In this document: piece by piece, positions 1 through 64,000 of the stretch
Layout of the letters: the number at the start of each line of letters is the position of its first letter
Numbering within the stretch: the first letter of the stretch is position 1
Assembly: GCF_001579845.1 (NCBI RefSeq)
Contig: NZ_CP007440.1
Coordinates: 6,098,029-6,162,028, forward strand
Reading direction: 5' to 3'
DNA length: 64,000 nt
DNA from: Rhodoplanes sp. Z2-YC6860
GTDB lineage: Bacteria; Pseudomonadota; Alphaproteobacteria; Rhizobiales; Xanthobacteraceae
Position numbers and translations under genes: made by a program
Notes under the pieces: model-generated
The model's input: the letters and a program-made list of their open reading frames with translations, nothing else
The model's database searches: none
Told to the model about the DNA's origin: nothing

Positions 1-2
1 CC

Positions 3-257
3 AACGACGAAGAGCCCATTCACCACCATCGATGGCCATCAGTTTTCGTCTTGGATCAAGTTCAGGGGCCAATCCATGACTTTGCTCCTGATGGGACCCA
101 ACTTCCGCCGAACCGAGACGTTCTACGAGCTCTCCAGAGTTGGGATGGTCAGGGGTGTTTGGTGGTGAATATGGCGCCGCAACCGCTCGGACGAGTTTTC
201 AACGCTTCGGGAAAAACGGTTCACGGCATTCGCGTTGAGATGAAGCCATCGACGTAG
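3..257 (+). CDS. C-terminal part of an unrecognised protein (5' end outside window)
   Basis: The frame is open from the window edge to a TAG at 255-257, giving about 84 residues that end in VHGIRVEMKPST. The composition is that of a soluble protein, with no repeats or membrane segment, and I recognise no family. An internal TTG at 51 could serve as a start, but the frame is open upstream of it, so a truncated larger gene is more likely. It converges on the leftward operon that begins downstream, with a GC-rich hairpin at 293-309 between them. It could also be a chance open frame in GC-rich DNA. Confidence 0.35.
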   Translation, partial: NDEEPIHHHRWPSVFVLDQVQGPIHDFAPDGTQLPPNRDVLRALQSWDGQGCLVVNMAPQPLGRVFNASGKTVHGIRVEMKPST

Positions 258-292
258 CAACCAAGTGACGGTTGCGACTGGCACTGAGCGGA

Positions 293-309
293 GGCCAGCG
301 CTGCTGGCC
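293..309. terminator. Hairpin between convergent genes
   Basis: Perfect 7-bp stem GGCCAGC / GCTGGCC with a 3-nt loop, lying between the convergent ends at 257 and 386. No T-run follows on either strand, so a rho-independent role is only suggested. Confidence 0.35.
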
Positions 310-385
310 CGAGGTCAGCCCTTACACTTTGAAGACATCGCCGGCGGCGGGCCTTGAGGTCAGCTTATGACGCGAAGCGCACTCC

Positions 386-856
386 CTACTGCGTGCGATC
401 AAGCTTGAATGCCGCATAAACGATGCTCATGGCCACGCTGTAAGTCAGAAGCATCCCGAGAGAAAACACGGCGGGCCAGAAGCCGAGACCAAGCTGCGCT
501 GCAAAGACGCCCATGCCGAGCAGCGGAAAGAATATCAGCATCATTGCGGCCCACCCCAGGACACCAAAGATCAAGCCCTTGATCACGCTGTTGCTGCCGG
601 GAAGACGCCGGTAGAGGTGGGAGAACGCAAAGCTGACAATGATCGAGCCGTTGAGAAATGACAGCGCCCAGGGCACGAGCGGATGAATGTCGCTTCCGAC
701 CCAATGGCCCAGCGTGATCTGGAGACGCTCGTACGGCTGAAAAGACGGAAGAATGCCGCTGCGGAATTTTGCGTACATCAGCAGTGAATGAGCAACGCTG
801 CCGCTCAGTCCCGCAATGATTGTTCGCCAACCGTGTCTAAGCGAACACTTCAACAT
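386..856 (-). CDS. Small polytopic membrane protein, last gene of sulfur operon
   Basis: A 156-residue protein with about four hydrophobic segments (residues ~12-28, 62-80, 92-115, 120-145) and no visible catalytic motif. It resembles uncharacterised inner-membrane proteins; I cannot name the family with certainty. The ATG at 854-856 is chosen over the TTG just before it. It begins three bases after the stop of the cytochrome c'-like gene, so it is almost certainly co-transcribed as the last gene of the operon that starts at 3332. The context suggests a membrane partner of the periplasmic cytochrome or of the sulfur carriers, but that is inference only. Confidence 0.7.
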   Translation of the reverse strand: MLKCSLRHGWRTIIAGLSGSVAHSLLMYAKFRSGILPSFQPYERLQITLGHWVGSDIHPLVPWALSFLNGSIIVSFAFSHLYRRLPGSNSVIKGLIFGVLGWAAMMLIFFPLLGMGVFAAQLGLGFWPAVFSLGMLLTYSVAMSIVYAAFKLDRTQ

Positions 857-859
857 CAA

Positions 860-1366
860 TCATTGGAGCCGGTAGGCAGAATGACAGGCTACACAAGCGC
901 CAGTGACCTTCGAAAGAGCCGCGAGCGCGGGCTTCAGGTCACCGGTCACGCCGGAGTTCTGAACCTCTATAGCGAACCTGCTGGCCTCGCGGTGCATCTG
1001 AGTGCCAATGTCCTGCATGCCTTGCGGCATGTATTTGGCAATCTCTTGAGCTCCGTGCAGGCTGAGCGAACTCATCCCCAGACGCTGCTCCGCTAAACGG
1101 CTCGCGGCTTCCTCCTGACCGCGCCCGATCGCCTCTTGGACTTCCTGCAACGCGAGCAAGTGATCGCGCATATTGGTCAGTGTATGCTCGCGTAACGCAT
1201 CAGGTAAGCGAACGAATTCGCGATCATCGTTGACGTGGCCGGAAGCTTCGTGTTCACCGCCGCCGTGGTGGGTATGCTGGCCCCAAGCCAGCGATGCGCC
1301 GGCTATGACAGCGACAAACAGCAATGCCGTCGAGGCGACCGTATTTCGGCGCACTCCGAATGCCAT
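860..1366 (-). CDS. Periplasmic cytochrome c'-like protein (class II c-type cytochrome)
   Basis: 168 residues. An N-terminal signal peptide (hydrophobic core ~11-28, cleavage near SLAWGQ) is followed by a His-rich stretch (HTHHGG) and an all-helical region. A single haem-attachment motif CVACH lies at residues 158-162, four helices downstream and close to the C-terminus, as in cytochromes c' and c556. The role would be periplasmic electron transfer or binding of small ligands. Its ATG overlaps the stop of the upstream cupin gene (TGATG), which indicates translational coupling. Placement with a thiol dioxygenase-like protein and sulfur carriers suggests oxidation of a sulfur compound or sensing of redox state, by inference. 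Confidence 0.8.
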   Translation of the reverse strand: MAFGVRRNTVASTALLFVAVIAGASLAWGQHTHHGGGEHEASGHVNDDREFVRLPDALREHTLTNMRDHLLALQEVQEAIGRGQEEAASRLAEQRLGMSSLSLHGAQEIAKYMPQGMQDIGTQMHREASRFAIEVQNSGVTGDLKPALAALSKVTGACVACHSAYRLQ

Positions 1367-1872
1367 CAGGCCGCGATCTCGAATTTATCGCGCTTTACCT
1401 TCGTGAGATCGACGCCCTCGATACGGATCAAGCGGGTTTCGCTCTCGCGCCTCGGCGAATGCACATCGCCTTCATTGTAAACGTGGGCCTTGCCGGGTGT
1501 CAGATCGTAGGTGCGCCCCCTCGCGACTTTGCCAGGCCGGCCGTTCGCCGGCTTTTCGAGAAGACGCCAATCGGTCATTTCCGTGACGCCGGTAACCTGA
1601 CTGTAGATCGCCCAGCTTGGGCCGTGATCGTGCGGCGAACTGTTCTTCGCCCCTTTATAGACGTGCGCGAGAATGCAGAAGTGCAGATCGGGATCCTCGT
1701 AGAGAATTTTCCGCTCGGCGTCCGCATCCGAGCCGAGATACTTGGCAACGAACTCCGGATCGGTGGACGCCTTCTCAGTGTATTGGCGTACCAGCTCGCG
1801 ACCCGCCGGCCCCGGATCTTTTAACAGGGCAGCGCGGCAATCGGTTGAATATTGCTCTAGCGTGTAGCTCAC
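1366..1872 (-). CDS. Cysteine dioxygenase-like cupin (thiol dioxygenase family)
   Basis: 168 residues from the GTG at 1870-1872, chosen because GGGGGA lies about 7 nt upstream; a TTG at 1887 would overlap that ribosome-binding site. The family inserts both atoms of O2 into a thiol to give a sulfinate, using non-haem Fe(II) held by three His. Visible ligands are H81 and H83 in SPHDHG and probably H138 in EGDVHSP; the segment from about 66 to 140 fits the cupin barrel. The substrate (cysteine, 3-mercaptopropionate or another thiol) cannot be told from the sequence. It sits between the DUF2892 gene and the cytochrome in a sulfur-related operon, consistent with thiol or sulfide handling in the cytoplasm. 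Confidence 0.75.
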   Translation of the reverse strand: MSYTLEQYSTDCRAALLKDPGPAGRELVRQYTEKASTDPEFVAKYLGSDADAERKILYEDPDLHFCILAHVYKGAKNSSPHDHGPSWAIYSQVTGVTEMTDWRLLEKPANGRPGKVARGRTYDLTPGKAHVYNEGDVHSPRRESETRLIRIEGVDLTKVKRDKFEIAA

Positions 1873-1933
1873 GGCCAATTCCCCCAATTATAATACAGCA
1901 TCATAGCAGAACCCACACGGGAACGCATGCGTA

Positions 1934-2143
1934 TCAGGCGTGATGGCGCATTCCGCAGGTGCTCATACCAAAAAGCGAATAGGCCGGGCAGACTCCCAAC
2001 ACCGCTGTCAGCAGCGGCACGACCCCGATCCAGCCAACCCAGTTCCAGCCAGTCTGCGGAAACCCGAACGGAACAGCAAAACAAATCAGCAGCACTCCCA
2101 CTGCGATACGCACGATGCGGTCACTCAGTCCAACATTCGTCAT
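1934..2143 (-). CDS. DUF2892 (YgaP-like transmembrane) protein
   Basis: 69 residues with two hydrophobic hairpin segments and the typical opening NVGLSDRIVRIAVG followed by CPAYSLFG. This is the DUF2892/YgaP membrane-anchor family, often fused to or encoded beside rhodanese and other sulfur-transfer domains. A good Shine-Dalgarno (AAAGGG) precedes the ATG. Two cysteines (in GVCPAYS and TCGM) could carry persulfide, as in YgaP-type proteins, but that is inference. It lies between the YeeE/YedE pair and the cupin dioxygenase in one leftward transcription unit. Confidence 0.8.
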   Translation of the reverse strand: MTNVGLSDRIVRIAVGVLLICFAVPFGFPQTGWNWVGWIGVVPLLTAVLGVCPAYSLFGMSTCGMRHHA

Positions 2144-2179
2144 GACTTTGCCCTTTCTTCACAGCGCACAAGCAAAGAA

Positions 2180-2797
2180 CTATTCGGCAGGAGCCATCTT
2201 GCTGTGAGACTTCGCGAAAGCACTCAACGCATTGCCGTCATTGTCTGTCCCGAGATCATCGCGCCATGGGCGCATCCGCTCCATTGCGAAGAGAACGACG
2301 ACGATGGCCGAGGACAGAACGATAGCGCCCAGCCAGTAAGGAATGCCCAGAAGATCGGTAAAGATGAGCTTGGGACCGGTGCCGATCAGTGCCCTATCGA
2401 GCAACGGCTGCGCGTACGAAAACACAACAGCGCCTAGCAGTCCGCCAGCAAGCGTGAACAAGGCGTCGCGATAGCCGGCACCGATCTGGGCCAGCGTGGT
2501 GCCGGGACAGGCGCCGGCAAGCGCGATGCCTGCACCGAGGATCAATCCTCCGATGGCATCCGCGGCGTAAAGCGCCGCCTTGGGCTGCAGTTTGACGAAG
2601 CCGAGGCCGTTGAGCGCGGCGAGGACTAAGGCTCCGGTGGCAATCGCGGTCAAGAAGACCTTGAGCATGATAAAATTGCGCAATTGCATCTGGCCGACAA
2701 TGATGCCGGGCTCGAACACGCGCGACTTTTCAAGTGCGAAGCCGAACACAACTCCCATCACCAGGCCGGCAATGATCGCAGGGATCACGGAGGACAT
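2180..2797 (-). CDS. YeeE/YedE family sulfur-compound transporter, C-terminal-type half
   Basis: 205 residues from the ATG at 2795-2797, which has AGGAG upstream; a longer frame exists but lacks support. The protein is strongly hydrophobic with about five membrane helices. It carries the family signature GACPGTTLAQIG (about residues 95-106), where the Cys is thought to take part in moving thiosulfate or related sulfur species through the membrane. Together with the preceding gene, the other half, it forms a split two-gene transporter of the DUF395/PmpAB kind. The two genes are 13 bases apart. It is the second gene of the FixK-box operon. Confidence 0.85.
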   Translation of the reverse strand: MSSVIPAIIAGLVMGVVFGFALEKSRVFEPGIIVGQMQLRNFIMLKVFLTAIATGALVLAALNGLGFVKLQPKAALYAADAIGGLILGAGIALAGACPGTTLAQIGAGYRDALFTLAGGLLGAVVFSYAQPLLDRALIGTGPKLIFTDLLGIPYWLGAIVLSSAIVVVLFAMERMRPWRDDLGTDNDGNALSAFAKSHSKMAPAE

Positions 2798-2810
2798 GCG
2801 AACTCCTGGA

Positions 2811-3332
2811 TCAAATTCGGCGAAGCAAAAGCGAGGCGGAAAAGATCCCACCGGCAAACATGGCGACAACCGCAACGGTCGATCCGACGGACAATTGGGT
2901 AAGACCGGATAGTCCATGGCCGCTCGTGCATCCATCGGCGATGCGTGCGCCGAGGAGCATCAGGAAGCCGGCCACAAATGCCAGCCCGTATCTGTACGCC
3001 CGCGCGGGCGAACCGAGCGCCCGGGCCCAGATTGGAGAAATGGGCTGCCGTCGGGCGCCGGATAGTTTCATCGATGCGAAGGCGCCAGCTGCGATGCCAA
3101 TCACCAGCGCCACTTGCCACAAATTCTTGGCGGTCGTTGCGACGTGTTTGGCAACGTAGTCGCCCGTCAGCAAGGTTGGGTCAAGCCAGCCAGCGAGAGA
3201 CGCCCCGACCGTGACATAGGACGACGAAGTGCCTAGCGCAGTTTCGATCATCAGAAATGCCGGGATCTGCAGGAGTCCGATTGCTACCCCGGCGACATAG
3301 GGCGACCAAGCCTTGTCATAAATCGAGGGCAT
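2811..3332 (-). CDS. YeeE/YedE family sulfur-compound transporter, N-terminal-type half
   Basis: 173 residues from the ATG at 3330-3332 (MPSIYDKAW), preceded by GAGGT. It has four to five membrane helices and the conserved motif ADGCTSGHGLSG near residues 130-141, whose Cys is part of the sulfur-relay path in YeeE-type channels. It is half the length of a full YeeE and complements the next gene, so the two probably assemble into one inner-membrane transporter. It is the first gene of the leftward operon and lies about 57 bases downstream of a near-perfect FNR/FixK box, which suggests induction under low oxygen. Confidence 0.85.
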   Translation of the reverse strand: MPSIYDKAWSPYVAGVAIGLLQIPAFLMIETALGTSSSYVTVGASLAGWLDPTLLTGDYVAKHVATTAKNLWQVALVIGIAAGAFASMKLSGARRQPISPIWARALGSPARAYRYGLAFVAGFLMLLGARIADGCTSGHGLSGLTQLSVGSTVAVVAMFAGGIFSASLLLRRI

Positions 3333-3388
3333 ATCGACCTCACAGATTCTATGAAACACAAAGGATAATGACAGCCTTTGGGTCAACA

Positions 3389-3402
3389 TTGATATGGATC
3401 AA
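3389..3402. promoter_or_regulatory. FNR/FixK-type operator (TTGATATGGATCAA)
   Basis: Perfect TTGAT-N4-ATCAA dyad, the consensus for FNR/FixK/Anr regulators of alphaproteobacteria. It is centred about 63 bases upstream of the start of the YeeE-type gene at 3332. The gene on its other side ends towards it, so the only reasonable target is the leftward sulfur operon. Spacing to the start allows a class II promoter (box near -41). Confidence 0.7.
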
Positions 3403-3563
3403 AGCCAGCTCACCTTGTCTGCCGGAGTCGCTCACAATCGAACTCCGCGTGGCAGCTATTGAAAAACCGATGTGCGCTGCCACGGCAGGTATCGGTGATA
3501 CACAGGACATGCGGGGAACACGGAAAAAGCCACGTCCATGACCTGACGCGTCATCAGTTGGGT

Positions 3564-4613
3564 TTAATGTCGATGTGTGTGATGCATGTCGGGCACATGT
3601 GGATGAGCGTGCCTCATCGGCTTGTGTTCGTGAAAATGCGTATGCGGCTCTCCGGGCGGATCAAGCGTGTCATGCGCATGTTGGTGGTGTTCATCATGAA
3701 CATGGGGGTGAGCGTGCGCCATCGCCTCGTGGGCGTGCTCATGTTCGTGGCGTTCACTTAGGTGCAGCCATACGCCTACCGCCATCCAGCAGCCCGCCGC
3801 GAGGAGTTGCGCCGTGATGGGTTCAGCCAACGCTGCCACCGATACGGCGCTGCCAATGAAAGGGGCGGTTGCAAAATATGCACCTGTTCGCGCGGTCCCA
3901 AGATCACGAAGCGCAAACACAAACAGCACAAGGCTGACGCCATAGCCGACAAAGCCGACGAATGTGGCCGCCAATACGGCGGCCACATTCGGCAGCGCAC
4001 CACCCAGCAGCAGCCCGAGCGCCAAGTTGAACGGCCCCGCGATCAGCCCTTTGAGCTCGACGATCTGCAGGGGGTCTGCCAGCGACACCTTGCGCGTCAA
4101 ATTATTGTCGAGACCCCAGAAAACGCATGCGCCGATAATGGCCAGCGGGCCAGTCAGGCTGTCGAGCGTCGGCGTGCCCTGCCATGACACGATCGCAGCG
4201 CCCGCGATCAGGCATATCATGCCGAGCGCAATGCGGCGGTCGAAGTTCTCGTGGAAAATGAACCATGCCATCAGGGCCGTTGTGGCCCCTTCAAATGTGA
4301 GCAGCAGCGAGCTTGTGGCCGCATCGGTCCGGCCAAGGCCTAGCATCAACAGAAGAGGTCCAAGCACGCCGCCAGCGGCAATCGCAGCCCCGAGCCAAGG
4401 GAGGTCTCTGCGGGATATCGCAACCTCGGGAGCGCGCGATACCATTGACGGCCACGCGCGTCGCAATATCGCGATGCCCGCGCCCGCCCCACAATAAAGC
4501 AAGCCAGCGAGCACCGCCGGATGTACGGATCCTACCAGAACCTTGGCTGCAGGCGTCGATACGCCGAACAACGCTGCTGACACAAGCGCGTAAAGGACCG
4601 CCGTTCGGTTCAT
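3564..4613 (-). CDS. EamA/DMT-superfamily permease with histidine-rich C-terminal tail
   Basis: 349 residues. Residues 1-285 hold two EamA repeats of about five membrane helices each (opening ALVSAALFGVSTPAAKVL; second repeat around GPLAIIGACVFWGLDN), as in drug/metabolite exporters. From about residue 284 a soluble tail of some 65 residues contains about two dozen His in HxH patterns mixed with Asp and Glu. Such tails in other transporters bind Zn, Ni or Co, so the cargo or the regulation may involve a divalent metal; the family name alone does not give the substrate. It stands alone between a regulatory region and a hairpin. Tail length is unusual for the family. Confidence 0.8.
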   Translation of the reverse strand: MNRTAVLYALVSAALFGVSTPAAKVLVGSVHPAVLAGLLYCGAGAGIAILRRAWPSMVSRAPEVAISRRDLPWLGAAIAAGGVLGPLLLMLGLGRTDAATSSLLLTFEGATTALMAWFIFHENFDRRIALGMICLIAGAAIVSWQGTPTLDSLTGPLAIIGACVFWGLDNNLTRKVSLADPLQIVELKGLIAGPFNLALGLLLGGALPNVAAVLAATFVGFVGYGVSLVLFVFALRDLGTARTGAYFATAPFIGSAVSVAALAEPITAQLLAAGCWMAVGVWLHLSERHEHEHAHEAMAHAHPHVHDEHHQHAHDTLDPPGEPHTHFHEHKPMRHAHPHVPDMHHTHRH

Positions 4614-4637
4614 ATGGCAATACTAGCGTCAATCAGC

Positions 4638-4692
4638 CGAAATGTCTGCCTTTGGCACATTTCGACCGGCATCGATATCCGCATAATGCCGG
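4638..4692. terminator. Two adjacent hairpins downstream of a glycosyltransferase gene
   Basis: Stem 1 pairs CGAAATGT (4638-4645) with ACATTTCG (4657-4664). Stem 2 pairs CCGGCAT (4666-4672) with ATGCCGG (4686-4692). They lie just after the stop at 4721 of the leftward glycosyltransferase gene, where a transcription end is expected. Neither has a clear T-run. Confidence 0.35.
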
Positions 4693-4720
4693 CGATTGGA
4701 ATGGTTGTTGCCCCCACTCC

Positions 4721-5854
4721 TCACCTGAGACTGCGGGCTCCGGGCCGGCCATCATCGATCAGCGCGGAAAGCCGGTCGAGTGCCCGTTGGCAACCGTCTG
4801 CGTCCCCAACTTCGACCCGTTGATAAGCCGGACCAAGGTCCTTGGCGCACAGCAGGTGCACGTCAGATTTCTCACTGCCGATAAACAACACAGCCTTCCC
4901 TGACTCGATGCAGCCATACACCTTCGACGGCAGAACAAAGCCGACGAAGGGATCCGATAGAGCGATAAGGTGAGCATCCGGCGTGACCAAGAGCGAAGCC
5001 AGCTGCTCGATCGGCACAGGAGCACCTTTGACGTACGGCAGGTCATGGGCCTGCAACGCCTGTTCGATCGCGCTGACCGCTGAGCCGGTGGCATTGAGCC
5101 AGAGCGTGAAACGCGCGGTGCCTTTCTGGTGGTGCAGCCGATACCCCTCGAGGAAGGTGCGATGGTCGTGCGCAACACCCCAGTTGCCGGAATAAAGCAA
5201 CAGCAGAGAAGCTTGAGCTCCGTTCGGGCGGGACAGCGGCAGTGTCTCCTGGGTAATAGCGACGGGTGAAGAATCCCGCTTCAGTTCGATTCGTTCCGCC
5301 GGGATGCCGATCTCGCACAGTCGCGCAATCTGATCCTTTCCGAGCACCTCGAACTGATCGATGCGGCGTCGCCAGAATACGGTCAGGCGATAGAGCAAGT
5401 TGAGAAGCAAGCCGGCGCTCCCCCGTTGTGCGATCGCGCACTCGGGGTGGAAGTCTGTGATGCGATAGACGAGACGTTTTCGCAGCAGGAGATTGGCCGG
5501 CGCCATCCAATGTATGAGAAGCGGCGGACTTCCCGTGAACAAAATTGTGTCGGCAGTTCGCATTTCGCGCCAGAGGCGCCACAGAAGACGATTGTTCGTT
5601 TTGATGGTCCAAAGCAAGCGGCGTAGCGTATCGGTCTTGTCGTACAGCACCGTTTTCAACTTGATCTCACGGTACCGTCCGGGACCGACTGCTTCGCTGC
5701 GCTCGCTGTCGCCATTCGAAGAAAGCCCTGCGAGCGTTACGTCGTGGCCTTCGGACGCCAACTTGCGCGCCCAAATCACGCCGTACTGGCCGACTGCTCC
5801 AAAATCGGGCGGCAACCAGTCGCAGATGTAAAGTATCCGCTGGGACCTATTCAA
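4721..5854 (-). CDS. Glycosyltransferase (GT4-like, WbuB-type)
   Basis: 377 residues, GT-B fold. The N-terminal domain begins RILYICDWLPPDFGAVGQYG and the C-terminal nucleotide-sugar domain holds LLYSGNWGVAHD (~215) and LPSKVYGCIESGKAVLFIG (~315), the form seen in WbuB-like enzymes instead of a strict E-x7-E. It probably transfers a sugar to a lipid-linked or surface glycan at the inner face of the membrane; donor and acceptor are unknown. The only start I find is a TTG at 5854 with no strong ribosome-binding site, so the true start may differ slightly. It is separated from the main polysaccharide island by the type I secretion module. Confidence 0.75.
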   Translation of the reverse strand: MNRSQRILYICDWLPPDFGAVGQYGVIWARKLASEGHDVTLAGLSSNGDSERSEAVGPGRYREIKLKTVLYDKTDTLRRLLWTIKTNNRLLWRLWREMRTADTILFTGSPPLLIHWMAPANLLLRKRLVYRITDFHPECAIAQRGSAGLLLNLLYRLTVFWRRRIDQFEVLGKDQIARLCEIGIPAERIELKRDSSPVAITQETLPLSRPNGAQASLLLLYSGNWGVAHDHRTFLEGYRLHHQKGTARFTLWLNATGSAVSAIEQALQAHDLPYVKGAPVPIEQLASLLVTPDAHLIALSDPFVGFVLPSKVYGCIESGKAVLFIGSEKSDVHLLCAKDLGPAYQRVEVGDADGCQRALDRLSALIDDGRPGARSLR

Positions 5855-6073
5855 GGGCTTGGGCCGTCGTTGCGTGCCAAGGGCATGGGCCTAAGGTCTG
5901 CTTTTAGAACGAGCGCTTCAGGAACAGAACAGACCAAAACGATTTAAGAATCGTATTTTCCAGCTTGCGCGGCCGGGCGTATCGACTTTTTGGCAAACTT
6001 CCCGTGGTACAAACTGCGACATGGCCTGCCAGCCGGATGGAACCGATGGCTTCCATGACGCCGGGCGAGCAAG

Positions 6074-7498
6074 CTACCGCTGGCGAAAAGCCCGGTTGAA
6101 TGACATCGTCAAGGGCCCAACGACGTAGTCGAACGCAGTTCGCTGGACCGTCGGAATCATGACTGTCGCTGGCATCCCGGGGTAGAGCTTCGCATTGGGA
6201 ATGTCATGAAGTTCTTTCTCGTCGACCTCGATCAGCGCGACGTAATACGGATTGCCCGTACGCTGATCCGTCAGCCGGTCGGCAGAAACCTGCAGAACCT
6301 GCCCCTGCACGACGGGCGTGATGCGCTGCTTGTAGGCGGTGAGATGGACATCGGCACGCATCTGAGGCCGCACCTCGCTGATATCTTCGACAGCGATTTG
6401 TGCCTCGACAATCAGCATGTCCTCTTCGGGAACGACGTCTAGAATCTTGTCGCCCCGGTTGATGACCGCCCCGACCGAGAAAACGTTCAGCCCAACGACC
6501 TTTCCTGTGTAGGGCGACCGGATATCCACCCGACCAAGGACAGCCTGTGCGTTCGCACGACGAGGGATAACCTCGAGCAGTTTGGCTTGCGTATCCCGCA
6601 GGTCCTTCGAAACATCAGTCATCCGATCATTGTCGAGCTGCGCAATCTGCTGCATCTGTTCCGCGATCGCCTGTTTGAACTTTGCGATATTGGCGACCAT
6701 GTCGGCCGTTTGGCCTTCCAAAGAGACGCCGGACCTTTCCAGCTGCAGGAATCGAGGTCGCGCGATGAGACCTTTGTCCACAAGCGGAGTGATGCTCTCA
6801 AGTTCTCGCTGAACCGAATCGAACTGCGCCTTGTAGGCCTTAACCTGCGCCTCCGCTCCCACAATTTGCGATTCCAGTTGCGCGATCTTCTCCTGGATGA
6901 CCTTTCGTTGGCCTTCGACCGCGGCCAGCCGGCTTTCAAGCTGATGGATCTGAGCTCGCCATATGCTTTGAACGCCGGGATCGTCAGCCTTGTCTGCGAG
7001 ATCCGAGGGTAAATTCACTATCGTGCCGCGATTGTATTCAACCCTCAGGCGCTCCTCAGTGATGCGAAGGACGTAATATTGCTGGGTGAGAACTTCGTAC
7101 TCGGCACGAGCCTGGCTGTCATCGAGGACGATCACAATGTCGCCGGCTTTGACCTTGTCGCCTTCCTTGACCTTCAGCTGCTTAACAATCCCGCCGTCGA
7201 GGTGTTGCACGCTTTTTCGATTGCCCTCGACCTTCACCACCCCATTGGCAACAACCGCTCCGTTCAATGGCGCCGTGAACGACCACACTCCGAGAACGCC
7301 AAAAAAAAGACCAACGATGATCCAGCCGACGGTTGCGACGGACGCGATCGAATCTGACGGACCGCCCGTTCTCGCCCCCGCCTGAACATCGGTGGGCCGG
7401 TGGCGTTCGCTGAGCTGCGTCAGAAGCCGCATCGCGTTTTTGACCACCTCACGCGATTGCTTCGGATGAGGTGGCGATGGCTGTACGATTTCTTTCAT
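6074..7498 (-). CDS. HlyD-family type I secretion membrane-fusion protein (PrsE-like)
   Basis: 474 residues. A short cytoplasmic N-terminus and one membrane helix (~56-76) lead into a biotinyl-lipoyl-like half-motif (VKEGDKVKAGDIVIVLDD), a long coiled coil (~155-300), then the returning lipoyl half and beta-barrel domain (RSPYTGKVVGLNVFSVG). It would link the inner-membrane ABC exporter to a TolC-like outer-membrane channel for secretion of unfolded RTX proteins. It starts 6 bases after the exporter gene, so the two form an operon. No outer-membrane factor is encoded nearby, so an unlinked TolC is needed. The likely cargo is the RTX protease at 10.2-12.6 kb. Confidence 0.9.
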   Translation of the reverse strand: MKEIVQPSPPHPKQSREVVKNAMRLLTQLSERHRPTDVQAGARTGGPSDSIASVATVGWIIVGLFFGVLGVWSFTAPLNGAVVANGVVKVEGNRKSVQHLDGGIVKQLKVKEGDKVKAGDIVIVLDDSQARAEYEVLTQQYYVLRITEERLRVEYNRGTIVNLPSDLADKADDPGVQSIWRAQIHQLESRLAAVEGQRKVIQEKIAQLESQIVGAEAQVKAYKAQFDSVQRELESITPLVDKGLIARPRFLQLERSGVSLEGQTADMVANIAKFKQAIAEQMQQIAQLDNDRMTDVSKDLRDTQAKLLEVIPRRANAQAVLGRVDIRSPYTGKVVGLNVFSVGAVINRGDKILDVVPEEDMLIVEAQIAVEDISEVRPQMRADVHLTAYKQRITPVVQGQVLQVSADRLTDQRTGNPYYVALIEVDEKELHDIPNAKLYPGMPATVMIPTVQRTAFDYVVGPLTMSFNRAFRQR

Positions 7499-7504
7499 CG
7501 CCTG

Positions 7505-9220
7505 CTACCTCGCGGTGGCCTTGGCGGGCATGGTCTGCACGGTTCCCGGACGTGTGAGCCGCGCGATAATCTCATCACGGGATCCGAACATTTCTGCACT
7601 GCCGTCCTTCAGGACCAGAAGCTTGTCCGCCACGCCCAACGTATTCGGCCGATGGGAAATCATGACGACTGTCGTGCCGCGCTTCTTGAGTTCGGTAATG
7701 CAGCTCAGCAACGCCACGTCGCCATCGGAATCGAGGTTGGAGCTCGGCTCATCGAGCACGACGAGGCTGGGATTGCCGTAAGCCGCCCGTGCCAGTCCAA
7801 TCCGTTGCCTGTAGCCGCCCGACAGGATCGCGCCGTTTTCGCCGACAGGGGTTTCATAACCGCTAGGTAGACGGAGAACCATCTCGTGCACGCCGGCCAA
7901 TTGGGCGGCTTCAACGACCTCCTGGTCGTTATCGTTCCGAAACCGGCTGATATTCGAGGACACCGTGTCTGCGAACAACTCGATGTCTTGCGGCAAATAG
8001 CCGAGGTGCCGGCCTAGTGATTCCCTTGGCCACGGCGCAACATCCGCCCCATCGAGTCTGACCGCGCCCGACGTCGGCGACAGAATTCCAACGATTTGTC
8101 TCGCCAACGTCGATTTCCCGGCACCGGAGGGCCCAATGATCCCCAAGACCTCCCCAGGCTCTATCCTGAAATTCACATTGCGCAACACCGCGCGATTGGT
8201 ACCCGGAATCACATAAGTCAACGCCTCGACTGACAGACGTCCCAACGGCTTCGGCAAGGCCAGAGAAGCATCACGCAGCGGATTTGCCGCAAGCAGTTGC
8301 CGAACGCGATTATAAGCAGCACGCGCTGAGGTAAGGCCGCGCCACGAGCCGACCATCTGCTCAACGGGTGCCAAGGCCCTGCCAAGCAGGATTGAGGCGG
8401 CGAACATCGTGCCCGTGGTGGTCATTCGTTCAATGACGAGATACGCCCCGAGCGCCAGGATGAGAGACTGCATCGCCAACCGAAGGAAGCGAATCATGCT
8501 TGATGTGGTGGCCGCGCGGTCGCTTGCTTGGGTCTGCCGATCGAGCAGGAGATTGCGGTCTCTGCTCCAGCGATGCAGCAGTCCGGGCATCATGCCCATG
8601 GCCTGGACCACCTCTGCATTGCGCAGGCTCATGTCGGTGAAGCCGTAATTTCGGCTTGCGGCCTCATTCGCCTCGCTCAGCGGTCCTTTGACCAGATGTT
8701 CGTTCAGGAGCGCCATCAGCACCAGAATAATCGCGCAACCGAACGCAAATGCTCCGAGCCAGGGATGCAGAATGAAGATGACCCCGATGTAGATCGGCGC
8801 CCAAGGCAAGTCGAACAGCGCGTGGATGCCGCTGCCGGTGATGAACTGGCGGAAGGTGTCAAAGTCGCGAAGCGGCTGGCTGCGCGCTCCGACACCTTTC
8901 ACCGCGCTCTCAACAGTAGCGGTCACGATGCGGCCGGCGAGCAGCCGATCCAGGCGAATGCTCGCGCGCGTCAGAATGCGAGCGCGAATGGAATCGAGGC
9001 TTGTGAGGGCAACGAGCGCGACGAGCAGAAGGATCGTCAGCATGACCAGCGTGACTTGGCTCGCGCTGGAGATAACCCGATCGTAGACTTGCAACATGTA
9101 GAGAGGAGAAGACAGGTATAAAAGGTTGATAGCCAAGCTGAACAGCAGCGCTACCAGAAAGTAGCGGCGGCAAGCCAGGAATACGCCCTTCAATTCATCC
9201 GCTTTCGTCTTGGCTGGCAC
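7505..9220 (-). CDS. Type I secretion ABC transporter, permease-ATPase fusion (PrsD/PrtD-like)
   Basis: 571 residues. An N-terminal six-helix membrane domain (from ~20 to 300) is fused to an ATPase domain with Walker A GPSGAGKS (~360), the signature LSGGYRQ (~465), Walker B LVVLDEP and the switch HRP. Length and the opening FLVALLFSLAINLLYLSSPLYMLQVYDRV are typical of the PrtD/PrsD class, which lacks the C39-like domain. It powers ATP-driven export of proteins with C-terminal uncleaved signals across both membranes. It is the first gene of the exporter-adaptor operon and is divergent from the 9507 gene. Confidence 0.92.
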   Translation of the reverse strand: MPAKTKADELKGVFLACRRYFLVALLFSLAINLLYLSSPLYMLQVYDRVISSASQVTLVMLTILLLVALVALTSLDSIRARILTRASIRLDRLLAGRIVTATVESAVKGVGARSQPLRDFDTFRQFITGSGIHALFDLPWAPIYIGVIFILHPWLGAFAFGCAIILVLMALLNEHLVKGPLSEANEAASRNYGFTDMSLRNAEVVQAMGMMPGLLHRWSRDRNLLLDRQTQASDRAATTSSMIRFLRLAMQSLILALGAYLVIERMTTTGTMFAASILLGRALAPVEQMVGSWRGLTSARAAYNRVRQLLAANPLRDASLALPKPLGRLSVEALTYVIPGTNRAVLRNVNFRIEPGEVLGIIGPSGAGKSTLARQIVGILSPTSGAVRLDGADVAPWPRESLGRHLGYLPQDIELFADTVSSNISRFRNDNDQEVVEAAQLAGVHEMVLRLPSGYETPVGENGAILSGGYRQRIGLARAAYGNPSLVVLDEPSSNLDSDGDVALLSCITELKKRGTTVVMISHRPNTLGVADKLLVLKDGSAEMFGSRDEIIARLTRPGTVQTMPAKATAR

Positions 9221-9506
9221 TTATGAAATTCCGCCGTCACGGCCGAGAAAAACTGGAAATGATGAATTTGCCTCGTATTATTTTACAGCTTAAGTCGTGA
9301 AAAAGCAGTGAAATTGCGGCGCAGCGTTAATCTGCGCCCTCGGTCAGGACTCAGGAAAACTACTTACATTGAGTTCCGACATCTCACTGAGGCAACAAGC
9401 TCGTTCGCGCAATAACTATTATGGCCCATACGATATCGTTATATGTCGATTTCTGTGCCATCCCGCGTAAATCCTATATTGATTGCTCAGGGCACAGGGG
9501 CCGCAG
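9221..9506. promoter_or_regulatory. Divergent intergenic region between exporter operon and the 9507 gene
   Basis: AT-rich region between divergent genes. It contains a 7-bp stem hairpin GGCGCAG / CTGCGCC (9318-9338, 7-nt loop) and a 10-bp palindrome ACGATATCGT (9430-9439). Promoters for both directions must lie here; I cannot assign -35/-10 boxes with confidence. Confidence 0.4.
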
Positions 9507-9905
9507 ATGACTTCTTTGGATGTCAAAGAGATCAAGGACTTTTTAGTTGCAAAGGATACTCAGCTCGCCTCGTTCACATTGGTGACGAAGTATGCTGGCG
9601 ACCTTGGCATCAAGATTCCGGTCGCGGGCCTTAGAGCACTAAGAGACCCCTCCTCTTCAATTCCACCGACGGCCGCGCCTCAAGCAGAACAGCCCGCGCA
9701 GCCTGCGTCGAACCCCGGCCAACTGACAGTCACGCTGGCAACAAAGTGGCTGGTTGCTGCCGACAAGCAACGAGGCGCCATCGTCATCGCTTCGAATCTG
9801 GGAACTCTGACCCAGACCGGCTTCGTCGTGAAGCCCAAGGATGCTCGTGAGTTGGCTGCGGCACTGATCAAGCAGGCTGAGGCGGTCGAGACAGCAACAG
9901 CCTGA
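9507..9905 (+). CDS. Unrecognised 132-residue protein between T1SS and RTX protease
   Basis: The ATG at 9507 is preferred (AGGGG upstream) over a TTG at 9483. The N-terminal part (TSLDVKEIKDFLVAKD...) is helical, a Pro/Ala/Gln-rich linker covers about 48-72, and the C-terminal part has an alternating beta pattern (QLTVTLATKWLVAADKQRG, then IVIASNLGTLTQTG) ending in an amphipathic helix. There is no signal peptide, no RTX repeat and no Cys. I do not recognise a family. It is divergent from the exporter and points towards the protease, so it could be an accessory, chaperone or inhibitor of the secreted protease, but nothing in the sequence proves it. Confidence 0.55.
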   Translation: MTSLDVKEIKDFLVAKDTQLASFTLVTKYAGDLGIKIPVAGLRALRDPSSSIPPTAAPQAEQPAQPASNPGQLTVTLATKWLVAADKQRGAIVIASNLGTLTQTGFVVKPKDARELAAALIKQAEAVETATA

Positions 9906-9917
9906 AGCGATTTATCT

Positions 9918-9935
9918 GAAGGCCGGCCGGCCTTC
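9918..9935. terminator. Perfect 18-bp palindrome after the 9507 gene
   Basis: GAAGGCCGG / CCGGCCTTC, 13 bases after the stop at 9905. It is a strong potential hairpin but without a clean T-run; TTTCTT follows about 12 bases later. Confidence 0.4.
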
Positions 9936-10235
9936 GCGACCGGGTTTCTTCGCATCTAACAACACGTTTGTCGGATGTCGGTCTTGATCGCTAGTTGGAT
10001 GAAACGCTTGGCCTTTTGATCGTTTCTGATTCCACTCATTCGCTACATTTTTATTCAAAATCGTTCCGATATTACTTGCTGATTTGCGTGCCAACTAAGT
10101 TGTTCCAAAGTCATAATCCCAACTGCGCTCTGTATATTAGGACCTGTTAAAGCCAAGCCGTGGAAAACGTCGCCCATCGCGTGACAGCGATCAATCCGCC
10201 AAGCGGTCAACGCTTGGCAGGCAGGGGGCGACACC
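9936..10235. other. Intergenic region upstream of the RTX protease
   Basis: About 300 bases with no credible gene. It must carry the protease promoter. The ribosome-binding site GGGGGCG at about 10223-10230 precedes the ATG at 10236. I see no clear operator. Confidence 0.4.
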
Positions 10236-12623
10236 ATGCGCAAGCAGTTTGGCAACAGCGACCAGGATAGCTCTGGTAACGACGACTGGGGCTCCTCAGA
10301 TTGGGATATTTTGGGCTGGCTGAATCACGATCGCCAGTCGTCAGCGCACGTGGAGCTGGCACCTCCGCCTTCCATCGGCATCGCCACTGTCGACATTGGC
10401 TCCCCCGATTTCGGACCGGATGGCGCCGCGGCGAAGAAGGGCGGCGGAGGCTCGTCAGGCACGGGCGTGAGCCCGCCTCCGCCCCCACCGCCGCCTTCTC
10501 CCCCGCCGCCGCCTCCTCCGCCGCCGCCGATCAATTCCGTGACGTCGACTTCCACGTCAGCGACCGTTGTGTGGCACACACTGAGCCCGCCGTCGGGTGA
10601 TGCAAGTTTGCCAACCGACACGCTTTTCTCGAAAGAGTGGAATCTGAGCAGCAGCACCTACGGGATCAATGTCGCCAAAGCCTGGCAGAACTATACCGGC
10701 GAGGGGATCAAGGCCGGCATCATCGACGACGGTTTCGACTACAATCACCCTGATCTCGCGCCGAACTACCGGCTGGATCTCGACTATGACACCAGAACCG
10801 GCAGCAATGACGCTTACGGTACATCGACCGACACTCACGGCACGACCGTCGCCGGCGTGCTGGGCGCGGCACGCGACGGCAGCGGCATCGTGGGAGTGGC
10901 CTACAACGCCGAAATGGCCGGCTTTCGCATTGGCTACGGCGCCAATGGCACACCTGCGCAAATCGCAGACGCCTTCAAGCACGTTCTGTCCAGCGGCATG
11001 GATGTAGTCAACGCAAGCTGGGGCTATTCTACGGCGTATTCAGACAACTACGATCTGTCTTCGTACTCCGCTGCAAAAGCCGCGATCCTGAACGACGTCG
11101 CCACCGGGCGCGGGGGCCTCGGTATCGATATCGTCTTCGCTGCCGGCAATGGCCGCGCATCGGGCGATAACACCAATTATCATAGCTTCCAGAACGACCC
11201 CAACGTGATCGTCGTCGCCGCGACTGGCAGCCTCGGCTACGTCGCATCCTACAGCAATCCGGGCGCCTCGGTGTTTGTGTCTGCGCCGGGAGGATCTTCC
11301 ATCCAAACTGACGACCGGTTGGGAAGCGCCGGCTATTCTGCAACCGACTACGCGGTGATGTCCGGCACATCCTACGCCGCGCCGGAAGTTTCCGGCGTGA
11401 TTGCATTGATGTTGCAGGCCAACCCCACCCTTGGATATCGCGATGTTCAAGAAATCCTTGCGCTCACCTCCAAGCAGATTGATCCCACCAACGTGAGCTG
11501 GGAAATCAATGGCGCACATGATTTCAACGGTGGCGGTTTGCACTTCAGCGAGGACTATGGGTTTGGAATGGTGGATGCCACCGCGGCAACGCGGCTGGCC
11601 GAGAGCTGGCAGTTGCAATCGACTTACGCCAACATGGCCACCGTGACGGCGACCCATACTGACAATTTGAAAATCCCGGACGGGGTCGGCAGCCTGCAGA
11701 GCCATATTGCGATCAGCAACTCAATGGAGATCGATAAGCTCGTTGTCGATCTCAATATCACCGACACGGCACCGAGTGACTTGCTTGTGACATTGACGTC
11801 GCCGTTCGGCACGACAGCAACGCTGGTCAACCATCCCACGAACGGTACCGGCACCGGTATTGTGTTCGAAACCTCGGCCAATAATTTCTGGGGCGAAAAC
11901 ACACAAGGCAACTGGACGTTGACCGTCACTGACACCGTTACAGGCAACATCGGGACGTTGAATGGCTGGACGCTGAAAGCGCTCGGCGATGCTGCGGACA
12001 CACCCAATGTTTACGTCTATACGGACGAGTTTTCGAAACTTCTGAGTGCCGACCGCGCGATTCTGCACGATACCACCGGAGCGGCCACCATCAACACCGC
12101 AGCCGTCACGACTGATTCCTACATCGACCTCACTCCCGGCGCGCTCGATACCATTGCCGGCCGATCGTTGCAGATCGGCCTCGATACCACGATCAAAAAC
12201 GTGTGGACCGGCGACGGCAACGACACCATCATTGCGAATAACGCCGGAGACACTATCCAAGGTGGGCGCGGCAACGACACCATCGTGGCGGGCTCGGGCG
12301 GCGACAAACTGTATGGCGGCCCAGGCAACGACACCTTCGTGTTCAAGGCACCCGGCCAGGTCACCGATGTCATCGCTGACTTCGTTAAAGGCCAGGATAT
12401 CCTTGATCTGCATGCTCTGATGACCGCGATTGGCTACACCGGAACGAACGCTGTTGCGGACGGCTGGGTCAAGTTGGTAGCCGACGCCAATGGCGGTGGA
12501 ACAAACTTCGTGGTCGACGCCCATAACGGGCAGACCCCGACAACGGTCGTCGACGTGTTGGGTGTTGCGCCGACCAGCTTGACCCAAGGAGTCGACTACT
12601 GGCTGACGTCACACACCGCCTAG
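10236..12623 (+). CDS. Secreted RTX subtilisin-like serine protease with P-domain
   Basis: 795 residues, no Sec signal peptide. The order is an acidic N-terminal region (1-75); a proline tract with almost 20 Pro (80-99); an S8 peptidase domain (~145-450) with D165 (IIDDG), H202 (THGT), N306 (AAGNG) and S380 (SGTSYAAP) as triad and oxyanion residues; a proprotein-convertase P-domain (~455-580); and RTX nonapeptides GDGNDT, GGRGNDT and GGPGNDT (~660-700) followed by a C-terminal T1SS signal region. The RTX block binds Ca2+ outside the cell and folds the protein after export. The divergent PrsDE-like exporter is the likely secretion route. It ends overlapping the convergent 12620 gene by 4 bases. 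Target substrates are unknown. Confidence 0.93.
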   Translation: MRKQFGNSDQDSSGNDDWGSSDWDILGWLNHDRQSSAHVELAPPPSIGIATVDIGSPDFGPDGAAAKKGGGGSSGTGVSPPPPPPPPSPPPPPPPPPPINSVTSTSTSATVVWHTLSPPSGDASLPTDTLFSKEWNLSSSTYGINVAKAWQNYTGEGIKAGIIDDGFDYNHPDLAPNYRLDLDYDTRTGSNDAYGTSTDTHGTTVAGVLGAARDGSGIVGVAYNAEMAGFRIGYGANGTPAQIADAFKHVLSSGMDVVNASWGYSTAYSDNYDLSSYSAAKAAILNDVATGRGGLGIDIVFAAGNGRASGDNTNYHSFQNDPNVIVVAATGSLGYVASYSNPGASVFVSAPGGSSIQTDDRLGSAGYSATDYAVMSGTSYAAPEVSGVIALMLQANPTLGYRDVQEILALTSKQIDPTNVSWEINGAHDFNGGGLHFSEDYGFGMVDATAATRLAESWQLQSTYANMATVTATHTDNLKIPDGVGSLQSHIAISNSMEIDKLVVDLNITDTAPSDLLVTLTSPFGTTATLVNHPTNGTGTGIVFETSANNFWGENTQGNWTLTVTDTVTGNIGTLNGWTLKALGDAADTPNVYVYTDEFSKLLSADRAILHDTTGAATINTAAVTTDSYIDLTPGALDTIAGRSLQIGLDTTIKNVWTGDGNDTIIANNAGDTIQGGRGNDTIVAGSGGDKLYGGPGNDTFVFKAPGQVTDVIADFVKGQDILDLHALMTAIGYTGTNAVADGWVKLVADANGGGTNFVVDAHNGQTPTTVVDVLGVAPTSLTQGVDYWLTSHTA

Positions 12624-13771
12624 CTCGTCGACACTTCGCCGTGGTGCTCAGCGGGCACAGGCCTCCTGGGTCGAGGCCAAGCCATGCCGATGTGCGTCCA
12701 TTTCTCCGTCACATGCGATGGAGGTCGCCGCGTGGTCCCGAGGTTGAAGAATCGATCGTGGACCAGGGCAACTGCCCGAATTCTTGGCCAGACCTGAAGG
12801 CGCAGAAACCTTTGGTCGGAGAAACGATCCCCTTCCCTGTCGTAGTGCTTCGTCAGCAAGGAATCCATTGATGGGAGCAAGCCGGTCCAGCCACCCCATA
12901 GACCCGCCATCATAGGTTCACAGTGATAGTGATGGTCGCGAATGACGTGGAACGGGTGGTCCGCCGCCAACCATTCGTCAACGGCAAATCTCTCCCGAAG
13001 AGTGAATGGTGAATCCACGTCGCGAACCATGACAACCTTGGCGTTCGGGTCATCGAAGGCGAGAAATCTCCAAGCCAGGCTATCCCAATTTTTGGACTGT
13101 CCTTGAAAAATCAAAATCTCGGCACGCAAGCGCGATAGTGCTTGCAACACGGCATTTGGCACGTTCGAATCGCAATAAAATCGACAGCGCCATTCGGGAA
13201 AAATCGAAAACGCCATCGATGCGGCCGCGATGGCGGATTCCCAATAATACGGTTCTTTCCCAAACAGGCTGAACGCGATGATGTTCTGATGAGGCAGCCG
13301 CGCATCAAACGGCCATCGGCGTGTAAGCTTGCTTGTCTCAATTGATTGCGTGCTGGCCTCACGATCGCGGATTTCGAGCGACTTTTGGCCGTACGCCGTT
13401 GCCATGCCGAGATCGCCGAGGTCCGCCGACAACATACAGGCGAGCGCCAGGGCGTCTGCATTGCTTGGATCCAGATTGACCACGACCAAAGCGCAATCCA
13501 GCGCGGCGCGCTTGTGACTTCTTGCGTTGAGAAATCGCGCAAAGCTCAGTTCGGTCGCGGGTGACGGCGAGAGCCCTCGTGCTTGTCGCAACGACGCCAG
13601 GGCCGCATCCAGATCCTGGCATTCCAAATAGGCCCAAGCCAGCAGGCGATATACATCTGGACCGGCCACGCCCGCATCGAGAAACCGCCGGAGCTCTTCG
13701 ATAGCGGTTTTGCTTTGCCCGGACTCGATGCGACTTCTAATCGCGGTAAGGTCTTTGTCGGCTGTTGTCAT
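12620..13771 (-). CDS. TPR protein with a glycosyltransferase-like C-terminal domain
   Basis: 383 residues. The first ~150 residues form three to four tetratricopeptide-like helical pairs (AIEELRRFLDAGVAGPDVYRL; ALASLRQARGLSPSPATEL). The C-terminal ~210 residues resemble capsule/LPS-type transferases: a Rossmann-like start around NIIAFSLFGKEPYYWE, a DxD-like VRDVDSPF, and aromatic motifs near HYHCEPMMAGLWGGWTG. I cannot name the activity. It lies between the genes for two probable secreted proteins and shares a 4-bp 3' overlap with the protease, so it may glycosylate a surface or secreted product; that is inference. Confidence 0.6.
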   Translation of the reverse strand: MTTADKDLTAIRSRIESGQSKTAIEELRRFLDAGVAGPDVYRLLAWAYLECQDLDAALASLRQARGLSPSPATELSFARFLNARSHKRAALDCALVVVNLDPSNADALALACMLSADLGDLGMATAYGQKSLEIRDREASTQSIETSKLTRRWPFDARLPHQNIIAFSLFGKEPYYWESAIAAASMAFSIFPEWRCRFYCDSNVPNAVLQALSRLRAEILIFQGQSKNWDSLAWRFLAFDDPNAKVVMVRDVDSPFTLRERFAVDEWLAADHPFHVIRDHHYHCEPMMAGLWGGWTGLLPSMDSLLTKHYDREGDRFSDQRFLRLQVWPRIRAVALVHDRFFNLGTTRRPPSHVTEKWTHIGMAWPRPRRPVPAEHHGEVSTS

Positions 13772-13806
13772 ATTGCCCCGCAGCGCATCGGCCCGTGGTC
13801 AAATGA

Positions 13807-13836
13807 AAAGCGGCGGCCATTGACGGCCGCCGCTTT
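13807..13836 (-). terminator. Strong hairpin terminator of the adhesin gene
   Basis: Perfect 12-bp stem AAAGCGGCGGCC / GGCCGCCGCTTT with a 6-nt loop, 22 bases past the stop at 13858 of the leftward adhesin gene. Read leftward it is followed by TTTTCATTT; read rightward by TTTATTTTA. Confidence 0.75.
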
Positions 13837-13857
13837 ATTTTAGACGACGCTTGCTGC

Positions 13858-16800
13858 TTAGGCGATCACGCCATGTTCCCAGGCAACCAACCAGAACGCA
13901 TCCGGGGTGTTGGCGTGAACGCCGGTGACCGTGATGCCTTGATCCGTGCTCCATCCGACCAGGGTGTTGTCGTTCGATGTGACGATCTGCCCTTGATTGA
14001 ATGCTTGCAGCACGTTCTTCAGATCCTGGCCGCTGGCGTAGATCTCTGTTCCCCCAGGTCCACGAGTTTGGTGCGTGTCGAAAGCAACCGACGGGTCATG
14101 GGAGGTCCACGACGAAAGATTCGTCGACGTGGCGGTGTTTTGCACCGCGCCGGAGAACAGTCCCTGGAGGAACTTGACGCCCTCGCCGACAAGGTCATGA
14201 CCCGCCGGCGAGATCGGATTCCCGAAGTTGTAAGATCCAGGATCGTGAGCGCCGTTGTAGATGTTCAACTGCGCTGCATCGAGCTGGTTGAGCAGAATGG
14301 TGACTTCGTTGCCTTGCGAGGTATTCCCGAAGTCGGTGACAACTTGGGTAATCGATCTTCCCTGAGCATTCTCACCGGGATCGGCGATACCATTCCCGTT
14401 CGCGTCACCGAGAAGGAAATGAGTGGCCCCGATCTTATTGATGATGTCGTCGTTTCCGGTGTATTTGCCGCCTTTACCTTGCGTGACACTGACGTTATTG
14501 CCCGCGTCAGTAAATTCATTACCGAAGAGCCCGCCGGCCTTGTCGACAATATTGGCCCACGTCGTATCGGCGGTGCCGTCCCATGCCTCTTTGTGCTGGC
14601 TCCAGAAGCCCTGAGTCAGACCGACCACACCCTTTATGAACTGATGGTTGCCGAAGTTAAGGACTTCGGTATCCCCCGAGTCCCCGGACACGTTCACGCC
14701 GCTGGCGCCTACAACGGTCGTGGTGCCATTGTAGCTGTTGAACCAGCCGGAGGGATGCGCTTCGGTGACCGTATACGAACCCGGGCCGAGATTACTGAAC
14801 GTATAATGGCCGCTGGCATCGGTCGTCGCCGATACGATGCTCGTGCCGTTGTTCAGGTAGATCGTCCAGTTGGCGATGCCTTTCTCGCCAGTGTCCCATT
14901 TGCCATCGACGTCAGCGTCGTCCCACTTGTACCCGGATATTGAGAAGTTCTTGAAGTTGGCGAAGTCCTCGCCGGTGACGTTGTGGCCGCTGCTGGCCGT
15001 GATCGTGCCGGTCGGGCTCAGCGTCTCGGTCCAGCCGGTCGGCGTCACCTCCGTGACGGTGTAGGTGCCGGGGCCGAGGTTCGAGAATGAGTAATGGCCG
15101 TTGACATCCGTGGTCACGCTCGCGACCGGGTTGGCACCGCCATTCTTGAACAGGTCGATCAACACGCCGCCGGTGTAAACCACGTCACCGACGGTCGAGC
15201 CGTCGCCGTTCGCATCGATATACTTGGTGCCGCTGATCGTGATGTTCTGGAAGTTGGCGAAGTCCTCGCCGGTGACGTTGTGGCCACTGCTGGCCGTGAT
15301 CGTGCCGGTCGGGCTCAACGTCTCGGTCCAGCCGCTCGGCGTCACCTCAGCGACGGTGTAGGTGCCGGGGCCGAGGTTCGTGAACGAATAGGTGCCGTCG
15401 GTGCCAGTGGTCACGCTCGCGACCGGGTTGGCACCGCCGTCCTTGAACAGGTCGATCAGGACACCAGCAGTGTAGACCACGTCACCGTTGGTGGAGCCGT
15501 CGCCGTTCGCGTCGATATACTTGGTGCCGCTGATCGTGATGTTCTGGAAGTTGGCGAAGTCCTCGCCGGTGACGTTGTGGCCGCTGCTGGCCGTGATCGT
15601 GCCGGTCGGGCTCAACGTCTCGGTCCAGCCGGTCGGCGTCACCTCAGCGACGGTGTAGGTGCCGGGGCCGAGGTTCGTGAACGAATAGGTGCCGTCGGTG
15701 CCAGTGGTCACGCTCGCGACCGGGTTGGCACCGCCGTCCTTGAACAGGTCGATCAGGACACCGGCAGTGTAGACCACGTCACCGTTGGTGGAGCCGTCAC
15801 CGTTCGCGTCGATATACTTGGTGCCGCTGATCGTGATGTTCTGGAAATTGGCGAAGTCCTCGCCGGTGACGTCGTGGCCACTGCTGGCCATGATCGTGCC
15901 GCCCGGACTCAGCGTCTCGGTCCAGCCGGTCGGCGTCACCTCAGCGACGGTGTAGGTGCCGGGGCCGAGGTTCGTGAACGAGTAATGGCCGTTGACATCC
16001 GTGGTCACGCTCGCGACCGGATTGACACCGCCATTCTTGAACAAGTCGATCACGACACCGGCGGTATAGACCGCGTCACCGTCGGTGGAACCATCACCGT
16101 TCGCGTCGATATACTTGGTGCCGCTGATCGTGATGTTCTGGAAGTTGATGAAGTCGATTCCAGACTGCGACTGACCATTTGTAATCGTTACGTCGTACTC
16201 TCCGGTCCCCGGAGCCAACTGGGTCCAACCGGCCGGCAGCACTTCGTGGATTGCGTACGTGCCGTCGCTTAGTCCCGTGAACGAAAAGTCACCGTTCTGG
16301 TCGGTGACCGTGGACACATCGCCGGCGCTAAGCCCCGGGATGCCGTCCTTTTCAATGTAAATGGTCCATCCAGGAGCAAAGTATTCCGTCACACCGGAAT
16401 CGCCTTGTACGCCCTGCACTTCGCTGTTGGTCACCACCCCGTCCAGATCGATCAGCTTCGAACCGGAGATGGTCGCCGTGCCGTTCGCGCCGCCAATCAC
16501 ATAGCTCGAGGGGTCGCTGGCCATGACCTGCGAGCCATTATACGTGCCCGTGACTGTGCCGATATTGCTGTAATTTGAGGAGCCGGCTACGCCCGTTTCG
16601 GTGAAGGTCCAAGTTTCCGTTGGATCCAACATCCCATTGTTGTTGTCGTCGCCGGTGAAGCTCGTGACGGCGCCTTGGATGTTGTCCGTCACCGTAATGT
16701 TGGACAACGAAACGTTGCCGGGGTTCGTCACCGTGTAAACCCAGCTGATCGCATCTCCCGCGTGGACGGAGATGCCGTCGCCGGACACAGAACCATCCAC

Positions 16801-17796
16801 GGTCACCTTGTCGATGGCGATCTGGGGCTTCGCCGCCGATATGACGCCCCATTCCTCGAAGCCGCTATCGGCACCGCTGAACTGCGAATACAAGTAGACG
16901 AACGGATGGGCGGGATTAAACACGCTGTCTGGGATGAGGACGACATAGTCGCCCTTGCCGCTTCCGGCGTCCCACGCGGCGCTCATCAAGACGGAATGGT
17001 CCTGACCTTGATCGAGGTCGTAAACAGCAGTGCCGGGAAGCGTCAGCAGATTGCCGGAGTCGCCCTGATAAATTTGCAGCTTATCGAGTGAAATCTGCGG
17101 AGCGCTGGATTTTTCGTTCAGGTCGAGCCGGAATTCGCGATAGGCCGGACCCGTATCGCCGGCCAGGTACGGCGTGCCATCGTCATGAACCAACGGAATC
17201 GACGAGAGCTGCAGAGCGTTCGTATGCTGCGACTGCTTGTCGTCAAGCGGAAGCGGCGAACCGTCCGTGTTGAATCCCTGTTCGGTGCCCTGCTTCTGAA
17301 TCAGCAAGAAAGAGTCAAACACGCCCGTCCCGGTCGACAAAGCCGACGAGGTGTTCGTGAAAATCGCGCCATTGACTGTGCCGGTCGCCCCCTGTCCGGA
17401 TACGTCGACAGTCACCGGCGGCGAATCCGTGAAGCTCGCGGTCGCCGTCTGTCCACTCGTCTGGTCGGTCGCGGTCAACACAAACGCCTGATTCGCAGCG
17501 TCCTGATTGACGCTCCAGCTCGTCACAATCGTGCCGTCGACAGCGCCATTCAGGTCTCCCGCGCCGCCATCGGTCACAGTCCACGGCTGGTCGGTGCCGC
17601 TTGTGACGCCATCGGCGGGGTTGGTATCGGTGACGAGGAATTCGACCGTAGCGCCCGGCGTGACGCCTTGCGCCGTGATGGTCGCCGTCGATTGCGGCGC
17701 GTAGTCGGTCTGATCGGTGGAGACGACCAGCGTCGGTTGAATCGTGCTGTTCGGGATGATGTTGTTCGTGGTGTTTGGATCGGTGTCCGTCGCCAT
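13858..17796 (-). CDS. Giant adhesin-like protein with SdrD B-like/prealbumin-fold repeats
   Basis: 1312 residues from the ATG at 17794-17796 (GGGAGC upstream). There is no Sec signal. It has an N-terminal beta-rich region (1-150), a calculated-lectin-like middle (150-330), a DUF11-type domain (~335-465, TVTNPGNVSLSNITVTDNI), a first SdrD B-like module (~470-550), four tandem 99-residue modules (~553-948), a fifth divergent module (ISGYKWDDADVDGKWDTGEKG) and a C-terminal domain of ~260 residues starting VGLTQGFWSQHKEAWDG. Modules carry a Ca-loop-like DANGDG and the NLGPGTYTV prealbumin motif. It probably acts as a surface or matrix adhesin. There is no LPXTG, autotransporter barrel or clear RTX, so the export route is uncertain; the neighbouring T1SS is a candidate. 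Confidence 0.85.
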   Translation of the reverse strand: MATDTDPNTTNNIIPNSTIQPTLVVSTDQTDYAPQSTATITAQGVTPGATVEFLVTDTNPADGVTSGTDQPWTVTDGGAGDLNGAVDGTIVTSWSVNQDAANQAFVLTATDQTSGQTATASFTDSPPVTVDVSGQGATGTVNGAIFTNTSSALSTGTGVFDSFLLIQKQGTEQGFNTDGSPLPLDDKQSQHTNALQLSSIPLVHDDGTPYLAGDTGPAYREFRLDLNEKSSAPQISLDKLQIYQGDSGNLLTLPGTAVYDLDQGQDHSVLMSAAWDAGSGKGDYVVLIPDSVFNPAHPFVYLYSQFSGADSGFEEWGVISAAKPQIAIDKVTVDGSVSGDGISVHAGDAISWVYTVTNPGNVSLSNITVTDNIQGAVTSFTGDDNNNGMLDPTETWTFTETGVAGSSNYSNIGTVTGTYNGSQVMASDPSSYVIGGANGTATISGSKLIDLDGVVTNSEVQGVQGDSGVTEYFAPGWTIYIEKDGIPGLSAGDVSTVTDQNGDFSFTGLSDGTYAIHEVLPAGWTQLAPGTGEYDVTITNGQSQSGIDFINFQNITISGTKYIDANGDGSTDGDAVYTAGVVIDLFKNGGVNPVASVTTDVNGHYSFTNLGPGTYTVAEVTPTGWTETLSPGGTIMASSGHDVTGEDFANFQNITISGTKYIDANGDGSTNGDVVYTAGVLIDLFKDGGANPVASVTTGTDGTYSFTNLGPGTYTVAEVTPTGWTETLSPTGTITASSGHNVTGEDFANFQNITISGTKYIDANGDGSTNGDVVYTAGVLIDLFKDGGANPVASVTTGTDGTYSFTNLGPGTYTVAEVTPSGWTETLSPTGTITASSGHNVTGEDFANFQNITISGTKYIDANGDGSTVGDVVYTGGVLIDLFKNGGANPVASVTTDVNGHYSFSNLGPGTYTVTEVTPTGWTETLSPTGTITASSGHNVTGEDFANFKNFSISGYKWDDADVDGKWDTGEKGIANWTIYLNNGTSIVSATTDASGHYTFSNLGPGSYTVTEAHPSGWFNSYNGTTTVVGASGVNVSGDSGDTEVLNFGNHQFIKGVVGLTQGFWSQHKEAWDGTADTTWANIVDKAGGLFGNEFTDAGNNVSVTQGKGGKYTGNDDIINKIGATHFLLGDANGNGIADPGENAQGRSITQVVTDFGNTSQGNEVTILLNQLDAAQLNIYNGAHDPGSYNFGNPISPAGHDLVGEGVKFLQGLFSGAVQNTATSTNLSSWTSHDPSVAFDTHQTRGPGGTEIYASGQDLKNVLQAFNQGQIVTSNDNTLVGWSTDQGITVTGVHANTPDAFWLVAWEHGVIA
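14952..16139 (-). repeat. Four tandem 297-bp repeats inside the adhesin gene
   Basis: The sequence TGATGTTCTGGAA recurs at 15240, 15537, 15834 and 16131, an exact 297-bp period (99 codons, frame kept). The two middle copies (15241-15537 and 15538-15834) differ at only about four positions by eye, while the outer copies differ more. This points to recent expansion or gene conversion in the centre of the array. Confidence 0.9.
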
Positions 17797-18478
17797 TGTC
17801 TGACTAGCTCCCAACTCTGACCCGCGCGTTTCCCGCCGCGGTCCGTTTGACCACTCGCCCCAGGCCCATTCTCGAGCCCTTGGCCGCTACAGACGCATTC
17901 CCACACACCGCCACGTTCACCGTGACGGCGCGACCAATTTCAGAGTCTGTACGAGTGCACCCCCTCGTAGTCGCAATCACGAACGGTGTGGCCTTATGTT
18001 CGGCGCTTCCGCTCTCTCGTTCTTTCGGCTCGCTCGTTCAGCGCGCCGTCTTCAATTTCTTCGCTCCGTCTTTTCGTTGCAGAGCGCCGGCAAATTCAAA
18101 ACTTAGAGAAGTCCTGATATGTGTTGTATAATCTTACCGAAATTGACGCTATGATAAATATCACAGGATGAGCACTTAGGTTTTAATGATTAAAATCAGA
18201 GTCTTGATAGAGTGCATAACGACTCGTAATAAACCATATTCGATCCTGCCCTGCGCAACAGGTTGGATCGCTGTCAATGCGGCACACACGCCTCCGCTCG
18301 CACCAGATCACGCGACGGAACGCGTCACAGTCCAAGATTTTCTAAGTGGAGGAGAGCTCAGTGAGCGGTGAGGAAAGGTGCATGCTCACTGCACCAACCG
18401 ACATCAACCAAAACGGAACAATCAAATTGCATCGGTGTTGAAATGAATTAAGTGTGCGGTCCGCCGGGGCGATCAACG
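17797..18478. other. Long divergent intergenic region, adhesin / Crp-Fnr regulator
   Basis: About 680 bases without a credible gene. It holds the promoters of the leftward adhesin and the rightward regulator. The AT-rich part is about 18100-18240, including the 15-bp palindrome at 18181-18195. A short open frame at 18186-18371 has no coding character. Confidence 0.5.
18181..18195. promoter_or_regulatory. 15-bp palindrome TTTTAAT-G-ATTAAAA
   Basis: Perfect inverted repeat in the region shared by the adhesin gene and the Crp/Fnr-type regulator, in its most AT-rich part. It could be an operator; it does not match the FNR consensus TTGAT-N4-ATCAA. Confidence 0.35.
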
Positions 18479-19162
18479 ATGCTGAGCGGTAAGCCACAAG
18501 CTAAATCGAATTCCACGCTGCCGGAGGCGCTGCTCGATTTTCTCTTCGTAGCAGCCACGACCCGTGCGCTGAAAAACGGTGAACTGCTGTTCTCAGTCGG
18601 CGATGCCGGCGACGGCTGCTATCTGATCCAAAACGGCCTCTTGAAGGTGTTCGTAACCTCGCAGTCCGGCGAAGACCGAATCGTCGCCATTCTCGGCGCT
18701 GGTGATGTGGTCGGCGAGTTGTCGATGATCGATGGGCTGCCGCGTTCGGCGTCCGTGGTCGCGATCACGGATTGCAATCTGCAGTTCATCAGCCGCGACA
18801 CGTTCTTGGAAACGGCATCACGGGATTCAGAAATCCAGAACGCCCTGATCCGCATGCTTTCGACGCGCCTGCGCGAAGCGGTGAAATCGATGGCCGCCTC
18901 GAGCTTCCTCACGGTGAAGGGCCGCGTGGCCCGCGCCCTGCTCGATCTCGCCAAGCATATCGGCATCGACTCCAACGGCGCGATGCTACTCGACTACAAG
19001 ATCAACCAAGGCGATCTCGCAGCCATCGCCGGCGTGGCCCGCGAGAATGTGAGCCGGGCGTTAGGTGAGTTTCAGCGGCGGAAGATCCTGACGCGCAAGC
19101 GAGACCGCTACGTCATCAGCAATGTTGCGGCGTTGAAGCGCGAGACCGATTACGGCGGCTAG
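18479..19162 (+). CDS. Crp/Fnr-family transcriptional regulator
   Basis: 227 residues from the ATG at 18479; a GTG at 18452 would add nine. The N-terminal cyclic-nucleotide-binding-like barrel (~10-120; GELLFSVGDAGDGCYLIQNG, GDVVGELSMIDGLPRSASV) keeps the GELS-x5-PRSA pattern that contacts cAMP in CRP. A dimer helix follows, then a winged HTH (~165-215; QGDLAAIAGVARENVSRAL). No Cys cluster for an Fe-S centre is present, so it is CRP-like rather than an oxygen-sensing FNR. Its position beside the adhesin and the polysaccharide genes suggests control of surface structures. A decayed paralogue of its 3' end lies at 20760-21018. Confidence 0.88.
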   Translation: MLSGKPQAKSNSTLPEALLDFLFVAATTRALKNGELLFSVGDAGDGCYLIQNGLLKVFVTSQSGEDRIVAILGAGDVVGELSMIDGLPRSASVVAITDCNLQFISRDTFLETASRDSEIQNALIRMLSTRLREAVKSMAASSFLTVKGRVARALLDLAKHIGIDSNGAMLLDYKINQGDLAAIAGVARENVSRALGEFQRRKILTRKRDRYVISNVAALKRETDYGG

Positions 19163-19228
19163 CGTCTAGCGAATTCTAAAGCGCTTAGGCCCCGGTGCTG
19201 GCTTGGCAGCGCTAAGGGACCACCCGGT

Positions 19229-20464
19229 TTAAGCAAAAGGAGCCTGCGCGCGATGTGGCTTCTCGTCCGCCGCAACCCTGGTGGTGCTGCCGCCGTCGAG
19301 GTTAACCGCCGGCGCAAATCCGGCCTCTAACGGACTCTGAAAGCGAAGCCCCTCGACACACCAAATTCCCGCGAAGACGGTCATGGGTAACGCAAATCCT
19401 ACATGGCCGATAAAGTACGTCGGCCCGGCAAAAAATTCGAAAGCTAGTACCGGACATAACATGAGACCCAATGTTATGCCCATCAAACCGTACGCCCGAT
19501 GCAGAAAATCGGTCCGTATGAGAAAACTCATACAGCCGACCACTCCAGCAAGCACCGGCAATGTTACCGAAGCATGCAGCCATGGCGGCATACTGGACGT
19601 TTTTGCCGATAAATGTGCTGTCGGGAAGCGCGATGGATCATAGAGAAAGAGCGGTACATTCAATAAAATACAAACCAAGAGAACCACCAAGACGAATTCG
19701 ACCATTCGCCGAACACCTGCAATGTTATTTATCACTCCCGCCAAGATTGGGACTGCCATCACATAAATGGGACGAGATGAGATGCAGATTGCGAGGAATA
19801 TTTCCGCCCCTCGACGAAGCCACGGTGGCTTACTGGTCTGAACAGTAATGACCAGATGCATTGCAATCGCGACGTACATGGCATTGACGAGGTAATCGCC
19901 GCCCGTGACGAAATCCTGCATCGCGGCTGGGCATGCGAGCAGAAACAGAATCAAATAGGAGATCGCGGTCATGCGATCTTTGAATATGGTGGCGCACCAA
20001 AAAACGAACGCAGGGACCCACACGAGATTTTGTAGCGCACTGTTCCCGAGCAAATAAAACGGCAAGGCCAAAACAAGGCCGCCGAGCATCGGGGTTGGAG
20101 GATTCCCGAGATATGTGTTGGCTGAATATGGGTAGCGACCTGCAAGAAGCGATTGCAAAGCGACATTCAGGGCGTCATCCCGGTCGGAACCTGGCCCAAG
20201 TACGCCGCTTTTGGCGATGGGATAAAGTACGGCAAAAGAACATATCGCAACCGCACTAATTGCCCAGAACCAACCGATGGACGGGCACGGGCCTAAATCA
20301 CGATGGAGTATTTTGATCGCCAGAATTAAAAGCAGAAAGAACGGGAGTACAGCAAAGGCGCCTCCATTTCCCAGATATTTATGGATCAACCCAATCGACG
20401 GAAGCAGCCAAAGAATGAATGCAACTGTGACGCAAAACGTTCTTTGGCGGGACTGAAGAGACAT
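19229..20464 (-). CDS. Polytopic membrane protein, possible lipid-dependent (GT-C) glycosyltransferase
   Basis: 411 residues with about ten membrane helices spread from 10 to 360. The first large periplasmic loop carries GPGSDRDDALNVALQSLLAGRYPYSANTY in two halves; acidic residues in the first loop (GSDRDDAL) are the usual catalytic feature of GT-C enzymes that use polyprenyl-phosphate sugars (GT87/DUF2029-like). The C-terminal ~30 residues are soluble. AGGGAAG precedes the ATG. It is the last gene of the leftward polysaccharide island. Assignment as a transferase is tentative. Confidence 0.6.
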   Translation of the reverse strand: MSLQSRQRTFCVTVAFILWLLPSIGLIHKYLGNGGAFAVLPFFLLLILAIKILHRDLGPCPSIGWFWAISAVAICSFAVLYPIAKSGVLGPGSDRDDALNVALQSLLAGRYPYSANTYLGNPPTPMLGGLVLALPFYLLGNSALQNLVWVPAFVFWCATIFKDRMTAISYLILFLLACPAAMQDFVTGGDYLVNAMYVAIAMHLVITVQTSKPPWLRRGAEIFLAICISSRPIYVMAVPILAGVINNIAGVRRMVEFVLVVLLVCILLNVPLFLYDPSRFPTAHLSAKTSSMPPWLHASVTLPVLAGVVGCMSFLIRTDFLHRAYGLMGITLGLMLCPVLAFEFFAGPTYFIGHVGFALPMTVFAGIWCVEGLRFQSPLEAGFAPAVNLDGGSTTRVAADEKPHRAQAPFA

Positions 20465-20759
20465 AGATGCTTCCCTGCATAAAACAATGCACTGCCTATC
20501 TCGAGCCGCGAGACCTACAGTCGGCGCGACCCGCGCGATGGGCGTCTTATCTCCTTACTGTCGATGGCAGAATGGGCATTGCGAGCTCAAAGCGACACGG
20601 TGAACAGTCTGGATGTGAGAGATCGAAAAACTCTTACCTGGCTAGGCGTAATCTCATGTGGCATTGGATAAGTTGATCAAGAAAGCGCGAACGAAACGTC
20701 CAATCCCTCCCGGCGCAGCGCATGTGCGAATCGTGTGACATGCGAGCTCAACAGTTCGC

Positions 20760-21018
20760 GCGAGCCGAGAATTAAGGTTCCGCGAGCTGCATTACTCTAT
20801 TTTACCAGGCTGTATCGGCGCACATTGACCCATATCCGCCGCTGCTGCTGGTTTACAACATAGACCCGGATGATCTTACAGCCAGTGCCTGCATGGCCCT
20901 GCGAACATATCAGGCCTTAAGTGAGTTTCAGAGATGAAATATCCTGACCCGTAAGCGCGGCCGCTATGTCATCAGGTAGCGTTGCTGGGCTGAAGTACAA
21001 AACCGTACTACGGTGGCT
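20760..21018 (+). pseudogene. Decayed 3' end of a Crp/Fnr-family gene
   Basis: The segment aligns by eye with the DNA-binding half of the regulator at 18479-19162. ALSEFQR-stop-NILTRKRGRYVIR-stop matches ALGEFQRRKILTRKRDRYVI, and upstream LLLVYNIDPDDLTA matches MLLDYKINQGDLAA. Two in-frame stops and small indels upstream show it is not functional. No N-terminal half is recognisable before about 20760; 20465-20759 contains nothing else I can identify. It is in the same orientation as the intact gene and 1.6 kb away, which suggests a former tandem paralogue. Confidence 0.75.
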
Positions 21019-21195
21019 AATGTCCGAAGACCCTAAGAGACCTGGACCAGCAAGGCATCACAAGTTCGAAAATACTTTCGTCCGCCACGAACCGTGATGC
21101 ATCCGCTACTTCCAACTGGACCAATCGCCCTCACTAGAATAACTCTTTATCAGGCGACGTCGAAAGCTCGCGGCAATCGCACCAACACGGGCCCT

Positions 21196-22143
21196 TTACT
21201 GCCGCGAATTTTTCGTCGCTATTTGAGGCAGAGCAAGCACCGTGTAGAGTCCATTGACGTTCCGATCGATGACAGTCCATGTGTATCGATGGGCCCTCAA
21301 CCTCTCAAACAGTTCCTTCTCAGATCCACCCGACAGCGCGAGCTGCTCCGGGTGCACTTCAATTAGCATTGTCGGGCAATGCGAGGAAAGTAAGCAACTA
21401 GCTCCTTTAATTGCTTCGAGCTCAAACCCTTCGATGTCGATCTTTAACAAGGAGGGCGGCGCGCAATGAGCAAGTACTGTGTCGAGCCTTCGAATGACCA
21501 CAGAAATCTCCGTGATCGGCTGATCGGGAGTATATCGTTCATTGATAGCGGTCACGGCTTTGTGGAAAGACGCCGAGGTGGATGTGCCCTGGGCGGCAAA
21601 TGTCCGCACTCCATCCTCGTTTCCAATTCCGATCGGAAGCACCTCGATAGCGGTCGACCTGACATTGCGGCGAAGCTGTTCAACGACCCCGGGGGAAGGC
21701 TCGAAGGCACAAACGGAACCGCTTGGCCCGACAATTTTTGATGCGAAGAGGCTGAGAATTCCGACGTTCGCGCCGACATCCCAAAACCTGCCTCCCCGGC
21801 GCAAGTGTGACGCAATTGCCTTCGTTACACGTGGCTCGTACCGCCCATAAATCGACGACCAACATTCCCGGGAGAGCCAAATCCACTCCCCGTGGAGGTA
21901 TGTTGGCAGGCTGCCGCGGAACATGGCGCCAACCACCCGATCAATTGCGCGTAACGCACAGTGCCTGATTCTCATGAACGTCATTAAGTTTGCAACATCA
22001 CCCGAGGAGCGCCTAATGACAAGCGCCAAGAACGACCCAAAGGCATTGCGAGCCGCGAACCTTTGGACCTCCAACGCGGTGAAGATGTTAGCGCCGGTGT
22101 CACGGGAGCGCGGTGATTGCGGCAACTCCGAAGCCGAAAACAC
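21196..22143 (-). CDS. FkbM-family SAM methyltransferase
   Basis: 315 residues. The SAM-binding motif WDVGANVGILSLFASK is at about 117-132 and the FkbM motif LLKIDIEGFELEAIKGA at about 238-254. The family O-methylates sugars or polyketides; here it most likely methylates a sugar of the surface polysaccharide, by context. The annotated start is a GTG at 22143; an ATG at 21984 (MTFMRIRHC) would leave the domain intact and the true start is uncertain. It lies near the downstream end of the island, after a 367-base gap. Confidence 0.8.
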   Translation of the reverse strand: MFSASELPQSPRSRDTGANIFTALEVQRFAARNAFGSFLALVIRRSSGDVANLMTFMRIRHCALRAIDRVVGAMFRGSLPTYLHGEWIWLSRECWSSIYGRYEPRVTKAIASHLRRGGRFWDVGANVGILSLFASKIVGPSGSVCAFEPSPGVVEQLRRNVRSTAIEVLPIGIGNEDGVRTFAAQGTSTSASFHKAVTAINERYTPDQPITEISVVIRRLDTVLAHCAPPSLLKIDIEGFELEAIKGASCLLSSHCPTMLIEVHPEQLALSGGSEKELFERLRAHRYTWTVIDRNVNGLYTVLALPQIATKNSRQ

Positions 22144-22510
22144 CGTAAATGATTCTGCACATCGGGTCGCTTAGACGGACGCCCTCCGTCGCGGGCGAAA
22201 GTCCTGAGCCCGCTAATGTTACGATGCAAGAGCGTAACCATGACCACGTCTACGGGAGAGTCTCGGGAAACAGTTTAGTGGCGCACGTAGCAAAAATTGC
22301 GCCGGTCCGCAGCCAAACATTTCGCCTCTACCGAGAACGACCAGTGTCGGCCGAGGAGCCTTTAATTTCCATCTGCATCCCTGCGAATGACGTGTTGCGC
22401 AAGTGTCAGTCTCGGGGCGGATCAACAGATTGATGGTCAGACGCCCGCAAATTCATTGCGGACAGCTTCCAAATGATGATACCCGCAGATAACGCTCGGC
22501 TGCCGACGCC
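22144..22510. other. Gap between FkbM and class I methyltransferase genes
   Basis: About 365 bases with no gene I can support on either strand. Short frames here have no recognisable features. It might hold a remnant or a promoter for the FkbM gene. Confidence 0.35.
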
Positions 22511-23146
22511 TCATCGTCGAGCTATCACAATGAAATTATTGCAAAGAGAGGGGAACAGATCGGCAAGACGTCGACTAATCGTCGATAGACCGCCCATACC
22601 CATGGGAAGGAATGAAACCCCATGAAGGTGAACATCGCGGAATCCGTGTTCTCGAAGCTGATTGGCAAGCACCGTTGGATTATATAGACGGACGTGATGA
22701 ATTACGTTACGGAACTCCAATCCTACAGGATAAATACCAAACGGCACCAATAAGCGGTTTCTAAGACTATTTATATTCGGTGTGGAAAGCGCGAGCCAGC
22801 CGCCGGGCTTCAAAACACCTTTAATCAGCTCAATGAATTTATCGGTATCAATGATGTGCTCGATAACTTCCATGGCAGATACGACATCAAACTGCGTATT
22901 AAAATCCGGGAGGCTAACAGCGAAGTCGGCCTGCTTGTAAGCCCACCCGTTGTCTTCCGAGCCCTTCTGGCTTTCCGGCCAATCGTCGGACCCCGCGGCA
23001 AAAAGCGCGACACGGGCAAGCAGAAGCCTCAGGAATTGCCCTTGGTTGCAACCTAGGTCAAGCCATGAACTTTCCCGGCCGATTCGAGCACCGTGTGAAA
23101 TAGTAAGGTCTATAATTCGATTGAACCGATACTCGTCGAAATTCAT
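22511..23146 (-). CDS. Class I SAM-dependent methyltransferase (Methyltransf_23-like)
   Basis: 211 residues from the ATG at 23144-23146, preceded by an excellent GAGGTGA; the frame extends upstream without coding signs. Motif I is WLDLGCNQGQFLRLLLA (~28-44), the post-II segment FDVVSAMEVIEHI (~85-97), and KPGGWLALSTPN marks strand 5. This pattern fits the UbiG/Coq3-like Methyltransf_11/23 group often found in glycan clusters. The substrate is unknown; a sugar hydroxyl is likely from context. Confidence 0.82.
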   Translation of the reverse strand: MNFDEYRFNRIIDLTISHGARIGRESSWLDLGCNQGQFLRLLLARVALFAAGSDDWPESQKGSEDNGWAYKQADFAVSLPDFNTQFDVVSAMEVIEHIIDTDKFIELIKGVLKPGGWLALSTPNINSLRNRLLVPFGIYPVGLEFRNVIHHVRLYNPTVLANQLREHGFRDVHLHGVSFLPMGMGGLSTISRRLADLFPSLCNNFIVIARR

Positions 23147-23341
23147 TTGCGTCACCTCAGGCAACATCTGGAAACAACATCGGGGTAATACAGATAGTGC
23201 CATAGTACACCAACTGCGACCCGCGGCGCAGCGCGAAAATCAAAATACTCAGAACCACATCGACAGCAATCCACCACGAGATTGGCATATCTCAGAATAG
23301 CGCCGGCTACGGCGTGGCAGAACCCTGTGCAACAACATCGA

Positions 23342-24211
23342 TCAAAGCGGGTATGACAAAAGACGCCGAAAGCCAATTAAGTACATTCTGGCACGATCAA
23401 CCGGAGTCAGGTTATAAACATTGGTAACGGCAATCCAACGCCCCATTGCAAGGCGCGCGAACCCAAGGAGCCTCGATACGAAACGAGTCCGCAAAAAAGA
23501 AACATGACTCCCACGCGCGTACGCCGGAAGAAAATGCAACGAACTCATAAGATTATCCGCCCTATGCTCCCCTCTACTAGTCACCGAGCTCGCCCGCGCG
23601 TGTTCAGGGTTAGGCATGCCACCATGTTCCCCATAATGACGCCAAGGGATATAAGCTTCAGCTCCAAGGCCCATGACATACCATTGCAGATGGGAATCGA
23701 ATGTGAAATATGAACGCAGATCATGCCTACCGGCCTCGTAGTCGAAGAATTTCATCATCAAGCCAGCCACATGGCTGTTTATAACATATGAGACAAGCGG
23801 TGCTGTGTGTCCACGCAACAGCCGCTTCTCTCCAATGATCGCAAGCAGTCTTGGACTTCCTTGGTAAAGATACCCCCACGCTCGTGGATTGTCGGCGGGC
23901 CAAAACACCTCAAATTCACCAATACCCCGACACGGCACGAAATCAGCTTCGCAAACGAGGGTATAGCCTTCGTAGGCGATAGCTTTCTCCCAGGCATTTT
24001 TGTGATTGAGGAACGTCCTCGAGTTTTTGCTGAATTTCAATTCCTCATCAGTGTAATCTGGTCGCAAGACCTCAACGTCGAATCCCTCGCATTCCAAACT
24101 CGCCTGTAATTTTCCGACATCTTCGCGCCACGCGAGAATGATTGCCTTAGCCACCACATGCCGGAGCACTTGTGGCGTTCTGCTACTGCCCCGTTCTGCG
24201 TTGCGTCTCAT
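23342..24211 (-). CDS. Glycosyltransferase family 25-like (LPS-type) protein
   Basis: 289 residues. The central part FLNHKNAWEKAIAYEGYTLV, followed by CEADFVPCRGIGEF, matches the GT25 layout (S/N-H-x3-W-x2-A ... E-D-D-V), with EAD in place of the usual EDD metal-binding triplet. GYLYQGSPRLLAI and the later DSHLQWYVMGLG agree with that fold. The likely activity is transfer of galactose or a related sugar onto an LPS or capsule acceptor. The C-terminal 60 residues are basic and possibly membrane-associated. The EAD variant makes the catalytic assignment less sure. Confidence 0.6.
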   Translation of the reverse strand: MRRNAERGSSRTPQVLRHVVAKAIILAWREDVGKLQASLECEGFDVEVLRPDYTDEELKFSKNSRTFLNHKNAWEKAIAYEGYTLVCEADFVPCRGIGEFEVFWPADNPRAWGYLYQGSPRLLAIIGEKRLLRGHTAPLVSYVINSHVAGLMMKFFDYEAGRHDLRSYFTFDSHLQWYVMGLGAEAYIPWRHYGEHGGMPNPEHARASSVTSRGEHRADNLMSSLHFLPAYARGSHVSFLRTRFVSRLLGFARLAMGRWIAVTNVYNLTPVDRARMYLIGFRRLLSYPL

Positions 24212-24256
24212 TTAGCTGCCTTCGAATGACACGGTAGCGGCATAGTCAGGTCGAAC

Positions 24257-25213
24257 CTAATTATCTTGCACAACCGCCGCGACCCGCGCTTGCGTCTGGT
24301 GTAGTAAAGTCCAAACCGCTCGACCATCCAGAGCCCTTAGGGCGCGTTTCAACACTCCCTTTGCCCCTGATGAGCACCCCAGGTATCGATCAGATACAGA
24401 CAACAACAATTGATCGAAAAATACGTCCGGGCCGAATAGCCGAGAATACGCGCGCGACGCGCACTGTCCCATTTCGTCCGCCCTGTTCTTCAAATTTCCC
24501 AGCAGGACTGGGATCGAAGCAATTTCCTTTTCGCGGACCATCACACTGCAGCTGTCCCAATCAATTCCGGGAGGAGGCAACCATTTATCACTGATGATTA
24601 CAGGAACTCGACCACAACTCATCGCCTCATAGATCCGGATACTCGATGGACCAAATCCTCTCGGGCAAAGCACAAATTTGGATTCCTGAATGAGATCGAA
24701 ATAGGACCTCGTATAGTCGAATGACGCAATTCTTTGCGGTGCTTCACTGACATCAATACAGGGCGTCGTATTGTCGTTTAACTCTCTTACCATTTGGCGC
24801 AAAGGATGCGTATTAATTCTCCCCAAAAACGAAAACAAGTATCTTGGAACCGGTCGCAACTTATCCTTCGATTTGAGAGGGGCCTTTAAACTGGGTAGAT
24901 ATGACCAACTGTGCGCCCAGTCACACCGCCGCGACAGCGATGCATAAGCACCGGGCAATATCGGATAGGGCCAGTCGGACTCCGAATAGACGAAGTGCTG
25001 TTGAACCGGAAACCTGCGCACCTGATTAATAAGAAAAGGAAGCTCACTAAGGCCAAAATAGCCATGCTCTAAATACAGGACGATGTCTGCCTCTTGAATT
25101 TCTCGTGTACGTATAAAGCACTGCGTCGGAAATTTTTCGAGAATTTCATTTCCTCGAACGAGCGTCGAGTTGTTGTTATCGCTGAAAGCTGTTATGAAAA
25201 ATTTTTTTTTCAT
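24257..25213 (-). CDS. Exostosin-family (GT47-like) glycosyltransferase
   Basis: 318 residues from the ATG at 25213 (MKKKFFITAFSDNN); an upstream ATG at 25237 adds eight. The C-terminal half carries the diagnostic exostosin segment ESKFVLCPRGFGPSSIRIYE, followed by AMSCGRVPVIISDKWLPPPG. Bacterial members transfer sugars during capsule or O-chain synthesis; the donor is unknown. The gene is visibly AT-richer than its neighbours (for example a run of T at 25200-25210), which hints at separate acquisition. Confidence 0.75.
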   Translation of the reverse strand: MKKKFFITAFSDNNNSTLVRGNEILEKFPTQCFIRTREIQEADIVLYLEHGYFGLSELPFLINQVRRFPVQQHFVYSESDWPYPILPGAYASLSRRCDWAHSWSYLPSLKAPLKSKDKLRPVPRYLFSFLGRINTHPLRQMVRELNDNTTPCIDVSEAPQRIASFDYTRSYFDLIQESKFVLCPRGFGPSSIRIYEAMSCGRVPVIISDKWLPPPGIDWDSCSVMVREKEIASIPVLLGNLKNRADEMGQCASRAYSRLFGPDVFFDQLLLSVSDRYLGCSSGAKGVLKRALRALDGRAVWTLLHQTQARVAAVVQDN

Positions 25214-25276
25214 TTTGTAGCTCGCTTGGCGCCGCATGATACATGCGTTTATTTATCCAAAAGTCAGCTAGTTGCG

Positions 25277-26437
25277 TCAGTTACACCCCCTTGAGACGCT
25301 CTGAACGGCGGCCTCAATGCCCGCAACGGCGGCAGATATACTGTGCTCGTTAGATTTTTTTTCGATCAAATGCAGCGCGGGAGGCGTCTGCACAATTTCA
25401 TCCAACCTCTGTGCAAGAGCAGCAATATTGCCGACCGGAAATATCCGCCCAGCGACACTGTCGCCGGCGATATCTTTCGCTGATCCGACCCCGTCTGCGA
25501 GTATAACTGGACGGCCGCAAGCTATCGCTTCGTTGGCCACAAGCCCCCACGTCTCGCGTCCATCAGACGGCAACACTAATACATCCGATGCAGCGTAGAT
25601 CTTCGGCATCTCCGTCTGGTTGCAGAATCCGAGAAAGTGCACTTTGATGCCAGCAGCATCCGCCACTCCTCTCATCTCCTCTTGCAGCACGCCCGCTCCA
25701 GCCACTACAATTTCCATTTCACGGTTCCTGGCCTTCAAAAGGGCGACGGCATTCAAGACGTCAAGTGGACGTTTGAACGATACAAGTTTTCCAGCGAACA
25801 ATACGACTTTGGTACTCGGTACGATCTTGAGGCGTTCACGAACCTCCCGTCGCGCATCGATCGTGGCGTGAGCAGAAAACCATTTCGTATCGATACAATG
25901 AGGCGAGTAAAACAGTCGTTCTTGAGGATATTTATAATGGATCCAATAATCGCGAGATTGAGTTCCGACGTACAACGCACCGTCAAAGAGGCGGAGAAAG
26001 GCGGGAAAAATTCCTGCTTTCAGTACCCGCTTAAAGATCGTACGCGGTGTATTGAGGTGGCTATCCCCGCGCACGAGAAGCGGCAGTCCCTGAACTTTTG
26101 CCGAAAACACGGTCTGGATGTAACATTTCAAATGCCATCCCTGCACCATAACCGCGTCGAACTTTTCTTCGCTAAGGCGCTGACGTATTTCCGGAGTATC
26201 GCAGCCGAAGAAATGATGCACACCGGGTTGTGTAGACACGTTGCGCAAGAATAAATATTCGTATCCAGATAGAAGATCCGTATCCCACTCGAACTCGACG
26301 CCAAATCCAGCCCTAGCTTGATCGTCCGACGTGGCCCGATGCGCATAGAGAACCTGCAGGTCAAGGCGTTGTGCGAGGGCCCGAAATAGCGGCGCATAAT
26401 ACTGCACCGGATGCGAAGCTACGATTGCGAGGCGCAT
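25277..26437 (-). CDS. Glycosyltransferase family 4 protein
   Basis: 386 residues with GT-B fold. The N-terminal Gly-poor opening is MRLAIVASHPVQYYAPLFRA. The linker and second domain contain VVLFAGKLVSFKRPLDVLNA (~205-225) and the E-x7-E signature ETWGLVANEA (~305) followed by CGRPVILAD. It probably adds one sugar to the growing undecaprenyl-linked glycan in the cytoplasm. It starts 12 bases after the stop of the upstream gene at 26450 and belongs to the same leftward run. Confidence 0.85.
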   Translation of the reverse strand: MRLAIVASHPVQYYAPLFRALAQRLDLQVLYAHRATSDDQARAGFGVEFEWDTDLLSGYEYLFLRNVSTQPGVHHFFGCDTPEIRQRLSEEKFDAVMVQGWHLKCYIQTVFSAKVQGLPLLVRGDSHLNTPRTIFKRVLKAGIFPAFLRLFDGALYVGTQSRDYWIHYKYPQERLFYSPHCIDTKWFSAHATIDARREVRERLKIVPSTKVVLFAGKLVSFKRPLDVLNAVALLKARNREMEIVVAGAGVLQEEMRGVADAAGIKVHFLGFCNQTEMPKIYAASDVLVLPSDGRETWGLVANEAIACGRPVILADGVGSAKDIAGDSVAGRIFPVGNIAALAQRLDEIVQTPPALHLIEKKSNEHSISAAVAGIEAAVQSVSRGCN

Positions 26438-26449
26438 CTGATTCTTGAG

Positions 26450-27766
26450 CTATTTGGCCCGAGTCAAGCTCATTCGGTCAAAGATTGCCGCGAATTGACA
26501 AGCAACGTTGTCCGCCTGATAGGCTTCATAGGCCGACGGATCTGCGATTCCAAAGGAGTTGGGATGAAGTGCCAGATCTCTCAGAGCCTCACTAAAAGGC
26601 ACCTCCGAGCTAACCAGCTCGTCTCTATCAGCAAATGAGAGTGCTCGCCCCCCTCTCGCTCTCGACAATATCGAGTGTGCGCTGCTCGCACGATGGAAGA
26701 ATGAAAGATACGGCCTCTCACTCATAAGCGCGGGATATATCTTAGATGCCGTATAGTGAGGTTCGTCCGAGCCAATTAACAGCAACGCGTGTGATCGCTT
26801 CAGCGCTGAAAGCGCCTGCAGATATGGAATGCGGTGCGGAGTTTCACTGACGGCATTGGCAACACCTTCCGACTCCGCGACTGGCAGTACTCGCTTCGTC
26901 ACGTCATTAGATTGATTGCTTGTTCCAATAAAATTGAGGCGGATATTGGCGGCAAGTGTCGGTTCCAGTCTTCGGAGGCGGGAATACGCCCGAAACAGAA
27001 CACGCACCAAGGGCTCTGCTCGGGGTAGGAACGTGCCTACGTAGCTGAAGTTAATCATGTCTGTTGGAAAACTGATATCTTCGGTACCGACATCCAAAAC
27101 TCGAAAGTCGTCCGGGTCACCCCCAATAGGAATTGCAGCCATTTTAGATGCATCGAGCCACGGATAGCGACCCGCCATCTCCGCATTCTGAATGTCCGAA
27201 ACAGATGTGACGAAATCTGCGCTACGCAAGACCCTTGGCTCCAACGAGACCGCCAGCCGATGAGTGATTCCAGCTTTAGACATCATAGGCTGAGCAGCGC
27301 CCCATGCGGATACCCATGGGTCTTGAAAGTCCAGCACGACCGGAACACGAAAACGTCTCTTAATGTAGCGACTGAGAGCCATTTGATAAAACGGAGCGCC
27401 GGTCATCAGCACCGCGTCGTAATCATCTGCGTCCAAAAGCGCCTTCAGTTCTTGCCGCACCGACCAATATGCACGCAACCCAAGGTCGGTGACCCCAAAT
27501 GGTTTCGTCAGTTTGACAGGAAGCGCACGAACCCTTCGCACCTTGATGTCTTTCCGCACTAAATCCAGCAATTTCCAATCCAGCGTCTCATTGAGGTCAC
27601 GCTCGTCAACACAGACGATTGTAGGGCTCCAACCGTGATTCGGGAGGAACTTGGAGACGTGTCGAACCCGATGCACGCCCGCAGCCGCGCTCGGCGGAAA
27701 ACTCAGAGATACACAGCAAACCTTCCGCGGACCGACTTTTCCGGCGTTCCAACCGGTCAAAGACAT
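26450..27766 (-). CDS. Glycosyltransferase (GT4-like)
   Basis: 438 residues from the ATG at 27766; a GTG five codons upstream is an alternative. The N-terminal domain has FPPSAAAGVHRVRHVSKFLP (~24-43), typical of GT4 enzymes that bind the acceptor, and LDFQDPWVSAWG. The second domain has NFSYVGTFLPRAEPL and HYTASKIYPALMSERPYL, the S-K-x-Y type seen in WbuB/FucNAc transferases instead of a strict E-x7-E. Donor and acceptor are unknown. It belongs to the main polysaccharide operon. Confidence 0.78.
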   Translation of the reverse strand: MSLTGWNAGKVGPRKVCCVSLSFPPSAAAGVHRVRHVSKFLPNHGWSPTIVCVDERDLNETLDWKLLDLVRKDIKVRRVRALPVKLTKPFGVTDLGLRAYWSVRQELKALLDADDYDAVLMTGAPFYQMALSRYIKRRFRVPVVLDFQDPWVSAWGAAQPMMSKAGITHRLAVSLEPRVLRSADFVTSVSDIQNAEMAGRYPWLDASKMAAIPIGGDPDDFRVLDVGTEDISFPTDMINFSYVGTFLPRAEPLVRVLFRAYSRLRRLEPTLAANIRLNFIGTSNQSNDVTKRVLPVAESEGVANAVSETPHRIPYLQALSALKRSHALLLIGSDEPHYTASKIYPALMSERPYLSFFHRASSAHSILSRARGGRALSFADRDELVSSEVPFSEALRDLALHPNSFGIADPSAYEAYQADNVACQFAAIFDRMSLTRAK

Positions 27767-27829
27767 GTCAGTCGCTAGCACGAGCCGGTTCCGCTTGGTT
27801 ATGAACTGCTAAGCTTCGCAACGACATCC

Positions 27830-28861
27830 TCAAGCGACCGAAACACGCTCGTGGTACAAGCGCTCGTACTCTTCGACGATCACCGATATCGAAAATTTTT
27901 CCTCGACCCGTGCACGGCAATTTCGACGATCAATTTCCCCGAGCCTCATCACGGCATCGCAAGCTTCTTGATTGGTTCTGACAAGGAAACCATCGGTTCC
28001 GTGTCTAACAATTTCCGGCAAGGCTCCAAGCGGACGAGAGATGATCGGTGTACCACACGCAAGCGCCTCCGCGAATACTATACCGAACGGCTCGTTCCAT
28101 TCTATCGGAACAACCATCGCCGCGGCCTGCCCCAAGAGCATGTTCTTCTGCTCGTCGTTCACAGGGCCGATATATTCAATATCACCGCCGATGTGCGGGA
28201 ACACTTCAGTCATCCAATAATCATGCTCAGTACCCACTGTCGCGTGATTGCCGGCGATAATCAACCGCCTCCCTGTCTTCTTAGAAATATCAATGGCGTT
28301 ATGAGCACCTTTGATTCGATCAAGGCGACTTAAGAACACCAGGGGAGCATCATCCGCAACCTGAGACCGAAATCTATAAAAACTCGTATCGACAAAGTTA
28401 TGCACGGCGCGCCATAACCCGCCCGCTCGTCTGCCTTGCAGACAAATGTACTCACTGCAGCCGGTAAAGCTAAGAGAACCGCCGGCAAGTATCGAACCAA
28501 GCCGCACCGTTCTATAAGTCGGTTCGCGCCCGTAAGTCATGATCTTCGGCAAAGCCGCGGTCAGAAACGGCAACATGTACATGATGCGAGAGAAGCTATG
28601 TACGATATCGGGCTGGAACGAACCGACAGCGTTTCTCAATGCATATACGTTGCGGCCAGTATCAAACAGGTTAGAGGAACGCTGCCCAGGCCAAGGGTAG
28701 AATGCGTCTACTGCACAGGTAGATTCTGCATTGGCAACTAGACAAATTTGATGACCCCGAATCCGCAATGCCGCTACCAAACCTGCGACAACTCGCTCGA
28801 CCCCACCGTACATTTTTGGCGGCACCGGCAGCTCTGGATCGACCGGTATTAGAATTCGCAT
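27830..28861 (-). CDS. Glycosyltransferase family 4 protein
   Basis: 343 residues. The opening MRILIPVDPELPVPPKMYGG, with GVERVVAGLVAAL, is the acceptor-domain signature. The donor domain has LVFLSRLDRIKGAHNAIDIS (~173-192) and the E-x7-E motif EPFGIVFAEALACGTPII (~255-272). The DAxYPWP region and overall size fit mannosyl- or glucosyltransferases of the RfaB/Cps type. It starts 13 bases after the stop of the upstream glycosyltransferase gene (28875-30104). Confidence 0.85.
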   Translation of the reverse strand: MRILIPVDPELPVPPKMYGGVERVVAGLVAALRIRGHQICLVANAESTCAVDAFYPWPGQRSSNLFDTGRNVYALRNAVGSFQPDIVHSFSRIMYMLPFLTAALPKIMTYGREPTYRTVRLGSILAGGSLSFTGCSEYICLQGRRAGGLWRAVHNFVDTSFYRFRSQVADDAPLVFLSRLDRIKGAHNAIDISKKTGRRLIIAGNHATVGTEHDYWMTEVFPHIGGDIEYIGPVNDEQKNMLLGQAAAMVVPIEWNEPFGIVFAEALACGTPIISRPLGALPEIVRHGTDGFLVRTNQEACDAVMRLGEIDRRNCRARVEEKFSISVIVEEYERLYHERVSVA

Positions 28862-28874
28862 CCGTAGCCTGTTC

Positions 28875-30104
28875 TCACAACAGCCGACTTACACTTCTTA
28901 GTATTTTGCTTTTTTCGATGTCCCAATTGAACTTCGTGTCACCGAGCAATTTCGCATGCGCTTTATCTCTCATAAGCTTGTCCGGATCGCCCGCCCAAGC
29001 ATCAAGCGCTTTCACAATCTGGTCTTGGCTGTCCAAATCGACAAGTGACGCAGCATTCCCTAACTCTGCCGCAAGATCTCTTTGCGCTGGCGTATCACTA
29101 AGGAGAACTGGCACTCCGGCCAGCAGATACGTGAATATCTTGTTGGAAAGGCATTTCGCACGATTGGGTGGCGAATTGAGTTCTGAGGCAAGGCCCACGT
29201 CGTAAGCGGCGGCCAGCCGCACCATTTCTTCCGGCCAAGCCGACGGAAGAAACGATAGCAAATCGGCCACTCCGCTTTCAGCCGCTAACTCCCGAAGCCG
29301 AACGGAATAACCAAGATGGTCGCTGCCTCGAATGAATAGCCTGACTCGCCGCCTCAGCTTAGCCATCGCCAAGATTATCGGCTCAAGACCACGACCTGGT
29401 CCTATTGTTTGGGAAAACCAGTACACCGATAATGCATCTTTGTCCTTGCCCGTCGAAAAGCTGCCCGCCTGCAGCGCATGTTCACGCGGAAATACATTAA
29501 GAACCGTCATCATTTCGACGCCGTAACGTTCTTTGTACGCCTGCGCGATTCGTGGCGAGGCTGCCGTCAGGTGTTCGCACTTTGAAATAAATTGCGCTTC
29601 TATCCGACGGCGAATATCAAATTCTGAGCGATTCGCGGGATTTCTCTCCAATTCATCGAGATGATCATCTTCCGCGTCGAACCCCATTTTGGCGTTATTT
29701 AGACGTGCCGCGTCATAAATGGCGGGCAGCGATGCGAGATAGTGGCCGATAAAAAGGTCCGCAGGCTGCGCCATCGCCGCTCTGGCCAATGCAGGGGTGA
29801 TAATCGAATGGCCTGAAGCTGCCCACCGAACGCTCGATAGTCCCCAAGCAAAGGCCGACCTCGCAAACTCCTGATAAACTCGGCGCGCAAGATAGAACGG
29901 ACGAATTGGAAGGTTCACTCGCTCAACCATCCATGGCGCTCGTGCAATCACCGTCTCGTCAAGTGACGCGACCCCAGGCGTTGTGTGGCCGTAAACCACT
30001 CTGACCTCATACCCCGCTTCATGGAGAGCGTCAGCCTCCTTCACAATCCTAGGGTTGGACGCGAGATGCCCTGGCGTCACGAGGCAAACCTTTTTTGCCC
30101 TCAT
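28875..30104 (-). CDS. Glycosyltransferase (GT4-like)
   Basis: 409 residues from the ATG at 30104, whose ATGA overlaps the stop of the upstream glycosyltransferase, an arrangement that argues against the longer frame. The N-terminal domain starts KKVCLVTPGHLASNPRIVKE, with the GHLASNPR motif of GT4-like enzymes. The donor domain has VYWFSQTIGPGRGLEPIILA (~228-247) and CLSNKIFTYLLAGVPVLLS (~315), so the catalytic pattern is S-N-K-x-F rather than E-x7-E. Sugar specificity is unknown. Confidence 0.78.
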   Translation of the reverse strand: MRAKKVCLVTPGHLASNPRIVKEADALHEAGYEVRVVYGHTTPGVASLDETVIARAPWMVERVNLPIRPFYLARRVYQEFARSAFAWGLSSVRWAASGHSIITPALARAAMAQPADLFIGHYLASLPAIYDAARLNNAKMGFDAEDDHLDELERNPANRSEFDIRRRIEAQFISKCEHLTAASPRIAQAYKERYGVEMMTVLNVFPREHALQAGSFSTGKDKDALSVYWFSQTIGPGRGLEPIILAMAKLRRRVRLFIRGSDHLGYSVRLRELAAESGVADLLSFLPSAWPEEMVRLAAAYDVGLASELNSPPNRAKCLSNKIFTYLLAGVPVLLSDTPAQRDLAAELGNAASLVDLDSQDQIVKALDAWAGDPDKLMRDKAHAKLLGDTKFNWDIEKSKILRSVSRLL

Positions 30105-31369
30105 GAAGCAGAACCCGCACCTGTCAAATAGTTCGATACCTGTCGGCCTAATTCGGCGCGGAAATCCCGCCACTGCCAAGACTGAGCAGTCTCCAGTGCA
30201 AGTTGGCGCATTGCCAGCAACTCTGAGCGATGAACAATGCACCATTCAATAGCTCGCGAGAGCGCGACGCTGTCGCCTGGCGGAATCACAAGACCGTTCT
30301 TGCCATGTCGCACGAACTTAGCGGCCCCCGCACGTGGGGTGGTGATGACAGGAAGTCCATGTGCAAAGGCTTCCATCACGACCATACCAAAGCCATCGCA
30401 TAGCGTTGGAAACACCAAGACGTCTGCGGAGCGATAGAATTCATGTAGAACGCTGGGAGGTACCGTCGGCGACAACCTAATCGTTGTCGGTAAATTATCC
30501 GTCAGATGCGAGGGCAACTGGTTTTCCCCAAATACATCTAACGTTGCGCGTCCGTTAGAAGCAATATTCCGCCACGCCGCTAGAAGATGATGAGCACCTT
30601 TTCGCACACCAAATGTTCCCGCCCACAAAACTTTCAGGGGCTTCTCGTCTGTAAACCTGTTCGACACCGTCCCCGGCTCGACACGTGGCGCTCCCAGAGG
30701 GATCACTCGTACCTTGGCGATGTCTAGTCCCGCGCTGGAATAAGAATCGCGCGTGAATTCGGAATTAACAATGATCAAATCCGCCAGTGCCCATTCTTCT
30801 CGCCGCCGCATCGTACGCTTCGTCTGGCGATTAACGAAATAGCGGCGAGCCCGCGTATTGAGCTCTGGGAACTTCTCGATCTCCTGTTGAATCACACCCT
30901 CGCTATATTCGTGCTCTGGGGACGGCACTTCGTAGATGCAAGCGACGCCACGCTTTTTTGCCTCACGAAAGCTCGCCAGTGCACTGAATTCATAGCTATA
31001 TATCGCTTCGACTCCTTTGAGTGCTTTCTCCGCCACCCAGGAGTCAAACCTAAGCGTTTCTCTTTCCCATATGAGATCAACAAGGCGCGAATCTAGCTGA
31101 AGTCGTGCGGCCAGCGTTCTGATAATTTCCCAAAATGGCGCACAGTGGAGTAGCTGGCTTGGAATCTCATTAATAGCTCTGCGTTGCAACTCGCGGTTTG
31201 CATCCATCCCAAACAGAGTAGTTAACCCAACTAGCGCGCGACGCCATGTTGCGTCAGGCTGATCTGCGAAGGTCGTCCAATATCCAGACAAAATATCCGC
31301 TTCCAACAAGGCTTGGGCCGTCTGCTGAACAAACGCTCCGGTTCCAGGGTGGGAAAGCACTACTTTCAA
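30101..31369 (-). CDS. Glycosyltransferase family 4 protein
   Basis: 422 residues. The N-terminal domain contains SYEFSALASFREAKKRGV and the FTRDSYSSAGL segment typical of GT4 enzymes. The donor domain has LKVLWAGTFGVRKGAHHLLA (~245-264) and DGFGMVVMEAFAHGLPVITT (~330-349), in which Asp replaces the first Glu of E-x7-E. It is translationally coupled to the next gene (4-bp overlap). The sugar is unknown. Confidence 0.85.
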   Translation of the reverse strand: MKVVLSHPGTGAFVQQTAQALLEADILSGYWTTFADQPDATWRRALVGLTTLFGMDANRELQRRAINEIPSQLLHCAPFWEIIRTLAARLQLDSRLVDLIWERETLRFDSWVAEKALKGVEAIYSYEFSALASFREAKKRGVACIYEVPSPEHEYSEGVIQQEIEKFPELNTRARRYFVNRQTKRTMRRREEWALADLIIVNSEFTRDSYSSAGLDIAKVRVIPLGAPRVEPGTVSNRFTDEKPLKVLWAGTFGVRKGAHHLLAAWRNIASNGRATLDVFGENQLPSHLTDNLPTTIRLSPTVPPSVLHEFYRSADVLVFPTLCDGFGMVVMEAFAHGLPVITTPRAGAAKFVRHGKNGLVIPPGDSVALSRAIEWCIVHRSELLAMRQLALETAQSWQWRDFRAELGRQVSNYLTGAGSAS

Positions 31370-31518
31370 AAAACAACCTCGATTTGCGATTGAGTACTCA
31401 ACAGGTCGAGACAGACATCGGCAGCAAACTGCTCGTCGAGCAACGCGTCACGAGTTCGCGCCCCTCAGGAAAAACCGACAACACCACTTCGAAAAACATT
31501 CCGCAGCCAATCGGCACG

Positions 31519-32517
31519 CTATCGGGACCGTATTGATCTACACACTGACGCAATCTGGGCTAAAGCAAGCAATAAAATGCCTGCAATCTGAAAGCCAACA
31601 ACGCTAGAAGCGACACTCGCCACCTTGGGCCAAGTGAGTTGAAAACCAGGCTCCAAGGCATAGAGCCGCCGAATGCAATCGCGAAAGGCCTCATGGTCAT
31701 AAAAAAATAGCGTCCGGGCGGAATACCCGTATATACTGGCGATGTGACATTGCATTCTTGCGCTCATCACGCCTTGGCGCTCGACAAACGATTGCAGATC
31801 GCATCCATTGCGGTAAACGTCGGCAACAAACGCTGCTTCACTGCGGCGTGACAAGCTTCCACCGAGGGGTACTCGATAGACAGCACCAGCGCCAGGCACG
31901 TGCACGAAGCTTCCTCCTAGAAGACCAGCATCTTGAAGGAAGCGTGCGTCCTGGACAATCGGTAGCCATTCCTTCCATCCACCAATTCTGTCGACGATTG
32001 TGCGCCTGTATGTCAAAGCTGCTAGGGGCGCCCAGAACTTTAGATGAGCAATAGCAGAATCTACATCTAGATCTTCGATCCGTCGCGTGACCTGCTCACC
32101 GCTCTCAAATGTACCCGGCGCTATTTCTACGAGCTTTTTCCAATCCGAATAAGCCACGTCAGCATTGGTCGTTTGAAGCGCCGTTACACGCCTTTCGATG
32201 GCATCGGGAACGAGCAGATCGTCGGCGTCCAAGTATTGGATAAACTCGCCGCGGGCCAGAGCGGTGCCCCGGTTGCGCGCCGCGCTAACGCCTCGGTTGG
32301 GGCCAAACTCGGCCCGCACTTGATTACCAAGCGACCGGATAAGCTCTGTAGATCCATCGGTGGACCCGTCGTCGACGACGATTACCTCCACACGGGGAAA
32401 GGTTTGGGCGAACACGCTTTCGAGCGTGGCTTCGACGAAGCGCACAGAATTGTAACAAGGAATAATGACCGAGACGAGGCCCGACTGCCACGTATCATTT
32501 GTGTCAGGCGGCATCAT
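31519..32517 (-). CDS. Glycosyltransferase family 2 protein with C-terminal membrane segment
   Basis: 332 residues. The GT-A fold is clear: VSVIIPCYNSVRFVEATLES (~15-34), VEVIVVDDGSTDGS (~43-56), RNRGTALARGEFIQYLDADD with the DxD-type metal site (~82-101). A hydrophobic segment near 300-320 (VGFQIAGILLLALAQIA) may anchor it to the inner membrane. It probably adds a sugar to the lipid-linked intermediate. It overlaps the 3' end of the upstream GT4 gene by 14 bases. Confidence 0.87.
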   Translation of the reverse strand: MMPPDTNDTWQSGLVSVIIPCYNSVRFVEATLESVFAQTFPRVEVIVVDDGSTDGSTELIRSLGNQVRAEFGPNRGVSAARNRGTALARGEFIQYLDADDLLVPDAIERRVTALQTTNADVAYSDWKKLVEIAPGTFESGEQVTRRIEDLDVDSAIAHLKFWAPLAALTYRRTIVDRIGGWKEWLPIVQDARFLQDAGLLGGSFVHVPGAGAVYRVPLGGSLSRRSEAAFVADVYRNGCDLQSFVERQGVMSARMQCHIASIYGYSARTLFFYDHEAFRDCIRRLYALEPGFQLTWPKVASVASSVVGFQIAGILLLALAQIASVCRSIRSR

Positions 32518-33823
32518 TGCTATTGGTTGTCAGATCGTAATAGATCGCAGCCATTTCACGGCTTACATCAAACATGGTCCGAACCGGCTTGATTCCAGAA
32601 CGCAAGCGCATCCGTAGTAAATCGTCGTTGACGAATCGCTGGAGCGCATCCGCCCACGCAGATACATCGTCGTGGGCAACAAGAAGCCCGTCTTGGTCAT
32701 GGCAGACAAGCTCTCGAATGCCGCCGAGATCAGATCCGATGACCGGTATGCCTGCCGCAAAAGCTTCCAACACCACAAGCGGACCGGTTTCCATCCATTG
32801 CGACGGTACAGCCAACACGTCGATGCTCGCCAGAAAATTTTCGACCTCGTTGCCTACCTCTCGAAACCGAATCCTGGGATCACAAGAGGCGGCGCGCAGC
32901 ACCTCTGTTTTAAATTTGGAATTGGCTCCGCTATCTGCAGCGCGAATGTCCAGTGTGACCGAAAGATCCAGCGACAAGCGCTTAAAGGCATCTACGAGAA
33001 CGTGAATCCCTTTGGCGCGGTCCCAACGACCGAGAAACCCAACCCGGACGGTGTCGTTTTTCTCCGGACAACGGTGTGCACCAATAGCGCTCAATGACCT
33101 TACACCTTGGCGATTAAGCACTAGCTTTCGATCGGGAACGCCGTTGGCGCGGAGCGCGCGATGCAGCCAACCGCAAACCGCGACTACCCGATCTGCGGCA
33201 GCTACCATATAATCGATCTGTTGTCTTTTTTGCACCGCAAGTGACCTAGCGGCTAGAGCCGGGCCGACGTGTGGCACACTCGCCAATGGACCTAGGGAGA
33301 CGGGAAGCGCTGCCAGAGGCCAGGAAGCGATCTCTGGCACCCCCTTAGATTGGAGCCAACACGATGCGCACCTGGCAGGTACAATTTGGCCGTCGCAAGC
33401 ACTACGGCCGTTCAACAGCATTGTCCCTCGCATGCAAATGTTAGCTGGGACATGCACACTGAGGACGGTCTTTAAACCAAGACGTTTCGCCGTCTCGATG
33501 TGCCAGAGTCCGCAGCCTGTAGTCCACGAGTGCTGATGATAGACATCCGCGCGCTGCCTCGCTAACCAATCTTCGAATACTTCAAAGAAGCGATGCGGCA
33601 CTCGACCTGTTGTCTCGCCGCGCCGCCAAATTTTTGGCGTTGGATAGCGGAAAACATCTATCCCATTATGACCGTATTCCAACGGCAGGCTCGACATGGC
33701 GGGTGCGGCAACAACGGTATCGATACCTTGATCCCGTAACCCCTGTGCCAGAAAATCCACGTAAACTTCCGTGCCACCTACGGAGTCTGGATAATAGAAG
33801 CCCGCGCACTGAACAACGCGCAT
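32504..33823 (-). CDS. Glycosyltransferase family 4 protein
   Basis: 439 residues. The acceptor domain has YYPDSVGGTEVYVDFLAQGL (~9-28) and VYHQHSWTTGCGLWH. The middle has a Cys-containing insertion (CDGQIVPARCASCWLQS) that is unusual and could bind metal, as in some GT4 proteins of O-chain clusters. The donor domain has VRVGFLGRWDRAKGIHVLVD and METGPLVVLEAFAAGIPVIG with E-x7-E. The product belongs to the surface polysaccharide; the sugar is unknown. Confidence 0.85.
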   Translation of the reverse strand: MRVVQCAGFYYPDSVGGTEVYVDFLAQGLRDQGIDTVVAAPAMSSLPLEYGHNGIDVFRYPTPKIWRRGETTGRVPHRFFEVFEDWLARQRADVYHQHSWTTGCGLWHIETAKRLGLKTVLSVHVPANICMRGTMLLNGRSACDGQIVPARCASCWLQSKGVPEIASWPLAALPVSLGPLASVPHVGPALAARSLAVQKRQQIDYMVAAADRVVAVCGWLHRALRANGVPDRKLVLNRQGVRSLSAIGAHRCPEKNDTVRVGFLGRWDRAKGIHVLVDAFKRLSLDLSVTLDIRAADSGANSKFKTEVLRAASCDPRIRFREVGNEVENFLASIDVLAVPSQWMETGPLVVLEAFAAGIPVIGSDLGGIRELVCHDQDGLLVAHDDVSAWADALQRFVNDDLLRMRLRSGIKPVRTMFDVSREMAAIYYDLTTNSNDAA

Positions 33824-33846
33824 GTTGGACGATCAACTCCCGAGAG

Positions 33847-35598
33847 TCATTTGTCATCCGCGCGGCGCAGCATCGTGTCGCCAATCACCAAGATATCCAT
33901 CTTGGTACGCAAGAAGCAATCGAGCGCTTCTTTTGGCGTACAGACCACCGGTTCGTTTTCGTTGAACGACGTATTGAGAAGCATCGGAATTCCCGTGACG
34001 CTGCAAAATCGCTCAATCAAAGCATGGTAGCGCCGGTTAGCATCTCGCGAGACAGTTTGCAGACGTCCTGACCCGTCAACGTGGGTAACTGCAGGAATGA
34101 GATGCCGCTTTTCCCTGCGAACTTGAAATACCTGCATCATGAACGGAACCGCATCATTCTCTTCGAACCAATCATGGACACATTCTTCAAGTATCGAAGG
34201 TGCAAATGGCCGGAATGATTCGCGACGCTTAATTTTAAGGTTGAGGACATCTTTAATATCTGCGCGGCGGGGATCGCACAGGATCGAGCGATTACCTAAC
34301 GCTCGCGGCCCCCACTCCATGCGACCTTGAAACCAGCCGACCACTTTTCCGTTAACGATCGCTTCCGATACTTTTTGTAGAAGCTTCGGCTCGTCGCGGA
34401 TTTCCTCTACTTCACAGCCGGCATTCGAAATTTCGTTCCGGCGCGTCGCTACAAGCTGCTCGACGGAATCCCTATCGAATTTCGGCCCCCAATAGGCGTG
34501 GTTCATGACGAATGATCGCTCGCCGCCGAGCTTGTGCCACAGCGCAAACGCTGAGCCAATCGCTCCTCCGGCGTCGCCCGCGGCGGACTGCACGTAGACC
34601 CGTCGGAATGGCGTCATTCTGCGCACCTTCCCGTTGGCGACAGAGTTCATCGCGCATCCGCCCGCGAGCGCGAGTTCATCACATCCGTAGCTCTCGTATA
34701 ATCGACAGATTAAATGGAAAAACGCTTCCTCATACATTTCCTGAACGGAGCGGGCCATGTCACGATGACGTTCTTCAAGCGGCTCATCGGGAGCGCGTCG
34801 AGGACCGAGTAGCTGCTCTAATGCCGGCGCAAACAGCTCGCTAGTTTGAGGTGGCCCCCCGGCCCACTGATAGGCCACCGTCTCCCGATGATGCCGGAAA
34901 TACTTCAAATCGAGCGCGTACGAGCCGTTGGGCTTAAGTGCTATGATTTGACGCATGGCCTCCATGAATACTGGTTTCCCATAAGGTGCCAAGCCCATGA
35001 CCTTGTATTCATCGCCGTAATGGGGAAACCCAAGATATTGGGTCAATGCCTGATAGAAAATTCCTAGCGAGTGAGGAAAGTAGACCCGGCCATCAATAGC
35101 AATCTCGGTGCCCCTACCGATGCCCCAAGCTGCACTCGCAAAATCCCCGAATCCGTCCACAGAGGCCACCACAGCCTCTCGAAATGGAGACACATGAAAC
35201 GCAGAAGACAGATGGCTTAAGTGATGCTCGACAGGATGCAACTCACCCCGGAATTTTGAGTCGGGAAAGTTCTCACCAAGTAGCTCCGGTATCCCCAGTC
35301 TCGCCCGTCGATTCCTGATACGGTTGGCCACCAGCGACGCAGATGGCCGGTGCCTGAGAGCATAGGCGAATTTCCGCAGCAGATTGCGGCTGCTGTCCTG
35401 GTTAATGGTAACGTGCGTGACATCAGCGAGGTCAATTCCCGCTTCATGCAAGCAATATGTGATCGCCTGTGTCGGGAAGCCAGCCCAGTGCTTGACGCGA
35501 CGGAAGCGCTCTTCTTCTGCCGCTGCAATTAACCTGCCGTCGCATATTAGTGCCGCGGCAGAATCGCCATGGAAGGCGTTTAGGCCAAGAATGATCAT
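33847..35598 (-). CDS. NodU/CmcH-family carbamoyltransferase
   Basis: 583 residues from the ATG at 35598 (MIILGLNAFHGDSAA). The N-terminal Hsp70-like/ADP-forming domain (1-330) has AAAEEERFRRVKHWAGFP and EHHLSHLSSAFHVSPF, and the C-terminal YrdC-like domain (~400-570) has GRMEWGPRALGNRSILCDPR. The family makes carbamoyl-adenylate from carbamoyl phosphate and ATP and transfers the carbamoyl group to a sugar hydroxyl, as on Nod factors, antibiotics or O-antigen residues. With glycosyltransferases on both sides, the target is probably a polysaccharide sugar and not a Nod factor: no nodABC is in the window. Confidence 0.88.
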   Translation of the reverse strand: MIILGLNAFHGDSAAALICDGRLIAAAEEERFRRVKHWAGFPTQAITYCLHEAGIDLADVTHVTINQDSSRNLLRKFAYALRHRPSASLVANRIRNRRARLGIPELLGENFPDSKFRGELHPVEHHLSHLSSAFHVSPFREAVVASVDGFGDFASAAWGIGRGTEIAIDGRVYFPHSLGIFYQALTQYLGFPHYGDEYKVMGLAPYGKPVFMEAMRQIIALKPNGSYALDLKYFRHHRETVAYQWAGGPPQTSELFAPALEQLLGPRRAPDEPLEERHRDMARSVQEMYEEAFFHLICRLYESYGCDELALAGGCAMNSVANGKVRRMTPFRRVYVQSAAGDAGGAIGSAFALWHKLGGERSFVMNHAYWGPKFDRDSVEQLVATRRNEISNAGCEVEEIRDEPKLLQKVSEAIVNGKVVGWFQGRMEWGPRALGNRSILCDPRRADIKDVLNLKIKRRESFRPFAPSILEECVHDWFEENDAVPFMMQVFQVRREKRHLIPAVTHVDGSGRLQTVSRDANRRYHALIERFCSVTGIPMLLNTSFNENEPVVCTPKEALDCFLRTKMDILVIGDTMLRRADDK

Positions 35599-35647
35599 GA
35601 TCCAGTTGACTACTCGGAGGTCGGAAGGGCGAGCCGCCGCTCTCAAT

Positions 35648-36418
35648 TCACCGAATCTGGCGCAGACGGCAATCAATAATCGCGAGCGCAATTAGCGATT
35701 CCGCAATCAGCCGCTCGAGTGCGTAGTACCAGCCCGCCCAGCCGTCCAAAAAGCACCGCTTTAGAACAAGGGTATAGAGGAATACCAGAATTGGTGCAGG
35801 CCAAGCGGCGCGACGAATTCGATCACTCCAGTTCAAAGACTTACTATCGGATGCCAGCAAGTGCGCAGCTTCTAAGCGGGCGTAGCGCCGTTGCGATTCA
35901 AACCAGCGGTCAAGCGGCTTTCGATCATCGTGGAATATTACGTTGGCTAGCGGTCGAACAACACCTGGTAGAACAACTCGATGTCCGTGGCCCTCGTTGC
36001 GGTACACAGCACGATCCTTGCGATAGAGAACGGCTCGTGCAGGATAGAGCGTGCCGCGAAGCGGCTTTCCGAAGATACGATACACGAAACGTGCCTTGTA
36101 GCCACTTGTGGTCGCCTCGGGATGCAGCGCACCCAACTCTTCAATCAACGCATCACTCAGTTCGTAATCAGCATCGAGGGACAGCACCCAATGCGTGCTC
36201 ACCTGCGAAACACCGAAATTGCATTGGTTTGCAAAATCATCAAAAGGACGGTGAACAACATCGACACTAGGGTATCGCCGCGCAATAGCGAGCGTCTCGT
36301 CGGTGCTGCCGCTGTCGACCAGCACAATCCGTCGCGCCCATGACAGACGATCGAGCGTCCGCGCGATATTCTCCGCCTCGTTGTAAGTGATAATTAGTGG
36401 CGTGATGTCGTCAATCAT
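35648..36418 (-). CDS. Glycosyltransferase family 2 (WaaE/KdtX-like)
   Basis: 256 residues from the ATG at 36418 (MIDDITPLIITYNEAENIAR). Motifs are VLVDSGSTDETLAIARRYPS and the metal site WVLSLDADYELSDALIEEL, with the LPS-core subfamily traits LRGTLYPARAVLYRK and NEGHGHRVVLPG. The C-terminal ~80 residues (RYARLEAAHLL... LERLIAESLIAL) are amphipathic and likely membrane-bound. WaaE/KdtX relatives add glucose or heptose to the LPS inner core; the exact sugar is not evident here. It lies 49 bases upstream of the carbamoyltransferase start. Confidence 0.85.
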   Translation of the reverse strand: MIDDITPLIITYNEAENIARTLDRLSWARRIVLVDSGSTDETLAIARRYPSVDVVHRPFDDFANQCNFGVSQVSTHWVLSLDADYELSDALIEELGALHPEATTSGYKARFVYRIFGKPLRGTLYPARAVLYRKDRAVYRNEGHGHRVVLPGVVRPLANVIFHDDRKPLDRWFESQRRYARLEAAHLLASDSKSLNWSDRIRRAAWPAPILVFLYTLVLKRCFLDGWAGWYYALERLIAESLIALAIIDCRLRQIR

Positions 36419-36443
36419 AGCACCACACTCAAGCTGCGGCCGA

Positions 36444-37637
36444 TCAATGGGAGTTCCGTGAACGCATTTTCCGTCCTGCCTCTGCGATCGACCCATACAG
36501 TTCAGCAAACCGTTGCGCGATACTGTTCCAGGACAAGTGGACACGCGCGTATTCGACGCCCGCGGTCGCCATACGGTGCCTAAGCTTGTCGCAGTTCAGG
36601 ATTCTTAACAACGCGGTAGCTAGAGCTTCAGGATTGCCGTCCGCAATTTCGCCGGCGCCACTCGCGGCAACGATTTCAGCCGCCCCCACCTGTGCTGTAA
36701 CGACAACAGGAAGTCCTCGAATCATCGCTTCGGCGACAACGTTGCCAAAGTTCTCCGACAGCGAAGGTAGAGCAAGCACCTGCGCACTGGCAAAAAGTGC
36801 TTCCCTATCGGCCCCAGTTAAGTGGCGCACGACAAAGCGTACACGCTTTGCCACGCCGCAAGATTCCGCAATCACTTGCAGCTTCGCAGCCTCGCCATCT
36901 TCATCGTTACCAGCAATCACCAACCGCGCCTCCGGCATTTGCGCCAGCGCATGGAGTAAGCGATCCAGCGCCTTTTTCCAATTGATGCGGCCAAAAGCCA
37001 GAATTTGAAAGCCCGTTGCAACGGCGGCCCTAACATCTGGTGAGATCGCACTCTCGTCCAGTGGCAGGGGAACATCGACGCCGTTGGGGATGATGGCTGT
37101 GGGGGCTCGCGCCAATCCGAGATCTGCAAGCGCGCGCCATTCCTCCTGTGAGGTTAAGTGGATGGCCGAAGCGCCCGATAAATTGTCGCGCTCAACCAAA
37201 TTGATCCAAGTGCGCTTGATAAACGAACTTCGCGCCTTGATTAATCTGCGGTCTAACATACCCCGAGGCGACAGCACATAGGGCACCCGCGCCGATGTCG
37301 CACAGCGAGACCCCTGCCACGTCGGATATAAAAAAACTGAATGCAGATGAACCGCATCGAACCCACTAATTGTCGCCCTGCAATATGCTGCAAGTTCTGG
37401 CGACCAATACAACCGCCGAAGATAACGAGCGCGCGCATAGTGCACCAAAACACCGTCCAGATTGACCGGCCGATCGTGCGGCACATCGCTGTCAAATGGC
37501 CCATCCACGCTCGTCGTGAGCACGTGTACGTCATGGCCAATATCCGCCAAGTTTCTGCAAAGCGAATGGACTGAGTGGATTGGCCCGCCGTACCGGTAAG
37601 CCGGAATATACGTCGGCGTAATGTGAAGAAGTCGCAC
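36444..37637 (-). CDS. Glycosyltransferase family 4 protein
   Basis: 397 residues from a GTG at 37637. The acceptor domain reads LLHITPTYIPAYRYGGPIHS, with VLSPRGMLDRR at about 123. The donor domain has ILAFGRINWKKALDRLLHAL (~212-231) and ENFGNVVAEAMIRGLPVVVT (E-x7-E, ~295-314). The PRGMLD motif is common in capsule and colanic-acid-type transferases. It starts 50 bases after the stop of the polymerase-like gene. Confidence 0.87.
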   Translation of the reverse strand: MRLLHITPTYIPAYRYGGPIHSVHSLCRNLADIGHDVHVLTTSVDGPFDSDVPHDRPVNLDGVLVHYARARYLRRLYWSPELAAYCRATISGFDAVHLHSVFLYPTWQGSRCATSARVPYVLSPRGMLDRRLIKARSSFIKRTWINLVERDNLSGASAIHLTSQEEWRALADLGLARAPTAIIPNGVDVPLPLDESAISPDVRAAVATGFQILAFGRINWKKALDRLLHALAQMPEARLVIAGNDEDGEAAKLQVIAESCGVAKRVRFVVRHLTGADREALFASAQVLALPSLSENFGNVVAEAMIRGLPVVVTAQVGAAEIVAASGAGEIADGNPEALATALLRILNCDKLRHRMATAGVEYARVHLSWNSIAQRFAELYGSIAEAGRKMRSRNSH

Positions 37638-37687
37638 GAGTTTAATTTACCCGCACTCGAGAATGCGCAACCAAGGCTTAAGGCCTT

Positions 37688-39127
37688 CTAGGATGAATGC
37701 TGAAGCTGAAGACCTGGTGAACCGACCAACCCGAACGGCCTCAGCAGTGGCGGAAGAACGAAGCGCACCAAAATTAGACTTATGACGAGAGAAGTGAGAA
37801 AGCCGCCAAGAAGTTTGATCAAGGCTTCTCCGAAGTCACCGACCGTTAGCGCGACCATGGTCGCGGATCCATAGACCACTATAACCGGACTCTGTCGTTG
37901 CGCCATCACGAACCGTATACCCCAGCCAATGCCTAGGCCGAGAAGCAACGAGACGAGCAATGCACCGGCTAGCCCGAAATCAATGTACAGTTCTGCAAGA
38001 TAACCGAGACTCACCGAGGTCTCGCGGCCGGTTAAACCGAAGGGTATACCGGTAATCTTCTCTGTTAATTCCGTATCGCTCGGCACTGGTGGTTTATCAG
38101 GAAACAAGAATCGTGGTTGTATTACGTGCAATAAAGCTTCGCTGATCTGGGCGCCGTTCTCGTGGGGAACTCGCGCTGGCACATTGCGCAGTGTAGAAGC
38201 AAGAAAGTCGACATATCCCAATCGGCGAGCAAGTTTGTCAAAGCCCTGCGCCATAGTATCCAAGTTTACATCGAAAAGCTTATCTGCCAGATAGAGCAGC
38301 CGATCCTCGACGGGCACCAAAGCAATCTGTTCCCCACCTCCTTGATTCACATAATCTCTGTAATCAATTTTGATTGCCGACCACCAAGCACTGAGCACTA
38401 CGAGCGCTATGCCGGTAATAGCCCCAGCGAGCAAGGTACCGGCCTTCAGCTTCGGGGCAGCGGAAGCGATGCCCACGAGAATGACAAAAAAGACCAGCCT
38501 AAAATCGCCGAAGAAGCCCGTAAATCCTTTGATGATCTCAATGGTAACGATGGGCAGCCAATATTTGATTTTACCCTGTCGTTGCGCGAAACAGACGCAG
38601 GTAAGCATGAACACGCCAATCCATTGAATTCCGCTGGCGGCCAGCATCGCCTGAGTAAGCCCAGCCGATACTTCAGCCAGCCTTTCGAAGACCGTCGACA
38701 GCGCGGTCACAAAACAACAAAAGAAGAATGTTTTTCGAACCGACAAAGTCTTGGCTTCGTAGTGGAGAGCGGAGTTCGGCTCTTGGAAGCCCAATCTACT
38801 GATAAGCAGGCCGATAACGAACGAAGTCAATCCACCAAGGGCAAACCAGGTCGCGGTTGTTAGATTGCCAATGTACAGCGATACTTCCTCAATCGGCACA
38901 CCGCTCAAATTGGCGTAAATCTGCGGGGTAGCGATCTGCGCAAATTGCGTAAAGACCGGCAAGATAACAATTGGGGCAGCGCCCGCACGCCACAACGAGC
39001 CTGCAAATAAAGCGCCGGCGGTTGCAAGACAAAGGGTAAGAACGGGGTCATCGCTGCCAATGGCCGACGCTGCAATCACGAAGAAGATTAATAACGGCAC
39101 CCCAAACATCGTGTTTGATTTGAGCAT
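37688..39127 (-). CDS. Wzy-like polysaccharide polymerase (polytopic membrane protein)
   Basis: 479 residues with 10-12 predicted membrane helices and one large periplasmic region (~270-370), the usual architecture of O-antigen/oligosaccharide repeat-unit polymerases. The large loop includes DYVNQGGGEQIALVPVEDRL, with ETSVSLGYLAELYIDFG further on; the GY...E/D-x-G pattern resembles the EpsK/Wzy-like group. Finding it beside an ABC exporter (Wzm/Wzt) is unusual, because Wzy normally works with Wzx flippases, so another role is possible. Confidence 0.65.
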   Translation of the reverse strand: MLKSNTMFGVPLLIFFVIAASAIGSDDPVLTLCLATAGALFAGSLWRAGAAPIVILPVFTQFAQIATPQIYANLSGVPIEEVSLYIGNLTTATWFALGGLTSFVIGLLISRLGFQEPNSALHYEAKTLSVRKTFFFCCFVTALSTVFERLAEVSAGLTQAMLAASGIQWIGVFMLTCVCFAQRQGKIKYWLPIVTIEIIKGFTGFFGDFRLVFFVILVGIASAAPKLKAGTLLAGAITGIALVVLSAWWSAIKIDYRDYVNQGGGEQIALVPVEDRLLYLADKLFDVNLDTMAQGFDKLARRLGYVDFLASTLRNVPARVPHENGAQISEALLHVIQPRFLFPDKPPVPSDTELTEKITGIPFGLTGRETSVSLGYLAELYIDFGLAGALLVSLLLGLGIGWGIRFVMAQRQSPVIVVYGSATMVALTVGDFGEALIKLLGGFLTSLVISLILVRFVLPPLLRPFGLVGSPGLQLQHSS

Positions 39128-39187
39128 GGATAGCCAATCCAGGCAGCTACATCGAAATCGGCAAAACCGACGAGGACATCTTAACGA

Positions 39188-39973
39188 CTACGACTTTTCA
39201 GAACCGGCAGTCGGCGCAAGAGCGTACAGCGCATTGGAGACGGAAAAGAACTCGCCGTCGGCAACGACATAGTCGCAATATGAAGCGATAAAACGATATC
39301 CATAAGGGATAAGAAAATTGTCAATAGGCGCGAGCGCCCCTCCTGATGCTCCGTTCCTAATATTGATATCGTAGAACTCGAAATAGATGAACTGAATACT
39401 TCCTTGCATCAGCATGGCGCTCGCGCCGCGCAGCACATCTAGATCGAACCCTTCTGTATCTATTTTTAAAATATCAATCTGATCAACTTCATGCGTGCTG
39501 CAAAACTGATCAATTGTCGTACATTGGACCGGAATCTGAGTGCATTTTTTGTTAAACCTCACAGCATATGGAGCATCAGGCACAAGACTATTGATATCTG
39601 ACTGGTCGTACTCGAACATTGTTTTTGCGCCTTGCTCGGATCCGAGCGCAAAGTTCACTAGTTCAACATTTTCTGCAGTTTTCATATTTTCCTGAAGCCG
39701 CGAAAATGTCTTCGGGTGCGGCTCGAAGGCTACAATCCTGCCGGCGGGAAACCGCTGCTGTGCAATCTTGATCTTTGCTCCATCATTCGCGCCGACATCA
39801 AAAATCACATTAATCGGACGTCGCCACCTCTTACTCAACCTCTCAATGTCAAAGAACACATCCAGTCCGTACTTGTCTTTTGATACGACAATACATTCTT
39901 TTGATACGACAATACATCCAAAGCGCGCCAATATTGATTTCACTGGACCAGAGAATACAGATCGCAATCGCAT
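39188..39973 (-). CDS. FkbM-family SAM methyltransferase
   Basis: About 261 residues from the ATG at 39973, one codon after a GTG. The SAM site is FDVGANDGAKIKIAQQRFPA and the family motif is ILKIDTEGFDLDVLRGASAM (~160-179). It probably O-methylates a polysaccharide sugar or the O-chain end; terminal methylation is a known stop signal for ABC-exported O-chains, and the Wzt/Wzm genes lie directly upstream. The N-terminus holds an exact 7-residue duplication (CIVVSKE/CIVVSKD) caused by a 21-bp tandem repeat. Confidence 0.8.
   Translation of the reverse strand: MRLRSVFSGPVKSILARFGCIVVSKECIVVSKDKYGLDVFFDIERLSKRWRRPINVIFDVGANDGAKIKIAQQRFPAGRIVAFEPHPKTFSRLQENMKTAENVELVNFALGSEQGAKTMFEYDQSDINSLVPDAPYAVRFNKKCTQIPVQCTTIDQFCSTHEVDQIDILKIDTEGFDLDVLRGASAMLMQGSIQFIYFEFYDINIRNGASGGALAPIDNFLIPYGYRFIASYCDYVVADGEFFSVSNALYALAPTAGSEKS
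39876..39917 (-). repeat. Perfect 21-bp tandem duplication in FkbM gene
   Basis: TCTTTTGATACGACAATACAT occurs at 39876-39896 and again directly at 39897-39917 with no mismatch. It adds seven codons and keeps frame, so it looks like a recent slippage or unequal-exchange event. Confidence 0.9.
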
Positions 39974-40001
39974 CACCCTACCTGCGACATCTGTGAAGAC
40001 T

Positions 40002-41261
40002 CTATCCGCATCGGCTCATCTCGCTCTTCGGAACAATAAAACCGTGGTCCGGCGCATGCTGCGCTGTTCGACCCGATAAAGGCGATTCCGTGACATCGAA
40101 CGAAACACAATCGCGGCAGAATTCGAAAGTTTCAAAGTAGCTCGGACCGATCCACGCGGTTACCCAATAGCGGCCAGGGATGAGCGGTGGCAGCGCGATT
40201 TGGCATAGGTAAGTCCCGTCCAATGCGTTCGCAGCGATGCAAGGCCCGTTTGAGGGGACAACATGCAGCAAGTTCAAGCCCAATTCATTCGAAACGTGAA
40301 AAGCGACCATCGCCGCTCTATGAATATTCCGACCTACAAGAGTTATTTCAATTGCCAAGGTCAGATCTGGTTGCTCACCACTGAGCGCAGCCGAAATACT
40401 TTTGAAGCCCAGCTCCGTGATCGCTTGATGATGAGGTCGAAGCCAGGAGTTGGTACCACCGGATCCATTTCCCTCCGCATACAGGCGAATTCCCGATGCA
40501 ACGTCTTCGAAAACGGTTGCGCTTCCCCCTGACAGGACGATCGTGCGATTGCACAGATTGCGAACCGCAACCATGTTGTGGCTAACAAAAAGAACCGTTC
40601 GCCCTTGTTGGGCAACCGCCGTCATCTTGCCCAGACATTTTTGCTGAAATTGCGCATCACCCACGGCCAACACTTCATCGACTACCAGTATTTCCGTCTC
40701 CATGTGGGCAGCAACGGCGAATGCCAAACGCACATACATCCCGCTGCTATAACGTTTAACAGGCGTATCGAGAAACTTTTCGACGTCAGCAAAATCGACA
40801 ATCTCATCAAATTTTCTCCGAATTTCCTTTCGAGACATTCCAAGAATGGCGCCGTTCAGATAGATATTTTCGCGCCCGGTCAGCTCGGGATGAAACCCCG
40901 TACCAACTTCAAGCAGGCTTCCGACTCGTCCTCGGAGTTTCACAAGCCCAGACGATGGCTCCGTGATACGGCTGAGAATTTTTAAAAGTGTGCTCTTGCC
41001 CGCGCCATTCCGACCGATGATGCCTACAGCTTCACCTTGTTTGACCTCGAAGTTTACGTCCTTCAGGGCCCAGATATCCTCGACTTCGTCGCCCTGAACG
41101 ATCTGTCGGCCAGCAACCAGATCGGAAGCCTTCCGGAGAAAATTGCGGACTTCGCGACTGACAACATCGCGTAGTGCCGTATAGCGCTCTCTCTGCGCGG
41201 ACTGGTGCCCAATCAGATAGCGCTTCGACAGATTTTCGACGCTGATCACTGTGTCTGGCAT
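40002..41261 (-). CDS. wzt: ABC polysaccharide exporter, ATP-binding subunit with C-terminal carbohydrate-binding domain
   Basis: 419 residues. The ATPase half has Walker A GRNGAGKS (~84-91), the Wzt-type signature YSSGMYVRLAFAVAAH (~172) and Walker B ILVVDEVLAVGD. Residues ~265-405 form a beta-sandwich domain like the Wzt C-terminal domain, which in O9a-type systems recognises the modified end of the O-chain before export. It pairs with the permease whose gene ends one base upstream. The presence of this domain suggests that a chain-end modification, such as methylation by the neighbouring FkbM protein, gates export. Confidence 0.92.
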   Translation of the reverse strand: MPDTVISVENLSKRYLIGHQSAQRERYTALRDVVSREVRNFLRKASDLVAGRQIVQGDEVEDIWALKDVNFEVKQGEAVGIIGRNGAGKSTLLKILSRITEPSSGLVKLRGRVGSLLEVGTGFHPELTGRENIYLNGAILGMSRKEIRRKFDEIVDFADVEKFLDTPVKRYSSGMYVRLAFAVAAHMETEILVVDEVLAVGDAQFQQKCLGKMTAVAQQGRTVLFVSHNMVAVRNLCNRTIVLSGGSATVFEDVASGIRLYAEGNGSGGTNSWLRPHHQAITELGFKSISAALSGEQPDLTLAIEITLVGRNIHRAAMVAFHVSNELGLNLLHVVPSNGPCIAANALDGTYLCQIALPPLIPGRYWVTAWIGPSYFETFEFCRDCVSFDVTESPLSGRTAQHAPDHGFIVPKSEMSRCG

Positions 41262-41262
41262 A

Positions 41263-42120
41263 TCAAATCAGATCGGCGAAGCTATGTTCCATTTTTCGGA
41301 ACTGACGGACGCCAAGCCAAAAAAACAAAAGCGTCACGAGCAGGCTGATGCCCAGAGAAGGAAGGTAGAGTTGACTCTCGCCACCCAAGATACACCAACG
41401 AAATCCATCAATGACGCCAACGATAGGATTCAACGAATAAAGCAGGCGCCATTGCTCAGGCACGATCTGCGAACTGAATCCGACCGGCGAAACGTAGAGC
41501 CCAAACTGCACGATAAACGGAATGACATAGCGCACGTCGCGGTATTTGACGTTAAGCGCGGTGAGCCACAAACCTGGACCTAAACTCGCAAAAAATGCCA
41601 AGATAACGAAGCCTGGCAGCGCGAATATCTGCCATCCTGGCACGAAGCCGTACCAGATCATCAGCCCTATCAGCATCGTGAAGTTGATTGCAAAATCCAC
41701 TAAAGCAACGCCGACCGCCGCCAGCGGCACAATCAAGCGGGGGAAATACACTTTGCTGATCAGATTAGATGCTCCAAGTAAGCTGTTTGAAGCATCGGCG
41801 AGTGCGCTGGAAAAGAATGTCCACGGCAGCATGCCAGCAAAAACCATGATGGCGTAGGGCGCCGACCCTTCCGATGGCAAATTAGCGAGTTTGCCAAAGA
41901 TCACCGTGAACACGATCATAGTAGTGAATGGCCGGATCAACGCCCAGGCCGTACCGATTATTGTCTGTTTATAACGGACAGCGATATCGCGCCAAGCAAG
42001 AACTTGGAACAATTCCCTATAGCGCCAGAGGTCTCGCCAATAGTGACGTTCGGCGCGGCCGGCTTCGATGACGATTTCCTCTGTCATTTCTATATGCGGA
42101 TGAACGGCGAGCGTACTCAA
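41263..42120 (-). CDS. wzm: ABC polysaccharide exporter, permease subunit
   Basis: 285 residues with six membrane helices of the ABC-2 type. The segment WRDLWRYRELFQVLAWRDIA followed by VRYKQTIIGTAWALIRP is the hallmark of Wzm/RfbA/KpsM-like permeases. It moves the completed undecaprenyl-linked polysaccharide to the periplasm with the Wzt subunit. The start is a TTG whose TTGA overlaps the stop of the YdcF-like gene, so translation is coupled; an internal ATG at residue 12 is a less likely alternative. Confidence 0.92.
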   Translation of the reverse strand: MSTLAVHPHIEMTEEIVIEAGRAERHYWRDLWRYRELFQVLAWRDIAVRYKQTIIGTAWALIRPFTTMIVFTVIFGKLANLPSEGSAPYAIMVFAGMLPWTFFSSALADASNSLLGASNLISKVYFPRLIVPLAAVGVALVDFAINFTMLIGLMIWYGFVPGWQIFALPGFVILAFFASLGPGLWLTALNVKYRDVRYVIPFIVQFGLYVSPVGFSSQIVPEQWRLLYSLNPIVGVIDGFRWCILGGESQLYLPSLGISLLVTLLFFWLGVRQFRKMEHSFADLI

Positions 42121-42800
42121 TAGCGAAGTCGATAAACGAAATACTTGACGACTTCAGATGGAAAAGCGAACGCGCCGCTACTGCTTTTCCACCAATCGCG
42201 CCGTGTATATTGTGGCGGATCAAATGACAGCACGGAAACGCGCGCGGCGGTGCCCGTAAGCGCTCGCTTCATCGTCCAACGTACCCGTCTAGCGGAAAAA
42301 ATCTCTGTTGGGATGGAAATTTTTGTAACTTCGTGACGATCGACCCACCTCTTAAGCGCCAGTGCTTCGTCTTGGGTGCTGGTGTTGGACACACCAAATG
42401 TCTCGATCGCCTCAGCGGGCACTCCTTCAAGAAGCAAGACGCGGCGGTTCGCTTCGGTGTGCCCAGGGCTCGCACCGATTCTCGCCGCCCGGTCATCGTC
42501 TACCTGTGACACCAGCACCTTTCTGACCAGCCCTTTGCGGTAGAGGTCCGCGGCCTCAAATGGGCGCACGTCGAGCCCACCGCCGAGCACGACCGCTACA
42601 TCAGCTGTGCCGATCGGATCCGACACAATCCAAAGTTTGGCAGCGGTTTGCAGGATGGTCTCTCGCCCAACGATCGCACCACCACTGAGCAAGCCCAGCA
42701 TTACGGCGGCTATGAAGAGCCTCCGAGCGCGACGGCCCAACCGCCGATCGCTTTGACGCGACGGCCGCTTGGCATCGCCGTCTCGCAGTTCCATCAGCAC
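42117..42800 (-). CDS. YdcF/ElyC-family (DUF218) membrane-anchored protein
   Basis: 227 residues from a GTG at 42800 with GGGG seven bases upstream (an ATG two codons on is an alternative). A basic N-terminus and one membrane helix (~28-46) precede a DUF218 domain with ADVAVVLGGGLDVRPFEAADL (in two parts) and SNTSTQDEALALK. DUF218 proteins affect envelope polysaccharide and peptidoglycan assembly (ElyC, SanA), probably through undecaprenyl-phosphate use. It overlaps the wzm start by 4 bases and so belongs to the export operon. Confidence 0.82.
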   Translation of the reverse strand: MLMELRDGDAKRPSRQSDRRLGRRARRLFIAAVMLGLLSGGAIVGRETILQTAAKLWIVSDPIGTADVAVVLGGGLDVRPFEAADLYRKGLVRKVLVSQVDDDRAARIGASPGHTEANRRVLLLEGVPAEAIETFGVSNTSTQDEALALKRWVDRHEVTKISIPTEIFSARRVRWTMKRALTGTAARVSVLSFDPPQYTRRDWWKSSSGAFAFPSEVVKYFVYRLRY

Positions 42801-42831
42801 GGATAGACCCCAAGCCGTACGAACATTGTCT

Positions 42832-43965
42832 TCAAGACGAAAGCTGCGTGGTTACGGGCGACCCTATGAGCTGCGTGAGCCAGCCTTCCACTCTTTCCTG
42901 GAACCTGGCGGAGCCGAACGTCTCCACGTCGTCAATTCTGCGTCGCTCTCCCGGCGATTGCAGCGCATCAACGATGGCAGCATAGAGTTCACTTGGGCTT
43001 TTCGGATCGACAAGCCGGCCCAGGCGTCCATCCAGCAAAGCTTCGCGAGAGCCATCCGCTCGACTTCCGATTACAGGCAGGCCGCATGCCGCCGCCTCGA
43101 TCAGCACAATACCGAACCCCTCGCCGGTGCTCGGCATCACAAAAGCGTCGGCTAGATTGTAATGCGCGACCTTTTCCGCCTCAGGAATCTGACCGGCAAA
43201 CACCACATTACCGGAAACTCCCAGCTCCTTTGCCTTCTTCTCGAGCCTTCCCCGGTCATCGCCGCCACCAACAACGAGATATTTCAATGATGGAAAACGC
43301 TCCACCAATCGCGGCATCAGCTCAATCACCTGATCAAATCCCTTATAGCGCTCGGCGGACGCCAACCTGCCGACCGTCAATAAGACAGTGCTCCCCTGTA
43401 GGCCGTAACGCGCAATCAGGTTCGGCTCGCGTGTCAGCGGTAGAAAACGTTGGAGATCGACACAATTCGGCAAAACGAACAGCCGTTCGAGCGGCACCCC
43501 GGACCAGCTCGCAAACCTCGCTGCGGAGTAACGGCTCACCACCAAGCCGCAATCGATCAAGCGCGCCAATCGCTTGACCAATAACTTGCGAGACGGCGTC
43601 CACGCTTCGATGCCATGAACGATGAGGGCCAGCTTTGCTCGGCAGACTCGCGCGAGAAGCCATGCCGCGGGAAGAAGGTGCAAATGCCCACAAACCACAA
43701 GCTGTGGTCGATGACCTCGGCAAACATACCCAACGAGACGTCGAATAAAAGCAACCCGCCCCCGTGCCGCCGCGCGATCGTATACCACCCTTTCCGGAAT
43801 GCTCTCTGGAATGGCCATCGCGATCAGCCGTGGAAAAGCGTGAACCCGGGCCACGGCGCTGCATCCGTCAAGAGCTTGGAGAAAGTCGCGGTTGAATTTG
43901 GCGATGCCACCTGCCCCGCCGTAACCGTCGGTAAGCAGCATCAGCACGTTCAAGCTATTGCCCAT
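42832..43965 (-). CDS. Glycosyltransferase family 4 protein
   Basis: 377 residues from the ATG at 43965 (MGNSLNVLMLLTDGYGGAGG); a TTG at 43977 would overlap the asnB stop. Signatures are GGAGGIAKFNRDFLQAL near the N-terminus, TVLLTVGRLASAERYKGFDQ (~200-219) in the donor domain, and the E-x7-E motif EGFGIVLIEAAACGLPVIGS (~285-304). Together with the upstream asparagine synthetase (1 base away) it heads the export operon. The sugar specificity is unknown. Confidence 0.87.
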   Translation of the reverse strand: MGNSLNVLMLLTDGYGGAGGIAKFNRDFLQALDGCSAVARVHAFPRLIAMAIPESIPERVVYDRAAARGRVAFIRRLVGYVCRGHRPQLVVCGHLHLLPAAWLLARVCRAKLALIVHGIEAWTPSRKLLVKRLARLIDCGLVVSRYSAARFASWSGVPLERLFVLPNCVDLQRFLPLTREPNLIARYGLQGSTVLLTVGRLASAERYKGFDQVIELMPRLVERFPSLKYLVVGGGDDRGRLEKKAKELGVSGNVVFAGQIPEAEKVAHYNLADAFVMPSTGEGFGIVLIEAAACGLPVIGSRADGSREALLDGRLGRLVDPKSPSELYAAIVDALQSPGERRRIDDVETFGSARFQERVEGWLTQLIGSPVTTQLSS

Positions 43966-43966
43966 A

Positions 43967-45796
43967 TCAAGCCGCAACCGCTGACGGCATTGCTCGAGCA
44001 GTAGCGCCAGGCCGCTTCTCGAACAGACGATGGACTTCGGACGCCCAGCCGCGCAGACCTCGCGCTGACGGTTCAGACTGACTGGAAATCCATGCCCTCA
44101 CAGGAGTGGTGAAACCAGTCTTGGCACGATTGACGATCGATGGCGACAACTTCCGAGCACATGCTGCAAGATCACGCTTATCGGGTGGTGTGTTCGAAGA
44201 GATGGCGGGTCCTACACGCCGCAACAGATGTGTATCGACAAACGGCACCCTGACTTCCAAACCATGCGCCATGCTCGACCAGTCGGTGTCGCGCAGCAAC
44301 TGATTGCGCATGTACCAGCAAGACTCCAGTGCAGCGATTTGCGCATGCTGACTGACGCCGGCTCTACGGAGAGGATCGATCGATGCATTAATTGCCGCGA
44401 TGCTCGACAGCCTCTGTAAACCTTCACTCAGCCAGCTTTCATCGAGCAACGCGTCCAATTCGCCCTCGACATGCAAGGCACGCCGCAAGAGATAGGCGTT
44501 TGCAACGCCCTTTGAATGCGACAGTAGCCCGGCAGCTTTGGGTGGAATGCCCGGCAGCGGTAGCTTTGAAAGCCACTTCTCGACGACACGCCCGAAAGAA
44601 TCTGAAGCCGGAATCCTCCGCCCCCACTTCAGCAACGCAGGAATTTGGCTGAACGACGGGTAGCCACCAAAGAGCTCGTCACCACCAAGGCCGGAAAGTG
44701 CCACTTTCAGTCCCTGCTTCGCCGTCGCATGGCTGATCAGGTAGGTGTTAAGCCCATCGATCGTCGGCTGGTCCATGCTGGCGAGAAAATCATCGAGCAT
44801 CCCATAGAATTCGTCACGGCCGATCCGAACCGTCGTGTGCTCGCTGCGCAGATCCTTTGCAGCCAACTCCGCGAGCACAGCCTCGTCGTTCGCGGTGCCT
44901 GCATATTCTGAAAACGCCAGAGTGACGGTGCGAAGCTGCGTTCCGAGTTCGGCGGCCAATGCCGCAATCACATTGGAGTCGATGCCGGCTGACAGAAAGA
45001 TTCCGACCGGCACGTCCGCCACCAGATGGTGATGGACCGAATCGAGCAGGAGCTGGCGAAGCTCGCCTTGCTGCAGCGGCTGAACTGGATGCGCAATGAA
45101 GAGGTCCTCGATCTGCTGGAATGACCGAGGCGATGCGGCTCCCTGATCGACTGCAATCCTTTGCACGCGACCAGGAGGAAACATTTCAATTCCGGACCAC
45201 CATGAAAATGGCTCCGGCACGTGTCCCCACAGATAGAAGCCAACCAACGCGGCAGCGTCACGTTTGGCATCGGGCAGCACAACATTCGCAAGCGCGCGCG
45301 CCGAAGACGCAAACCATACTGCACCACGATGATGCGCGACGTAGAGCGGCTTGATCCCGTATGAATCGCGGGCGAGCCACAACTCGCGTGCTTTGCTGTC
45401 CCACAGCGCCAGCGCAAACATTCCGCGAAGCTTCGGAAATGCAGCCTCACCCCACGCGCTGACTGCATTGATGATGACTTCAGTGTCGCTGTTGGTACGA
45501 AACTCCAACCCCAAGCGCTGTAATTCGCTTCGCAACTCGCGGTAATTGTAGATTTCGCCGTTGAAGCTGATGCGCCAGCGTCCACTGGCATCCGACATCG
45601 GCTGCGCGCCACTTGCGCCAACATCGATGATGGCGAGACGCCGATGCGCCAGCGCTATCCGCTTGTCCTCCGCCACCCACAGACCCGCGCCGTCGGGGCC
45701 TCGGCGCCACTGCCGGTCGCTCAGACGGACAACGGTGTCCTGATCAATGGCAGCGGCATTCCAGTCAACTCTAACCGCGCCTGCAATTCCGCACAT
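43967..45796 (-). CDS. asnB: Glutamine-hydrolysing asparagine synthetase family protein
   Basis: 609 residues. The N-terminal Ntn glutaminase starts at the catalytic Cys2 (MCGIAGAV), with RRGPDGAG and SFNGEIYNYRELR. The synthetase domain has the PP-loop FLSAGIDS (~250) and SGLGGDELFGGYPSF. Enzymes of this kind in polysaccharide loci often amidate uronic acids or otherwise transfer NH3 instead of making free Asn; which applies here is unknown. All catalytic residues look intact, unlike the lasso cyclase at 48-50 kb. It is the first gene of the leftward export operon after a 594-base gap. Confidence 0.88.
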   Translation of the reverse strand: MCGIAGAVRVDWNAAAIDQDTVVRLSDRQWRRGPDGAGLWVAEDKRIALAHRRLAIIDVGASGAQPMSDASGRWRISFNGEIYNYRELRSELQRLGLEFRTNSDTEVIINAVSAWGEAAFPKLRGMFALALWDSKARELWLARDSYGIKPLYVAHHRGAVWFASSARALANVVLPDAKRDAAALVGFYLWGHVPEPFSWWSGIEMFPPGRVQRIAVDQGAASPRSFQQIEDLFIAHPVQPLQQGELRQLLLDSVHHHLVADVPVGIFLSAGIDSNVIAALAAELGTQLRTVTLAFSEYAGTANDEAVLAELAAKDLRSEHTTVRIGRDEFYGMLDDFLASMDQPTIDGLNTYLISHATAKQGLKVALSGLGGDELFGGYPSFSQIPALLKWGRRIPASDSFGRVVEKWLSKLPLPGIPPKAAGLLSHSKGVANAYLLRRALHVEGELDALLDESWLSEGLQRLSSIAAINASIDPLRRAGVSQHAQIAALESCWYMRNQLLRDTDWSSMAHGLEVRVPFVDTHLLRRVGPAISSNTPPDKRDLAACARKLSPSIVNRAKTGFTTPVRAWISSQSEPSARGLRGWASEVHRLFEKRPGATARAMPSAVAA

Positions 45797-46390
45797 CGGC
45801 GTCTAAATCGTCCGAAAACGCCAGGAGGAGTGGTCTGGATCCATCGTGTACATTTTCTACGAGCCGATCCGGCTTGGCTGTCATGCCCCAGCAACTAGCG
45901 TTCGGAGCCGCACACCATCATCTGCCTGCGCCAAGACGTCTCCAAGCTACCGCACTCCGGGTGAAAGGAAATTCCCCCAAAGTCGGCGCTTTTCGGCTTC
46001 GCACGCCAATCGCGTTGCGAGCAGCCACCATCCCACGCTGAATCCAATTTCTATGATAATATCAATACGTTAGTGCAACGATAACACGCCATCAATTGAC
46101 GAGAATCTTAGCTAATAGCGTGAATTTTCATCGTGAAGGCAACGGAACCCGGATCACCACGCTTTTGGGCCACGCGCCACGTCACCTAAGTATTTGATAT
46201 TACAATTCAATACGAACCAACGAAGCACACCGCGGCGAACTGCAGATGCTCGGGAAATTGCGCTCACTTCTCGAACTCCGCCGAAGGCAGGTTCGAGACG
46301 ATGCTGGAGTGCCGATATTCCCCTGACGCCATCGATGCATGGTCCAGCAATTTGAGCTTTAAGCCGAGAGCTTGACGCATCAAAGCAAAT
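45797..46390. other. Intergenic region between asnB and the RiPP methyltransferase
   Basis: About 590 bases. The AT-rich part at 46050-46210 probably holds the promoter of the leftward asnB-led operon. The right end holds one short leftward frame (46264-46380). No repeats or operators stand out. Confidence 0.45.
46264..46380 (-). CDS. Possible 38-residue ORF after the RiPP methyltransferase gene
   Basis: ATG at 46378-46380, stop at 46264-46266, beginning 10 bases after the end of the PRMT-like gene. The product starts MRQALGLKLKLLDHASMASG and ends PSAEFEK. It lacks the W-x2-P-x-L leader motif of the true precursor, so it is not a second precursor of the same type. It could be a chance frame; codon use is not decisive. 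Confidence 0.2.
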   Translation of the reverse strand: MRQALGLKLKLLDHASMASGEYRHSSIVSNLPSAEFEK

Positions 46391-47485
46391 CTACGATCGC
46401 TGCCAAATCCGAAGCGTGTTCCGATCATGCGAACCTGTTACATGAATGTTCTGGCCGGCCGCGCATTCGAGCGAATGCTCAAACGGATAAAACAGCGCAC
46501 CTAAAGACGAAGTACTCTGCGCCGGAGGAACGCTTTCATATGTTGCATGATCGTCGAGCTCCAACGATATCCATTGAGCAACTCCATTGGCTCGACCGCC
46601 GCGTGATGCCAATTCGGCCTCTGATCGGGCCTCGGGGAACGGCCCTCCAGATTCGAAATCGAAACGAAAAAGATCTATTGGATCGCCGCATAATCTCAGA
46701 GACTCTTTTTCGTCGTGAATCCTGTAACAGGGATACGCCAGCATTCTGAAGGCCGAGAGGTCAAAGCCTTCGATAGCATCCATCTCGGCATAGGAATGAA
46801 GGTGCTCCGCGAGAGCCACGCGAATGCTCCCTCGCGCGGGAATCACCTGGGTGTCAGGTCCTGCAAAATGGCGAACCGCGTGTTCAACGGTCGCAAGCGC
46901 GCCCGCACCTACGAGCGTCCTCGACAGATTGTCCCACAAGATAAGATCTGGGCGATCTACAAAATCAGATCCGATTTTCAAATCGAATGACGGCTTCGCC
47001 AAAACGCGAATTCGCTCGCCGAAGCCATTTTGCGCCACGACCGCTGCAACAGCCTTGGCCACAACGGGATTGCTCTCGCATGTGATGACCTCGGCAGCAC
47101 CGGCGCGGGCAGCCATTAAAGCAAACAGGCCTGTTCCAGAGCCGATATCCAGGACTCGACAGCCCGGCCGGATCGCGCGGCGAAGCGCGCCCTCGTACAA
47201 CTGATGGCGGGCAGTGTCTCGAACCAGAGACGCGTAATAATTCGGGACTTCCTGACTCAACACTTCTGCGACGAGCACGCGAACCTCAGCCTCGCCTGGC
47301 GCAAGAGATATCGCGTGGGTGCACAGCTGTCTGGCAATCTCCTTCTCGCCTTTCGCCGACAGCGTCACGGCCATGCGGGCCATAAGGACCGGCTTATCCC
47401 GGGTCAACTGAATCAGGCTTGCCAGTTCCCCACTAACGCGCGCGGCTGGGTTTGCACTTCCGTCTGTCTTCTCAATGTCTGCCAA
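46391..47485 (-). CDS. PRMT-like SAM methyltransferase with N-terminal helical (TPR-like) region, RiPP tailoring candidate
   Basis: 364 residues. Residues ~15-80 are paired helices (ELASLIQLTRDKPVLMARMA, IARQLCTHAISLAPGEAEVR) like a TPR. The segment NYYASLVRDTARHQLYEGAL matches the PRMT YY-x2-M-x-D-x2-R-x3-Y motif, and motif I is VLDIGSGTGLFALMAARAGA (~111-130). The segment that in PRMTs carries the double-Glu loop reads LILWDNLSRTLVGAG here, so the two Glu that hold the substrate Arg seem absent. The start lies 16 bases after the B2 stop, which ties it to the RiPP operon. It may methylate the core peptide at a residue other than Arg, since the core has none. Substrate is inference. Confidence 0.75.
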   Translation of the reverse strand: MADIEKTDGSANPAARVSGELASLIQLTRDKPVLMARMAVTLSAKGEKEIARQLCTHAISLAPGEAEVRVLVAEVLSQEVPNYYASLVRDTARHQLYEGALRRAIRPGCRVLDIGSGTGLFALMAARAGAAEVITCESNPVVAKAVAAVVAQNGFGERIRVLAKPSFDLKIGSDFVDRPDLILWDNLSRTLVGAGALATVEHAVRHFAGPDTQVIPARGSIRVALAEHLHSYAEMDAIEGFDLSAFRMLAYPCYRIHDEKESLRLCGDPIDLFRFDFESGGPFPEARSEAELASRGGRANGVAQWISLELDDHATYESVPPAQSTSSLGALFYPFEHSLECAAGQNIHVTGSHDRNTLRIWQRS

Positions 47486-47501
47486 GCTTCATTTCTCCAG
47501 A

Positions 47502-47948
47502 TCAGCCATCGACAACCCGTCGCGGAAACGAAGCGAGCACCGAGAATTGCGCTGCATTTTCGCAACCAATCACGTCTTGGTGTCCAGCGCGTACCCAGAC
47601 ATGCGCGGACAATCCGGACTGATCCTGAGCAACTCCGTAGTAAAGTGTGGAGGCTATCCCGCGCCTTCGCAGCATGCATTGAGCGGTCAGACCTTGCTCG
47701 AAACAAAGAGTGCGCCATGGGGCTCTTCGAGAAGCGGCAACGATCGCCCACCGAACTTGTTTGAGCCGGAGCCGCGTAACGCTGACTGATAGTGACGATT
47801 GCCGTACAGGTCGAGCAGCCAAATCTGCCGCCTTACGAAACGGCAATACCGCGATCACAAATCGAGTTGCGGCCAAAAAAATGAAAGCTTCGAGAAAAAC
47901 TGGGAAATCTCGCCAAGGCAACCGCCACAGCCTTCGAACATCGCGCAT
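47502..47948 (-). CDS. Lasso peptide B2 protein (transglutaminase-like leader peptidase)
   Basis: 148 residues from the ATG at 47948, which has GAGGTCG about 6 bases upstream; the frame extends another 31 codons without support. A hydrophobic N-terminal helix (WRDFPVFLEAFIFLAATRFV, continuing to AVLPFR) precedes the cysteine-protease core. The catalytic Cys is in LCFEQGLTAQCMLRRRGI and the His in SGLSAHVWVRAG; this is the layout of the McjB C-terminal half. In split lasso systems B2 cuts the leader from the core, guided by B1. It is third in the operon after A, B1 and C. Confidence 0.88.
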   Translation of the reverse strand: MRDVRRLWRLPWRDFPVFLEAFIFLAATRFVIAVLPFRKAADLAARPVRQSSLSVSVTRLRLKQVRWAIVAASRRAPWRTLCFEQGLTAQCMLRRRGIASTLYYGVAQDQSGLSAHVWVRAGHQDVIGCENAAQFSVLASFPRRVVDG

Positions 47949-48064
47949 CGTAGCGACCTCGGTATATCGACGGGATTTCCGAAACCGGCGGCTGACCACC
48001 GACAAAAGAGCTGACGATGCCGATTTCATGCGCGCGCTCACAGGCTCTCAAAGTATACCCAACC

Positions 48065-50002
48065 TCAGCGATTACTTCCGGTGGTTCGGCGCAAGAAGTG
48101 TCCGGCTGAAATTCCACGCAACAGCGCATAACGGTAAGGCATGATGACGTCATCACGACCCCAGCCGTCGGTAGGCCACTCTTCGATCAACTGACGCAGC
48201 CGTGCTAAGTCAACAGTTTTGCTGGCTGTGGGAGACGCCTTCAGACGATCGATTTCGGCTGCAACATCTTGCCGGGCGGCAGTGAGGTCTTCATGCCAGT
48301 CCGCCGCTATTAGCCCCTTACGCGGTTCATCGAGCACCACTCGCGGAAGACGATCAGCAAGGGCGTGGAGTGCCAACGCCCTTTGTTTACCGTCGCGAAG
48401 AAACTGCTCGGTCGGCACCGACAGGCAAAACTCAAGCAATCTCACATCGGCCGTAGGATCGCGGGTATCAACATGCCAGCCCCCCAAGGTCGCTTTATTA
48501 TAATTTCCAGGATCGGCCCGCTGTATTACCCAGGTCCGCATCGCAACCCCGCTCTTCCACGGACGATAGACAATATCTAAATTTTTTGCCTTTGCGCGAG
48601 CCGGAAGATCAAGCTCGAGCAGACGCTTCTGATTGATCGCAGCGTAGTCTTGAACCTCGTAAGCATGCCCGGTGGCCAGCTTGTTGAGCTGAACCCAAAG
48701 CTTCGGGGGACACCACGGGCCAAGCGTATTTGCGAGAATACCTCGCCAACGCATTCTACCGGCAGAAACCAGGGCATTCGCTTCTTTCCATAAGCGTAAC
48801 CATCGTCCGCCTCTCAGCAATTCAGGCAGCAATTCGAGCCCGTTGTAACTCAACCCCATGTTGCCGAGATTGCCGTTCAAGCAGACCTTGATGTTCCGGC
48901 CATTGACGGCGTTGTTAAAACTGTGGGCCCACGCCGTACCGCATATGTTGAGCATAGGCCGATCGAGAAGATTGAAGAAGCGATCGAGATCGGCGAGCGG
49001 AGAGCGGCCTTCATTAGGCACGAGAATATGCTCGATATTCGGGTAAAGCGCCGCCGTCGCGGCAGCGAGACGACCTTCATCGACAATGCGGTTTCGTGGC
49101 GTCGGACCGTCGTAGCCCGCGCGGGGAACTCCCGTGAAAGCCAGGAGCTTGCGACCCGACGGCGCGAGCAGCCGCGCTGCCGTGGCTGCCACCGCTCCAC
49201 TATCCAAGCCGCCGCTTAGGAAAACCCCCAGATTGCCTGTGCCCCGTAACCGGCATTTTACCGCCTCATCCAACCGTTGACGCAACGCTTCGGCGTATTC
49301 CGCCGGTCCGGAAAGCTTGATGTGGGAATGTTTGGGCTGCCAGTGTCGTCGGGATTTTATCGAAGTGGCCGTGACAATCGATAAGTGACCAGGCTCTACG
49401 CGTTCGACGCCGCGAAAGAAACTTTGGGTGCCAGTTTCTGGTATCAACGCAAGGAATTCTGCGACGCGCTCCTCATCAGGCGCGTAAGGCACGTCCGGCA
49501 GCGCATGCAACCCCTTCGGCATGCTGGCGAACGCAAAGAATTTGTCGCCGCGGTGATAATGGAGCGGACGCTGCCCGGTCGGATCGCGCGCCAGGAACAA
49601 CTGTCGATTTGAGACATCCCAGAAAGCGAAGGCGTAATCGCCGACAATATGTTCGACACAGGCCTCGCCCCAGCGTTCAATAACCGCCAACAGGATGGCA
49701 GCGTCGCACAGATCTCGAGCATGCGGAGCGGGTATCTGTAATTCCTCAGCTAGCTCATCTCTGTTATCCAACCGCACATCGGCGACAAGAACATATCTTC
49801 CCTGACCACCGACAAGCGGTTGCCGGTCAAACACATCCTCAGGAAGAGTGCGCATCAATCGGCGACCGAGCGCTACGTCGCCCCTGGACCATTGTCCGCC
49901 GTGATCTGGTCCATAAAGCTCTTGCGCCCGCAACATTCGGGCGCAGCCGTCGGCGGCATCGGGGCGACGATCAAAGCGCCACAAACCCGCAAGCGCCGTC
50001 AT
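48065..50002 (-). CDS. Lasso-type macrolactam synthetase (asparagine-synthetase-like C protein)
   Basis: 645 residues. The N-terminal glutaminase-like domain starts MTALAGLWRF, so the nucleophilic Cys2 of true AsnB is missing and no ammonia would be made. The synthetase domain keeps the ATP pyrophosphatase loop FLSGGLDSGAVAA with SGGLDS at 263-268. Such McjC-like enzymes adenylate a core Asp/Glu side chain and let the core N-terminus attack it to close the ring. The start codon overlaps the B1 stop (ATGA), and the precursor lies just upstream, so assignment to RiPP cyclisation is strong; the product topology is unproven. Confidence 0.9.
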   Translation of the reverse strand: MTALAGLWRFDRRPDAADGCARMLRAQELYGPDHGGQWSRGDVALGRRLMRTLPEDVFDRQPLVGGQGRYVLVADVRLDNRDELAEELQIPAPHARDLCDAAILLAVIERWGEACVEHIVGDYAFAFWDVSNRQLFLARDPTGQRPLHYHRGDKFFAFASMPKGLHALPDVPYAPDEERVAEFLALIPETGTQSFFRGVERVEPGHLSIVTATSIKSRRHWQPKHSHIKLSGPAEYAEALRQRLDEAVKCRLRGTGNLGVFLSGGLDSGAVAATAARLLAPSGRKLLAFTGVPRAGYDGPTPRNRIVDEGRLAAATAALYPNIEHILVPNEGRSPLADLDRFFNLLDRPMLNICGTAWAHSFNNAVNGRNIKVCLNGNLGNMGLSYNGLELLPELLRGGRWLRLWKEANALVSAGRMRWRGILANTLGPWCPPKLWVQLNKLATGHAYEVQDYAAINQKRLLELDLPARAKAKNLDIVYRPWKSGVAMRTWVIQRADPGNYNKATLGGWHVDTRDPTADVRLLEFCLSVPTEQFLRDGKQRALALHALADRLPRVVLDEPRKGLIAADWHEDLTAARQDVAAEIDRLKASPTASKTVDLARLRQLIEEWPTDGWGRDDVIMPYRYALLRGISAGHFLRRTTGSNR

Positions 50003-50298
50003 TTCGCTTCAGAGGTCTTGATCATTCCCTCGGCGCGAAGCTCTTCCAGCAAGTCGAGAACCTGGGAACCGCAAGTGTCGGAATCAACCTGATACTCATC
50101 AACAAGGATTGCACAAACGTCAGCGACGCGGGTCGGCGTGGATAGCAATTGCCATATTCGAGAACCAACGCGGTTCAGGCCGTAACAGGTGCCCCGTTCG
50201 ATACTGAGGGCCACAATTTCCTGGTTAACTTCAGCCTCAACGAAACCGTCGTGTCGCCCAACGAATGTATCCAGTGTGATGCGATCTGACTTGGCCAC
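49999..50298 (-). CDS. PqqD-like RiPP recognition element (lasso B1 protein)
   Basis: About 99 residues from the GTG at 50298, chosen for the purine-rich AAGAAGAG just upstream; a TTG at 50343 would add 15 residues but lacks a ribosome-binding site. The winged-helix PqqD fold is recognisable from EIVALSIERGTCYGLNRVGS, then RIWQLLSTPTRVADVCAILV and the closing LLEELRAEGMI. B1 binds the leader (here the W-x2-P-x-L motif) and presents the precursor to B2 and C. It lies between precursor and cyclase and overlaps the cyclase start by 4 bases. Confidence 0.88.
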   Translation of the reverse strand: MAKSDRITLDTFVGRHDGFVEAEVNQEIVALSIERGTCYGLNRVGSRIWQLLSTPTRVADVCAILVDEYQVDSDTCGSQVLDLLEELRAEGMIKTSEAK

Positions 50299-50365
50299 GG
50301 CTCTTCTTTGCACCTCGTCCTTGGCAGGATCAAACAGGTGCAATGTCCGTTATGCAAAGATCTTG

Positions 50366-50539
50366 TTAGGAGTGGTTACCACCCGGCCCGCATCCCCCGC
50401 CGGCTCCGTCGTTGCATGGGGCGCCGCCATTCTGAGCCTCGTTTGCTGCAAGTCGACGTAAGGCCGGACGCTCCCATAAGGAGCGACTATCCCGATTTTC
50501 ATGAGACACGGCGAGCTTGCGCTCAGAATTTTCAATCAT
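50366..50539 (-). CDS. Lasso-type RiPP precursor peptide (57 residues)
   Basis: ATG at 50537-50539, TAA at 50366-50368, directly upstream of B1 on the same strand; GGGTG lies about 5 bases before the ATG. The leader has the recognition motif SLWERPALRRLAANEA (W22, P25, L27), the usual aromatic-x2-P-x-L signal bound by B1. The Gly-rich rest is QNGGAPCNDGAGGGC followed by GPGGNHS. If cleavage is before G38, the core is 20 residues with D44 at position 7 (a 7-residue ring is known from xanthomonins), Cys at core positions 5 and 13, and Ser at the C-terminus. The usual leader Thr at -2 is absent (Gln) and bulky plug residues are few. Cleavage site and topology are inference. Confidence 0.8.
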   Translation of the reverse strand: MIENSERKLAVSHENRDSRSLWERPALRRLAANEAQNGGAPCNDGAGGGCGPGGNHS

Positions 50540-50735
50540 CTAAACACCCGAAATTTTCTCCCGCATCCATCTATATAATCGCTTGCAATTTGGAATTTCG
50601 CAAGTGATTAAAAAAATCACATTTCTTTCAATCGGTTACAGGAAGTCCTCGAGAGACAATCCCGTTTTGAAGCAGCCCGAGGCGTTCCGACCCGTTAGGA
50701 CATCCTACCAATCAACCGTGTAGAAATTTGAGCGA
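50540..50735. promoter_or_regulatory. Divergent RiPP promoter region with two inverted repeats
   Basis: The region between the leftward precursor operon and the rightward kinase/nucleotidyltransferase pair is AT-rich. It contains GTGATT-N5-AATCAC (50604-50620) and, beside it, CTTGC-N13-GCAAG (50582-50604). A TATATA-rich stretch at about 50570-50579 lies where the -10 box of the precursor promoter would be. No regulator is encoded in the cluster. Confidence 0.45.
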
Positions 50736-51674
50736 ATGAAAGCGCCAATCGGACCAATGTCGTATGTTTTAGCGGGATTACGGGTGTCGTCCGAACTTGA
50801 GATCCCCAATCTTGCGTCTGCGCCAATTCACGCAACCCGCCGGCCAGACGTTTGCATTCGACGCGCGGCAGTACAGCGGTCGCTCGACGCAGCTGATCCG
50901 ACAGCCTCGCTCGAGTGGGAGTACGACGGCAACGAGTTTTTGCTCAATATCTCGAACGTGGCCCGTTTTCTGATCACACCGGACGAGATCGTTGTCGACG
51001 AGGCCCCGCAGAGCGATCCGGGCGACGTCTCTGCGTATCTTCTCGGCACTGTTTTTGGCGTTTTATGTCACCGGCGCGGAATCACCCCCCTCCACGCCTG
51101 CTCAATCGAGACTGCCAATGGTTGCGTGGCATTCGTCGGCCCTTCTGGAGCCGGAAAATCGACATTGGCCTCCGTTCTTGCCGCTCGAAACCACAACGTG
51201 ATTGCTGATGATGTCTGTTTCCTGAGTGTTGTCGAAGGCGGCCAGATTCATTGCTGGCCGGGCGTAAACCGGCTTCGCCTCTGGGAAGACGCCATGAAGT
51301 CTCTTGGGCGAGATCCCGAAACCGCCGAGCGAGAATTTCGCGGATACAACAAATACCTTGTGCCTCTCGGCTCGCCAAAACGTCCCGAAGTACCGCGCCG
51401 GCTTCGCGCCGTTTATCAGCTCGAGCCAGCCACCGAGAAGGAAGAGCAGAGCGCGATTCTTCGCTTGAGCGGCTCCGTTGCTTTCGAAGCCGTCATGCAA
51501 AATATCTACCGACTGAATATTGCGGAGCTGATGGGCTTGAAACCCAATCTGTTCAAGGTCGGATCCACGATCGCAAATCACGTTCCGATATTTCAATTCC
51601 GCAGGCCGATGAACTATGGTGCGCTGTCAAGTGCAATCGATGTGTTGGAAGACCATCTGCGTCAACATGGCTGA
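50736..51674 (+). CDS. HPr-kinase-like protein, probable RiPP kinase
   Basis: 312 residues. An N-terminal region of ~115 residues with no clear match is followed by an HprK/P-like domain: ITPLHACSIETANGCVAFVG, then Walker A GPSGAGKS at 135-142 and VIADDVCFL at 155-163. Length and layout agree with HPr-kinase-like proteins of lasso clusters such as the paeninodin kinase, which phosphorylates the C-terminal Ser of its precursor. Here the precursor also ends in Ser. It is divergent from the precursor and heads a two-gene unit. Another role, such as a structural ATPase, is possible. Confidence 0.78.
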   Translation: MKAPIGPMSYVLAGLRVSSELEIPNLASAPIHATRRPDVCIRRAAVQRSLDAADPTASLEWEYDGNEFLLNISNVARFLITPDEIVVDEAPQSDPGDVSAYLLGTVFGVLCHRRGITPLHACSIETANGCVAFVGPSGAGKSTLASVLAARNHNVIADDVCFLSVVEGGQIHCWPGVNRLRLWEDAMKSLGRDPETAEREFRGYNKYLVPLGSPKRPEVPRRLRAVYQLEPATEKEEQSAILRLSGSVAFEAVMQNIYRLNIAELMGLKPNLFKVGSTIANHVPIFQFRRPMNYGALSSAIDVLEDHLRQHG

Positions 51675-51731
51675 CAGTGTTGTCGGGCCGCCCATGGCGC
51701 TGTTTTTGCGGTTCTCATTGGATGACATGCC

Positions 51732-52922
51732 TTGGCAATAAAGCCTTCAGCAGAGCTCCTGCTCACCGCGGCTTGCTCGATCTGGCCGCCATCTGAAAGC
51801 CGCTCCCAGGCGATACATCAAGCCGCACAGGCGTCACTGGATTGGAACCACTTCCTTCGTGTTGTCGCGCGTCACCGGGTGACCGGGCTCGTAAGAGAGG
51901 CTCTTTCAAATTCACTGTTTGTGGCACCCGAAAATGTTGTAGCGGAGATCAATTCTCGCGCCACAAGGCTGGTCCGTGACAACCTCGCTCTCGCTGCAGA
52001 AGCAATAAGACTGCAGCAACAGTTTTCAAGCGCTGGCTTGCCGGCGCTGTTCATCAAGGGCTCCTCACTCGCCATCCAGGCTTACGCCAACCTTGGTCTT
52101 CGAGAGAGCAAGGATCTCGATCTTTTCGTCCCGCCAGACCTCTTGCAAGACGCAATAAAGCTGCTGGAGAGTTCTGGATATTCCCGCGTTGATCCTCCTG
52201 CATCGGCCAGTGATGCGCAAATGCAGCTCTTGCTGCGGCTACGAAAAGATCTGATGTACTTCAACAGTGCGCGAGAGATTTACATCGAGCTGCATTGGCG
52301 GCTGCTTTCCAACCCTTACTTTATGGATGAAAGCAGCCTCATGGCCTCTTCGCGCGTGGTGCCGATCACCGGCACGAACGCATTGCGCACCCTCGGTCGC
52401 GAGGATCTGTTTGCATACTTGTGTGCACACGGCGCGCAGCACTGGTGGTACCAGCTAAAGTGGCTGGCGGACGTCGGCGCTCTGCTTGCGGCTGACCTCG
52501 ACTCCGCAGAGCATCTATACAGGTCGGCCGAACGCAAAGGGGTCGGCCAGGCAGCCGCTCAAGCGATTTTGCTTTGCGAGCGATTGCTGCGAACACCTGT
52601 GCCGGGGGACTTGACGGCGTTTTTGCGCAAACGTCCATGGATGGGATGGTTGGAAGCGACTGCGCTTCACGCAATAACGGCGGGGTATGGCGCTCTTGAG
52701 CCACGCCAAATTCCACTCGGCACGACGCGTGGCAGTCTATCTTGTTTCCTTCTCGGCAGAACGTGGCGCTATCGACTTGCAGAACTGCGCATCCATCTTG
52801 TTTCTGAAGGCGATATCTTGACGCTCCCGCTACCTCAGAAGCTTGGATTTTTGTATCCGCTGTTGAGACTGCCGCTCTGGGTGTGGCGCCAGGTGATGCG
52901 GCAAAGAGGCTCATCTCGTTGA
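51732..52922 (+). CDS. NTP_transf_5-family nucleotidyltransferase-like protein, RiPP-associated
   Basis: 396 residues from a TTG at 51732 (no better start seen), 57 bases after the kinase gene. The N-terminal helical part contains HRVTGLVREALSN, the core has LFIKGSSLAIQAYANLGLRE then SKDLDLFV, i.e. K-G-(S/A)-S with a D-x-D metal pair, as in PF14907. Next come IELHWRLLSNPYFM and the long C-terminal helical region. These proteins occur beside HPr-kinase-like genes in lasso clusters and are assumed to transfer a nucleotide or extend phosphate groups on the peptide; no activity is settled. It may act on the phosphorylated C-terminus. Confidence 0.78.
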   Translation: MAIKPSAELLLTAACSIWPPSESRSQAIHQAAQASLDWNHFLRVVARHRVTGLVREALSNSLFVAPENVVAEINSRATRLVRDNLALAAEAIRLQQQFSSAGLPALFIKGSSLAIQAYANLGLRESKDLDLFVPPDLLQDAIKLLESSGYSRVDPPASASDAQMQLLLRLRKDLMYFNSAREIYIELHWRLLSNPYFMDESSLMASSRVVPITGTNALRTLGREDLFAYLCAHGAQHWWYQLKWLADVGALLAADLDSAEHLYRSAERKGVGQAAAQAILLCERLLRTPVPGDLTAFLRKRPWMGWLEATALHAITAGYGALEPRQIPLGTTRGSLSCFLLGRTWRYRLAELRIHLVSEGDILTLPLPQKLGFLYPLLRLPLWVWRQVMRQRGSSR

Positions 52923-53018
52923 AGCCTAACGCCAGCTTCTCATCGCGCCCCGCGGCAGTTGGCTAAAAGCGTGATGGCATTTGGCTGAATCGGTTCTGGA
53001 TTCCCCAATTAGCTTGTA

Positions 53019-53520
53019 TGGATCAAGCAGCAGGACCACGTTGATCCTTCCCGCCTGATCTTCATCGACGAGACCCGGATCAGGACCACTCGGGCACCGC
53101 TGTGCGGTCGGACCTCGCGTGGCAACAGCCTGATCGCCAGGGTTCCAGCCGACCGCCGGAAGACCATGGCCGTGCTGGTCGAGCTACGCCACGACCGAAT
53201 CACAGCACCCTGGCTGCTCGAAGCCCCAATCGATGGCGAAAGCTTCACCACCCGCTCCCCACGTTGCGGCACGACGACATCGTCATCATGGACAAGCTCG
53301 CAGCCGCCCGGACAGGATCATAGCCAGCTCATCCGCTCGACCGGTGCCAAGCTGCCTGTTGCCAAAATACTCGCCAGACCGCAGCCCGATCGAACAGGTA
53401 TTTGCCAAGCGTCTGTTGCCCAGGGCATCGGGCGAACCATCGAAACCGCGCGCGCCGCCATCCGCGAGCTTGTCGCCGCTTTCATCATCATTCATGTGCA
53501 AACTACTTCATAATTACATC
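53019..53520 (+). pseudogene. Decayed IS630-family transposase
   Basis: A DDE transposase of IS630 type in at least three broken frames. Frame 1 gives WIKQQDHVDPSRLIFIDETR, then RRKTMAVLVELRHDRITAPW. A shifted frame gives TLRHDDIVIMDKLAAARTGS and a stop, and another gives PKYSPDRSPIEQVFAK. The Asp in FIDET, the Asp in IVIMD and the Glu in SPIEQ are the catalytic triad, so the ancestor was complete. Start, terminal repeats and a target duplication are not visible. It sits on the boundary between the RiPP cluster and the exopolysaccharide locus. Confidence 0.8.
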
Positions 53521-53911
53521 TTATGGATTCGAACGGATTTTTCCCAAGCACTAGCTGCGTGGAGCCATGGGGCGAATCGTCGAAACCGCCTGCACCGCCG
53601 GCTTCTCGCGGCCTCATCAACATTAATACGTGAACTGCTTCATAAACCCAGATTATGAAATCGAACGGGCTTTTGCCCAAGCATCAGCTGCGCGAGGGCA
53701 ATCGGACAAATCGTCGAAGCCGCTGCCCGCTGAGCTTCTCGCGGCCTTCATCAACATTAATGTGTCAACTGCTTCATAAACCCAGATTATGAAGTCGAAT
53801 GGGTTTTTACCCAAACATCAGCTGCGCGACGCCCCCCCACCTGTGCCGCTGAGTTTCTCGCGGCTTTCATCAACATTAACGCGCCAACTATTTCATAAAT
53901 CCGGGTTATGA
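53501..53911 (+). repeat. Degenerate direct repeats of the IS630 transposase 3' end
   Basis: The sequence AACTGCTTCATAAACCCAGA, continuing TTATGAA, recurs in varying form at about 53501, 53633, 53767 and 53886, spaced 132, 134 and 119 bases. Between them the segment GCTTCTCGCGGCCTTCATCA, continuing ACATTAA, also recurs. Translated, each unit ends like an IS630 transposase C-terminus (NYFINPGY-type). The array therefore consists of repeated copies of the transposase tail and right end, not of unrelated satellite DNA. Confidence 0.7.
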
Positions 53912-54127
53912 AAATGCGTGTCGAAAATTCCATTTAGTAATTCTCATCCGTATTCGTACTAACCAGTTCATACTTAATCGCTTATTCCATAGCGCTCCAA
54001 TTGTCCGTAAAAGCGAGCCAAATTATAAGCAAGCTGTAAACACGTTGACGGACTGCAGAGCACGTGTGTTGCGCTGCCCGAATCCAACGGAGATGCAGAC
54101 TTTTTCTTTGGTGAGATTGCGCCGCTT

Positions 54128-55657
54128 ATGCGTTTCCCGTCGTCATCCTCGTTTGGCCATCTGCGATCGCGGCTGTCGATCCTTGATCTCGTATGCGCTG
54201 CTATTGCTCCTGCATTGGCGCTCGTCCTGACTGACGCTTATATTTTGTCAGCTCAGAGCGTGCACCTGGCGATCCTTTACTGCTGCGTTTCATTTCTGAC
54301 TTCGGCAATCGCTTTATTGGCCTTTCGCGTCAGTGACGGCATCTCGCCGTTTTTCTCGGTTCACGACGCCCTCAATATTGTAAAGGCAGTCGTGTTTGCG
54401 CAGCTCTCGACCGAGATCATCCTATTTCTGATCACACGTCTCGAGGGCATCCCGCGCTTAAGTCTTCTCATTCAGATCGTCATGCTCGGTGCCGGCCTGT
54501 TTGGCATTCGCGCTGCCGTACTGCTGTCCAGCCAAGAGCGCACGATTACCGGACCGTCTGATCAAGCGGGCGTCGATCACGTGATCATCATCGGCGCGAC
54601 CAAATTGGCATCACAGTACATTCAATTTGTTCGCAACTACACCGCCGGCCGCCGCCGGGTTGTCGCCGTGCTCGATCCCGATCAGAGAATGATCGGACGG
54701 GCGCTTGGAGGCGTGCCGGTCGTCGCACGCCCGCAAGATCTGGAGGCGGTGATCGATGACTATCAAGTGCATGGTATCCGTACGGACCGCGTGCTGATCG
54801 GAACCGACCGGGCCGACCTTCCTGATGTTGTTTTCAACGCCATTCAGCTCATTTGCCAGCGACGCGAACTGCATATCGATTTCATCAGCCAAATCGTCGG
54901 CCTTTCGGATCTGCCGCCGCTGCAACCGCGATCTGAACCGGCCAGCAATGTTGTGCCGACCACAATCGAGCTGAAGCCCTATTTTCAAGTCAAACGCTGG
55001 ATCGATTTCTTTGGCGCATTGATCGCAATAGTCGTGTTGTCACCGCTGTTTCTATTGACCGCCCTCTTGGTCTTGCTGGATGTCGGGTCTCCGATATTGT
55101 TCTGGCAGCAGCGTACCGGTCAGAACGCATCGAGCTTCCTGCTTTACAAGTTTCGCACCCTGCGCAATCCGTTCGATCGCTGCGGCAATCGCTTGCCTGA
55201 AGAAAAGCGGCTGTCCCCAATCGGGAAGCTGTTGCGTGCAATGCGGTTGGACGAGATGCCACAACTTCTCAACGTCTTGGTCGGCGACATGTCGCTGATC
55301 GGCCCGCGCCCATTGTTGCCGGTGGACCAACCCAGCGCCGCAAGCTTGCGCCTTGCGGTGCGGCCCGGCATCACCGGCTGGGCCCAGGTGCACGGTGGCA
55401 ATCTGCTGACGGCTGACGAGAAGGGCCCGCTCGATGACTGGTACGTTTGCAACGCGTCGCTGTGGGTCGACATGCGGATTGTTGGCCTGACAATTCGTTT
55501 GCTGTTTACCGGCGAAAAGGCCGCTGCCGCCCAGATGCGAATCGCGTCGAGCAGTCCCGCCTTGGCAAAGACAGTGCAACAACGCACGCGTGAATCAGGA
55601 GCCGAATTGCTCCGGCCCATTGATCCGGCACCCATCCGGATAAGCAAAGTCAGTTGA
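54128..55657 (+). CDS. Polyprenyl-phosphate sugar-1-phosphate transferase (WbaP/ExoY-like), EPS initiation
   Basis: 509 residues. Four or five N-terminal membrane helices (~18-130) precede a Rossmann-like CoA-binding domain (~150-260, DHVIIIGATKLASQYIQF). A further helix (~290-310) is followed by the catalytic bacterial sugar-transferase domain: KPYFQVKRWIDFFGALIAIV, then LLYKFRTLR, LPIGKLLRAMRLDEMPQLLN-type motif (here SPIGKLLRAMRLDEMPQLLN), GDMSLIGPRPL and RPGITGWAQVHGG. It moves a sugar-1-phosphate to undecaprenyl phosphate to begin each exopolysaccharide repeat unit. It is transcribed towards the FkbM gene, opposite to the remaining EPS genes. Confidence 0.92.
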   Translation: MRFPSSSSFGHLRSRLSILDLVCAAIAPALALVLTDAYILSAQSVHLAILYCCVSFLTSAIALLAFRVSDGISPFFSVHDALNIVKAVVFAQLSTEIILFLITRLEGIPRLSLLIQIVMLGAGLFGIRAAVLLSSQERTITGPSDQAGVDHVIIIGATKLASQYIQFVRNYTAGRRRVVAVLDPDQRMIGRALGGVPVVARPQDLEAVIDDYQVHGIRTDRVLIGTDRADLPDVVFNAIQLICQRRELHIDFISQIVGLSDLPPLQPRSEPASNVVPTTIELKPYFQVKRWIDFFGALIAIVVLSPLFLLTALLVLLDVGSPILFWQQRTGQNASSFLLYKFRTLRNPFDRCGNRLPEEKRLSPIGKLLRAMRLDEMPQLLNVLVGDMSLIGPRPLLPVDQPSAASLRLAVRPGITGWAQVHGGNLLTADEKGPLDDWYVCNASLWVDMRIVGLTIRLLFTGEKAAAAQMRIASSSPALAKTVQQRTRESGAELLRPIDPAPIRISKVS

Positions 55658-55850
55658 TATCCAACGTTCGTCCTGTGGTTACACAGCGAGGGGTCGCCAG
55701 CAGTCCGACTTACTAAGGCCCTGCTTATGGTCGACGCAGGCGGACTTAGCTCCGGGGGCTCCCACTGACATTCCCTGATAATCGGATCGGTTTAATTTTT
55801 TGCGGTGGCAAGTCCACGACTTTTGCGGTACTCGCACCAGAGGGCGAACG

Positions 55851-56687
55851 CTAGAGTTTCTCGGCCAATACTTGACTCCGCTCGTTCGGCACAAAGAACA
55901 CGTTGTCACTGCCCGCAAAATTATCGACCTGGTACAACTTTTTGCGTGCTCGTACCGCCCGCTGGCCCAATACGAACAGACAATAATTGGGCGGGAGTAC
56001 ACCCGAAAGCGCTTTAGCATCGCTCGAGCACTCACACATGATAATCGGACGCTGGGAGATCAAAGTTTCCTTAGGGCCGCGCAGAGTGCTGAGTTCATGC
56101 CCCTCAACGTCGATCTTGATGAAGTCTATTTGATCTATGTTCAATGTGTCGCCACGAGAGACCGGCAGCGCGATGTCGCCAGTTTCTGCGAAGTTGCCTT
56201 GACCATCGTGCGCCGCGCTCACGCTCACAAAGCGTAACACTTTGTCTGCATCGGACAGCCCGAACTGATGCGGTATGATGTGTCTGTCGGGATTGATCCT
56301 GATGTTCTCCAACAGCTTCGCGTAAACAGGCGGGTTCGGCTCAAATGCGTGCACGGTCTTGCAATGCTCGGCCATAGCGATTGAAAAATGCCCAACATTG
56401 GCGCCGACATCGAGCACAGTGCGGGCGTTGATCGAGCACAATATCTGCCTGACCAGATGGAGTTCGTCCGGCTCAATGCTGCCATGGAACAGCGCGAAGC
56501 GGTCTAAGTAGCTGGTCGCATCGGCAAGAATGGTGCCCCCAGGAACCGTAAGATGAAATTGGAAGGGCAACTGAGAGCCAGCAGGGAATGCCGCCTCAAA
56601 GATCCGATTCCACCCTCTTATTGGCAGCACGCTTCGCAGAAAACGCAGGGTGTGTGCGATCGGTAGCGTACTGCAGTTGAGATGCAT
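55851..56687 (-). CDS. FkbM-family SAM methyltransferase
   Basis: 278 residues from the ATG at 56687; a GTG two codons earlier is possible. Motif I is VLDVGANVGHFSIAMAEHCK, then VHAFEPNPPVYAKLLENIRI, and the FkbM motif FIKIDVEGHELSTLRGPKET. It probably methylates an exopolysaccharide sugar. It is the third FkbM protein of the window but the three are clearly different in sequence and belong to different subclusters. It converges with the sugar transferase gene. Confidence 0.83.
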   Translation of the reverse strand: MHLNCSTLPIAHTLRFLRSVLPIRGWNRIFEAAFPAGSQLPFQFHLTVPGGTILADATSYLDRFALFHGSIEPDELHLVRQILCSINARTVLDVGANVGHFSIAMAEHCKTVHAFEPNPPVYAKLLENIRINPDRHIIPHQFGLSDADKVLRFVSVSAAHDGQGNFAETGDIALPVSRGDTLNIDQIDFIKIDVEGHELSTLRGPKETLISQRPIIMCECSSDAKALSGVLPPNYCLFVLGQRAVRARKKLYQVDNFAGSDNVFFVPNERSQVLAEKL

Positions 56688-56939
56688 GCCCACTAGAATC
56701 GCCCGTCATGCGTGTGTTGGCAAGAGAGGCGGGGCGCTTCAGAGATCTTTTAAGGTGGAAGTCCGCGGTTGGCAGTCTTCGTTTCGATCGAGGCCCTGAA
56801 ATTCAGTCTGTTTAAGTAGATGGCCTTCCTCAGCGCTGCAGTGAATTAGCGACAGCATTGCGCCAGATAGGAGAAAGCTTTTCAGCTCACGATTTCCGCT
56901 TTTCAATCCGCCGCTCTGGCGAATAGAATCCATTTTCTG

Positions 56940-57740
56940 TCAGCAGGCCAAGCACTCGCCAGTTCCTGGAGGTAACACGGGCTCCGGAAACTCGGGCTTT
57001 GGCGGAGCAATTCCGGGAATTGGCACGTCATCGAACCCCTCTTTATAAATCCGCGCCGCAAACCGTCTGCGCTGTTCCTCGCTGACATCCTTAAGCCGGG
57101 GAAACAGAATGCCGCGTAACGGCGCCCCAGGGCCAACCGCGATTTCCGTGGCCTTATCCAGCAGGTCCGAGCGCACCATATCCACAAATTCCGCAACGGC
57201 CGCCTCGGCCAAGTCGGCTGGCAAATCCCGATAGCTGGCCAATGCAAAGCGGCTTCGTCTTTCCTGAATCCAGCCCTCGTGAGGACCAAGCGCGTAAGAC
57301 ATTCGCAAATACGACAGGTGAGCGTTGCTAAACCCGCTTCTGGTGTTGGTCAGCCAGAACCGTGACAACCACAGAAAGGGATCGCTGGGATTTTTCGCTA
57401 ACGCCGCATCGTTCATCCGGACCGCGGATTCGAGAGCCGCATCGATCCCGCCGATATCACCGGCCCGTAACGCGTCTTCGGCAAGCCGCAATCTGATCGC
57501 GGCCAAATTTCTGAGCATCACCGCGCGCAACTGGCCTTCGTCGCCCCACTGCCGATCGATAGCAATCAATGTCGAGCGCCTGAATGGTTGCCCCTCAAAT
57601 ATCGCCGCAGCGACCTCGGTGGTCGCCCTTTCCCGCCACAATGTCGGGGTGACCATCGTCGCCCAAAACATCGCCGAGACCGCGGCGACCGCGACAAGCC
57701 CTCGCACCGCTTTGTCGGCGAAATTCGAAGAAGCTCGCAT
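56940..57740 (-). CDS. Membrane-anchored TPR-like protein of the EPS locus
   Basis: 266 residues from the ATG at 57740, five bases after the Wzc-like gene; the frame continues upstream inside that gene, so the longer version is rejected. One N-terminal membrane helix (~12-30) is followed by a periplasmic all-helical region with TPR-like pairs (LRLAEDALRAGDIGGIDAAL, SDPFLWLSRFWLTNTRSG). The Pro-rich tail ends PPGTGECLAC with two Cys. I recognise no named family. Tight coupling to the kinase gene suggests a role in assembly or export of the polymer. Confidence 0.7.
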   Translation of the reverse strand: MRASSNFADKAVRGLVAVAAVSAMFWATMVTPTLWRERATTEVAAAIFEGQPFRRSTLIAIDRQWGDEGQLRAVMLRNLAAIRLRLAEDALRAGDIGGIDAALESAVRMNDAALAKNPSDPFLWLSRFWLTNTRSGFSNAHLSYLRMSYALGPHEGWIQERRSRFALASYRDLPADLAEAAVAEFVDMVRSDLLDKATEIAVGPGAPLRGILFPRLKDVSEEQRRRFAARIYKEGFDDVPIPGIAPPKPEFPEPVLPPGTGECLAC

Positions 57741-57745
57741 GGTTG

Positions 57746-60070
57746 TTAGTTGGGGCGCGCTCCGTAACGCGAATAATAGGACTTGTAGTAGTCGCCGCCG
57801 TAATCCCCGGTGTAGCGGTCCATGACCTTGAAATTGGCCTTGTTGAGCAAAACGCCCAACAAACGTTCGACCACCTCTGGCGCCGAATTGAACTGTCGCT
57901 GCACGACGTTGATCTTCGTGCGGCCCCATTCGACGACATAGACATACGTATCGACGAATTTCGTGGTCGCACGGACGTCGACCACCGGCATCATCGGGGA
58001 CAGATCGATGATGATGTAGTCGTACATCGTCCGCAGCCCCTCGATAAACGACCTGAAGGCCTCAGAAGCGAGGATGTCGCTCGAATGAGCGAGATGCGAT
58101 TGAATGACGACCGGCAGGAAGTCCAGCCCCGTCTGCTCGTCGGTGTGGACGGCTTGCCGAAGATCAACCTTCCGGCCGAGAACCTCCAGGATTCCAACCT
58201 CCGCACTCTTCAGCATCTGTCGCGACAACGTCGGATTGCGCAAATCGCCGTCGATGAGAAGAACGCGATTTCCTGAATTCGCGATCAATTCTGCGAGGTT
58301 GGCCGAGGCGGTCGATTTTCCTTCGTTGGGCACCGACGATGTTATGCCAATGACTTTATTTTCTTTGATAGCGCGACTAATATCAACCGCGACCTTCACG
58401 GATCGGAACGCCTCGGCAAAGGGCAGTAGCGGCTCGTCGACAACGTGACGCAATGTCGAATCCATATTCGAAGCCAGCATCTGCTGGGTCCCGGCACCCA
58501 GCTTTGCGGGTTTATTGGGACTTTGAGACCGGATTTTTGCTGGGCCGGAGCTCTTGATCACCGGAACCACTGCAAGGCAATTCGTTCCGAGGATACTCTC
58601 GACCTGATCCGCCGTGCGGAAGACCCTGTCCATCGCCTCCTTGAACATTGCGAGACCAAGGCCGAGCATCAACCCGAGCAGGCCCGCATATGTCATGATC
58701 CGTCCCGACTTCGGGCTGGTCTTCCCCCCATCTCCCGCTGGACTGATAACCCGCGCCTCCGTCACCGGAAACGACAGCTGTTGTGACATCTCCATGAAGC
58801 GCTGAAGGAAATTGTCGTAGATCGAGTGATAGACCTTCGCGCTGGTCTCGAGCTCCTGCAATCCCAGCCTCTCTCGATTGGTGCTTTGAGCGCTGGAAAT
58901 CAACGTGGTGAGACTTGCCTGCAATGCTTCAACGCGCGCACCAGCGATCGCCAGATCGCTTTTATAGCTCTCCCCGATGCGCCCCAGTTCGTTGCGCATT
59001 GAATCGCGCAAATAATTCATCTGCGTCTTGATGTTGATGGCTGCGAGATGATCGGGGCCGTAGCGCGACGACCAAAGCTGATATTTACGATCATAATCGA
59101 GGTATTGCGTACGCAATTGAGTGATGATGCCGCTATGCAGGGAGTCCGCGACGGCTGCGTCGGGGATATCCTGCTTCATGACCTGCTGGATGCGCTCGAG
59201 GCGGGCGGACGCCTCCGCCATCGCCGCCCGCGCCTGTCCTAGCTGGGTGCTGATATCGGCAACCTGTTGATCGCCCAGCAACCGGCTGTTTGCCCCGCCC
59301 ATTTCGACGATTTTTTTCTCTTCCTTGAACGCCAGCACCTTCTGGTCCGCTGTCAGCGCCTGCTGGCGAAGCTCGGCGATCCGGTCCTGAAGCCACTTGC
59401 TGGCTCGACGCGTGGCCTGGAATTTTGAATCCAGCATATCCAGGATGTAGGCGTCCGCGATTCCATTCGCGACCGCCCCGGCCTGTGCCGGATCAAGTGA
59501 CGTATAGGCAATGTCGAGAACGTAAGTTCGCCCGACGCGACTGACCGCACGCTGGCTGAGAACCCGGCCCAACGCCATGTCGGTCAGTTGCTGCTCCGAG
59601 GCCACCTCCTTGGTGCCGGCGCTCCCTGAAAAAATCGGCTCGGCGATCATGCCAAGAAGCGTTCGCACGAAGCCTTTCTGCGTGCCTGTAAACTCCGGCT
59701 TTTCCGCAAGCTTCATGTCCTTCACGACGGACAAAGCTATTTTGTCGGACTTGAGCAGCTCGATTTGAGTATCGACCTGAGCGCTATCGATTTGATAGTC
59801 GCCCAGGATTTGCTGCCCCTGTGTCTGTGCAGCTCTCGCAAAGCCCGTGTCTATCAAGAGTCGAGCGTGCGACGTGTAATAAGCAGGCGAGGTAAAAAGA
59901 ATGACGAATCCGAGCCCGACCACTGCGACAAAAGCCGCCGCGATAATCGCGTAGCGCCGCCGCGCAATCCCAATGACCCAATCGATCAATTCCGAGAGGT
60001 TGAGGGAGCCGGCTGCAAGCCCCTGTTCACGCTGTTCGACAATCGGAATTTGTTTGTAACTATCCATCAT
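57746..60070 (-). CDS. Wzc-like polysaccharide co-polymerase and tyrosine autokinase (BY-kinase)
   Basis: 774 residues from the ATG at 60070. The cytoplasmic start and TM1 (~37-60) are followed by a Wzz domain, a long periplasmic coiled coil (~200-420), a GNVR region and TM2 (~465-485). The cytoplasmic CpsD-type kinase has Walker A SSVPNEGKSTASAN (~590), Walker A' VLLIDGDLRNP and Walker B YDYIIIDLSP. The Tyr-rich tail (DRYTGDYGGDYYKSYYSRYG) carries the autophosphorylation cluster. It controls chain length and export together with the Wza-like lipoprotein. The downstream gene follows after five bases. Confidence 0.93.
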   Translation of the reverse strand: MMDSYKQIPIVEQREQGLAAGSLNLSELIDWVIGIARRRYAIIAAAFVAVVGLGFVILFTSPAYYTSHARLLIDTGFARAAQTQGQQILGDYQIDSAQVDTQIELLKSDKIALSVVKDMKLAEKPEFTGTQKGFVRTLLGMIAEPIFSGSAGTKEVASEQQLTDMALGRVLSQRAVSRVGRTYVLDIAYTSLDPAQAGAVANGIADAYILDMLDSKFQATRRASKWLQDRIAELRQQALTADQKVLAFKEEKKIVEMGGANSRLLGDQQVADISTQLGQARAAMAEASARLERIQQVMKQDIPDAAVADSLHSGIITQLRTQYLDYDRKYQLWSSRYGPDHLAAINIKTQMNYLRDSMRNELGRIGESYKSDLAIAGARVEALQASLTTLISSAQSTNRERLGLQELETSAKVYHSIYDNFLQRFMEMSQQLSFPVTEARVISPAGDGGKTSPKSGRIMTYAGLLGLMLGLGLAMFKEAMDRVFRTADQVESILGTNCLAVVPVIKSSGPAKIRSQSPNKPAKLGAGTQQMLASNMDSTLRHVVDEPLLPFAEAFRSVKVAVDISRAIKENKVIGITSSVPNEGKSTASANLAELIANSGNRVLLIDGDLRNPTLSRQMLKSAEVGILEVLGRKVDLRQAVHTDEQTGLDFLPVVIQSHLAHSSDILASEAFRSFIEGLRTMYDYIIIDLSPMMPVVDVRATTKFVDTYVYVVEWGRTKINVVQRQFNSAPEVVERLLGVLLNKANFKVMDRYTGDYGGDYYKSYYSRYGARPN

Positions 60071-60470
60071 AACGAGGCCGCCTGCCGTCAATCTGTAAAT
60101 TGCCACCACGTCGCCCAGCGCCAAGCCGGCGGCAATCGAAAATCCCGTGGCTCCCCGCAGGTATTTGCACCAAATGAGAAAGAAATTGCCAGTAAATTAC
60201 GAGTAATTTGCCTGGGTGGTTAAATGTCCGATCGCCCAACGAGGCCGCCGGGATGCTCCAAGCGGCCCACCGTAATAGGTCATAACAACCCCGCAATACC
60301 GATTTCTACGTATATCATGGGCTTGGGAAGTCCCGTACGCAGCATTGGCACGAATTGGGACAGTTTAACCTAAGAAATTCAAAGTGTGTCCGAACACGAG
60401 CGAGGCCTAGCAAGCTCGCCGCGGGTACAGTAACATCCTTTCAAATTCGTTTATCTCAAGGAGTCGACAG
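60071..60470. other. Divergent intergenic region, Wzc-like / secreted Gly-rich protein
   Basis: About 400 bases without a gene. It holds promoters for both sides. A dyad AATTAC-GA-GTAATT (60197-60210) might be an operator. The ribosome-binding site AAGGAG at 60458-60463 is strong and sets the start of the 60471 gene. Confidence 0.45.
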
Positions 60471-61154
60471 ATGTTCCCTAAGGCATGGTTCAGCCGGACA
60501 TTACCGGGCTTGCTGGCCGTAAGCGTTTTGATGGCTATCCCCGTCACCTCAGGTCAGGCGCAGCCTGCGCCAGCGCTGCAAGTCGCGACCTGCCAGCAAG
60601 ACTTCGACGCGTTTCTTAAAACGAATCCATCCAAAGAGCAGTTGGCAACGACGGTTCGAGATTTCCTTCTCAACAATCGCCAGCAGACCAGCACGATCAT
60701 GCCCTGCATTATCGCGACCGGTCAGAAACTGAACGCCGAGCTCGATGCCGCGACCGGTGATCGCAAGTCGCAGATTGAAGACGTCATGGGTGCGATCGGC
60801 GCGGGTCTTGGCCAAGCCGCCCTGGCGATGGCCGCAAGCAATCCCGATCTTGCCAACCAGATCCAGGTTGCGATCGCTGACTCCGGCATTCTCTCCTTCA
60901 TCCGTGCGTACACGGCCTCAACCGGCAACACCTTGACGGCGGCGATCGGTGGCGGCGGTACCGGCAATGGCGGTCCGACCGGCGCGGCCGGCGCGCCGAT
61001 CAGTGGTGGCGGCGGCGGCGACGGCGGAAGCGCACAGTCGAACGGAGTTGGCAACGGCACCAGCTTCCTTGGCGGCGGCGGCGTCACCGGCGGTGGTGGC
61101 GGCGGCACGACGACCACTACGCAGACAGTGAACTCGCCGGTGACTGGAATTTAA
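60471..61154 (+). CDS. Secreted protein with Gly-rich tail (unrecognised)
   Basis: 227 residues. A clear signal peptide (MFPKAWFSRTLPGLLAVSVL..., cleavage near GQAQPAP at ~31) is followed by a helical domain (~35-155) that contains two Cys (CQQDF and MPCIIA), probably a disulfide. The C-terminal ~75 residues are a Gly/Ser/Thr-rich low-complexity region with GGGGG runs. AAGGAG lies 7 bases before the ATG. I know no function. Being single between Wzc-like and ligase-like genes, it could be an extracellular matrix or polymer-binding protein. Confidence 0.7.
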   Translation: MFPKAWFSRTLPGLLAVSVLMAIPVTSGQAQPAPALQVATCQQDFDAFLKTNPSKEQLATTVRDFLLNNRQQTSTIMPCIIATGQKLNAELDAATGDRKSQIEDVMGAIGAGLGQAALAMAASNPDLANQIQVAIADSGILSFIRAYTASTGNTLTAAIGGGGTGNGGPTGAAGAPISGGGGGDGGSAQSNGVGNGTSFLGGGGVTGGGGGGTTTTTQTVNSPVTGI

Positions 61155-61222
61155 TCGGACTGCTTGTGCTGGTCACACGACCGGTTGAAGTTCGACCTGC
61201 TTAAGTTCCTTGAGTTTGACCG

Positions 61223-61251
61223 TCTGGCTTGGGCCCCGTGCCCAAGCCAGA
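61223..61251. terminator. Hairpin between convergent EPS genes
   Basis: Perfect 12-bp stem TCTGGCTTGGGC / GCCCAAGCCAGA with a 5-nt loop, between the convergent stops at 61154 and 61304. Both directions could use it; no long T-run follows. Confidence 0.6.
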
Positions 61252-61303
61252 TGCATTTGAAGTTCTTCGTGCTGTGCCCTTTGAGGCTATAGCCCCTACC
61301 GCT

Positions 61304-62773
61304 TCATCGGATTTCCTGTAGTTCGCGATTTTGTTTTGCAGCCTTCGAATTCGTCCGCTTGCTGTCTTGCCGGTGAAGGCCTGACTTGCCTTCCCCTTGG
61401 AAGGATTGCGCTAGCCCCACTCCCACCAGCGCAAACACCACAATGGCGTAACCTGAAATCTGCAGCGAAAAGTCGATCGAGGAGTGCATCAACGCGATTG
61501 AGGCGACCCCTAAAGCAGCCAACGGCACGACCGTTTCGGTTCGCGAGCGCCCAGTTCCGCGCAACAAGACAAGCAACGCAACGAGCCAGGCGACCGCAAA
61601 AATCACCGTCAGCGGAACACCCACTTCGATGGCCATTTCGAATGGCGTGCTGTGCGCCAGATTCCACGTGCCCCAGCTGGTGATATTGCCGCTGCGATAG
61701 GCGGGGAACACTTCGGTGAAAGTGCCGAGCCCGCTGCCGAACCAGGGCTGATCCGCGATGATTCGGAGCGACGATCGGTAGGCCTCGAGCCGGCCTTGCT
61801 CCACAAGCCCACCCGACGCAATGCGACTTTGGACTGCGCTGCCAAAGAGCTCCAGGAGCGCGAGCGCGATGGCGCCAGCTCCGATCAGCAGCAAAATGAC
61901 GCTTTTTCCGTGCCGTAAATCGCGCCGAAAAAACAGCGCGATGACGACGGCAACCGAGAACAGTGACGTGAGTACGCCTCCGCGCGAGGAGGTCAGGAAC
62001 ATCGCCGTCAGACAGACAAACAGCGCGCCCAGACGAAGCATCCATTGCAACTGGCCGGTGCTCTCGGACGTGATCCGGCGAAAGACCTTTGACCAGACGA
62101 TTGGGCCAGGCGGAAGTCTTCGCCGGAACGCCGACAGGAACAGCACCAGCCAGACAATCGAGACCGAGCCCAGATAGGCGGCTGCGGTGTTTCGATTGAC
62201 GAAGGTCGCCGTCACCGATCCCGGTATCGATATGCGATCCCGGCCGAACATCTTCGCGAAATCGACTCCGAGGCTCACCAGGCCAAATACCGCGCATGCG
62301 AGCCCGCTGTAAGCCATGACTTGCAACGCCTGGTCGGCTCGATGCTTGCCTGTTCCGACGATCAAACCCAGCGTCAGCGCGAGCAGGCACGAGAGCGACG
62401 GCCCCATCGCATAGAACGGCTCGCCACGGACGATCGACACACTTGGCGGAATGTCTGTTCCTAAAGCCTCTGATGCCTTTGCCCAGATCGGATTGGGGCG
62501 GCCGATCCACGGATGGCTGGACAGCTGTTCGTGCAGGACAAAGCCGAAGCACAAAACGACCAGTCCGATGCCGCAGAGTAAGGCCAACTGACCGCCATGG
62601 AGCTTGCGTGGCGATGCCAGCAGCAAGCCCAGAGCGAGGACAACGCACCACAGCGCAACCGCCACCGGCGAACGCGACCCCAAAGGCAACGGCGCGCCGG
62701 CAATCGCGAACAGGAGGACGTAAGCAGCCCCCCGGTCCAACCGGGACTCGCGCTCAGAGCCTTGCATGCCCAC
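61304..62773 (-). CDS. O-antigen ligase/polymerase family (Wzy_C) membrane protein
   Basis: 489 residues with 10-12 membrane helices. The Wzy_C core is around SSRGGVLTSLFSVAVVIALF (~264-283) and the large periplasmic loop has GRLEAYRSSLRIIADQPWFG, then GSGLGTFTEVFP, the R-x3-W/Y ... P-x-x-G-x-G-x-G pattern of O-antigen ligases. In this EPS locus it is more likely the repeat-unit polymerase (Wzy) than a lipid A ligase. It lies 42 bases downstream of the Wza-like gene in the same leftward unit. A second long leftward frame over the same bases is a shadow. Confidence 0.87.
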   Translation of the reverse strand: MGMQGSERESRLDRGAAYVLLFAIAGAPLPLGSRSPVAVALWCVVLALGLLLASPRKLHGGQLALLCGIGLVVLCFGFVLHEQLSSHPWIGRPNPIWAKASEALGTDIPPSVSIVRGEPFYAMGPSLSCLLALTLGLIVGTGKHRADQALQVMAYSGLACAVFGLVSLGVDFAKMFGRDRISIPGSVTATFVNRNTAAAYLGSVSIVWLVLFLSAFRRRLPPGPIVWSKVFRRITSESTGQLQWMLRLGALFVCLTAMFLTSSRGGVLTSLFSVAVVIALFFRRDLRHGKSVILLLIGAGAIALALLELFGSAVQSRIASGGLVEQGRLEAYRSSLRIIADQPWFGSGLGTFTEVFPAYRSGNITSWGTWNLAHSTPFEMAIEVGVPLTVIFAVAWLVALLVLLRGTGRSRTETVVPLAALGVASIALMHSSIDFSLQISGYAIVVFALVGVGLAQSFQGEGKSGLHRQDSKRTNSKAAKQNRELQEIR

Positions 62774-62815
62774 GCATGTTAGATCGAAGGGGCTCGATCT
62801 ACCTCAGAGATCAGA

Positions 62816-63976
62816 CTAGCGGCTGAGCGTGTTCTTGACCTGCTCGCGCAGCAAGATTCCGTTGCTCGCCGTTCCCATGATCGTGTTCAGATAGGTCAGG
62901 AACTTGGTGACCTCGACCTGCGGCGCATTGGCAACGAAGATCACGTCGCCGTTCCGCATCTGGACCGTGGTGGCGGTGAAGTACCCACCCGGATCGCGGA
63001 AGCTGATGCTGAAGATGACCGGGATCAGCTCGGTCGTGAACCCCTTCACGTCTACGCCAAGCTTCTGCGCCACTTCGCGCGGCTCGCGGCGATAAAGGAA
63101 GACCGAGCCGGGATCCGCCTGCGTGTCGAACAAACCACCGGCTTTGGCAACGCCCTCGGCCAGGTTTATGCGCCACGCGTCGAAGTTGAACTCGCCCTGC
63201 TGTCCCGTTGCGCCGAAGGCGATGAACTTCTGCTGCTCCCGATAGACATAGATTCGGTCGCCAGGCTGGACGTAGATGTTGTTCTCAGGCTGATAGATCA
63301 GGTTGGCGAACGGAACCGTCGCCCGCTTCCCATTGCGATCCAGCAAAACCCAGCTCTCGAAACCCTGTCCGCTGATGCCGCCAGCCCGCGTGATCGCGTC
63401 GGTAATGCGATCGCCAGCGCCCAAGCCCGGAACCGGGAAGCGCGTCGGTGTTCCGACCGCTCCGAAGACGCTGACCAGATTCGACCGCTGCTGCGACTGC
63501 GCAACCACGACTTGCGGCTCGATGGCGCGGTTTCGAATCCTTTGAACGATATCGTTCTGGATTTGATAATTGGTGCGTCCCGCAGCCTTGATCAGGCCCG
63601 CATATGGCACGCTGATGTTTCCGTCGTTGTCGACGGTCTGATCGGGAATTGTAACGAAGTTGCCTGGACGAACGCCCGCCTCGATCGGGATGAACAGACC
63701 ACCGGCAGCCGCTTCGAAGATCGTGACGCTGACCACGTCGCCGATGCCATAAACGATGGGCGTCGGGGCGCGCCGATCTTTGAAGGCGCCAGCCAATGTC
63801 GCGGGTTCAAACTGCGCCAGAATTGCGGCGCTGGTCGGGTTGAGCTTTACCAGCCCGTAAGGAACGCTGGTCGCGATCTGCGTCTCCACGCTGGCAGTCC
63901 AAGGGCCGGATGCGGGGGTTTGAATGCATCCAGTCGCCAGACTACAGAGCAGAGCGCCTGCACCGAGGCGCAGCAT
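62816..63976 (-). CDS. Wza/GumB-like polysaccharide export lipoprotein
   Basis: 386 residues from the ATG at 63976 (MLRLGAGALLCSLATGC); an in-frame GTG at 64000 and sequence beyond the window could lengthen it, so the start is provisional. The lipobox LATGC gives a lipidated outer-membrane protein. The Poly_export domain has YGIGDVVSVTIFEAAAGG (~75-92), followed by SLBB-like beta-grasp repeats (SVFGAVGTPTRFPVPGLGAG; IAFGATGQQGEFNFD). It forms the outer-membrane channel for the polymer, working with the Wzc-like protein. Confidence 0.9.
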   Translation of the reverse strand: MLRLGAGALLCSLATGCIQTPASGPWTASVETQIATSVPYGLVKLNPTSAAILAQFEPATLAGAFKDRRAPTPIVYGIGDVVSVTIFEAAAGGLFIPIEAGVRPGNFVTIPDQTVDNDGNISVPYAGLIKAAGRTNYQIQNDIVQRIRNRAIEPQVVVAQSQQRSNLVSVFGAVGTPTRFPVPGLGAGDRITDAITRAGGISGQGFESWVLLDRNGKRATVPFANLIYQPENNIYVQPGDRIYVYREQQKFIAFGATGQQGEFNFDAWRINLAEGVAKAGGLFDTQADPGSVFLYRREPREVAQKLGVDVKGFTTELIPVIFSISFRDPGGYFTATTVQMRNGDVIFVANAPQVEVTKFLTYLNTIMGTASNGILLREQVKNTLSR

Positions 63977-64000
63977 TCCGACACTAAAATTGGGTCCCAC

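Follow-up and report, generated by a model that had tools for sequence, protein, structure and literature searches.

A probable paeninodin-type lasso peptide cluster with an operon-closing PRMT7/9-like methyltransferase gene in a Xanthobacteraceae genome

The closest described systems are lasso peptide clusters that carry a kinase gene. Those for paeninodin (with the kinase PadeK), ThcoA and SyanA (Sphingobium yanoikuyae) share a W-type leader, a B1/B2 split, a cyclase, an HprK-like kinase and a C-terminal Ser, which is the residue of the precursor targeted by PadeK; in pseudomycoidin (PsmK, PsmN), phosphate and hexoses are placed on the terminal Ser, with hexose addition by PsmN (accessible sections of PMC9266682). 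Paeninodin-like leaders have a nearly invariant WxxP Trp, and in Bacilli paeninodin-like clusters with a kinase and an NTP transferase are found in capsule polysaccharide loci (available part of PMC13381572). BsfA of Bradymonas sediminis combines an A, B1, B2, C, K and N gene set with a YxxPxL leader, Ile(-2) and a Ser3 kinase target. Exceptions with Ile or Val at -2 are proven or predicted in print, and Kretsch et al. 2023 are stated to have predicted Ala(-2) precursors; in one characterised system with Ile(-2), cleavage was lost when this residue was replaced by either Ala or Thr (available part of PMC10368454). Residue 1 in the accessible literature is Gly, Ala, Ser or Cys, plus one proven Asn, that of the gammaproteobacterial metanodin, which has Thr(-2) and was reported as the first proven case of Asn as the ring-forming residue (available part of PMC12670498). 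Class III lasso peptides such as BI-32169 carry a ring Cys and a tail Cys, whose disulfide can replace plugs (available part of PMC13352647).

Here we describe a locus within a 64,000-nt stretch of DNA from a Xanthobacteraceae (Alphaproteobacteria) genome, hereafter the window, that is very probably a paeninodin-type lasso peptide cluster (Table 1). RRE, B2, cyclase and precursor genes all lie together, and A-B1-C-B2-MT form one tight leftward operon, with 22 nt between the end of A and the B1 frame, a 4-nt overlap of B1 and C, and 16 nt between B2 and MT, followed by a 594-nt gap. The original prediction of a PqqD-like B1, a C lacking Cys2 and a McjB-like protease in one leftward operon is borne out by coordinates and by the models for B1, C and B2, as are the divergent HPr-kinase-like and NTP_transf_5 genes. 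Gene content (a B1/B2 split and an HprK-like kinase, its model match below cut-off), the WxxP leader and the C-terminal Ser also support its view of a paeninodin-like, possibly modified product. The operon-closing MT lay within the region covered by that prediction and was left without interpretation there. Promoter and terminator scans returned fewer sites than in shuffled sequence.

Compared with paeninodin, ThcoA and SyanA, the window has Ala(-2), Asn1, a cysteine pair and MT, and no exporter or isopeptidase gene was recognised beside the operon. It shares the kinase and an NTP_transf_5-type gene with pseudomycoidin, but the core is unrelated and the function of the window's N is a prediction. 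The gene set and the non-Thr(-2) recall BsfA, whereas the window has Ala(-2), a WxxPxL leader and Ser21 only. Asn1 is predicted as in metanodin, in a different core; the cysteines of the predicted ring and tail match BI-32169, their disulfide in the window being only predicted. Like the Bacilli capsule-locus clusters, this one sits in a polysaccharide locus, but neither a signal-peptidase gene nor a second RRE was recognised in the window. The cluster differs from the textbook in Ala(-2), Asn1, two cysteines that could pair, and an MT of PRMT7/9-like type in which both double-E glutamates are replaced. Leaders without Thr(-2), and Asn1, have been published before, and the cluster is probably a variant of a known lasso type.

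Table 1. Features of the cluster, in window coordinates (stop codon counted for the precursor gene)
Feature	Position	Strand	Evidence
A, precursor gene	50366..50539	-	57-aa ATG ORF; leave-out profile E=1.4e-8
Leader, residues 1-36	50432..50539	-	alignment with relatives; predicted cleavage site
WERPAL motif, leader residues 22-27	50459-50476	-	leader motif (WxxP type)
Core NGGAPCNDGAGGGCGPGGNHS, residues 37-57	50369..50431	-	register from L094 and two L106 precursors
B1, PqqD-like RRE	49999..50343	-	Pfam PqqD E=8.3e-19; TbiB1 1.8e-10
C, asparagine-synthetase-like lasso cyclase without Cys2	48065..50002	-	NF033535 2.3e-98
B2, transglutaminase-like leader peptidase	47502..48041	-	NF033537 above cut-off, 80.4 vs 33 bits
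MT, PRMT7/9-like methyltransferase, 364 aa	46391..47485	-	PRMT7 2.6e-25
K, HprK-like kinase, divergent	50736..51674	+	Hpr_kinase_C 4.3e-5; alignment with 13 relatives
N, NTP_transf_5 protein, divergent	51732..52922	+	Pfam NTP_transf_5 1.5e-51

Coordinates and the WERPAL motif bear out the original observation of a 57-residue ORF with a W-x2-P-x-L motif directly before B1, the proposed precursor gene. A profile built from 20 precursors of relatives, the window excluded, ranked it first of 879 window ORFs (second best E=1.4). A pattern composed after the relatives were seen (W..P; A/T/S/I/V at -2; D/E at +8; C-terminal S/T) matched one stop-to-stop frame in the window, versus a mean of 0.06 in 50 block-shuffled windows. 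The prediction had named lack of the frame in relatives that keep B1, B2 and C, or a better precursor elsewhere, as refuting it; relatives of the cyclase keep an equivalent small ORF (WxxP, acid at +8, C-terminal Ser), and no other ORF among the 879 scores like a precursor. Its statement that standard length cut-offs would miss the precursor was too strong, as common gene finders have a lower limit of roughly 30 aa. A leader-only profile, its training precursors picked by a filter that included the acid, yielded 38 ORFs scoring at least 6. Of these, 36 end in Ser and 27 have an acid at +8; each of the positions +1 to +7 holds an acid in 2 or 3 ORFs. Among the 17 rows that belong neither to the training set nor to the window, 7 have the acid at +8; six of the ten misses were Bacillota rows with the acid at +9 or +10. 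A precursor search of the genus gave E<=0.01 in 2 of 11 genomes, one of them the window itself, and the other hit (E=0.0065, in a 186-aa frame) was taken for chance.

The cyclase falls in a clade of 17 rows including the window (support 100/98), and a kinase gene is present in the locus of 14 of the 16 relatives. No precursor was found in one of these, L102; across the remaining 16 rows of the clade, the acid is at +8 in 14, at +9 in one and at +11 in one (L095, where this is the first acid). Position -2 in these rows is Ala in 13 (the window and 12 others), Thr in two and Ser in one, and unusual first residues recur, with N, D, V, L and T predicted at position 1. The cysteine pair is absent from the other 15 clade precursors, and no MT lies within the loci of the 16 relatives; both are the window's alone in the clade.

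B1 carries G-T-C-Y-G where TbiB1 and TfuB1 carry G-x-Y, the Tyr being possibly Tyr33 of FusE. Its TTG start at 50343 is the first possible, and a later start could be used; with B1 as query, a contig search returned no relative. The same Cys replaces Tyr in 9 of the 12 readable RREs of the clade. Raw pairs of position -2 and RRE residue were T/Y 26, A/Y 13, A/C 8, T/C 1, S/Y 3, A/I 1 and S/A 1. Cleaning by hand dropped duplicates (L094, L111, L112, L128, L135), the spurious L163 and all S rows, and removed the mis-set A entries of L159 and L172, where the residue is Thr, leaving T/Y 20, T/C 1, A/Y 11, A/C 8 and A/I 1. A strict tie between Ala(-2) and the Tyr-to-Cys change is rejected (11 A/Y versus 8 A/C), and the RRE Cys tracks the window's clade rather than Ala(-2) itself.

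C scores 330.5 bits against the lasso cyclase model NF033535, under its cut-off of 525, is 46-55% identical to its nearest relatives, and begins MTALAG versus the MCGIAG of a full asparagine synthase at 43967-45796. In B2, the conserved motifs retain their Cys and His. K matches Hpr_kinase_C weakly (23.5 bits, under the cut-off of 33.3), and keeps the His, GPSGAGKS and Asp-Asp in the alignment with relatives. With step order and the roles of K, N, B1/B2 and C taken from characterised relatives, B1 would bind the WERPAL leader, and K would phosphorylate the precursor at its C-terminal Ser21. With B1 as its guide, B2 would cleave after Ala(-2)-Gln(-1), the predicted site, after which C would adenylate Asp8 and link it to the Asn1 amino group, closing an 8-residue ring, and N may add a hexose to the phosphate. 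The tail is nearly all Gly and has no bulky plug, and we therefore infer that a Cys6-Cys14 ring-tail disulfide and the decorated Ser21 would hold it, as in class III; MT may methylate the peptide, at a non-Arg residue because the core has no Arg. As a whole, this account of a paeninodin-type cluster, the proposed step order and a decorated, disulfide-held product is probable. Against it, a tail so rich in Gly and lacking bulky side chains might escape from the ring. Also on that side are the lack of Thr(-2), with the loss of cleavage on Ala(-2) in the Ile(-2) system, the sub-cut-off models for C and K, the lack of a recognised exporter or isopeptidase gene next to the operon, the late first acid of L095 and the missing precursor of L102, and cysteines and an MT that are not conserved in relatives.

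We give almost no weight to a reading in which the precursor is something other than the 57-aa ORF. Relatives vary in where A is placed (in L105 and L109 it lies a long way from C), and no Pfam or NCBIfam model matches the ORF at E<=0.1, but the profile and pattern tests single it out, and it sits directly before B1 with no rival in the window. As to register, textbook lasso leaders have Thr at -2, which is usual but not universal, and this leader ends in Ala(-2)-Gln(-1). Counted from there, the core NGGAPCNDGAGGGCGPGGNHS has Asn1, Cys6, Asp8, Cys14 and Ser21, which places an acid within the expected 7-9 residues of the predicted cleavage site and makes Ser21 the sole hydroxyl residue (one Ser, no Thr). 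Cleavage one residue later would give the core GGAPCNDGAGGGCGPGGNHS and a 7-residue Gly1-Asp7 ring; lasso peptides begin with Gly more often than with any other residue, and rings of 7 residues are known from xanthomonins. We nevertheless regard this register as improbable: aligned relatives have D/E at +8 counted from the Asn1 start, Thr(-2) of L094 aligns with the window's Ala, and the two precursors of L106 have Ala1 and Asn1 at the same place. Residue 1 is most likely Asn, judging from these alignments.

With Asn1 retained, the predicted product has an Asn1-Asp8 ring, threading, a Ser21 phosphate and a disulfide, Cys6 of the predicted ring and Cys14 of the tail being able to pair in the class III layout. 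The product might instead be cyclised but unthreaded, a branched-cyclic or disulfide-bicyclic phosphopeptide, as could be argued from the plugless Gly-rich tail and from several relatives in which no more than 4-6 residues follow the acid (e.g., AGGGGNTEGTGTS), few for a tail that is threaded. This is unlikely, since the cyclase groups by sequence with lasso cyclases and a class III disulfide can stand in for plugs (available part of PMC13352647). For MT, kinship to the PRMT family is clear from sequence: it has a PRMT-type SAM-binding domain in common with PRMT7 and PRMT9, and a PRMT9-type chain also matches part of its N-terminal region. In PRMTs the two glutamates of the double-E loop bind arginine. 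The MT loop is LWDNLSRTLVGAGAL, with Asp for a first Glu found in 40/40 aligned homologs and Ala for a second found in 36/40; a loop unlike all 40 would fit either a change of substrate or decay. Whether MT is a passenger gene with no action on the peptide is evenly balanced. The 16 clade relatives do without it, no window-like lasso gene was seen near MT in 11 family and 29 class loci (1.5-kb flanks in part; some short contigs), MT was not seen as a regular member of lasso clusters in these sets, and the surrounding polysaccharide locus holds other methyltransferases; on the other side are its place just past B2 on the same strand and its departure from every aligned homolog. Two near-identical loci, L115 and L117, carry a lasso C and, about 5 kb away, an MT that keeps both glutamates. 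A literature search in which most subscription papers were out of reach found no PRMT-like lasso methyltransferase. We offer only tentatively, as doubtful, the fuller proposal that a PRMT fold with both arginine-binding glutamates replaced was recruited to tailor a phosphorylated, Asn1-closed, disulfide-locked lasso peptide, in a clade largely without Thr(-2) and a small residue 1 and with many Tyr-to-Cys RREs.

Homologs of 21 proteins from the window's polysaccharide region occur in 14 of 84 relative loci (some duplicates; 8 of the 14 via the ABC ATPase query), compared with none of 11 MT loci used as a control. A location inside polysaccharide loci is therefore not a rule for this group at 14/84. 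From these surroundings, our guess is that the product is released or surface-bound alongside the polysaccharide. With neither Pfam nor NCBIfam offering a model that matches the window precursor, others like it may go unnoticed. Should MT act on the peptide, this would be a tailoring step absent from the available parts of the reviews PMC9266682 and PMC13352647, and the PRMT fold would have gained a new role. The clade itself offers a natural series for how an RRE and peptidase read a non-Thr position -2, and for how a cyclase chooses its residue 1.

The gene neighbourhood first read from the DNA holds up: the 57-residue ORF proposed as a lasso precursor (A) was found at its position, with its PqqD-like, cyclase and protease neighbours. 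Candidate precursor gene A stands 22 nt from RRE gene B1, which overlaps cyclase gene C by 4 nt; leader peptidase gene B2 follows 23 nt after C, and methyltransferase gene MT 16 nt after B2. Pfam and NCBIfam models gave no match to A at E<=0.1.

Genes of the probable lasso cluster in the window
Gene	Position	Strand	Assignment
A	50366-50539	-	first gene of operon
B1	49999-50343	-	PqqD, 8.3e-19
C	48065-50002	-	NF033535, 2.3e-98, below model cut-off
B2	47502-48041	-	Transglut_core3 and NF033537, the latter above cut-off
MT	46391-47485	-	methyltransferase, last in operon
K	50736-51674	divergent from A-MT	Hpr_kinase_C, weak
N	51732-52922	divergent from A-MT	NTP_transf_5, 1.5e-51

We judged A by small ORFs near relatives of C, in a search covering at least 77 loci from named genomes, together with loci from family genomes. 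A profile of 20 precursors, with the window sequence left out, ranked A top of the window's 879 ORFs (E=1.4e-8; runner-up E=1.4). These 20 were chosen by a WxxP motif and partly also by an acid within a four-residue span, and they carry Asp or Glu at core position +8 in 19 cases and at +9 in L092. Because this acid-based choice is a selection effect, we lessened it with a leader-only profile of 15 columns, on which 38 of 40 distinct ORFs score at least 6: the training rows (19 with the +8 acid), the window ORF and 17 others. Acids fall at +8 in 27 of the 38, at +9 in 9 and at +10 in 9, compared with 2 or 3 at each of +1 to +7, none at +11 and 1 at +12; the C-terminal residue is Ser in 36 and Thr in 2. 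Among the 17 outside the training set and the window, only 7 have the +8 acid, and 6 of the other 10 are Bacillota with an acid at +9 or +10. A precursor pattern written after the fact matches once in the window, against a mean of 0.06 in 50 block-shuffled copies. At locus L172 (G706:C13), one small ORF of precursor-like pattern ends in VDCCLGS, with two adjacent cysteines.

Counting from the WxxP Trp, the window has Ala at position 14, where L094 has Thr (WTTPTVFVSALSGTK/NGIDAYEDGGAYTNYDS, the slash marking the predicted cleavage site). A single Oleisolibacter albus locus, L106, encodes two precursors (10055-10219 and 11532-11696) with near-identical leaders and different cores, ETR/AGGPGTID and ETQ/NGSSGAFD, so that Asn in one takes the place of Ala1 in the other. 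From alignment with both loci we infer the window core to be NGGAPCNDGAGGGCGPGGNHS, which places Asp at +8. The window's cyclase falls in a clade of 17 rows, the smallest around it with good support (100/98); a precursor, sought in all of these rows, was found in 16 and not in L102. Residue -2 is Ala in 13 of these precursors, Thr in two (L109, L094) and Ser in one (L090), and 14 have an acid at +8; L092 has it at +9, and L095 shows no acid before +11. Nine of the 14 rows with the +8 acid have a residue 1 other than Gly, Ala, Ser or Cys (N, V, T, N, D, D, L, T, N). Of the 16 precursors, the window's is the only one with Cys in its core. The loci of the 16 clade relatives hold K (HprK-like kinase) in 14 cases, B1 in 12, B2 in 8, N in 3 and MT in none, counts that contig ends and divergence limit.

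K retains the His, GxxGxGKS and Asp-Asp residues named for lasso kinases in PMC9266682 and PMC10368454, and the terminal Ser is the sole Ser/Thr of the window core. B2 retains its Cys and His. Window B1 reads GTCYGL against the G-x-Y of TbiB1 (GTYFGL) and TfuB1 (GEYWQL); at this site the 12 readable clade RREs have Cys in 9 and Tyr in 3 (L092, L094, L095). Tyr33 of the RRE FusE is suspected, according to PMC10368454, to contact Thr(-2), and the Tyr replaced in window B1 would correspond to it. Ala(-2) also occurs beyond the clade, in an Ancylobacter-type clade whose RREs have Tyr. Ancylobacter-type members of the window's family (L046, L050, L051, L053, L054, L056, L059, L060) have an adjacent kinase and predicted cores of 13-14 residues, with 5-6 residues past the acid (e.g. 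AGGGGNTEGTGTS); threading of such short tails is doubtful.

The genes, their order, their homology and a conserved precursor are established. By analogy with systems in PMC9266682 and PMC10368454, K would phosphorylate the precursor at its terminal Ser with help from B1, B1 and B2 would remove the leader, and C would close the ring. Hexoses were added where PsmN was present, according to PMC9266682, whose authors could not exclude a host enzyme as the cause. A disulfide might lock a tail that has no bulky residues, and the peptide may be methylated.

Among solved structures, those closest to MT in sequence include PRMT7 (2.6e-25) and a chain also spanning its N-terminal region, which we take to be PRMT9-type. 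The MT loop is LWDNLSRTLVGAGAL in the window versus VSEIISDALIGEGML-like in homologs, with Asp for the first Glu and Ala for the second; in 40 homologs (11 + 29 aligned) the first position is Glu throughout and the second in 36, the rest having Gln or Pro. At E<=1e-15, MT homologs are found in 13 of 296 family genomes, and at E<=1e-30 in 46 of 385 class genomes; both counts include the window. With no Arg in the core and with the loop altered, MT is unlikely to carry out arginine chemistry there; it might instead act on Asn, Cys, His20 or the C-terminal carboxylate. That MT acts on the peptide at all is suggested by its altered loop and its spacing of 16 nt from B2, and it may about equally well be a passenger.

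The source genome is a single 8.19-Mb contig. The cluster lies within a polysaccharide region (22511-64000) that encodes ABC transporters, one of them matching Wzt_C weakly, besides Wzt/Wzm-like proteins, a carbamoyltransferase, an FkbM-type methyltransferase, Wzz/ATPase and Wzy_C proteins, and a sugar transferase (Bac_transf). Past MT, after 594 nt, comes the gene for a complete asparagine synthase that has Cys2 (43967-45796; TIGR01536 above cut-off); it probably belongs to the polysaccharide region, though it may contribute to the peptide. The stretch from N to the sugar-transferase gene (53016-53960) holds a 134-bp tandem repeat of 2.8 copies (53462-53829), preceded by a broken segment that seems to resemble an IS630-type transposase.

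The cyclase is sparse. In even draws from larger groups, it was found in 29 of 296 family genomes (E<=1e-60), in 1 of 397 order genomes, the window alone (E<=1e-110), and in 7 of 385 class genomes (E<=1e-95), the window being included in each. Tistrella mobilis plasmid pTM3 (L069/L098) carries a C 46% identical, with no recognisable A, B1, B2 or K in the flanks fetched. On Azospirillum sp. TSH100 plasmid p1 (L070, 4788-8932), a C relative has as neighbours a WbaP gene, a PqqD protein and a protein annotated as aspartyl/asparaginyl beta-hydroxylase; a lasso B2 is annotated about 5 kb away, and three tail fiber proteins are annotated near C. At L034 (6734-7854), two frames after the lasso C gene seem to resemble phage tail-collar/microcystin-dependent proteins.

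Several of these features have published precedents: a 2016 paper (PMC5067487) mentions the order A B1 B2 C K D from proteobacteria, and leaders with non-Thr(-2) (PMC10368454), Asn1 (PMC12670498) and paeninodin-like clusters within capsule loci (PMC13381572) are already published. Apart from Kretsch et al. 2023, which bears on the first point, the literature searched gave no precedent for Ala(-2) combined with diverse first core residues in a clade of this kind; nor did the search yield one for a kinase target accompanied by two cysteines, or for a PRMT-like partner. The departures of this cluster from known lasso clusters are testable.
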